Positions 1 through 25,484 of a stretch of 25,484 bases of DNA are shown in pieces. The notes beneath the pieces are model-generated. The model did not search any database. It had not been told where the DNA came from and saw only the letters and a program-made list of their open reading frames with translations. The position numbers were made by a program, and so were the translations under genes. The stretch comes from a virus, in IMG/VR virus record IMGVR_UViG_3300042879_002246, positions 1 through 25,484 of that record; one strand, 5' to 3'. Each line of letters opens with the position of its first letter. The first letter of the stretch is position 1.

Positions 1-1927
1 TTTCTATACCATATTTAGTTCTTACAATAGTACCATCTGTTTTAGTTTCTACATCTAATTCTTCTTTAGTATACTCTATAGCATAATTAAGAAGATGTTG
101 TTTAAATAAGACACCTGTATTTTTCCAACCATACTCTTGAAATACATTAGCATTGGCACCTAAGTCTTTTAAGAACATAATCTGACTTTTAGGTACTAAG
201 TACTTTTGTTTTTTTCTAGATATCATGTACTGAATAAAAAGAGATATATTATTCTCTATAACAGCCCATGCATTATACCATTCTATAATTAGTTCTAATC
301 TTTGATGAGTTTTATTAATGTCATCAAATCTACCACACCATGCGGCAACAATTCTATCTTGCTCTATATAAGTTTCTGTTTCTATCCCTGTGTGTTTAGT
401 TACTTGAATTGAAGCTTTCATTATGTATATGGAACACAATGATTCTGAGGTAGTTGTCTTTCCCTCCGAAACTGGATCTATAGAAGCATAATAATGTTTA
501 GCAAACTCTGGATTAGGTATAGGTCTTTCCCATACTACAAGACATCCTGTTTTATCTTCTGTATTTTTAGTAACAGGAAACTCTTTAATAGGTTGTTTAT
601 TAGAAGTTTTAACAGCAGGTTTTCCATTTTCATCTGCAAATATATCTAAGAACTCATAAGCATATTCTTTATCTTCTATTCTTCTTTGCTGTGCAGCAAG
701 TAAGTGAGTAGGAAATTTAGATACTGTTCTATTAGCAAATGCTTCTTCAATATTTCTTGGATGCTGAGAAATTCTTAACTGGTAAGTTTCTGGATCTAAT
801 TCATTTTTCCAAATATCAAATTGTCTATCTAAAGCTTCTAATGCTTCTTCTACAAGTGAATTACCATAAGTATCAATATGCGGTGGCATAGACCATTGCT
901 CAGGAATAAATAAACCTGATAAACCTATAGTACCTTTATTATCTATTAAATTAGTTTCAACAGCATAGACATCACTATCTTTAGGTTTAAGTATCATTTT
1001 CCTTAAAGGCTCACATTGAGATAAGTCACCCACAGATCCTGCAGCAATAAACATCCCTGTAGTAATTAAACCTGATCTCATGGCTGGGCGCATGTACTCA
1101 TATGTAGTATCCATCTTAGGAGCAATACCAGCCTCTTCATGAAAGAAGTATTTAACTGGACCCCCTACACCATTTGTAGGATCTTTTTCAAAAGACATAC
1201 CTTGCATGGTACCTTTTAAACCCACTTCTGTTTTTCTGTCTCCTTTTCTTACTTCAATCTTCTGCTGCCACATTAAGACTTTGTCTGGAGACATTGGACG
1301 GTACCATGCAGTATGTTCATTAAGGAATGCAGCATATTCCGATAAAAACTTCCAAGAACCTTTTTCATTAATATAATCTTTAAGGCTAGCTCCCATCTTT
1401 AGAGTTACTCCTGGTTCAAACCAAAGTTGATTTAGTAACTTAGATATATGAAAATAAGAAGATGCTATCTGACGTTTCTTTAAGATAGCAACATGTTTGT
1501 AATTTAGTTCAGCAAGTAGCTCATATAAAGCCATATGATACTGAGCATCCCTTATTTTAGCAAAATCAAACTTTTGTTGTTCTTTATCAAAGATAGGTAA
1601 GAAGTTTAACCACATGTAATAGTCTCTAGTTATAAACCATTTCTTATCACCATTTATATAGAAGACTCCTTTTCTACATTTGTTTTTTTGATCATCCCAG
1701 TAATTAATAAAATCTTTAGATTTAAAGGGAGCTAAACAATATACATTGTTAGCCCTAAATAAAGTAGATTGTTCATTAAATAAATAACTAGTTTCATCAA
1801 ATTCATACTTACCTGGTTCAGCAAATATTTCTTCTATAGATCTAGAAAATTCTTCTCTAGAATCAAATGATACTGTAGTCCAAGTACCATTATCCCAACA
1901 GGGTATATCTTGATAGATTTCACTCAT
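1..1927 (-). CDS. terL: Terminase large subunit (TerL), partial at 3' end
   Basis: This is the ATPase-nuclease motor that pumps DNA into the procapsid. About 642 residues are visible and the C-terminus runs off the left edge. A degenerate Walker A region (LKKRQIASS, residues about 149-157) is followed by a clear Walker B with catalytic Glu (VKYFFHEEAG, about 258-267) and a GSVG coupling-like motif near 297-300. The RNase H-like nuclease domain begins with YYASIDPVSEG near residue 482, supplying the first metal-binding Asp. The start ATG overlaps the stop of the upstream HNH gene (ATGA). The portal gene would be expected beyond the left edge, as in crAss-like phages. The family assignment is firm; the crAss-like subtype is inferred. 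Confidence 0.92.
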   Translation of the reverse strand, partial: MSEIYQDIPCWDNGTWTTVSFDSREEFSRSIEEIFAEPGKYEFDETSYLFNEQSTLFRANNVYCLAPFKSKDFINYWDDQKNKCRKGVFYINGDKKWFITRDYYMWLNFLPIFDKEQQKFDFAKIRDAQYHMALYELLAELNYKHVAILKKRQIASSYFHISKLLNQLWFEPGVTLKMGASLKDYINEKGSWKFLSEYAAFLNEHTAWYRPMSPDKVLMWQQKIEVRKGDRKTEVGLKGTMQGMSFEKDPTNGVGGPVKYFFHEEAGIAPKMDTTYEYMRPAMRSGLITTGMFIAAGSVGDLSQCEPLRKMILKPKDSDVYAVETNLIDNKGTIGLSGLFIPEQWSMPPHIDTYGNSLVEEALEALDRQFDIWKNELDPETYQLRISQHPRNIEEAFANRTVSKFPTHLLAAQQRRIEDKEYAYEFLDIFADENGKPAVKTSNKQPIKEFPVTKNTEDKTGCLVVWERPIPNPEFAKHYYASIDPVSEGKTTTSESLCSIYIMKASIQVTKHTGIETETYIEQDRIVAAWCGRFDDINKTHQRLELIIEWYNAWAVIENNISLFIQYMISRKKQKYLVPKSQIMFLKDLGANANVFQEYGWKNTGVLFKQHLLNYAIEYTKEELDVETKTDGTIVRTKYGIE

Positions 1928-2622
1928 GATTCAATTCTTTTATAATGAAACCAATTAGGAACTTTATTTCTACCATTTAAGTAAGCTCTAATAGTACTAA
2001 ATGGTTTATTTAAATGTTCTGATAATTCTTTACCTGAACCAAAAGTTAAGTTTGATTTAGTACATATAACTGTTTTAGCATTATAATGATTACCACCCGA
2101 CATACTAAATTTTATTTTATTTTTAGTTTCTTCTGATATTGCTTTACCTAATTTAGACTCTTTAATTTTTAACTTAGATTCTTTTGAATGAGTTTTTCCT
2201 AAAAAAGTCTGTCTTCCTTTTGCTTTAATACTAATTTTTAACTTACTTTCATCTGAATGAGTTTTACCAAAAAAATGATTATTAGAACCTATAGTATTTT
2301 TAATGTATTCTTTTCTAATTGCACAATAAGTTTTAGCTGAAGGTTTATATCTTACATTTTTTTTTACATTACACATATTCCATAGTGCTTTATGCATTGC
2401 TGGAGAATTAGGATATATATTAACAAGAAGTAAATGAGCTATGTAATGTTCTTTTGGAGTTAATAATACAATATTAGGATGATTAATATTTCTACAGTCA
2501 CCTTCTCCCCCAAAAGATTTTGGTTTTATATGATGAGCTTCATAGTAAACAGTATCAGATTTTTTTCTATCTTCTAATTTTGTTTTAGTTATTAGCTTTT
2601 GATATATGTTTTTATAGTTCAT
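1924..2622 (-). CDS. HNH homing endonuclease with NUMOD repeats
   Basis: This is a free-standing homing endonuclease of 232 residues. The N-terminal HNH motif is clear: YEAHHIKPKSFGG (His30, His31), then NIVLLTPKEHYIAH (Asn50, His59). The middle carries two or three NUMOD3-like DNA-binding repeats of the type FGKTHSxESKLKI (about 115-170). The C-terminus carries a NUMOD1-like helix-turn-helix (TFGSGKELSEHLNKPFSTIR, about 192-211). It lies between the 171-residue packaging-block gene and terL, and its stop overlaps the terL start by four bases. Such genes are selfish elements that cut cognate alleles lacking them; here the target is likely the terL 5' junction. The neighbouring genes look intact. 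Confidence 0.9.
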   Translation of the reverse strand: MNYKNIYQKLITKTKLEDRKKSDTVYYEAHHIKPKSFGGEGDCRNINHPNIVLLTPKEHYIAHLLLVNIYPNSPAMHKALWNMCNVKKNVRYKPSAKTYCAIRKEYIKNTIGSNNHFFGKTHSDESKLKISIKAKGRQTFLGKTHSKESKLKIKESKLGKAISEETKNKIKFSMSGGNHYNAKTVICTKSNLTFGSGKELSEHLNKPFSTIRAYLNGRNKVPNWFHYKRIES

Positions 2623-2643
2623 AAGTATTTGATTAATAATTAG

Positions 2644-3159
2644 TTAAGAGTCATACGAAAGCCCAATGCCTCCGCGTACTTTACTAGACTGTTCATCTTG
2701 TAGATCTTTGTACACACCTTTAAATGATTGTCTAATACCATCAAAGTCTTTTGCTAATGCTCTTATCTGAGCTATGTTACCATCTTTACCATCTGTAATT
2801 TGTGCAGTAGATAAGTAATTAGATATTCTGTCAAGTGCTTTTTGCATACCACCATAGGCTCTGGATGTTGGAGTTTCATATAGTTTTTCACAGAACTTAA
2901 GAGCATTAAATATATCCTCATCTTCTGTTGAGAATTCTCCATCTATTTCTCTCATAATCAGTAATTCTTTTTCTATCTGTGGTGTATGAAAGAAAGGATT
3001 CATATCTGGATCAGGGCATGTCATGTAAAACAAGTACTGGTATATTTTTAGATAATCATCCGGATAGTTATCCATTAAATCTTTTAGAGATTTAAGTGTA
3101 TAACAATGTTCAGTTGGAACTACTGTTCTATTCTGTACATCAAATAGTTTAATCAGCAT
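2644..3159 (-). CDS. Conserved packaging-block protein of unknown function
   Basis: I do not recognise a family for this 171-residue protein. It is mostly helical, with an acidic middle (about 68-83) and a C-terminal segment (about 105-160) that could form helices. Ignoring the HNH insertion, it is the gene immediately upstream of terL, where small terminase subunits or packaging regulators commonly lie, but no DNA-binding motif is obvious. It begins two bases after the stop of the PD-(D/E)XK gene, so the genes are translated from one message. A role in packaging is a guess from position only. Confidence 0.8.
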   Translation of the reverse strand: MLIKLFDVQNRTVVPTEHCYTLKSLKDLMDNYPDDYLKIYQYLFYMTCPDPDMNPFFHTPQIEKELLIMREIDGEFSTEDEDIFNALKFCEKLYETPTSRAYGGMQKALDRISNYLSTAQITDGKDGNIAQIRALAKDFDGIRQSFKGVYKDLQDEQSSKVRGGIGLSYDS

Positions 3160-3161
3160 CT

Positions 3162-3998
3162 TTATTTCTTTTTAATGTTTTGTTTGTTCTCATGAAGGTA
3201 ATGAATAATAGCATGTACTTCCTCTACTAAATAAGGTATTGCCATAGGTATTACTTCTTTTACTATAGGATCACCATTACTATCTAATTTTGCAATTGGA
3301 TAACCCCATTGATCTTCCCTGTCTACTTCAAATGTTATATGATGAATATAAATGCTTCCTGGTTTTAATTTAGGATTATGCTTTAATATAATATACATAT
3401 AAATACTGAGTTGTAAAGCATAGTGATAAAAGTTACAGTCATCTAAGTTATTTACTGGATGAGCCATTTTTTCAGACACTCCTTCCCAGTTAACATAAGA
3501 TTCTTTCTTTATCTCTTTATTAGTTTTGTAATCAATAATATTTACTTTACCATTAACTACTTCTACTAAATCTGATTGTCCACAGATGCCTGCAGACTTA
3601 AGATAAACCATATGTTCTGGATATATACCTGGTTCTAGTTTTTGACTAGGAGCAAACTTAATTCCATTTACAGTAGTTTCTCCAGGAGGAAATACCGGTA
3701 TAGTTACACCATCTCTTTCCATAGAAGATAGAGCACATAAATCTGCTTCTCTTTCATTATGATAGTAAGTACCTAAGTCTGTAGCTCTCTTAGCTTCATT
3801 AGTCCAAATCTCTTGTATAGTAATTGGATCAATACCATACCATTTAGATTTCTTATTCTTACTTACTTTTGCTGCTATTTTTTTAGCATCAAAATGTTTT
3901 TTAAAATGAGATACAAGTGTGGTTACACTTATCCATTCAATACCTGTATCTTCTATACTTCTATAGCTGTGATCAGATGCGTTAAATATTATGCTCAT
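3162..3998 (-). CDS. PD-(D/E)XK superfamily nuclease (RecB/Cas4-like)
   Basis: This 278-residue protein has the motif series of RecB/Cas4-type PD-(D/E)XK nucleases: an N-terminal SVTTLVS helix (about 24-30), a conserved GTYYH (His80), GQSDLVE with the metal-binding Asp143, IIDYKTNK supplying Asp156 and Lys158, and QLSIYMYI (Gln196, Tyr200). These residues coordinate metal and cleave DNA ends in the family. It sits in the packaging block, two bases from the next gene. A role in processing replicated DNA before packaging, or in recombination, is an inference. The fold call is strong; the exact substrate is unknown. Confidence 0.85.
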   Translation of the reverse strand: MSIIFNASDHSYRSIEDTGIEWISVTTLVSHFKKHFDAKKIAAKVSKNKKSKWYGIDPITIQEIWTNEAKRATDLGTYYHNEREADLCALSSMERDGVTIPVFPPGETTVNGIKFAPSQKLEPGIYPEHMVYLKSAGICGQSDLVEVVNGKVNIIDYKTNKEIKKESYVNWEGVSEKMAHPVNNLDDCNFYHYALQLSIYMYIILKHNPKLKPGSIYIHHITFEVDREDQWGYPIAKLDSNGDPIVKEVIPMAIPYLVEEVHAIIHYLHENKQNIKKK

Positions 3999-4000
3999 AA

Positions 4001-4345
4001 TTATGCATTTTCAATTATTGATTCTGCTAATGTTCTTGATGAGTCATCTTCAGCCATTAACATCTTACGGATGTTAGCTACTTCTTCTTGTGTAAACTTA
4101 CCCTCCATACCTAGTATTTTTAATCTTAAACACTTATTATCAAACTCTAACTTAGTCATTCTTTGCTCAAGTAAAGCAAGTGAAGTAAAAGGATCTATAT
4201 GAGTATCAGTGTTAATTTGACTAAAAATACCACTACTTGGAATAGTATTAATTACTTGAGTTGGATCATTTACAACTACACCTTGCATTTGTTGTTGTCT
4301 CATCATATTTATTGCATGTAGTGCATCAATTGGTGTTCTTGACAT
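4001..4345 (-). CDS. Small packaging-block protein, predicted coiled coil
   Basis: This is a 114-residue protein of unrecognised family. The N-terminus has a methionine/glutamine-rich stretch (MMRQQQMQ, about 14-21). Residues about 53-110 look helical with a heptad-like spacing (LALLEQRMTKLEFDNKCLRL), so an oligomerising coiled coil is plausible. It lies between the zinc-ribbon and PD-(D/E)XK genes with gaps of only a few bases and is clearly part of the same operon. No catalytic motif is visible. Confidence 0.75.
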   Translation of the reverse strand: MSRTPIDALHAINMMRQQQMQGVVVNDPTQVINTIPSSGIFSQINTDTHIDPFTSLALLEQRMTKLEFDNKCLRLKILGMEGKFTQEEVANIRKMLMAEDDSSRTLAESIIENA

Positions 4346-4349
4346 AATA

Positions 4350-4655
4350 TTAATTTTTAAGGTTATCTAATTCATCTTCTTCTTCTTCTGTAAGTATTGC
4401 TTCCCATTTAGAACCATCTGGATGTGGGCAAAAAGAAGACAAAGATCTGGTTTTAAGTTTAAGTGAACAACCACAATCATTACAGCAAGGACCTGTTCCT
4501 GGTACCATACATTTATTTCCTTTTAATTCACAATCATCACATATACTATTTCTAATAGCTGCTACTTCTTCTACATACTCATCTCTAATTACAGTATTTA
4601 TAATACCTTCTAGTATTTGAGATTTATTCTTCCAGAGTTGTGTCAGTTTTCCCAT
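4350..4655 (-). CDS. Eight-cysteine zinc-ribbon protein
   Basis: This 101-residue protein has eight cysteines (positions 39, 42, 49, 57, 58, 61, 63 and 76) in the order CxxC, C, CCxxCGC, then SSFCPH. The pattern suggests one or two structural zinc sites, similar to short cysteine-rich proteins common in Bacteroidota and their phages. The N-terminal 35 residues look helical and the last 15 are very acidic. Its start overlaps the end of the IHF-like gene by 32 bases, so the two are probably translationally coupled. The function is unknown; nucleic-acid or protein binding is possible. Confidence 0.8.
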   Translation of the reverse strand: MGKLTQLWKNKSQILEGIINTVIRDEYVEEVAAIRNSICDDCELKGNKCMVPGTGPCCNDCGCSLKLKTRSLSSFCPHPDGSKWEAILTEEEEDELDNLKN

Positions 4656-5019
4656 ATTTTTTTTGTTTAAATAATTCTTTTTGTTCTTTAGCTTCTTCTA
4701 GTTTTACATAAATATTTTTTAAAAGTTCTACTTTATTAGTAATTCTTTTCTTATTATGATAACCATTAAAAGTTTCAGAACTATAATTTTCTAAAAGTCT
4801 AGAATATGAAGTTATAGCTTTTTTTACTATCTGAGGTTTAACATGAAAATGACCTAACCCTTCTACATTTATTCTAGGATGTTTTAGATCACTCATAGTT
4901 TTTCTTAACTCTGTATAATAAAAGTCTATAAAAGATTCAACTAAGTTTTTGTCTAAGTTTAAATCTTCAGATAATTGTTGATATAAATCAGATGTCTTCT
5001 TTGGTATCATCTTGTCCAA
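4624..5019 (-). CDS. IHF/HU-like DNA-bending protein
   Basis: Residues 10-95 of this 131-residue protein follow the HU/IHF plan: a helical N-terminus (LYQQLSEDLNLDKNLVESFIDFYYTELRKTM) and then the signature strand region INVEGLGHFHVKP (about 50-62), matching the family pattern of an aromatic GxF after a Gly. The C-terminal helical tail is Lys/Glu-rich. HU/IHF-like proteins next to terL and portal genes are a known feature of crAss-like phages. The true start could be Met4 (MIPKKTSDLY), which would reduce the overlap with the upstream gene. The protein probably bends or compacts phage DNA. Confidence 0.75.
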   Translation of the reverse strand: MDKMIPKKTSDLYQQLSEDLNLDKNLVESFIDFYYTELRKTMSDLKHPRINVEGLGHFHVKPQIVKKAITSYSRLLENYSSETFNGYHNKKRITNKVELLKNIYVKLEEAKEQKELFKQKKYGKTDTTLEE

Positions 5020-5371
5020 AAAATTTATAATCCAATAGTATATTACCTTGTGTTTGAATTTTTAAAACAGGATTTAGTTTTATTAGTTTTTTATTACTAT
5101 CATCTTTAATTACTAATCCATTTTTCTCAGCTTTATTAATACAGTTTCTTACAGTTTGTGGTGACTTAAATATCCAGTCTTCATCTGTAGATGCATCATA
5201 ACAAAAATGAGTAAGCTCAATAGGTTCATTAAAACTAAGTAATGTCAAACAATTAAGATCAGACTCACTCATTGAAATGTTATTAATATAACAATGAGTG
5301 AGTATCTGAAATTTAACTATATTCCATTTAGGCATTCTAACACGCTTTTGTACTTGATTTACAAGAGCCAT
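4988..5371 (-). CDS. Winged-helix DNA-binding protein
   Basis: This is a 127-residue protein. Residues about 70-88 (SPQTVRNCINKAEKNGLVI) read as a winged-helix recognition helix followed by a wing (KDDSNKKLIKLNP). The N-terminal half contains helices that could complete the fold. Proteins of this kind in phages act as transcription regulators or packaging initiators. Its end overlaps the IHF-like gene by 32 bases, so the two DNA-binding proteins are probably made together. The specific role is not known. Confidence 0.7.
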   Translation of the reverse strand: MALVNQVQKRVRMPKWNIVKFQILTHCYINNISMSESDLNCLTLLSFNEPIELTHFCYDASTDEDWIFKSPQTVRNCINKAEKNGLVIKDDSNKKLIKLNPVLKIQTQGNILLDYKFFGQDDTKEDI

Positions 5372-5373
5372 TA

Positions 5374-5655
5374 TTACCCTTTTTTAAGTTTTCTTTTACT
5401 TTCTTCAGTTTTTTCTGATTCCTGTTCTTGTTCAGATTCTGGACCATTTTGCATTTGATACATTAGAGACATAGCTTGTGTATCAAAATGTAATCTTTTA
5501 AACTTAAATTCAGAAATTTCAGCAACTAACTTTTCATACTTATGTTGTGCTTCTAAAAAAGGAATAGCTTCTTCAAAAAATTGTTTCATTTCTTCTTTTC
5601 TTGCAGCTAGTTGTTCTGGAGTTAAATTCTCCATTTGTTCTTGTTGGTTTTCCAT
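5374..5655 (-). CDS. Glu/Gln-rich coiled-coil protein
   Basis: This 93-residue, strongly charged protein starts with a Gln/Glu-rich helix (MENQQEQMENLTPEQLAARK) and ends in a Glu/Ser/Lys tail. The heptad-like composition (residues about 15-60) suggests an alpha-helical or coiled-coil protein, perhaps a scaffold or chaperone-like partner; that is only an inference from composition. It is the first gene after the 5717-5747 terminator and is preceded by an AT-rich promoter candidate, so it probably opens the packaging transcription unit. Confidence 0.7.
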   Translation of the reverse strand: MENQQEQMENLTPEQLAARKEEMKQFFEEAIPFLEAQHKYEKLVAEISEFKFKRLHFDTQAMSLMYQMQNGPESEQEQESEKTEESKRKLKKG

Positions 5656-5700
5656 TGGTTATATATTTTATGTTTATACAAAACTACAAAAAAAGTTTAA
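5656..5700 (-). promoter_or_regulatory. Candidate minus-strand promoter before packaging block
   Basis: On the minus strand a run of seven T followed by GTAGTTTTGTATAAAC lies 15-45 bases upstream of the 93-residue protein, directly after a terminator. The T-run plus GTA and a TATAA block resembles the elements near 7831 and 14154. No exact TAnnTTTG box is present, so this is tentative. Confidence 0.4.
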
Positions 5701-5716
5701 ATAAAAATAGTTTAAA

Positions 5717-5747
5717 TAAAAAATCCAGGCATACTATATACCTGGAT
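5717..5747 (-). terminator. Intrinsic terminator
   Basis: On the minus strand a 7-bp stem (ATCCAGG/CCTGGAT, loop of 11) is followed by a T6 tract. It ends the transcript of the Gly-rich basic protein and separates the lysis unit from the packaging unit. Confidence 0.85.
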
Positions 5748-5769
5748 CTCTATAAGTTGTATGTAATTA

Positions 5770-6327
5770 TTATTTTTTCTTAATCATTGTTTTTGTTTTG
5801 GCTTTAACAATACCGCCTTTTTTATTTTTATCTAGTGGATTAGGAACTATTTTATTAAAAGCATCTGTGTTAGCTCTATTAGTTATTGCTTGCTTATATA
5901 GGTCAGAATTTCTTTTTGTATTATCCTTTATTTGCTGATTTCTTCTAACATCCATGTCTTTCATTATGATGCTTTGATCATAAGCTTTTTTTCTTTTTGT
6001 AGAGTCTGCAGGAGATACACCACCATCTTGTTTTTTAAGTAGAGTTTTTACAGAACCACCTTTTTTATTTTTATCTAGCATTTTTTTAATACCTAGGCCT
6101 CCAGCTACTGCAGCACCAGCTCCTAGAATAGCACCTAGTGCTCCACCGCCTCCTCCACCACTTCTAGAAGATGATCTAAACTTAGTTGTTTTACCACATC
6201 CACTTTTTCTTCTTCTTCTTTTTTTACCATCAGCTGATGTGTATTCTTCCATACAGCTATCTTCTGTACTGCCACCTTCAGCATAACTTCTCATTGATCT
6301 GATCATTTGATTTTTACTATCTATCAT
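5770..6327 (-). CDS. Gly-rich, very basic protein with KKGG repeats
   Basis: This 185-residue protein has a strongly basic patch (KKRRRRKSGCGKTTK, about 35-49), a Ser/Arg segment, a poly-Gly hinge (about 57-62), and a hydrophobic Gly/Ala stretch (GALGAILGAGAAVAGGLG, about 61-78) that could insert into or lie on a membrane. The motif DKNKKGGxVK appears twice (about 84-93 and 167-176), each time followed by a Lys-rich tail. Proteins like this are seen in phages of Bacteroidota and may be virion-associated or act in DNA ejection, but that is inference. It is last in the lysis unit and ends before a strong terminator. Confidence 0.75.
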   Translation of the reverse strand: MIDSKNQMIRSMRSYAEGGSTEDSCMEEYTSADGKKRRRRKSGCGKTTKFRSSSRSGGGGGGALGAILGAGAAVAGGLGIKKMLDKNKKGGSVKTLLKKQDGGVSPADSTKRKKAYDQSIIMKDMDVRRNQQIKDNTKRNSDLYKQAITNRANTDAFNKIVPNPLDKNKKGGIVKAKTKTMIKKK

Positions 6328-6329
6328 GA

Positions 6330-6491
6330 TTATCTATTTTTAAGTGTAAAGTTTAATATTGTTATCATATAAAATGTTCTTGGTACATCTATCTCTAGAG
6401 TAAATACATCAAGAGAAGATACTCTTAAACTTAATCTAAATTGCTTTAAGTTTTTCTTCCAGTTTTTCCAATTGTTTCTAGACTTCATCAT
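6330..6491 (-). CDS. Small basic protein between endolysin and Gly-rich protein
   Basis: This 53-residue frame begins MMKSRNNWKNWKKNLKQF and ends TFYMITILNFTLKNR. It starts with an ATGA overlap on the endolysin stop and ends two bases before the next start codon, so the tight spacing on both sides supports it as a real gene. The N-terminus is rich in Lys, Arg and Trp; the C-terminus is mixed and partly hydrophobic. The function is unknown; a small lysis accessory role is possible from position. Confidence 0.65.
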   Translation of the reverse strand: MMKSRNNWKNWKKNLKQFRLSLRVSSLDVFTLEIDVPRTFYMITILNFTLKNR

Positions 6492-7006
6492 GCTTCATTT
6501 GTGCTTATAGTTCCTTTGGCTTCAAGATGTATTTTTCTAACACTTGCTGGTTGTGCTACTTTCCAAGCTGTTCTTCTTGCTTGTGTTAATCTAGACTTAG
6601 CAATTCTCATAACATTTACCTGGTTATTTTGGTTCCCACCAAGAACATGATAATGAGTTTTGTCTTCACCAACATATATTCCAACATGTCCACCACCATT
6701 TCTTTTAAAAGTAAGTATATCACCTAACATAGGTTCAGTCACTTTAGTTCCGTACTTATTCCAGTTAAGAGCCCATAAAGGTCTTTCAACTACTTGTACT
6801 CCTGCTTTGTGTGCACAGTAAGCAATGAATAAACCACACCAAGGAATTTCATCATTAGTATAAATAGTACTTAGACTAAGTTCTTTGGCCCAATTGAGTA
6901 TTACAGGATTATGTGCTTTACCTACTATTTCTTTAGTACCAATAAGTTTAACAGCTTCTACTAATATTTTAGGAGCTGTTTCTTGGGTTAAATAGTTGTA
7001 ACTCAT
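6488..7006 (-). CDS. Endolysin, TIGR02594-type NlpC/P60-CHAP peptidase
   Basis: This 172-residue protein follows the TIGR02594 pattern: an N-terminal helix (EAVKLIGTKEIVGKAHNPVI), the catalytic Cys in EIPWCGLFIAYCAHKAG (Cys57), LGDILTFKR, and the catalytic His in GGGHVGIYVGED (His107), followed by HYHVLGGNQNNQVN. These enzymes cleave peptide bonds in cell-wall peptidoglycan. No signal peptide is visible, so export would need the holin-like proteins encoded just upstream. It overlaps the previous gene by four bases. The function is well supported; the exact bond cleaved is not known. Confidence 0.88.
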   Translation of the reverse strand: MSYNYLTQETAPKILVEAVKLIGTKEIVGKAHNPVILNWAKELSLSTIYTNDEIPWCGLFIAYCAHKAGVQVVERPLWALNWNKYGTKVTEPMLGDILTFKRNGGGHVGIYVGEDKTHYHVLGGNQNNQVNVMRIAKSRLTQARRTAWKVAQPASVRKIHLEAKGTISTNEA

Positions 7007-7314
7007 TTCTTAGGTTTCTTGTTTAATTTTTTGCTGATCATGTGTGCTACCCATAATCCTGTTTTCTTAAGGACTTTAGATTTAGCATCTACATTAACAG
7101 TAGTTCCTTCTGCAGTTTTCTTTACAGTAATATCTAAGTTCTTAGTATCTACTGTAACAGATTTATTGTCTGCATCCGTGTGGACTTCTACATCAACTTT
7201 TTTTGTGTCTATTACAACATCCAAAGTTTCTGGAGTCTTATCAATGCTTACTGTAGTTTCTCCTACTTTTACTTCAGCATCAATACTTACTGGTTTTTTT
7301 GGTTTTTTACTCAT
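7003..7314 (-). CDS. Repetitive beta-strand protein in lysis cassette
   Basis: This 103-residue protein is made almost entirely of alternating Val/Ile/Thr with Asp/Lys (for example VDVEVHTDADNKSVTVDTKN), predicting a series of short beta strands or a solenoid from residues about 8-75. The C-terminus is Lys-rich (KKLNKKPKK). It lies between the holin-like and endolysin genes with a four-base overlap to the latter. No family is recognised. It might be a secreted, cell-surface or virion component; the lysis role is inferred from position only. Confidence 0.7.
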   Translation of the reverse strand: MSKKPKKPVSIDAEVKVGETTVSIDKTPETLDVVIDTKKVDVEVHTDADNKSVTVDTKNLDITVKKTAEGTTVNVDAKSKVLKKTGLWVAHMISKKLNKKPKK

Positions 7315-7317
7315 AGT

Positions 7318-7554
7318 TCAGTTATTTGTCAAATCCTCCTCTACTTTAGAGTCATCAACTGTTAATTGTGATAATGTTGCTGCTACTGTTCCTGCTGTAG
7401 CTAAATAACCTGCTGCTGTAATTACTGCTGCTGGTAATGATATTGGAGCTGTTAGAATTACTCCTGCTACGGCACCTAAAGTAATTGCAATGTTTCTTAC
7501 TTGCTTCCAAAACTTTGGAGTTTTACCACTCCATCTTCTTTTTAACTCTTTCAT
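7318..7554 (-). CDS. Holin-like membrane protein
   Basis: This is a small protein of 78 residues with a basic N-terminus (MKELKRRWSGKTPKFWKQVR), a hydrophobic stretch with a central Pro turn (about 22-62; NIAITLGAVAGVILTAPISL then AAVITAAGYLATAGTVAATL), and a short acidic tail. This fits two membrane helices, the usual layout of a small holin. It overlaps the upstream gene by four bases and is two genes before the endolysin. The holin role is inferred from topology and context. Confidence 0.7.
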   Translation of the reverse strand: MKELKRRWSGKTPKFWKQVRNIAITLGAVAGVILTAPISLPAAVITAAGYLATAGTVAATLSQLTVDDSKVEEDLTNN

Positions 7555-7823
7555 TTTTCTTTATTTAATACAAACATCTTAACTGCATCTGATAATTCAC
7601 CTACATTCTTAGCTAGATTCTTTATCTCAAGTTGAGTAAGTTCTTGTAAGGCTTGATATTTTATCTGTGTCTCTTGTTGTACTAGTTCAATTTTACCTTT
7701 CAGTCTTCCTTGCTCTTCAGTATTTTTTCTGACATCTCCGTGAATCATTTTTAAAAAGTACCCAAATATAGCAAAAACAATACTTGTTATAAAAAGTCCT
7801 ACAGTTAGTGTTTGTGTATCCAT
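7551..7823 (-). CDS. Membrane-anchored coiled-coil protein (holin or spanin-like)
   Basis: This 90-residue protein has one N-terminal membrane helix (VGLFITSIVFAIFGYFLKMI, about 8-27) followed by a long charged helix (about 30-88) rich in Gln, Glu and Lys with coiled-coil character. The layout resembles class III holins or inner-membrane spanins. It is the first gene of the lysis cassette and lies just downstream of an AT-rich promoter candidate. Which lysis role it has cannot be settled from sequence alone. Confidence 0.7.
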   Translation of the reverse strand: MDTQTLTVGLFITSIVFAIFGYFLKMIHGDVRKNTEEQGRLKGKIELVQQETQIKYQALQELTQLEIKNLAKNVGELSDAVKMFVLNKEK

Positions 7824-7830
7824 GATTAAA

Positions 7831-7865
7831 AGTTATAAATATATATACTATAATATACTAAAAAT
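7831..7865 (-). promoter_or_regulatory. Candidate late promoter before lysis cassette
   Basis: On the minus strand the sequence T5-A-GTATATTATAGTATA lies just before the first lysis gene. It closely matches the element at 14154-14185 (T6-GTATATTATATTATAA) and sits in the same place relative to the start codon, suggesting a shared late promoter. There is no gene in this 52-base gap. Confidence 0.45.
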
Positions 7866-7875
7866 TTTTTAATTA

Positions 7876-8094
7876 TCAAAAATCTAAAATAGTTATTTCA
7901 ATTGGTTCCCCTAATACTGGTATTAACATTTCATCTTCAGTTAAACAATAAGCATCTCCTACCTGAAAATAAGACCTTTCATCAAAAATAGATATTCCAT
8001 TTTCTACTGGCAAACCATAATACTGATTTAATTGTTGCATTGCTAAATTAGCTTCTTCAACTGTGTTGAATTTATATCCTTTAATAGATTGCAT
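7876..8094 (-). CDS. Small protein downstream of lectin fibre
   Basis: This 72-residue protein is of unrecognised family. It begins MQSIKGYKFNTVEEANLAMQ, with a short helix, and continues with beta-like segments ending in IPVLGEPIEITILDF. It overlaps the end of the lectin fibre gene by 14 bases, so translation is probably coupled. Small genes in this position often encode fibre-associated or chaperone-like proteins in Bacteroidota phages; that is inference. Confidence 0.7.
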   Translation of the reverse strand: MQSIKGYKFNTVEEANLAMQQLNQYYGLPVENGISIFDERSYFQVGDAYCLTEDEMLIPVLGEPIEITILDF

Positions 8095-10030
8095 AATAGT
8101 TATTAATTAGTGTTTCAATATTTGCTCTATTAGCAGATTGTTCAGAATCCCAATATATAAACTCTTGATATTGAGCTGTTGTAGCTGCTACAGCTGAACT
8201 TCGACCAAATTGATTCATAAATGTTCCATTTGCTGGTACTTCTGTTCCAGAACTATTTACAAAACCATTAATATATACAGATTTTAAATTAGTTGAATCT
8301 TTTTCGGACATTATTATATAACTACCATTTGTTGTTATTAGTCCGTGTGATGATTGATTGTGTCTAAAGCTTTGAATCAACCCATCACCACCTCTCCATC
8401 GTAAACTTTGTTGTCCATTAACAGTACCTGGATTGTTAGTAGTTCCTAAATGTAATATTTCGTCATTAATTGTCAATCTTGTATTAACACTTACAGATAA
8501 ATACCTTGTATTAGGGTTAACCCCATTTATTAATCCATATGAATCAGCCGTCCAAGTTGTTGTTGGTTTAAGTGTTGTAGTGTCAATAATAATATTTCCA
8601 TTTATGACAATTTGAGCTTGACTACTAGGTGTTAATTGTGTTGCATTGTTTCCATTTCCACTTTGGTCATACCAAGTTGTAATAAAACCTTGACCTTCAG
8701 CAACTGCTAAAGTTTTTCTATACGGTCTTAGTGTTGAAGATTGTGTTATTTGTATTCCCCAAACACCTATACCTTTTGTTATATCGCCAAGATAGTTAAC
8801 AGTTGAACCATCAGTTGACAAATTAAGTTGTAGAGCTGTTGTTGTTGCATTTGTATTAGCAATTAATCCATAAGTAATAAAAAACCATCCATTGGGTGCT
8901 GGTGTTATTGTAGGAACAACTCTAAATAATCCGTTATCTGATATTTTAGTACCAGTTGTTAAATCAAAGAATGCAACTGGTTGACTTATGTTATTTGTCG
9001 ATAGATTACTATTGGCTCTAACACTTATAAAATCTCTACCTTCTGGTTTAACCCAAAAAGATACAGTATATTCTCTCCCAGCAATTACTGTCAAAGTTCT
9101 TTGAACTGAATGTGTATTTATCACAGCGTCTTCATAAAGTATATCACCAGTAGTATTTCCATCAGGAGCTACTATAATATTTGGTGTAGGTGTAACACTT
9201 GTTTTATTCCAATATGTTTGTTGTAATTCTTCTGACCAAGCAAATAAATTATAACCAACAAAGTTTTCAATGCTATTAACATCCAAGTTGCCAGAACTAT
9301 CGAATCCAAAATCCTGATCAGTATTATCCGAAGTTCTTCTTACTCTAATAGCATTACCGTTACTTGGGGCCACAACAGTTTTTTCATAAGGTAGAACTGT
9401 TGTACTTTGAGTTACTTGCAAACCCCAAACTGCAACACCTAATGTTGGATTTCCAACATAAGCAATTTGTGAACCATTAGTTGATAAGTTTAATTCTATT
9501 GTTTGAGATGTTGCATTATTTACAGCTCTAACAGTATAGTTTATTAAGAACCAACCGTTTGGTGCTGTTGTAATTTGAAATGTACCTCCGTATCCAGCAC
9601 TTTGTGAAATAATTGTTCCTGTTGATAAATCTATCCAAGCAGATGGGGTTGTAGTACCGTCCCAAGACAAATTAACAGCAGCATTTACTCTTATAAATGT
9701 CCTACCCTGTGGTTGAACCCAAAACGATACCGTATATTCACTTCCAGCTGTTACTGCTAATGTTCTTCCCATTACGTGAGTTCCACTTGTTACAGTTTCA
9801 TAAAGTATATCACCTGTTGTGTTTCCATCTGGTGCAACTAGTGTATCTGTTGTGACTGTTAGATTGGTTTTAGCCCAAACTGACTGTTGTAATTCTTCTG
9901 AATAACTCCACAAATTATAAGATTGTTTATAACCACTTCTTAACTTACGTAAAGAATAAGCAACAGCTGCATTTGGATAGATGTCAAGTAATAAACCAGC
10001 TTCAATAAGATGTCTATAATACTTGCTCAT
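8081..10030 (-). CDS. Lectin-type tail fibre with two nested binding modules
   Basis: This 649-residue receptor-binding candidate contains pieces of one concanavalin-like lectin domain spread along the chain: AAVAYSLRKLRSGY (about 21-34), AIRVRRTSDNTDQDFGF (about 227-243) and GFITTWYDQSGNGNNATQ (about 448-465), followed by a beta-rich C-terminal half ending QEFIYWDSEQSANRANIETL. Between these pieces lie two similar modules of about 185 residues (38-222 and 260-444). Both start YNLxxxSEELQQ, contain APDGNTTGDILYE, AGxEYTVSFWV and APNGWF, and end PYxKT; they look like CBM4/9-type carbohydrate-binding jelly rolls. It probably binds host surface glycans. The lectin fold call rests on recognised motifs. 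Confidence 0.75.
   Translation of the reverse strand: MSKYYRHLIEAGLLLDIYPNAAVAYSLRKLRSGYKQSYNLWSYSEELQQSVWAKTNLTVTTDTLVAPDGNTTGDILYETVTSGTHVMGRTLAVTAGSEYTVSFWVQPQGRTFIRVNAAVNLSWDGTTTPSAWIDLSTGTIISQSAGYGGTFQITTAPNGWFLINYTVRAVNNATSQTIELNLSTNGSQIAYVGNPTLGVAVWGLQVTQSTTVLPYEKTVVAPSNGNAIRVRRTSDNTDQDFGFDSSGNLDVNSIENFVGYNLFAWSEELQQTYWNKTSVTPTPNIIVAPDGNTTGDILYEDAVINTHSVQRTLTVIAGREYTVSFWVKPEGRDFISVRANSNLSTNNISQPVAFFDLTTGTKISDNGLFRVVPTITPAPNGWFFITYGLIANTNATTTALQLNLSTDGSTVNYLGDITKGIGVWGIQITQSSTLRPYRKTLAVAEGQGFITTWYDQSGNGNNATQLTPSSQAQIVINGNIIIDTTTLKPTTTWTADSYGLINGVNPNTRYLSVSVNTRLTINDEILHLGTTNNPGTVNGQQSLRWRGGDGLIQSFRHNQSSHGLITTNGSYIIMSEKDSTNLKSVYINGFVNSSGTEVPANGTFMNQFGRSSAVAATTAQYQEFIYWDSEQSANRANIETLINNYYAIY
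8699..9253 (-). repeat. Carbohydrate-binding module copy 2 in lectin fibre
   Basis: This is the second of two intragenic repeats (protein residues about 260-444). It matches copy 1 along its whole length, most closely in APDGNTTGDILYE and EYTVSFWV. Many codons differ, so the duplication is not recent. Confidence 0.75.
9365..9919 (-). repeat. Carbohydrate-binding module copy 1 in lectin fibre
   Basis: This is the first of two intragenic repeats (protein residues about 38-222), inserted after the first strand of the surrounding lectin domain. Confidence 0.75.
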
Positions 10031-10031
10031 A

Positions 10032-10628
10032 TTAACTTCCTTTTACAATCCAATATTCAACTCTTGTTCCTGATACCCATTCAGCAAATATGATATTAAG
10101 TGTAGAAGGTGTATAACTTCCAGTACCTAGTTTAACCCAACCTATAGGAGGTACAGGAGCAACAGTATCATTATGATAAATTTTTTGAACTATACCTATT
10201 CTGGCAGTAGTTAAATCATCTGTTAAATTACCAGTTGCCGGGGTTGTTTCATTGTAAATAGAAACTTTATCAAACGCAATAGAATTACCTGTTCTAGTTA
10301 TAGCAAGTGGTTTACCTTCTAATGTTTCAGGACTTACAAATTTATCTGTTACAGTTCCGGCATCTACTTCTACTTGAGTAGCTTGATAAGGAACATCTGC
10401 AGTTTTCCAAGTTGCACCATTACAATAGTATAAACCTGCTGGATAATAAGTTCCCAAAACAGGACCTGGTATCCACCAAGTTCCTTGTGCATTTTCTACA
10501 AATACAAATTGACCTAAGTGAGTTGTATTAGGAGGAGGATATGCTGCTATTAAAGCATTATAATCAGCAACAACAGGAATATTAGTTCCTGAACCTCCAC
10601 CAATACTTAAAAAAATAAAAGTACTCAT
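10032..10628 (-). CDS. Tail fibre / appendage protein
   Basis: This 198-residue protein is rich in Gly, Thr, Val and Tyr. It carries ADYNALIAAYPPPNTTHLGQFVFVENAQGTWW-type sequence (about 22-52) and the phrase VDAGTVTDKFVSPETLEGK (about 87-105), a linker common in tail fibres. The C-terminus (about 155-197) is beta-rich. It is separated from its downstream neighbour by a single base and overlaps the upstream gene by one. It is probably a structural appendage; the receptor role is unknown. Confidence 0.7.
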   Translation of the reverse strand: MSTFIFLSIGGGSGTNIPVVADYNALIAAYPPPNTTHLGQFVFVENAQGTWWIPGPVLGTYYPAGLYYCNGATWKTADVPYQATQVEVDAGTVTDKFVSPETLEGKPLAITRTGNSIAFDKVSIYNETTPATGNLTDDLTTARIGIVQKIYHNDTVAPVPPIGWVKLGTGSYTPSTLNIIFAEWVSGTRVEYWIVKGS

Positions 10629-11191
10629 TAGTATGTTTTATTTAAGATAAATATGTCACTGTAAATATTGTTTCCTGTAGAAGCAGTTTGCCATTGAGCT
10701 GTTACATCTAATGTGTTAGGAATTGTTGTATTAAATGTTGTGCTATTTACTGTATTGAATCCAAATCCTTGAACAGAAGCATTGTTAGTTTTTGTATAAT
10801 GAAATGAACCTAATGCTACAATAGATGCTACACCAGCAATCCCAATTTGTCTAATTGTAAAATCAACATTTAAAGACCACACATCATTTATAACACTGCT
10901 GCCTAGATTCTGTAGATTACTATTTAAAAGAACAACAGATCCTGCTTTAACTCTGATTGTAATATTTTGATTATTGTTAGCATTCATTACACCACCAAAA
11001 ACAGCTCTAAAACTATCTCCTACTTTAAATCCGTTAGCTGGTACAGTTAATGCACCTACACCACCATTAATAAGACTAAGTTCTACATTAGTATTAGTGA
11101 TTATAGCACTGTTTGCTGTTTGAGCAAATAATCCTCTAGTATAACCTGATGGGTTTAAAGAATAATTATCTATATCTATATGAGTACTCAT
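10628..11191 (-). CDS. Beta-sandwich appendage protein
   Basis: This 187-residue protein is dominated by alternating hydrophobic and polar residues, fitting a jelly-roll fold (GDSFRAVFGGVMNANNNQNI, DVWSLNVDFTIRQIG). There is no signal peptide or catalytic motif. Start and stop codons overlap those of both neighbours by one base, so it is part of the appendage operon. It may be a neck, tail-tip or head-fibre component; the assignment is by context and composition. Confidence 0.7.
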   Translation of the reverse strand: MSTHIDIDNYSLNPSGYTRGLFAQTANSAIITNTNVELSLINGGVGALTVPANGFKVGDSFRAVFGGVMNANNNQNITIRVKAGSVVLLNSNLQNLGSSVINDVWSLNVDFTIRQIGIAGVASIVALGSFHYTKTNNASVQGFGFNTVNSTTFNTTIPNTLDVTAQWQTASTGNNIYSDIFILNKTY

Positions 11192-11847
11192 TATGAGTTA
11201 TAAGTGATTATTAAAGAAGCTCCTACTGCTGTAGTATCCCATGTAAATTTATTAGCTGCATAAGACCAGTTTAAACCTCCAGCATCTAAATTAATAGTAG
11301 TTCCTGCTGGTATTAATTGAGGAGTTAGACCACCATCTACAGAAATCGTAGCAGGACCATTTCCATTACTAGCAAAAGAAATAGAATATACTACATCACT
11401 TATAACTCCTGTAGTACCTGCTGTAACAATTAAATTAGGAGTTACTGTTTTTGTAAACTGAGCAGCTGCTATAGATACTGTACCATCTACAGTAATAGAG
11501 TTACCACCATCATTAATAGCAACTTGACCAGAAGCATTTACATTCAAAGGAACTGGAGAACCAGATGCACCATTTATATAACCATAAATACCTACTTGAT
11601 CATTAGTGGCATCAAGGTTAACTTCTAAGGTTACACCACCAATAATATTTACATCTAATCCCTTATCTGCACCAATAGTTGTACTAGTTAATAAATCACC
11701 ACCTGCACAAATAGATACTGAATCTTCTGCACAAGTTAATGGTTGAGATACTTCATCATGAATTGCCTGAAGTCCTTGTAACATTTTTAACTGCCAAGGG
11801 AAATTATTACCTTGGTTTCCGGAGTCTTTTAAATTTCCTATTGACAT
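11191..11847 (-). CDS. Virion appendage protein with conserved N-terminal motif
   Basis: This 218-residue protein starts MSIGNLKDSGNQGNNFPWQL, a start I associate with appendage proteins of Bacteroidota phages. The rest is beta-rich (VSIAAAQFTKTVTPNLIVTAG, about 125-145; ATISVDGGLTPQLIPAGTTI) and resembles repetitive fibre strands. A pair of cysteines (about 39 and 47) lies near the N-terminus. It follows the DUF1566 lectin gene after a 19-base gap. The function is inferred as a baseplate or fibre part. Confidence 0.7.
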   Translation of the reverse strand: MSIGNLKDSGNQGNNFPWQLKMLQGLQAIHDEVSQPLTCAEDSVSICAGGDLLTSTTIGADKGLDVNIIGGVTLEVNLDATNDQVGIYGYINGASGSPVPLNVNASGQVAINDGGNSITVDGTVSIAAAQFTKTVTPNLIVTAGTTGVISDVVYSISFASNGNGPATISVDGGLTPQLIPAGTTINLDAGGLNWSYAANKFTWDTTAVGASLIITYNS

Positions 11848-11866
11848 AATATTTATTTTTTATTTA

Positions 11867-12547
11867 TTAAAAAGTATGTGTTCTTACAGCACGCACATAA
11901 TTAGTGCTGCTCTTATTGACGCTGTTGGCACGCCCATAGTAGAAGTAGAAGTTCCACGCGTAGTTGGGACCGTCCTCCGTACTACTCCAATAGGAGGCAT
12001 TACCTGTAAAGCTATCTGTACCTAAAACTTTATTAACTATAGCTGCTGAATTATAACACATGTTTAATTCCCAGTTTGAAGGTAAATACCAATCATTATA
12101 TCCACCGGCAGAATGAAGTCTTGCTAAACCTGCCGCATATGTATTTGCTGCTGGAACAGTAGTTTGGACTATAATAGCATTTGTATTACCTAAACCATCA
12201 CTAAAACTTTGAGCTCCGGAACCTATAAATGTAGATTGAAATGCTGGTAAAGTCCATTGTATTCCAGTAGATAAGTTTGTTAAACTTGCTACCAGAGCTT
12301 TTTCAGTAGAACCATCTTTCCAAAGAGCAACTACTATACCTCCTCCTACAAGTTCTCCTATATAATGACTTCCGCCACCGGCTCCACCAATTTGAGTAGC
12401 AAGATTATTATAGGAAATAGCTACAGTAGTATATTTATCATCTCTTGTTTCATTTCTAACACCAACAGGAATTAAGTCACTATCATTAAGTGTCTTAACT
12501 ATCCGTCTTTTGCTTGCTATCCAGCTTATAAAATTTAAGATATCCAT
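11867..12547 (-). CDS. DUF1566 (Lcl-type) C-type lectin fibre, probable DGR target
   Basis: This 226-residue protein has an N-terminal anchor (MDILNFISWIASKRR...LIPVGVRNETRDDKY) shared with two neighbouring appendage genes. The C-terminal DUF1566 domain (about 60-226) is clear: ARLHSAGGYNDWYLPSNWEL and SYWSSTED, ending NYVRAVRTHTF. The last 45 codons show the marks of a diversity-generating-retroelement variable region: variable positions use NNC/NNT codons, constant codons such as GCG TGG, GGG and AAG lie between them, and GC content rises sharply against an AT-rich background. No template repeat or reverse transcriptase is visible in this window. It probably acts as a hypervariable receptor-binding tip. 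Confidence 0.85.
   Translation of the reverse strand: MDILNFISWIASKRRIVKTLNDSDLIPVGVRNETRDDKYTTVAISYNNLATQIGGAGGGSHYIGELVGGGIVVALWKDGSTEKALVASLTNLSTGIQWTLPAFQSTFIGSGAQSFSDGLGNTNAIIVQTTVPAANTYAAGLARLHSAGGYNDWYLPSNWELNMCYNSAAIVNKVLGTDSFTGNASYWSSTEDGPNYAWNFYFYYGRANSVNKSSTNYVRAVRTHTF
11885..11985 (-). other. Candidate DGR variable region (VR)
   Basis: Read on the coding strand from SSTED to RAVR, the codons are largely NNC or NNT at exposed lectin positions (GAC GGT CCC AAC TAC, AAC TTC TAC TTC TAC, CGT GCC AAC AGC GTC), as expected if AAC/AAT template codons were randomised at A. Constant codons separate them. Base composition differs sharply from the rest of the gene. Confidence 0.7.
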
Positions 12548-12555
12548 TATGCTTA

Positions 12556-13107
12556 TTAATTAAGTGTGTATAGTTCATAGTATACATACAATGCTCCATC
12601 CCAGTTATTAGCACCAGCTAATGTAGGGTTAGCATTATAAAGATTAAACTCTAATCCGTTAGCAACCCCTGTAGAAATTAAATATGGAACAGTATTATCA
12701 GTTGCAACATTTTTATAATATAATGAGTATTGTACATATATATTATCTCTGTTAGCTACAGTAAGATCTAAATCTGGATTATTAATTTTAAAAGATACAG
12801 TGCTAGCAAAAGCAGGAGTTGGAGTAAGTGGTGCACTTGATCCCAAACCAGTAATATCAATAATACCTTTTACAGTATTTACTGTTACAGTATCAGTAAG
12901 TGCTCTATTCAACTCGTAATGCTTAGTATTACCTTTACAACCTGATTGTACAGCATCTTTAAGAGTCATAGCATAATCTTGATAACCATCATCTCTTGTA
13001 GTAAATGGTACCTCAGCACCTAATACTATTAAGTCTGTGTCAGCATTATTAGCTTCTGTTCTAATAAGTTGCTGTTTCTTTAAGTATATCCAGTTAATTA
13101 TATTCAT
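12556..13107 (-). CDS. Appendage protein with shared N-terminal anchor
   Basis: This 183-residue protein has an N-terminus (MNIINWIYLKKQQLI...LIVLGAEVPFTTRDDGYQDY) that parallels those of the DUF1566 lectin and the collagen-like fibre, suggesting a common virion attachment point. The remainder (about 70-183) is beta-rich, with VSFKINNPDLDLTVANRDNI and a C-terminus GALYVYYELYTLN. No enzymatic motif is seen. It is probably a fibre or tip protein carried on the same baseplate part as its paralogues. Confidence 0.75.
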   Translation of the reverse strand: MNIINWIYLKKQQLIRTEANNADTDLIVLGAEVPFTTRDDGYQDYAMTLKDAVQSGCKGNTKHYELNRALTDTVTVNTVKGIIDITGLGSSAPLTPTPAFASTVSFKINNPDLDLTVANRDNIYVQYSLYYKNVATDNTVPYLISTGVANGLEFNLYNANPTLAGANNWDGALYVYYELYTLN

Positions 13108-13119
13108 CTCTATTTATTT

Positions 13120-14139
13120 TTAAACAGGTGTTACTTGTAATGATCCACCATTTGCTACATGAATTTTATATCTTGTTCCATCAGGTGATGCAACAATTAT
13201 ACCTTTTCCTGGTTGTTCAATTTCAATACCTTCAAACCCTGTTCTGTTAACAATAAATGCTGCATCTACATTAGCTGCAAAAGTAGGACCTACAGTTACT
13301 TGACCGTCACCTTGAATAATAAGTCTGTCTCCACCACTTACACTAAATCCTGTTGCAAATTTTATTGCATGATCTAAGTTTTGTGTAAAATAAAATGAGT
13401 TATCCATTATAGGATTTCCTGGAACTGGTGGATTAAGCCCCCATTGTAAAGTTGCTGTATTAGTTTGAAAATTATTACCAATACCAAATCCTATATTAGT
13501 TTGACCTATATTAATACCACCACCATTTGTAAGAACATCCAAAGAATAAAAACCAAAATTTGCTCCACCAATAGCTACTCTTGAAGCTGAAGTAGCTGAG
13601 CCATTAGCTCTTAGACCACTATTAGGTGTCCATTGAGAAGTTGATGAGTTCCAATAAGTAGTTTGACCATTAAGTGTTCCAGGTACACCTGATCCTGATG
13701 GTCCTGCTGGACCTTGAATACCTTGTGGTCCTTGTGGTCCAATAGCACCCTGTGAAGCTAATAAAGCCCAGTTAGTTGGATCTGCATTTGGAGGAGTAAC
13801 AGATGGTCCTACTGGGTCAATACAAAACCAAGATGCTCCTGCATATCCAACTGCGTCATCAACTGCATATACACTAGCAGCAGACCAGGTACCTTGCCAG
13901 TTTAGTCCAGCTGGTCCTACAGGCCCTGGAACTCCTTGAGGTCCCGCAGGTCCTTGAGCACCTGATGGTATTACTGAAGCTACTTGAGTTGTAAAATCTT
14001 GTACTGTGATAGCACCAGTTAAGTAGTCATCATCTCTTCTACCGTCTTTAAGAGCAACAGGTAATAATGTTCTAGCAGGGTCAACTGAATTGACTTGTCT
14101 TTTTCCTTTAATCCAGGAAATAAAATTTAGAATATCCAT
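13120..14139 (-). CDS. Collagen-like fibre with CBM5/12-like module
   Basis: This 339-residue protein starts with the shared anchor MDILNFISWIKGKRQV (to about residue 48). Two collagen-like Gly-x-y tracts follow (about 60-79 and 131-150; GAQGPAGPQGVPGPVGPAG). Between them lies a WQGTWSAASVYAVDDAVGYA segment ending NADPTNWALLA (about 81-128), which resembles a family 5/12 carbohydrate-binding module. The C-terminal half (about 155-339) is beta-rich and probably forms the fibre shaft or tip. It is the first gene of the appendage operon, preceded by a promoter candidate and a terminator for the previous unit. Confidence 0.85.
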   Translation of the reverse strand: MDILNFISWIKGKRQVNSVDPARTLLPVALKDGRRDDDYLTGAITVQDFTTQVASVIPSGAQGPAGPQGVPGPVGPAGLNWQGTWSAASVYAVDDAVGYAGASWFCIDPVGPSVTPPNADPTNWALLASQGAIGPQGPQGIQGPAGPSGSGVPGTLNGQTTYWNSSTSQWTPNSGLRANGSATSASRVAIGGANFGFYSLDVLTNGGGINIGQTNIGFGIGNNFQTNTATLQWGLNPPVPGNPIMDNSFYFTQNLDHAIKFATGFSVSGGDRLIIQGDGQVTVGPTFAANVDAAFIVNRTGFEGIEIEQPGKGIIVASPDGTRYKIHVANGGSLQVTPV

Positions 14140-14153
14140 GATTTTTTTGTTTT

Positions 14154-14185
14154 AATAAACATATTATAATATAATATACAAAAAA
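14154..14185 (-). promoter_or_regulatory. Candidate late promoter before appendage operon
   Basis: On the minus strand T6-GTATATTATATTATAA followed by TATGTTTA lies 15-45 bases before the collagen-like fibre start, directly after a terminator. TATGTTTA is one base from the Bacteroidota TAnnTTTG box. The same T-run/GTATATTATA block recurs at 7831-7865. Confidence 0.5.
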
Positions 14186-14192
14186 TATTTGA

Positions 14193-14226
14193 ATAAAAAA
14201 AATCCTCAGCTAAAAAAACTGAGGAT
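14193..14226 (-). terminator. Intrinsic terminator
   Basis: On the minus strand an 8-bp stem (ATCCTCAG/CTGAGGAT) is followed by a T8 run. It ends the accessory-gene transcript before the appendage operon. Confidence 0.88.
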
Positions 14227-14251
14227 CTTATATATGGAGAGAAACAGGGTA

Positions 14252-14446
14252 CTATAATAAAGTGCCTAAATAAAAAGCTACAGCTAACATAACACAAAGT
14301 AATAAGTTAGCATAGTGTCTACCTACAGGATCATCTTCCCATACATTAGACATCTTATTATATATAGGTTTAGTCAATGCATTATGCAATAAAAAACTAA
14401 ATCCAATTATAATAGTTCCTATAAAAGCAGCTATAAAATGTATCAT
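14252..14446 (-). CDS. Small two-helix membrane protein
   Basis: This 64-residue protein has two hydrophobic segments (FIAAFIGTIIIGFSFLLHNA, about 4-23, and ANLLLCVMLAVAFYLGTLL, about 46-64) joined by a charged loop with WEDDPVGRHY. It overlaps the upstream DUF3310 gene by four bases and is last in its transcript before a terminator. The function is unknown; membrane-located exclusion or lysis control is possible but unproven. Confidence 0.75.
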   Translation of the reverse strand: MIHFIAAFIGTIIIGFSFLLHNALTKPIYNKMSNVWEDDPVGRHYANLLLCVMLAVAFYLGTLL

Positions 14447-14718
14447 AGTGTATCAATTCTTTTTTGTAAATATACTAAAGCTTTTTGTAAATCCTCTTTA
14501 GTAGTTGAAATATTTTTCTTTCCTGCCCTAGCAACATATTTGATAACATTACCAAGATAAAAGTCTTTATCTAAACCCCAAGCTTCTAATACTTTAAATA
14601 CTTCATAGAAATTGTCAGCACCTCCATAATGTTTTGGTCTTAAAACATGTAATTCTTTTGCAGTAGGACAAGTGCTTTTAACAATACTTGTATCCTTACC
14701 AAATACTTTATCTTCCAA
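14443..14718 (-). CDS. DUF3310 protein
   Basis: This 91-residue protein matches the DUF3310 pattern: RPKHYGG (about 27-33), then FYEVFKVLEAWGLDKDFYLGNVIKYVARAGKK (about 37-68), then EDLQKALVYLQKRI (about 75-88). DUF3310 proteins are short helical phage proteins often called nucleotide-kinase-like, though their biochemical role is not established. It is followed by an overlapping membrane protein gene and lies four bases after the GroES-like gene. Confidence 0.85.
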   Translation of the reverse strand: MEDKVFGKDTSIVKSTCPTAKELHVLRPKHYGGADNFYEVFKVLEAWGLDKDFYLGNVIKYVARAGKKNISTTKEDLQKALVYLQKRIDTL

Positions 14719-14721
14719 AGC

Positions 14722-15015
14722 TTACCAAATAATAATTACATCTCCTTCATTAAGAACTAACTTAGTCTGACCATCAATATCAATACGCTCTACTACTTCT
14801 AAGTTAAGTGCAGCAGTACGGACATATACTTGATCTCCAACAGATACTTCTTCTACTTTATCACCTACTGCATACACAGTAAGTTTATTCCACATCTTTA
14901 CAGCTTCAGCCATTAATGCTTCTTCATCCTTTGAGCTTAACTCAATAACTGATTTCTTTCTTTCAGGAACACTCAATAAAATTGTTCTTCCTCTTAATTT
15001 TTTAAACGGTACCAT
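14722..15015 (-). CDS. GroES-like co-chaperonin candidate
   Basis: The order of elements in this 97-residue protein matches the GroES fold: an N-terminal strand (FKKLRGRTILLSVPE, about 4-18), a mobile-loop-like segment with a hydrophobic tripeptide (SVIEL, about 22-26), a second strand (LTVYAVGDKVEEVSVGDQVY, about 45-64), and the closing strands TKLVLNEGDVIIIW (about 84-97). In GroES the corresponding pattern is a GxIVL loop, VxAVGxG, VKVGDxV and a C-terminal ESDILAI. Phages such as T4 carry GroES substitutes (Gp31) for folding capsid proteins with host GroEL. The similarity is weak, so this is a structural guess. Confidence 0.5.
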   Translation of the reverse strand: MVPFKKLRGRTILLSVPERKKSVIELSSKDEEALMAEAVKMWNKLTVYAVGDKVEEVSVGDQVYVRTAALNLEVVERIDIDGQTKLVLNEGDVIIIW

Positions 15016-15293
15016 TAGTTGTTTTTTAATGTGATTACTTTTACTACTGCCATCTGAGCATTAACTAGTTCTCCTAGTGCATGATCAAATAACAAACTTT
15101 TTAAAGGCCCTCTTTCTGCCTCATAGTTTTTCTTTAAAATTTCAGCCATCTCAGCTGTCAATAACTTTACTTTAGTTACCTCAGAGTCATCTAAGTTATC
15201 AGGATCTAATTCTACTAACTGATGTCCAAAAGGAATAATCTTATGCTCAACAATTTCTGGAGCTACATTGTACACTGGTTTTTCTTCACTCAT
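15015..15293 (-). CDS. Small helical protein of unknown function
   Basis: This 92-residue protein begins with an extended segment containing EIVEHKIIPFGHQLVELDPDN and continues with two helices (about 40-60 and 68-86; LLTAEMAEILKKNY, FDHALGELVNAQMAVVKVI). It overlaps the downstream GroES-like gene start by one base and the upstream gene by four, so it belongs to a tightly packed accessory operon. No family is assigned. Confidence 0.7.
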   Translation of the reverse strand: MSEEKPVYNVAPEIVEHKIIPFGHQLVELDPDNLDDSEVTKVKLLTAEMAEILKKNYEAERGPLKSLLFDHALGELVNAQMAVVKVITLKNN

Positions 15294-15550
15294 ACTACTT
15301 TATTATATGTTTCTAAAAATATATCTTCTTTGCATGGGTAGAACTCACCCTTGATTCCTTTAATAATATAATCTCCTACAGTAGCAGTCATTAATCCTTC
15401 CAAAGTCTGTATCTTTAACTCAGGTTCTAATTTAGAGTTAGAGTAACTAACATATCCATCAGTACAAAAATTTAAAATCTCAGTTCTATTTTTTCCAGTC
15501 CATTGAACAGCCTCAATAGTAACTGGCTTCTTAGTATACTTAGGCATCAT
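15290..15550 (-). CDS. PGDYG-like small phage protein
   Basis: This protein of 86 residues from the chosen start (MMPKYTKKPVTIEAVQWTGK) has the pattern KxVTIEAVQWTG, then LEGLMTATVGDYIIKGIKGEFYPCKEDIF, typical of short phage proteins grouped under PGDYG. The frame is open further upstream, but the Met at 15550 gives the typical length and only an 11-base overlap with the previous gene. The protein is beta-rich and small, with no known enzymatic role. Confidence 0.8.
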   Translation of the reverse strand: MMPKYTKKPVTIEAVQWTGKNRTEILNFCTDGYVSYSNSKLEPELKIQTLEGLMTATVGDYIIKGIKGEFYPCKEDIFLETYNKVV

Positions 15551-15842
15551 ACTTAGTTTTAGTGGTTTCAACTTTTTTAACTTCACTAGGAAGAGCTTCA
15601 TCTAAAAGACTCAACTTAATCTTTTCTAACAACCCTACTAAAGCTAAATTACCATAAGCTTCTTCACCTACTCTTACCTCAATACCATCTGAAGTACTTG
15701 AGATACTAATCATTGTTTTACTATCCATATCAATTAATTTACATATTTCATCATAGAGTTTCCTAGCATGGATATTATCCATACCTTTTTGTCTAACTAT
15801 ATCAGTCAGCTTTTCCCACAACATTTTTTGTTGCTGAGTCAT
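15540..15842 (-). CDS. Small hypothetical protein, first gene after host-type promoter
   Basis: The first 50 residues of this 100-residue protein are helical and charged (MTQQQKMLWEKLTDIVRQKG). The middle reads as beta strands (MISISSTSDGIEVRVGEEAY, about 44-63), and a helix plus Lys-rich tail follow. No family is recognised. It is the first gene after the TTTG-N21-TATATTTG promoter at 15890-15922. Confidence 0.7.
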   Translation of the reverse strand: MTQQQKMLWEKLTDIVRQKGMDNIHARKLYDEICKLIDMDSKTMISISSTSDGIEVRVGEEAYGNLALVGLLEKIKLSLLDEALPSEVKKVETTKTKYDA

Positions 15843-15889
15843 AGGACAATAAATTTTGGAATTTTGTTACTCTCATGTTTGTTGGTAGA

Positions 15890-15922
15890 CAAATATAATT
15901 ATTATTTTACATTTCTACCAAA
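15890..15922 (-). promoter_or_regulatory. Bacteroidota-type promoter (TTTG-N21-TATATTTG)
   Basis: On the minus strand a TTTG lies 21 bases before a perfect TATATTTG (-7 box, 15890-15897). This is the host housekeeping promoter layout in Bacteroidota. Transcription would start near 15883, about 40 bases before the ATG at 15842. The -33 part lies inside the end of the upstream gene. Confidence 0.65.
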
Positions 15923-16099
15923 TGTAATATTATTTTTTGCTTTTATATCCTTGTGAGTAAACTGCCAGAATTCACCAGTAGCATTTATAATAACAGTATA
16001 CATAGTATCTGTCTCATGGCCATACTCAGTAACTAACCAAATAATACCGGATCCTTTGGGAGTTTCAACTTCTATTCTATTATGTGGCTCATATACCAT
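15902..16099 (-). CDS. Small hypothetical protein
   Basis: This 65-residue protein is mostly beta-rich (MVYEPHNRIEVETPKGSGII, MYTVIINATGEFWQFTHKDI), fitting a compact single-domain fold. It overlaps the end of the transferase gene by 11 bases, so translation is coupled. The family is unknown. Confidence 0.7.
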   Translation of the reverse strand: MVYEPHNRIEVETPKGSGIIWLVTEYGHETDTMYTVIINATGEFWQFTHKDIKAKNNITFGRNVK

Positions 16100-16763
16100 A
16101 ACCAGTAATATTTATAGTTTCATCTCTTGCAACCAAACTCTTATACAACTCTATATCAGTAGACCATTCTTTACCTGTCCAGAATTCAAACCCGGGGTAG
16201 TTACTCTTATACTCACAACACTTCTCATATCCCCCTAATAGATACACATACTCACAATTTAATAACTTAGCTGTTTCACATTCTATCATCTGAGCTATAG
16301 TACCTAAAGAAAGTTTTGGATCTTCATAATCCCATATAAACTGATATGCCACAAACTGTGTTTCAAACTGTTTATAAAAACTAATACCAACTAGAACATC
16401 TGTCCAATATTCTATAACCTGACAATCTTTAAAAGACTCTAGCTTTATGTCTCTCTTAAAACCATGATAGTTACAATACTTTTCATGTAGCAATTCATAA
16501 GCTTCTAGGTTAGCTTCAAGATTACCACCTTCAACTATAATCTTTTTAGATAACTTATTGGTAGTTCTACTAGGTTTATACTTATCTAAATTTATCCGGG
16601 TACTCCTCTCATTATACCATCTACCCTCCCATGGTATCCATCCTTGTAGTAATGCATCTATAGAAGATTCATCAGAGTCAAGAATACCATAAGCACAATT
16701 AACAATTATCTCCAAGTCACTTACTTTGCCAAAGCCTTGGATATGATCAAAGAATACTTTCAT
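16089..16763 (-). CDS. ATE/Bpt-like aminoacyl-tRNA-protein transferase
   Basis: The C-terminal two thirds of this 224-residue protein read like the GNAT-fold domain of arginyl/leucyl-tRNA-protein transferases: STRINLDKYKPSRTTNKLSKK (about 54-74, compare PVRVPVxxFxPSRSQRR), a helix NLEAYELLHEKYCNYHG (about 85-101), VLVGISFY (about 123-130), LSLGTIAQMIECETAKLL (about 151-168), then YVYLLGGYEKCCEYKSNYPG (about 172-191). The family adds an amino acid from charged tRNA to protein N-termini to mark them for degradation. The CxxC pair of typical ATE N-domains is not seen. It is the first gene of the minus-strand block, so it is probably transcribed early in that unit. The call rests on motif order and needs a profile search. 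Confidence 0.65.
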   Translation of the reverse strand: MKVFFDHIQGFGKVSDLEIIVNCAYGILDSDESSIDALLQGWIPWEGRWYNERSTRINLDKYKPSRTTNKLSKKIIVEGGNLEANLEAYELLHEKYCNYHGFKRDIKLESFKDCQVIEYWTDVLVGISFYKQFETQFVAYQFIWDYEDPKLSLGTIAQMIECETAKLLNCEYVYLLGGYEKCCEYKSNYPGFEFWTGKEWSTDIELYKSLVARDETINITGYGI

Positions 16764-16767
16764 ATTG

Positions 16768-16786
16768 TAAAGATATAAAAAAACCC
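16768..16786 (-). promoter_or_regulatory. Terminator tail plus TATCTTTA box, cassette 1
   Basis: The minus strand reads GGGT7ATATCTTTA just before the transferase ATG (16761-16763). TATCTTTA is one base from TAnnTTTG. If it is a promoter, the message would be nearly leaderless. Otherwise the gene depends on read-through of the terminator. Confidence 0.45.
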
Positions 16787-16820
16787 ATGCAGTTTATATT
16801 CGTCAATATTCTTACATGGG
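16777..16820 (-). terminator. Tandem terminator A
   Basis: On the minus strand an outer stem CCCATG/CATGGG encloses an inner ATATT/AATAT hairpin and is followed by T7. It lies directly before the first gene of the minus block. Confidence 0.65.
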
Positions 16821-16936
16821 GATTTGTCATAAGTTATACCTTTCAGCTTTCCTTTACACAGAAAAAGACCAGAGATGGGGCTGTAGCAGAACAGTGTCTA
16901 CGGAGCTGTAGCAGAACAGTCTCAGGTACTGTAGTA
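16784..16936 (-). ncRNA. Candidate structured RNA unit 1 (sRNA or leader)
   Basis: This segment lies between two TAnnTTTG-like boxes, ends in terminator A, and has no supported protein. It contains two identical 16-base hairpin repeats (16880-16895 and 16905-16920). Its 3' half parallels unit 2 (GAAAGC, then GTATAACT, then CCCC just before the terminator stem), so units 1 and 2 may be paralogous RNAs. Confidence 0.5.
16880..16920. repeat. Two identical 16-base hairpin repeats
   Basis: GCTGTAGCAGAACAGT occurs at 16880-16895 and again at 16905-16920 (period 25). Each copy folds as a CTGT/ACAG mini-hairpin, and the second is extended by GAG/CTC. Confidence 0.85.
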
Positions 16937-16990
16937 CAAAGATATAAAAAAACCCAGACAGTAATTCTTGATCAGAGAAACTTATCTGGG
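16937..16990 (-). terminator. Tandem terminator B with TATCTTTG box
   Basis: On the minus strand a CCCAGA/TCTGGG stem is followed by T7 and then ATATCTTTG (box at 16937-16944), giving a terminator fused to an exact TAnnTTTG -7 box. Confidence 0.65.
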
Positions 16991-17119
16991 GGTGTTACCA
17001 GTTATACACTTATAGATATCATGCTTTCCCGGTAACAAGAAGTCCAAGAAAAGTGAGCAGAGCTTACGGTATGCTTCCCTGGATCTGATCCTATGTTTAC
17101 TTAACACAGGGGGAGAATA
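16953..17119 (-). ncRNA. Candidate structured RNA unit 2 (sRNA or leader)
   Basis: This is a minus-strand segment between boxes B and C. Visible helices include CCTGTGTT/AACATAGG near 17090-17112 (one G-U pair) and GTTACC/GGTAAC (16994-16999 with 17031-17036). It ends in terminator B. An overlapping open frame of 77 residues (16982-17215) has no credible product. Confidence 0.5.
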
Positions 17120-17156
17120 CAAATATAATAAAAAAACCCCGGACATAGATCCAGGG
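17120..17156 (-). terminator. Tandem terminator C with TATATTTG box
   Basis: On the minus strand the stem GGG/CCC plus GGA/TCC is followed by T7 and then ATTATATTTG (TATATTTG at 17120-17127). It is the third copy of the terminator-plus-box cassette. Confidence 0.6.
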
Positions 17157-17189
17157 CTTCTTGACAGAAATGAACAGAAATTAACATCA
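17137..17189 (-). ncRNA. Candidate short RNA unit 3
   Basis: This is a minus-strand segment of about 50 bases between the TATATTTG box at 17190-17197 and terminator C. It is too short for a gene. Confidence 0.35.
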
Positions 17190-17216
17190 CAAATATACAA
17201 CTCTTTTAATAACAAA
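17190..17216 (-). promoter_or_regulatory. Candidate minus-strand promoter (TATATTTG)
   Basis: An exact TATATTTG box lies at 17190-17197 on the minus strand, preceded by TTTTG at 17213-17217 with a 15-base gap, shorter than the usual 19-21. It is the most upstream promoter candidate for the minus block. Confidence 0.45.
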
Positions 17217-17241
17217 ATTTTTTTCCATATAAATTTTTTTG

Positions 17242-17275
17242 GTATTGGAAAGTAGTTTATGCATTGGAAGGTGGT
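17242..17275. repeat. Imperfect direct repeat pair, possible operator
   Basis: GTATTGGAAAGTAGT (17242-17256) and GCATTGGAAGGTGGT (17261-17275) agree at 12 of 15 positions with a period of 19 bases. They lie between the divergent promoters. Confidence 0.5.
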
Positions 17276-17286
17276 GACTCCTTAAT

Positions 17287-17311
17287 AAAAAACCCCCCGG
17301 CTATTCTAGCC
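17287..17311 (-). terminator. Weak GC-rich terminator-like hairpin
   Basis: On the minus strand GGCTA/TAGCC (loop of 3) is followed by a G6 run and then T6. The G run between stem and T tract is unusual for an intrinsic terminator, so the call is tentative. Confidence 0.35.
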
Positions 17312-17330
17312 AAGGTGGTACCCCCCACAC

Positions 17331-17378
17331 TTTTAAAACAACATTACTGATATTATAGTAATAATTTATGTTTTAAAA
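17331..17378. repeat. Large AT-rich palindrome in the divergent region
   Basis: TTTTAAAACA (17331-17340) and TGTTTTAAAA (17369-17378) are perfect 10-base inverted repeats. Inside them ATTACT (17343-17348) pairs with AGTAAT (17357-17362). It lies just upstream of the first early promoter and could be an operator or a replication origin element. Confidence 0.75.
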
Positions 17379-17386
17379 TTCTACAG

Positions 17387-17409
17387 AGGTTGTTTTACAT
17401 AAATATTCT
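17387..17409 (+). promoter_or_regulatory. Early promoter motif, copy 0
   Basis: AGGTTG, a 5-base spacer, then CATAAATATTCT. It is the first of seven copies on the plus strand and lies just before a short RNA unit without a gene. Confidence 0.7.
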
Positions 17410-17412
17410 GAT

Positions 17413-17519
17413 ACTGATGACACATAATGTTGTTGTGTCCTGCAGTTATGAATAGCTCTACCATAACAATTGCTGATGCGAAGCTACCAACTCCTATTAT
17501 TAATAGGAGTTATTTTTTT
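17413..17519 (+). ncRNA. Candidate early small RNA 1 (about 105 nt)
   Basis: This is a complete unit with an early promoter motif upstream and a strong terminator at the end, but no protein of useful length. It folds into GACACA/TGTGTC (17419-17424 with 17434-17439), GTTATG/CATAAC (17445-17450 with 17462-17467) and the terminator stem. A 30-codon frame crosses the terminator and is not credible. Confidence 0.65.
17489..17519 (+). terminator. Intrinsic terminator
   Basis: AACTCCTATTA/TAATAGGAGTT with almost no loop is followed by T7. It ends small RNA 1. Confidence 0.88.
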
Positions 17520-17524
17520 ATAAT

Positions 17525-17548
17525 TGGTTGTATAGCATAGATATACTT
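17525..17548 (+). promoter_or_regulatory. Early promoter motif, copy 1
   Basis: TGGTTG, a 5-base spacer, then CATAGATATACTT. It directly precedes the 63-residue gene. Confidence 0.7.
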
Positions 17549-17549
17549 A

Positions 17550-17741
17550 ATGAAAACTTATGCTATGTATAGAATTGACTTATTTACAATTCTTGCATCT
17601 GATTCAGCAGAGCTAATAAAGATGCAAGTAAGATTAAATCAGTGGTTAACTAAAGGTATTTTAAAGAAATACCAAGTACATACCACTGCTACACATATAA
17701 TATTCAATGTGTGTAGAAAGAAAGAAGAACAAGGGGAATAA
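17550..17741 (+). CDS. Small early protein, possibly leaderless start
   Basis: This protein of 63 residues from the first ATG is mainly helical (ILASDSAELIKMQVRLNQWL, about 14-33) with a Lys-rich tail. The first ATG (17550) lies almost inside the promoter motif, so the ATG at 17565 (MYRIDLF) or a leaderless message is more likely if the motif marks transcription start. Its end overlaps the terminator. The family is unknown. Confidence 0.65.
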   Translation: MKTYAMYRIDLFTILASDSAELIKMQVRLNQWLTKGILKKYQVHTTATHIIFNVCRKKEEQGE

Positions 17742-17760
17742 AAACCCTTGTTCTTTTTTT
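17725..17760 (+). terminator. Intrinsic terminator
   Basis: AAGAACAAGGG/CCCTTGTTCTT is followed by T7. It overlaps the 3' end of the 63-residue gene. Confidence 0.88.
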
Positions 17761-17766
17761 ATACAT

Positions 17767-17790
17767 AGGCTGACTAGCATAAATATACTT
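17767..17790 (+). promoter_or_regulatory. Early promoter motif, copy 2
   Basis: AGGCTG, a 5-base spacer, then CATAAATATACTT. It drives a unit that encodes no long protein. Confidence 0.7.
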
Positions 17791-17791
17791 A

Positions 17792-18039
17792 ATGAAAAGA
17801 AAGCTCAATATGATAAGTGGTGTACACAGCTAATATATCCCACATTTAAAGTTTAGTGTATGTAGTAACTGAGGGCTTTCTTTCTTAACTGTGTAATGAT
17901 TGAACTGAACAAATGATGTTATCATTCATAGTTATGATGTAAACCACAATTGGTTGGTTCCTTATTGCTTTGGACCGTAATACCACAACAGGATTAGCAT
18001 CCACAAAAGAGAGAGTTCTATAGACTCTCTCTTATTTTT
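17792..18039 (+). ncRNA. Candidate early small RNA 2 (about 245 nt)
   Basis: This unit has an early promoter motif and a strong terminator but only a 13-codon frame near its 5' end. A perfect 9-bp helix (AAAGAAAGC 17796-17804 with GCTTTCTTT 17875-17883) closes its 5' domain. Hairpins AATGAT/ATCATT (17912-17926) and AACCA/TGGTT (17942-17955) follow. It is a good candidate regulatory or structural RNA. Confidence 0.65.
18008..18039 (+). terminator. Intrinsic terminator
   Basis: AGAGAGAGT/ACTCTCTCT stem followed by a T-rich tract. It ends small RNA 2. Confidence 0.85.
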
Positions 18040-18046
18040 AAAGCAT

Positions 18047-18069
18047 AGGTTGATAAGCATAAATAAACT
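18047..18069 (+). promoter_or_regulatory. Early promoter motif, copy 3
   Basis: AGGTTG, a 5-base spacer, then CATAAATAAACT. It lies 25 bases before the 75-residue gene. Confidence 0.7.
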
Positions 18070-18080
18070 AAGTAAAATTT

Positions 18081-18093
18081 AAAACTATATATT
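18081..18093 (+). promoter_or_regulatory. Conserved gene-start leader AAAACTATATATT
   Basis: The same leader directly precedes the start codons at 18094, 18375 (one base different) and 18618. It replaces a Shine-Dalgarno sequence and probably sets translation initiation in these early genes. Confidence 0.5.
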
Positions 18094-18321
18094 ATGGAAT
18101 CAGAGTTAGATCAAATTCAATTAGTTGAATTAAGTATTGAGAATACTAAAGCTAAGAGTGTTTATGGGGATATAGTAGAAGTTGATGCTGAACCTGCAAA
18201 AAAACTTATCTATATGCATACAAAATTCTTTAACCAAATTGGGGAAAGAGGTAGTATTGTAGGTAGATTAGTAACTATAGAAGGTAAAGGAACATTCTTT
18301 GAAGGCTTTAGTGTTGATTGA
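18094..18321 (+). CDS. Small early protein of unknown function
   Basis: This 75-residue protein begins with an acidic helix (MESELDQIQLVELSIENTKAK) followed by beta-like segments (GSIVGRLVTIEGKGTFFEGF, about 53-72). It is preceded by the AAAACTATATATT leader and early promoter copy 3, and closed by a terminator. No family is recognised. As an early protein it may act in host take-over, but that is inference. Confidence 0.7.
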   Translation: MESELDQIQLVELSIENTKAKSVYGDIVEVDAEPAKKLIYMHTKFFNQIGERGSIVGRLVTIEGKGTFFEGFSVD

Positions 18322-18326
18322 TAATA

Positions 18327-18347
18327 GGGGATTTAATTCCCCTTTTT
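18327..18347 (+). terminator. Short intrinsic terminator
   Basis: GGGGA/TTCCCC followed by T5. It is shorter than the others, so it may leak and feed the next small gene, which has no promoter motif of its own. Confidence 0.7.
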
Positions 18348-18374
18348 AAATTGTAATTATTTAAACTATATATT

Positions 18375-18536
18375 ATGTCAGTATTTATTGTAACTATCGG
18401 AGGTTTTCCTAATATCTACCATAAGATAGAAATTAAAGATCATCGTCTTTATGGAGATGATAAACTCATTTGTGATGCTATGTATGTAACTAAAATAATA
18501 GTTACTACATTAGATAAAATAAATGAATTAGGGTAA
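18375..18536 (+). CDS. 53-residue early protein
   Basis: This small protein (MSVFIVTIGGFPNIYHKIEI...) is preceded by a TAAACTATATATT leader, the same start module as its neighbours, and followed directly by a terminator. It has no early promoter motif of its own, so it probably shares copy 3 with the preceding gene. It is mostly beta-like at the N-terminus and helical at the C-terminus. The function is unknown. Confidence 0.65.
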   Translation: MSVFIVTIGGFPNIYHKIEIKDHRLYGDDKLICDAMYVTKIIVTTLDKINELG

Positions 18537-18540
18537 CTTA

Positions 18541-18566
18541 AAGAGGATTAATATCCTCTTTTTTTT
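18541..18566 (+). terminator. Intrinsic terminator
   Basis: AAGAGGAT/ATCCTCTT with a T8 run. It closes the two-gene unit. Confidence 0.88.
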
Positions 18567-18571
18567 ACCAC

Positions 18572-18594
18572 AGGTTGTATAACATAAATAAACT
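18572..18594 (+). promoter_or_regulatory. Early promoter motif, copy 4
   Basis: AGGTTG, a 5-base spacer, then CATAAATAAACT, preceded by ACCAC as in copy 5. It lies just before the 99-residue gene. Confidence 0.7.
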
Positions 18595-18617
18595 ATTATT
18601 AATTAAAACTATATATT

Positions 18618-18917
18618 ATGAAAATAGAAATCTTTGAAGTTGATTACTCTAACTTAGGATTAAGCAACAATTGTGTAACCTTTAACTCTACAAGAGACAC
18701 ACAAACAATCTTAGCAACTCATTCCTATAGTATCTCAGGTATTTGTATACTTACTTTAAATAGTGGTGTTGCTAATACTTACAAGTTTACTTTCTCTTGT
18801 ATAGGAGATGACGGAACTATTGATACTGTATCTAAACAATTTGTCTTAGATAAAGAAGTTGTTAAGAGTTGCATTGTTAATTATGCTGTTGAGCTGATAA
18901 AAAATAAGGGGATTTAA
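18618..18917 (+). CDS. Early protein of unknown function
   Basis: The first 75 residues of this 99-residue protein look beta-rich (TILATHSYSISGICILTLNS, about 30-49; YKFTFSCIGDDGTID), and the end is a helix (EVVKSCIVNYAVELIKNKG). Starting at the AAAACTATATATT module, it forms a one-gene transcript between promoter copy 4 and a terminator. A small immunoglobulin-like or OB-like fold is possible; no family is assigned. Confidence 0.7.
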   Translation: MKIEIFEVDYSNLGLSNNCVTFNSTRDTQTILATHSYSISGICILTLNSGVANTYKFTFSCIGDDGTIDTVSKQFVLDKEVVKSCIVNYAVELIKNKGI

Positions 18918-18931
18918 TTCCCCTTTTTTTT
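18908..18931 (+). terminator. Intrinsic terminator
   Basis: GGGGA/TTCCCC stem with T8, overlapping the end of the 99-residue gene. It has almost the same stem as the one at 18327. Confidence 0.85.
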
Positions 18932-18936
18932 ACCAC

Positions 18937-18972
18937 AGGTTGAGCTTCGCTTGCATTAACATAAATGTACTG
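18937..18972 (+). promoter_or_regulatory. Early promoter motif, copy 5 (17-base spacer)
   Basis: AGGTTG is separated from CATAAATGTACTG by 17 bases instead of 5. The extra bases hold a small AGC/GCT hairpin. Together with copy 6 it forms a tandem pair before the 133-residue gene. Confidence 0.6.
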
Positions 18973-19002
18973 AGTGAAAAGTAATGAAGTATAGTGTTGA
19001 GT

Positions 19003-19047
19003 AGGTTGAACTTGCTATGCAAGTTTTCATTTACCATAAATGTACTG
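19003..19047 (+). promoter_or_regulatory. Early promoter motif, copy 6 (26-base spacer)
   Basis: AGGTTG and CATAAATGTACTG are 26 bases apart, and the spacer contains a perfect AACTTGC/GCAAGTT hairpin. It is the second of two tandem promoters for the 133-residue gene. Confidence 0.6.
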
Positions 19048-19089
19048 AATGAAAAGTAGTTTATTGTTTAATTTTTAAATTTTTTAATT

Positions 19090-19491
19090 ATGTTAAATTT
19101 AGATTGGAAAGCAGAAGAAAACCCTAACACGGGTAAAATTCAACTTGTAGCAAGAGTTACAGGTAAGTTGGAAAGCATTGGTTCTAAACTATTAGAGTCC
19201 AAAATTGAAGGTAATAAGCCTTACTACCTGAACACAATTACTGTTGTGGATAAGGAAGGTACTGTTGCAGAAGACGTAACAGCAATGTTTTACCCAACAG
19301 AGTTGAATAAACTTGAAGATTGTAAGATTGGAAAATCTTACTTGACCAAGGTTATTTGGACTGCGGGTGCTGAAAACTTGTTGTATTGCAACACTGCTCT
19401 TATTGCAGGTAACCGTACTAAAGCAGGTAGTGATGCAGAGTTTGAAGCTTTGTATGCTAAGCTTACAGCAGGTATTAATGCCGAGTTGTAG
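19090..19491 (+). CDS. Early protein with tandem promoters, unknown function
   Basis: This 133-residue protein is beta-rich in the middle (PYYLNTITVVDKEGTVAEDV, about 44-63; SYLTKVIWTAGAENLLYCNT) and ends with a short helix (EFEALYAKLTAGINAEL). Its codon use looks less AT-biased than that of the neighbours, and it has two promoter copies and its own terminator, so it is probably highly expressed early. An OB-fold or nucleic-acid-binding role is possible, but no family is recognised. Confidence 0.75.
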   Translation: MLNLDWKAEENPNTGKIQLVARVTGKLESIGSKLLESKIEGNKPYYLNTITVVDKEGTVAEDVTAMFYPTELNKLEDCKIGKSYLTKVIWTAGAENLLYCNTALIAGNRTKAGSDAEFEALYAKLTAGINAEL

Positions 19492-19502
19492 TAGGTAGAC
19501 TT

Positions 19503-19530
19503 AAACCCTTGTAGAAATACAAGGGTTTTT
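19503..19530 (+). terminator. Intrinsic terminator
   Basis: AAACCCTTG/CAAGGGTTT stem with a T5 run. It separates the 133-residue gene from the structured 1-kb region. Confidence 0.88.
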
Positions 19531-19539
19531 GTTATTTAT

Positions 19540-20565
19540 GCTACTTTTTTATTACTTATTGCTATGTGATTAATTAGCTATTGAAGATATAGTAGTTAGT
19601 ATAGCTTCATTAAGATATAACATTACGGTCTTAACAGTCTAATAGTAATGTAAATCTCTACAATAATTATCATAACAAACCTTCTATGGCTTCATTAAGA
19701 ATAATTATGTAGTATGTTTTACTGCTAAGGTAGCAGAAGAATACATTATACTTAGTTGTCTCCCACCGGTGGAGCAATGGCATTTTTTGTAGCAATAGCA
19801 AGGCTACTGTGTAATGCATAGGAGTGAGAAAATGGGTAAGTATTAACCCTCTATCATATCTTAACCATTATAATAACAAGTAAAATCTATTACAACACCT
19901 AATAAATATAAGGATATATGGCTATAAACTACAGTCTTAGTTAAACCCTTAGTATATTACTATCTATATTACTACTATATATAGGAACACAATAAAAGCT
20001 TCCGGGATTACAGTAATTTCCGGTCATAATATATACTCTCATCCAAGCAGGTAAACACAATCAGTTATGCTGAACGTGTGGATACTATACCAAGATAGTA
20101 GCATATGAAGCATAGTAATATGTAGAGGCTATCAAATTCAAGGGTTGCAACCTTGTGAGAGTACCAAATTTTTATACCTTGTATACAAAGGTATAAATCA
20201 TTAGAATAACCAACTAATGAACAAAAGTCTCAAGCTTGGTAAGCTAAATAGTATATTAGAGATACATCACGCAATAAACCCTTGTGGTGAACACTATAAC
20301 AAGCAGTCTGAGCAAAGCCTTGTAATCCTATTAATATACTAATAGGTATTAATGCACCATAACTCACTTCCCAAGGGTGAGCAGTTGTAGTATGGGTGTG
20401 CCCTACTAACAAAAACAAGGACTACAACTGAGTGCAGAGGGATTATTAATACATCATTCTAACTTAGGTTAGACAGTTGTAATGATAACATTGACAGGTA
20501 AAGAGTCCAGCTGGCTACTCCTGGTGTGTTACTGTTACAACTGTGGTGTATTAATTTAATTAGTA
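19540..20565 (+). ncRNA. Candidate giant structured RNA (GOLLD/ROOL-like or new class)
   Basis: There is no protein gene for about 1 kb, yet the region is dense with perfect helices: AGCTAT/ATAGCT (19576/19601), ACATTAC/GTAATGT (19620/19645), ATAATTAT pair (19663/19701), CTGCTA/TAGCAG (19722/19731), GCATT/AATGC enclosing GTAGC/GCTAC (19780-19817), TACTAT/ATAGTA (20083/20095), TTTATACCTT/AAGGTATAAA (20171/20188), CCTATTA/TAATAGG (20327/20340), CTCAC/GTGAG (20363/20377), CAGTTGTAGT/ACTACAACTG (20382/20421). The 3' end is a closed multi-branch domain: ATTAATACA/TGTATTAAT (20445/20547) encloses TCTAAC/GTTAGA and ACAGTTGTAA/TTACAACTGT (20473/20535). Strand is assumed to match the genes on both sides. 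No promoter motif is seen directly upstream and there is no T-run at the end, so processing or read-through is likely. The RNA class is not assigned. Confidence 0.7.
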
Positions 20566-20582
20566 ATCTTTAAACTAATAAT

Positions 20583-20792
20583 ATGCTATTTGCAAAGTTT
20601 TTATTCATTATAAAACTACACACAGGTTTTATAATACCATCATCAGATGTTGATGGAAGAACTATATACTCTATACCTTCAGAAAGTATTGAGTATGCTT
20701 ACAAATCTGAGATTATCCAGTATCTTGAAACTGGAGTATTTAAATATGATGATACATTAGATGATCCGGTAATATTATCTGAAGTACAATAA
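20583..20792 (+). CDS. Small hypothetical protein after giant RNA
   Basis: This 69-residue protein is hydrophobic at the N-terminus (MLFAKFLFIIKLHTGFIIPS) and acidic at the C-terminus (KYDDTLDDPVILSEVQ). It begins 28 bases after the last helix of the structured region, so it may be translated from the same transcript. The family is unknown. Confidence 0.6.
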   Translation: MLFAKFLFIIKLHTGFIIPSSDVDGRTIYSIPSESIEYAYKSEIIQYLETGVFKYDDTLDDPVILSEVQ

Positions 20793-20815
20793 AACTGATT
20801 AAAAAAATTCTGATT

Positions 20816-21013
20816 ATGAAGAATATGTCACAACACACCTGGGAAATATGGTTCCTGGGATCAATATTTGGATGCATAGTGCCTATGTTGGCAATTATGT
20901 GTGAATCAAGAGATGAAGAGGTGATGAAGTATGCTACTATAGCATTAGTAATTTCTTTTATCTCTTTTATTTTATGTGTTATTGTTGGTAATAAAAATGA
21001 TACTAAGCTATGA
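20816..21013 (+). CDS. Two-helix membrane microprotein 1
   Basis: This 65-residue protein has two hydrophobic stretches (IWFLGSIFGCIVPMLAIM, about 11-28, and ATIALVISFISFILCVIVG, about 40-58) joined by a charged loop. The start could be Met1 or Met4 (MSQHTWE). It overlaps the next membrane protein by four bases. It is first in a run of five tiny proteins, four of them clearly membrane-spanning. No family is recognised. Confidence 0.7.
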   Translation: MKNMSQHTWEIWFLGSIFGCIVPMLAIMCESRDEEVMKYATIALVISFISFILCVIVGNKNDTKL

Positions 21014-21195
21014 AAAAAGAAACCTTTTACCTTGGTCTGAGCTTCCTGTCATTGCTATTAGCAGGAACTTGTGCAGTATCTATGTATGCTGTATCAGACA
21101 ACAAAACATTAATAGCATTTATCATTGGCTTTAGCTTGTGGTGTATGATTGGTACACTATCTATGAGCTCTTATTTACACTATAAAACTAAGTAA
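21010..21195 (+). CDS. Two-helix membrane microprotein 2
   Basis: This 61-residue protein has two hydrophobic segments (FYLGLSFLSLLLAGTCAVSM, about 6-25, and IAFIIGFSLWCMIGTLSMSS, about 35-54). It starts inside the previous gene (ATGA) and ends just before the next ATG. Its resemblance to its neighbour in size and topology suggests ancient duplication or a common role at the membrane. Confidence 0.7.
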   Translation: MKKETFYLGLSFLSLLLAGTCAVSMYAVSDNKTLIAFIIGFSLWCMIGTLSMSSYLHYKTK

Positions 21196-21196
21196 T

Positions 21197-21280
21197 ATGG
21201 AAGATGTATCTTTAGCTATAATTTTCATAGCTTTTTTAATTTATATGTATAAAGTAATTAAATTAGACCGTAATGAGTAA
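21197..21280 (+). CDS. 27-residue single-helix microprotein
   Basis: Frame MEDVSLAIIFIAFLIYMYKV followed by IKLDRNE. It has one membrane helix (about 5-18) and a basic end, which gives an N-out, C-in orientation by the positive-inside rule. It begins two bases after the stop before it and overlaps the following start. Very short, but the spacing and topology support it. Confidence 0.5.
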   Translation: MEDVSLAIIFIAFLIYMYKVIKLDRNE

Positions 21281-21437
21281 AATAATGCGTATTTCAGTAA
21301 TTATACAATTGATATTTATATTGTTAGGTATTGTTGATATTATAGTAGGTAAACCCTTTTGGGGATTATTCTTTATAGTAGTAAATGGTGCCGGCTTATA
21401 TCTTAATTATTACACATATAAAAAATATATGAAATAA
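21273..21437 (+). CDS. Two-helix membrane microprotein 3
   Basis: This 54-residue protein (MSKIMRISVIIQLIFILLGI...) has two hydrophobic stretches (about 7-26 and 29-44) and a Tyr/Lys-rich end. It overlaps the 27-residue gene by 8 bases and shares its final A with the start of the next frame. No known family; placed by context with its neighbours. Confidence 0.6.
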   Translation: MSKIMRISVIIQLIFILLGIVDIIVGKPFWGLFFIVVNGAGLYLNYYTYKKYMK

Positions 21438-21508
21438 TGGAGGTCTTAGCTATAACAGTATTAGTAATGCTGTTAGTTTACTCTCAAAGTTATCTTAATA
21501 GAAATTAA
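21437..21508 (+). CDS. 23-residue hydrophobic microprotein
   Basis: Frame MEVLAITVLVMLLVYSQSYL followed by NRN. It starts at the A of the previous stop (TAATG) and has one short helix. Real or not, it continues the pattern of overlapping membrane frames in this cluster. Confidence 0.4.
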   Translation: MEVLAITVLVMLLVYSQSYLNRN

Positions 21509-21519
21509 AAACTACACTT

Positions 21520-21831
21520 ATGGAAACTGTTTACTGGACTATGAAGAATGGTCAAAAGATTGATGTTGATACTATGGACATTCAACATCTCCGGAATTCT
21601 CTTAAAATGCTTATTAAAGCTGTAAGAGCTAAATCTGCACCTGTATCTAAACCTAAGTTTGAGGTACATGGTGAAATTGCATCTGAGTTTGCTGATATGG
21701 CAAGACTATATGCAATCAACCCAGAATTAACTTGTACTTGTGATGAAGTTCATGAATGTCAACAGTGTTATGAAGACAGAAAAAATGAAAATGACTTGAA
21801 TGCATTAGAAAATGCAAGTACAGAGTATTAA
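21520..21831 (+). CDS. Small protein with C-terminal Cys cluster
   Basis: This 103-residue protein has helical segments (about 22-40 and 50-68) and a compact cysteine cluster CTCDEVHECQQC near 75-86 that could bind zinc. The C-terminus is acidic and Asn-rich. It follows the membrane cluster by 11 bases after a short A-rich leader and is followed by a GC-rich hairpin at 21844-21868. The function is unknown. Confidence 0.7.
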   Translation: METVYWTMKNGQKIDVDTMDIQHLRNSLKMLIKAVRAKSAPVSKPKFEVHGEIASEFADMARLYAINPELTCTCDEVHECQQCYEDRKNENDLNALENASTEY

Positions 21832-21843
21832 AAATAAAGTATC

Positions 21844-21868
21844 GGCACCCTTCCTTTAACCGGGTGCT
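21844..21868. terminator. GC-rich hairpin after Cys-cluster gene
   Basis: GGCACCC/GGGTGCTG stem, but no T-run follows on the plus strand and only a weak one on the minus strand. It may slow transcription or stabilise the 3' end. Confidence 0.4.
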
Positions 21869-21869
21869 G

Positions 21870-22175
21870 ACAAACAAAAATATTAACACTACAATCATCT
21901 GATTTACAAGTACAAATAACAATTTTACACACACCTACTCTAGTGTATTTATATAGTAAGTAGTCACTATTAAGAGTTATAACACATTCCTAGTGTTTAT
22001 GTTACTGTAAATATATTATAATTATTACTCACTTACGTTTCTGAAATATTAGTCTTAGAATTAATATATACCAGGTGAAACTTAGAGATAAAAATAATAT
22101 TACTTCAAGGAAAAGTACAGATGATTGTTTTTATTAACCCAAAACTAAAAAATTAAACCCAAAAAATCAAAAGTT
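21870..22175. other. Gene-free stretch, weak structure
   Basis: No open frame of useful length is seen here. CACTA/TAGTG near 21966-21999 can pair, but the rest is low-complexity AT sequence. The last 50 bases are A-rich and serve as a leader for the 60-residue gene. Confidence 0.5.
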
Positions 22176-22358
22176 ATGATTGCACAAATGCTAATCCAAG
22201 AAATTAAAGACCTTTATGTGTCTATTAATCAAGAAGAACCAACAGAATTAGAATTAGTTAAGTTGGAAAACAGTACTGAAGAAGAATTAACAGACATTAG
22301 AGATGGTCTAAAACTGTCTTTAGTAGATGATTATCCATCATTTGATAATTTGTATTAA
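22176..22358 (+). CDS. Small acidic early protein
   Basis: This 60-residue, mainly helical, strongly acidic protein (MIAQMLIQEIKDLYVSINQE...) comes after an A-rich leader typical of Bacteroidota gene starts. It is followed after eight bases by the lipoprotein gene. No family is recognised. Confidence 0.65.
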   Translation: MIAQMLIQEIKDLYVSINQEEPTELELVKLENSTEEELTDIRDGLKLSLVDDYPSFDNLY

Positions 22359-22366
22359 TTTTGAAT

Positions 22367-22513
22367 ATGGATAAAAAAGAATACTTTAAAATTGCTATTG
22401 TTATTATATTAGGATTAGCAATAGGTTACATGTTTAGTGCATGTAAATCAAGTGTGCAATGTGATGCATACAGTAAAACTACCACACCCACTATGGATAC
22501 AGTATCCAAGTAA
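22367..22513 (+). CDS. Small candidate lipoprotein
   Basis: This 48-residue protein has a membrane helix (YFKIAIVIILGLAIGYMFSA, about 6-25) directly followed by Cys26 and then KSS. FSAC resembles a lipobox, so signal peptidase II could leave a lipid-anchored peptide of about 23 residues. Phage lipoproteins often block superinfection or act as outer spanins; the early location favours the former. Evidence is limited to this signal. Confidence 0.55.
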   Translation: MDKKEYFKIAIVIILGLAIGYMFSACKSSVQCDAYSKTTTPTMDTVSK

Positions 22514-22521
22514 CAAATATC

Positions 22522-22737
22522 ATGAAGATAAATTTTGCACAAAGAGTAATTGTAAAGATTGTTCCTAAAGCAACTGCTTCTGGTGCTAGTTCAGAGCTAA
22601 AAAATGAATTACAAACCTTGATTAACTCAAGTAAAGTAAACATTGATAGATCTGTATTTGCTAAAACTCAGTCTGAAAGAGATGAGTTAAAAATAGCAAA
22701 ACTAGCTCATAAAGCTATGCTTTTGAAATCTAAATAG
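22522..22737 (+). CDS. Small basic early protein
   Basis: This 71-residue protein has a beta-like N-terminus (MKINFAQRVIVKIVPKATAS) followed by helices (about 20-70) rich in Lys, Ser and Ala. It lies eight bases after the lipoprotein gene and before a terminator. No known family; a DNA- or protein-binding role is only a guess. Confidence 0.65.
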   Translation: MKINFAQRVIVKIVPKATASGASSELKNELQTLINSSKVNIDRSVFAKTQSERDELKIAKLAHKAMLLKSK

Positions 22738-22779
22738 GCTTAACTCACCTATTAACAAATCCTACTAAAAAGGTTGGCT

Positions 22780-22811
22780 GGAGCTTGAATAACCACAAGG
22801 CTCCTTTTTTA
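22780..22811 (+). terminator. Intrinsic terminator
   Basis: GGAGC-TTG/CAAG-GCTCC stem with one bulge, followed by T6. It ends the unit of small early genes. Confidence 0.85.
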
Positions 22812-22826
22812 TTTTAAATAAAAACT

Positions 22827-23060
22827 ATGAAAAAACTACAAAGAAAACTAAAAGATTTACAACATGAGCTTTATATGTTGCATTTTACTGCAGCTTCTTC
22901 TGAAGTATATAAACAAAGAAGAGCTGATATAGAGTATCAGATTGTTCTTATAGAAGAAGCAATTGAATTGGAAAAGAAAATGCTACCCTTTAAAATTTCA
23001 TTTGGGGTAGCATGTGTTGCTATAGTAGCAATACTGATTGTTTATTATTATAAAATTTAA
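22827..23060 (+). CDS. Coiled-coil protein with C-terminal membrane helix
   Basis: This 77-residue protein has a long charged helix (about 1-52; MKKLQRKLKDLQHELYMLHF) with coiled-coil character and a C-terminal membrane helix (ISFGVACVAIVAILIVYYYK, about 57-76), so it is probably tail-anchored with its coil in the cytoplasm. It is followed by a similar charged helical gene. The function is unknown. Confidence 0.7.
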   Translation: MKKLQRKLKDLQHELYMLHFTAASSEVYKQRRADIEYQIVLIEEAIELEKKMLPFKISFGVACVAIVAILIVYYYKI

Positions 23061-23065
23061 ATAAA

Positions 23066-23383
23066 ATGGCAAAAATAAAATTGAATGACTCTGTATTTAT
23101 GAAAAGTGATGCAGAATTTAAATTAGAAAAAGCAGAAGCATTGAACAAAGTTAATGATCAGATAATTGCTGATCTAGAAGCTAAATTAGACTTAGTATTT
23201 AGAGAGCAAGAAGAAATGCTGAAAGAATTAAAAAGATGGTTAGATGCTTTTCCTTATGCATTTAAACAACTGGAAGAACATGCTGGAAAAATTACTTCAG
23301 AAGATGTTACCTATCATGCAAATCTTATTTATAAGATTATGGAGCATAAGTTTGGTTATAAACCAAAAATGACAGAGCTTTAA
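23066..23383 (+). CDS. Helical early protein
   Basis: Most of this 105-residue protein (about 15-100) is predicted helical, with coiled-coil-like stretches (DQIIADLEAKLDLVFREQEE) and a more compact end (AFPYAFKQLEEHAG). It starts five bases after the preceding gene. No family is recognised. Confidence 0.7.
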   Translation: MAKIKLNDSVFMKSDAEFKLEKAEALNKVNDQIIADLEAKLDLVFREQEEMLKELKRWLDAFPYAFKQLEEHAGKITSEDVTYHANLIYKIMEHKFGYKPKMTEL

Positions 23384-23387
23384 AAGA

Positions 23388-23575
23388 ATGTGTTGTTCTT
23401 GTGAGAAAGGAATTAAACGTAATAAATAATGTAAATGTAGAATTAACATTACAACACAGAGGCTCTCAACCTCAAGCCAGGATAGGAGTGATCTTGTTCT
23501 GGCTTCTGATGCGTGCACCTATAACCGTATAGTTGACAGATGAAGGTGTTAAAATCTGTCTATTTATTTATTTAT
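23388..23575 (+). ncRNA. Candidate structured intergenic RNA
   Basis: This 205-base gap has several perfect stems: AATGT/ACATT (23434-23450), GAGG/CCTC (23459-23473), AAGCCAG/CTGGCTT (23474-23480 with 23499-23505) and GACAGA/TCTGTC (23535-23560), the last followed by a T-rich run that could act as a terminator. It also contains a 13-codon frame (MCCSCEKGIKRNK). A small RNA or a structured leader is possible. Confidence 0.4.
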
Positions 23576-23589
23576 TTAATTTATTTATT

Positions 23590-23931
23590 ATGAGCTTTTT
23601 AGGAAAAGTATTCGGGATTAAAGAAAAAAAACAAACTTATTCAAAAGATAATAAGTTTAAATTGTGTGTTGTTGATGAAACATCAACCACAGTACATACC
23701 AAGTTAGGTATAACAGATGAAAGAGGTAAAGAACTAGCAGAACTGGCACTAGAAAGTTATGAAAAAAATAACAGTTATGTACCTGCTATGCAACATGTAC
23801 TTGATGGATGTAATCATATCAATGAAGTTGTTATAGCTTTAAGAGCTTTAGACAGAAGAGTTGAGTTAGGTAATGGAGATTCACATATAAAATCTCTTGC
23901 TGAAATACTTAGAAGACATGGCGGACATTAA
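23590..23931 (+). CDS. Small early protein of unknown function
   Basis: This protein of 113 residues from the ATG at 23590 begins MSFLGKVFGIKEKKQTYSKD. A frame is open further upstream from TTG codons, but they lie inside the hairpin region, so the ATG is preferred. The core (about 40-110) is helical with LGITDERGKELAELALESYE and a Arg-rich end. It overlaps the next gene by 14 bases. No family is recognised. Confidence 0.7.
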   Translation: MSFLGKVFGIKEKKQTYSKDNKFKLCVVDETSTTVHTKLGITDERGKELAELALESYEKNNSYVPAMQHVLDGCNHINEVVIALRALDRRVELGNGDSHIKSLAEILRRHGGH

Positions 23932-24142
23932 GGTCTTTCACATGGACTCAGTCTTAGGTTTTAATAGAGATATTGAACTTAAAGACCAAAATGGAGAAAC
24001 TATTAAAACTGGTGCTAGGACTACATATCCTACAGTTGATTTTAAACCTCTACAATATAGAGTGTTTGATAGAAGTTTCTTCACACACTATAATCAAGTA
24101 CTACTGGATCAAATCAGAGCTTGTAGACAAATTCTTGATTAA
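23918..24142 (+). CDS. Small early protein, overlapping start
   Basis: This protein of 74 residues from the Met at 23918 (MADIKVFHMDSVLGFNRDIE) is beta-rich with a helical end. An upstream Met would lengthen the overlap with the previous gene without obvious gain, so the shorter start is chosen. It ends before a terminator. The function is unknown. Confidence 0.65.
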   Translation: MADIKVFHMDSVLGFNRDIELKDQNGETIKTGARTTYPTVDFKPLQYRVFDRSFFTHYNQVLLDQIRACRQILD

Positions 24143-24207
24143 CATATTAGCAAACAAGGAACCTTAAAGACAGTATATCTGTGATATGCTTTTCCTAATA
24201 AATGCAG

Positions 24208-24230
24208 AAGGGGTAGAAATACCCCTTTTT
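24208..24230 (+). terminator. Intrinsic terminator
   Basis: AAGGGGTA/TACCCCTT with a GAAA loop and a T5 run. Confidence 0.88.
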
Positions 24231-24268
24231 CATTGTTTAGCTATATATGCCATAATTAGATGTGTAGT

Positions 24269-24310
24269 AAGTTTAGTTAATTAATATAATGATTTATATT
24301 TACTAAACTT
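24269..24310 (+). promoter_or_regulatory. Leader hairpin before acidic gene
   Basis: AAGTTTAGT (24269-24277) and ACTAAACTT (24302-24310) form a 9-bp stem that ends 10 bases before the ATG at 24321. As DNA it could be an operator; as RNA it could cover the start codon. The function is not known. Confidence 0.5.
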
Positions 24311-24320
24311 TTATACAATA

Positions 24321-24590
24321 ATGCCATATTATCAACTGTCTAATGGAAAAACAATATACTTGACTATGGATCAGTATCTTGATTTGACAGATGAAGACAT
24401 CCAATACATGATATCAATAGACTGTGGAGATCAATATCTCAATCCTTTTAAGGATTCTGCAGTAGTAGATCAGGTAAAAGAAAAAGCATATGACTTTGAC
24501 TATTTACCAGATGATGAAAATAATGATGATGTAATATCTGATGATACACCATTTGATGATATTATAGATCTCACAGATTCATTAGACTAA
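24321..24590 (+). CDS. Small protein with highly acidic tail
   Basis: This 89-residue protein has a globular-looking N-terminus (MPYYQLSNGKTIYLTMDQYL) and ends in a very acidic tail (YLPDDENNDDVISDDTPFDD), typical of proteins that mimic DNA or bind basic partners. Such acidic early phage proteins include anti-restriction and nucleoid-targeting factors, but no specific match is seen. Confidence 0.7.
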   Translation: MPYYQLSNGKTIYLTMDQYLDLTDEDIQYMISIDCGDQYLNPFKDSAVVDQVKEKAYDFDYLPDDENNDDVISDDTPFDDIIDLTDSLD

Positions 24591-24630
24591 GCTGTTTTCT
24601 AAGCTTAAAATTTCCCGTTTTACAAATGCT

Positions 24631-24655
24631 AGAGGATAAGTAATCCTCTTTTTTT
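24631..24655 (+). terminator. Intrinsic terminator
   Basis: AGAGGAT/ATCCTCT with a T9 run. It ends the acidic gene. Confidence 0.88.
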
Positions 24656-24659
24656 ATTT

Positions 24660-25160
24660 ATGATTAAAATGTATACACTTATGGAAAAGTTAAAACAACA
24701 GATTAAAGATTATCAGTTAAATGCAGGTAAAACCTACATGAGTTATCAAACTGATGGGTATTCACAATACCAAAATTATTTGTACAAAAGAGCACTATAT
24801 GGATTAGATGCACTTTCTGAACAAGAACTAGCTACTATTTGTAGCAAAAAGAAACAAAGAGTTGTTAATGTGTATAAGAAAGCACAGGTTACACTTAACA
24901 AGTTTAAACAACAGGTTACTATTCAATATAGTAACTTTGTATTCAAAACTTTGTTTCCTAAAAGTCCAATTACAAGTATTTTACTTGCTGATACTGAAGT
25001 AGATGAGACCTTTAAAAATACTTTAACTTTTAAAGATTTAGGTATTACTAAAGATCAAATTATTAGTATCTTTATCAATGAAGGCATTCTTCCTAAAAAC
25101 TTTTTAAGTTTAGAAAGAGATCCAAACCAATTACCAAGATTAAAAACCACTAAAAATTAA
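24660..25160 (+). CDS. Early protein of unknown function
   Basis: This protein of 166 residues from the first Met is mostly helical, basic and rich in Gln and Lys (about 8-95), and ends with a predicted globular part (FKDLGITKDQIISIFINEGI, about 124-143). The first ATG sits only a few bases after the terminator, so Met4 or Met8 (MEKLKQQIKDYQ) may be the true start. No family is recognised. Confidence 0.7.
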   Translation: MIKMYTLMEKLKQQIKDYQLNAGKTYMSYQTDGYSQYQNYLYKRALYGLDALSEQELATICSKKKQRVVNVYKKAQVTLNKFKQQVTIQYSNFVFKTLFPKSPITSILLADTEVDETFKNTLTFKDLGITKDQIISIFINEGILPKNFLSLERDPNQLPRLKTTKN

Positions 25161-25163
25161 ATC

Positions 25164-25364
25164 ATGACAAGAAAAGAATTTTTAAACAAGTTTGAAGACT
25201 TAACTAGACAGTTAGAAGATCTAGTAAGTCAATTACCTTCTATACCTGAATTAGAAGAAGATATTTATAAAGAAGATGAAAGCAAAATTGCTGTATCTGC
25301 AGACATAATGAACTTAGAAACGAGTGTAGATAATTTATCAGACTTATACTTTGATCAAGACTAA
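25164..25364 (+). CDS. Small helical early protein
   Basis: This 66-residue, strongly acidic, helical protein (MTRKEFLNKFEDLTRQLEDL) starts three bases after the preceding stop. It is probably made from the same message as its neighbour. The function is unknown. Confidence 0.65.
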   Translation: MTRKEFLNKFEDLTRQLEDLVSQLPSIPELEEDIYKEDESKIAVSADIMNLETSVDNLSDLYFDQD

Positions 25365-25484
25365 AATTTGTGATGGATGTGGTCTTGAAAAACCCATCTG
25401 GAAAAGTAGTGGAACCGGGGGATTTAAGTATTGCAAATATTGTTGGAGTTGCCAGAATCCCAAGAATAAAGATAATATACAGAA
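25351..25484 (+). CDS. Zinc-ribbon protein, partial at right edge
   Basis: From a TTG start (MIKTKICDGCGLEKPIW), 44 residues are visible and the frame continues past the right edge. CDGC (about 7-10) and CKYCWSC (about 29-35) give two cysteine pairs fitting a zinc ribbon, as in short phage proteins of the recombination-endonuclease VII or zinc-knuckle type. It overlaps the preceding gene end by 14 bases. The TTG start is inferred because no ATG fits the frame. Confidence 0.6.
   Translation, partial: MIKTKICDGCGLEKPIWKSSGTGGFKYCKYCWSCQNPKNKDNIQ

Follow-up and report, generated by a model that had tools for sequence, protein, structure and literature searches.

The region between positions 19540 and 20565 of the window, by which we mean the whole 25,484-base stretch of an IMG/VR virus record that was analysed here, is best explained as an island in a crAss-like phage's early-gene arm, made up of distinct RNA modules that each fold on their own and may act in trans, an explanation to which, taken in full, we give slightly less than an even chance. 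Its structural core is far firmer: modules A and B are almost certainly structured RNAs, each made of a constant frame and a hypervariable structured arm, present in hundreds of related phages, oriented in the sense of transcription and swapped as cassettes. The frame consists of a closing helix and a hairpin with an invariant loop. A first-pass annotation had proposed one giant structured RNA of about 1 kb, a member of a known giant RNA family or of a new one. A new structured non-coding RNA is indeed there, but it is neither giant nor single: the region is not one unit, because its parts turn up separately in other loci, where they are combined otherwise or have genes interposed.

A gene-free stretch and its modules

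In the window, the minus-strand genes (tail, lysis, exonuclease) stop near 16.8 kb, where small genes on the plus strand take over. Two genes, at 19090-19491 and 20583-20792, border a stretch (19491-20583) where neither the listing of open reading frames nor the comparison of homologues revealed a credible gene. The sole reading frame of at least 60 aa there starts with TTG and runs antisense (20230-20418), and indels and hypervariable segments abound in the homologues, which bears out the annotation's view that about 1 kb lacked a plausible protein. The only relatives found for the neighbouring protein (19090-19491) come from one near-identical contig, and no tRNA was found in the window. Elsewhere, the window carries a homing endonuclease gene (1924-2622; phrog_655, E 1e-36), and diverged direct repeats in the intergenic DNA upstream of the island (18956-18983/19031-19058, 17509-17556/17750-17798 and 18029-18099/18556-18623).

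The many helices noticed at first are not a trivial property of composition, as 19540-20500 folds at -218.9 kcal/mol (z -2.7), a value that none of 20 dinucleotide shuffles equalled. The excess is uneven, with z -2.5 for module A, -4.4 for B', -0.9 for B and +0.5 for motif D. A closed multi-branch 3' domain, placed at 20445-20555, proved genuine: it reaches z -4.4 alone and the covariance model of module B matches it at E 0.005. A three-level nested helix at 19780-19817 was not confirmed, lying as it does within the conserved segment 19756-19820, which at z +0.5 has no gain over shuffles. The first 215 nt or so (19540-19755) are practically without counterpart in other loci. The remainder is made of the following features:

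19756-19820, plus strand: motif D (GTCTCCACCG..GTGGAG..), conserved, without demonstrable structure; 84-88% to L005 and L127
19955-20029, plus strand: conserved tail of a small hydrophobic reading frame, apparently broken here, with a CCGG hairpin; matched by about 15 loci; read as coding by eye only, and no RNA module proper
20034-20163, plus strand: module A as a whole (closing helix P1, conserved 'UCCAAGCAGG', variable arm or arms, hairpin P2); matched by model R2 at 20033-20164 with 79.7 bits, the window copy being itself part of the model
20034-20041, plus strand: module A, 5' strand of P1, TACTCTCA; two-sided change in 6 of 8 pairs
20156-20163, plus strand: module A, 3' strand of P1, TGAGAGTA, covarying with the 5' strand
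20139-20155, plus strand: module A, hairpin P2, CAAGG-GTTGCAA-CCTTG, loop near-invariant; 578/580 cells paired, a nearly uninformative count because the retrieval motif fixes this hairpin
20050-20138, plus strand: module A, variable arms, two extended hairpins in the window's subfamily; structure and covariation in 9 distinct relatives
20170-20345, plus strand: module F, several hairpins; 75-81% to L131, L095, L021, L033, L117 and L049
20353-20441, plus strand: module B as a whole, a three-way junction with a variable third arm; matched by model R1 with 84.5 bits, E 2e-22, the window copy being itself part of the model
20363-20381, plus strand: module B, hairpin P2, CTCAC-TTCCCAAGG-GTGAG; 294/295 cells paired
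20382-20430, plus strand: module B, arm P3, CAGTTGTAGT...ACTACAACTG around a variable core; 469/472 cells paired
20446-20554, plus strand: module B', a diverged B-like three-way junction; matched by R1 at 20458-20543 with 21 bits, E 0.005

The P2 hairpin of A also exists in CAGGG/CCCTG and TA forms. Support for F is moderate, 195 of 202 cells being paired with just three covarying pairs in seven sequences. Module B', which has relatives in L111, L071, L142, L059 and others, is to all appearances a diverged copy of B. Motif D yielded no common structure when 27 looser copies were submitted to RNAalifold.

Compensatory changes in A and B

Module A, 51 to 202 nt long, is laid out as UACUCUCA-UCCAA(UU)GCAGG, a variable part, then CAAGG-GUUGCAA-CCUUG-UGAGAGUA. 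The two-sided changes in its P1 include UA to AU, AU to GC, CG to UA and UA to CG, so that TACTCTTG/CAAGAGTA, for instance, replaces TACTCTCA/TGAGAGTA; at two of its eight pairs, no such change is seen among the collected copies. Over 42 chosen copies of A, 98.7% of the cells are paired and two-sided change affects 8 of the 13 pairs; shuffles give 1.8 such pairs and slid partners 2 at most, and none of 500 shuffles is as good. Module B (P1 UGCAC/GUGCA; P2 with loop UUCCCAAGG; P3 CAGUUGUA/UACAACUG) has 98.5% of its cells paired and two-sided change in 11 of 20 pairs; 69 cells carry such changes versus 17.6 in shuffles (again 0/500 as good), the covariation score is 0.330 versus 0.143 when shuffled, and RNAalifold recovered the structure unprompted. 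The compensatory changes that the first-pass annotation had proposed to look for in homologues are present in both families, and they exceed the shuffled and slid controls, as is asked of structured RNA in general.

Because the A and B sets had earlier been filtered for pairing, the stems were recounted on anchors only, which is the fairer test since selection of the A3 and A4 alignments demanded some pairing. Unconstrained, A-P1 is paired in 917 of 928 cells (116 distinct copies); the counts given above for B-P2 and P3 were likewise obtained without constraint, in 59 distinct copies, and every pair of B-P2 shows two-sided change. Most copies of A were retrieved via a motif that fixes the P2 hairpin and AGAG, a part of the P1 3' strand, the 5' strand of A-P1 and the stems of B being left largely free.

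The arms are structured as well. In the arm family of the window's A, 99.4% of the cells are paired and nine pairs changed on both sides, while the minimum free energy fold of the window sequence alone coincides with the RNAalifold consensus of nine relatives; a second family of A arms is likewise structured, judging from covariation. Both modules tolerate G-U pairs and keep their hairpin loops invariant. One copy of A (L074:3274-3364) joins a P1 5' strand of the CTTG type to a 3' strand of the TGAG type, with two G-U pairs, and looks like the outcome of recombination within the module.

Rfam 15 had no match to the whole window at gathering cut-offs, and, with E allowed up to 10, chance-level matches only to 19400-20700, without GOLLD, ROOL, OLE or HEARO among them; the idea of a known giant family can be set aside. 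The covariance models of these four also found no match in 25 further loci. Weak Rfam matches (Dicty class I, and alpha_tmRNA in L026) were dismissed as lying under curated cut-offs, the latter, at L026:2187-2343, scoring 23.8 bits where the cut-off is 50 (E 8e-4). A and B are, as far as comparison of sequences can tell, new structured RNA families, missing from Rfam 15. In the literature searched, to which most subscription journals were closed, we found neither papers on such RNAs nor any conserved non-coding RNA of crAss-like phages.

Carriers, cultured relatives and orientation

Contig L005, found via the neighbouring gene, keeps two blocks of the window (20138-20164 and 20346-20392), with motif D 1.3 kb upstream of them and protein genes in between. 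From the shared block, the 22-mer AAGGGTTGCAACCTTGTGAGAG is present in at least 120 IMG/VR stretches and a degenerate second A pattern in 47; module B and further motifs surfaced from recurrent k-mers, the B pattern alone being found in at least 120 stretches. Contigs of 60-125 kb typically have a single A together with one or two copies of B. The crAss-type TerL (phrog_6681) is encoded by 18 of 20 A contigs and by 8 of 12 large B contigs, the closest named TerL being about 25% identical, and the carriers encode proteins of 1,921 to 4,028 aa, presumably the size expected of a crAss-type virion RNA polymerase. On these grounds the carriers appear to be mostly crAss-like phages. Other small module-like motifs recur in L061, L163, L111, L083 and others (CCACAAGGTTTCAGGCATAACC..GGGGTTGACTTGTGG; AATCTAGGATATGATACGTAGGCCTAGCTACATT; TTATTGGGAGCATGTGACCATGAAAGAGGCATGC; CCTGAGCATGTAGAC), as does a promoter-like motif, AAAAAGCTTTAGTATATTTACAA, at 28 loci in 22 contexts. 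In the gut crAss phage cr55_1 (NC_055869), a gap of 1.15 kb without genes (L188:25640-26792) opens right past the strand divergence, the position of these islands; hairpin-like repeats are present there, A and B absent.

Direct homology searches of INPHARED returned no match to the whole region or to a short module A, and the exact A motif was found in none of the GTDB genomes. The B model found nothing in 11 reference crAss-like phages, a set without a positive control. It was the covariance model alone that reached copies of A in cultured phages of Flavobacterium psychrophilum, Fpv20 and FPSV-D24 (46 bits, E 4e-7), where one base pair of P1 is gone, both sides together; in Fpv20, A occupies 88313-88400 of KU599886, on the minus strand. 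Extension by BLAST brought the number of records with A to 18, all unannotated for it where features are given; A is absent from the records of Fpv1, Fpv2, Fpv3 and FpV4. Fpv20 and Fpv1 are identical over 830 nt and 99.7% identical over 651 nt on the two sides of a 762-nt insert of Fpv20, which consists of two small genes and A.

The modules follow the direction of the genes around them: both neighbours lie on the module's strand for 90 of 96 copies of A and 45 of 52 of B, and a single copy of A has both opposed. In three large contigs (G003, G006, G009), the strand divergence coincides with the GC-skew minimum; the module is found 2.5-4 kb away from this point, on the arm of the replication genes and directed away from it. 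Co-orientation with neighbouring genes argues for a role as RNA.

That role might be exerted in cis, if the modules served as leaders or spacers in polycistronic early mRNA and regulated the following gene through its processing, stability or translation. We think this unlikely, but it is a serious rival, because A often stands some 30 nt before an ATG: about 30 of 178 instances have one 25-41 nt past the module, and in Fpv20, where A sits alone between two genes, it ends in a U-run about 30 nt ahead of the ATG. Co-orientation would fit it too. A leader of this kind would nevertheless be expected once per operon, whereas there is normally one A (sometimes two or three) per genome of about 115 kb, and what follows it is often other modules and no gene. 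Where a reading frame of at least 40 aa does start within 120 nt downstream (50 of the 178 instances), the genes are mostly unrelated, falling into 28 groups of which 20 are single genes, and no constant partner of the sort that marks a riboswitch or a gene-specific leader emerges. The arms, moreover, are swapped while the flanking sequence remains constant. The three other explanations, considered below, fare worse.

Exchange of whole modules

The 252 arms of A and B fall into 107 clusters, 53 of them among copies of A. One and the same arm, present in 19 copies, is preceded by 13 different 5' flanks; conversely, unrelated A modules occupy near-identical flanks in L079/L133 (97% and 93% over 148 nt per side), L063/L166 (96/96%) and L143/L156 (95/98%), as do unrelated B modules in L026/L069 (99/100%). 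Empty sites exist as well: the B of L035 is missing in L042 and L153 within a background of 93-95% over about 150 nt per side, and the A of L163 is missing in L061, with flanks of 150 nt and 34 nt; certain other pairs can be read less easily, the alignment being disturbed by adjacent modules or A-rich leaders. The whole module is the unit of exchange. The swaps by themselves could be the passive result of homologous recombination between short blocks of conserved sequence. No sharing between A arms and B arms was detected by BLAST. A motif of A arms, ACATACTACC...GGATGTATGT (L031, L043), is seemingly circularly permuted in B arms (L013, L102), as if one internal loop had been reused in two frames.

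Such precise presence and absence, together with the swaps and empty sites, the complementary module ends and a single copy close to the GC-skew minimum, could betray an element acting as DNA, either a mobile cassette akin to MITEs or integron attC sites, or a hairpin for origin or packaging. We hold this to be improbable. Complementary ends, precise gain or loss and a variable interior are indeed shared with attC cassettes and MITEs, but the modules are usually single-copy (A seldom exceeds one per genome, unlike a MITE), transcript-sense (90 copies of A co-oriented with both neighbours versus 1 opposed), and marked by RNA-type covariation, with G-U pairs tolerated and hairpin loops invariant. 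To our knowledge, no recombinase is associated with them, unlike with attC cassettes or MITEs; neither a reverse transcriptase (retron, DGR or group II intron) nor TnpB was found in any of 13 carrier genomes, controls being positive. Nor can A be an essential origin, because B exists without A and close cultured relatives lack A.

Not one giant RNA

Conservation of the order A-F-B-B' in several phages is what one would expect of a single ornate RNA of about 1 kb with shuffling domains, a very unlikely and by now largely refuted reading. Modules occur alone or otherwise combined: of 55 further B loci only 7 have A, the A of Fpv20 stands by itself between two genes, and in L033 a gene starts 33 nt downstream of A, with F about 220 nt beyond. 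Each module folds locally, and the 5' third of the region is unconserved. GOLLD and ROOL resemble the modules in being structured RNAs of phages or prophages, with function unassigned on both sides, and differ in being one long RNA, where the modules measure about 50-200 nt, are traded as cassettes, have no covariance match and occur in a window without tRNA. Membership in the GOLLD, ROOL, OLE and HEARO group rests on a homo-oligomeric RNA complex or cage (PMC12286853). It also presupposes a single long contiguous RNA, and the modules are not one.

Hatchet ribozymes and RAGATH candidates (RF02678, RF03098) are nearer in kind, as small structured RNAs of the same phage class in or near islands, but A and B match neither model and no cleavage motif was recognised in them. 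Hatchet ribozymes above the Rfam cut-off lie at most about 1 kb from an A/B island at L012:46-208 and L067:8591-8727, and may process island transcripts; the early arm of cr55_1 has one at L188:29283-29382, with a RAGATH-22 RNA at L188:32071-32271.

The omega RNA of TnpB and RAGATH-18-derived guide RNAs (PMC11061315) likewise combine a constant RNA frame and a segment that varies. That the modules, which share this design, are guides of a programmable nuclease (omega RNA of TnpB or IscB type, reRNA of RAGATH-18 type) is nevertheless hardly credible, even with the RAGATH-22 RNA and hatchet ribozyme of cr55_1 in mind, as the TnpB domain is found in 0 of 13 carriers with positive controls, the arms are structured and shared within families rather than free guides, and complementarity to the own phage is without excess.

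A possible role in trans

Returning to the island of separate modules, we may ask what such RNAs would do. The modules would be transcribed together with the first genes expressed after entry, fold in the transcript or be processed from it, and then work in trans as non-coding RNAs whose specificity resides in the arm; we put this sequence of events forward tentatively, as somewhat less probable than its opposite. The frame would provide stability and a common binding surface, and the exchangeable arm specificity for a fast-changing host target, for example a component of a defence or some other host factor, while new arms would spread whenever recombination takes place at the conserved ends of the frame. 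It is the layout of the genes and the diversity of the arms that suggest an early position and a possible arms race. Arms show no excess of complementarity to the neighbourhood of their own phage, so that antisense action on nearby phage genes can be discounted.

Fpv20, which has A, and its close relative Fpv1, which has not, make up a natural test pair that allows direct testing of the module, with the two genes of the insert riding along. The two RNA families, outside Rfam 15 and each found by exact motif in at least 120 contigs, belong mostly to crAss-like phages, which are among the most abundant viruses in habitats rich in Bacteroidota. Turnover of the arms as cassettes within a constant frame would be an unusual course of RNA evolution. 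It is conceivable, and this we advance with still more reserve, that we see here an RNA counterpart of protein-domain shuffling, where a few conserved junction frames with exchangeable, fast-diversifying arms, passed between phages as cassettes and among the first products expressed, would neutralise or redirect host factors as the repertoire of an arms race. The module families would in that case form a plausible RNA-based repertoire of counter-defence.
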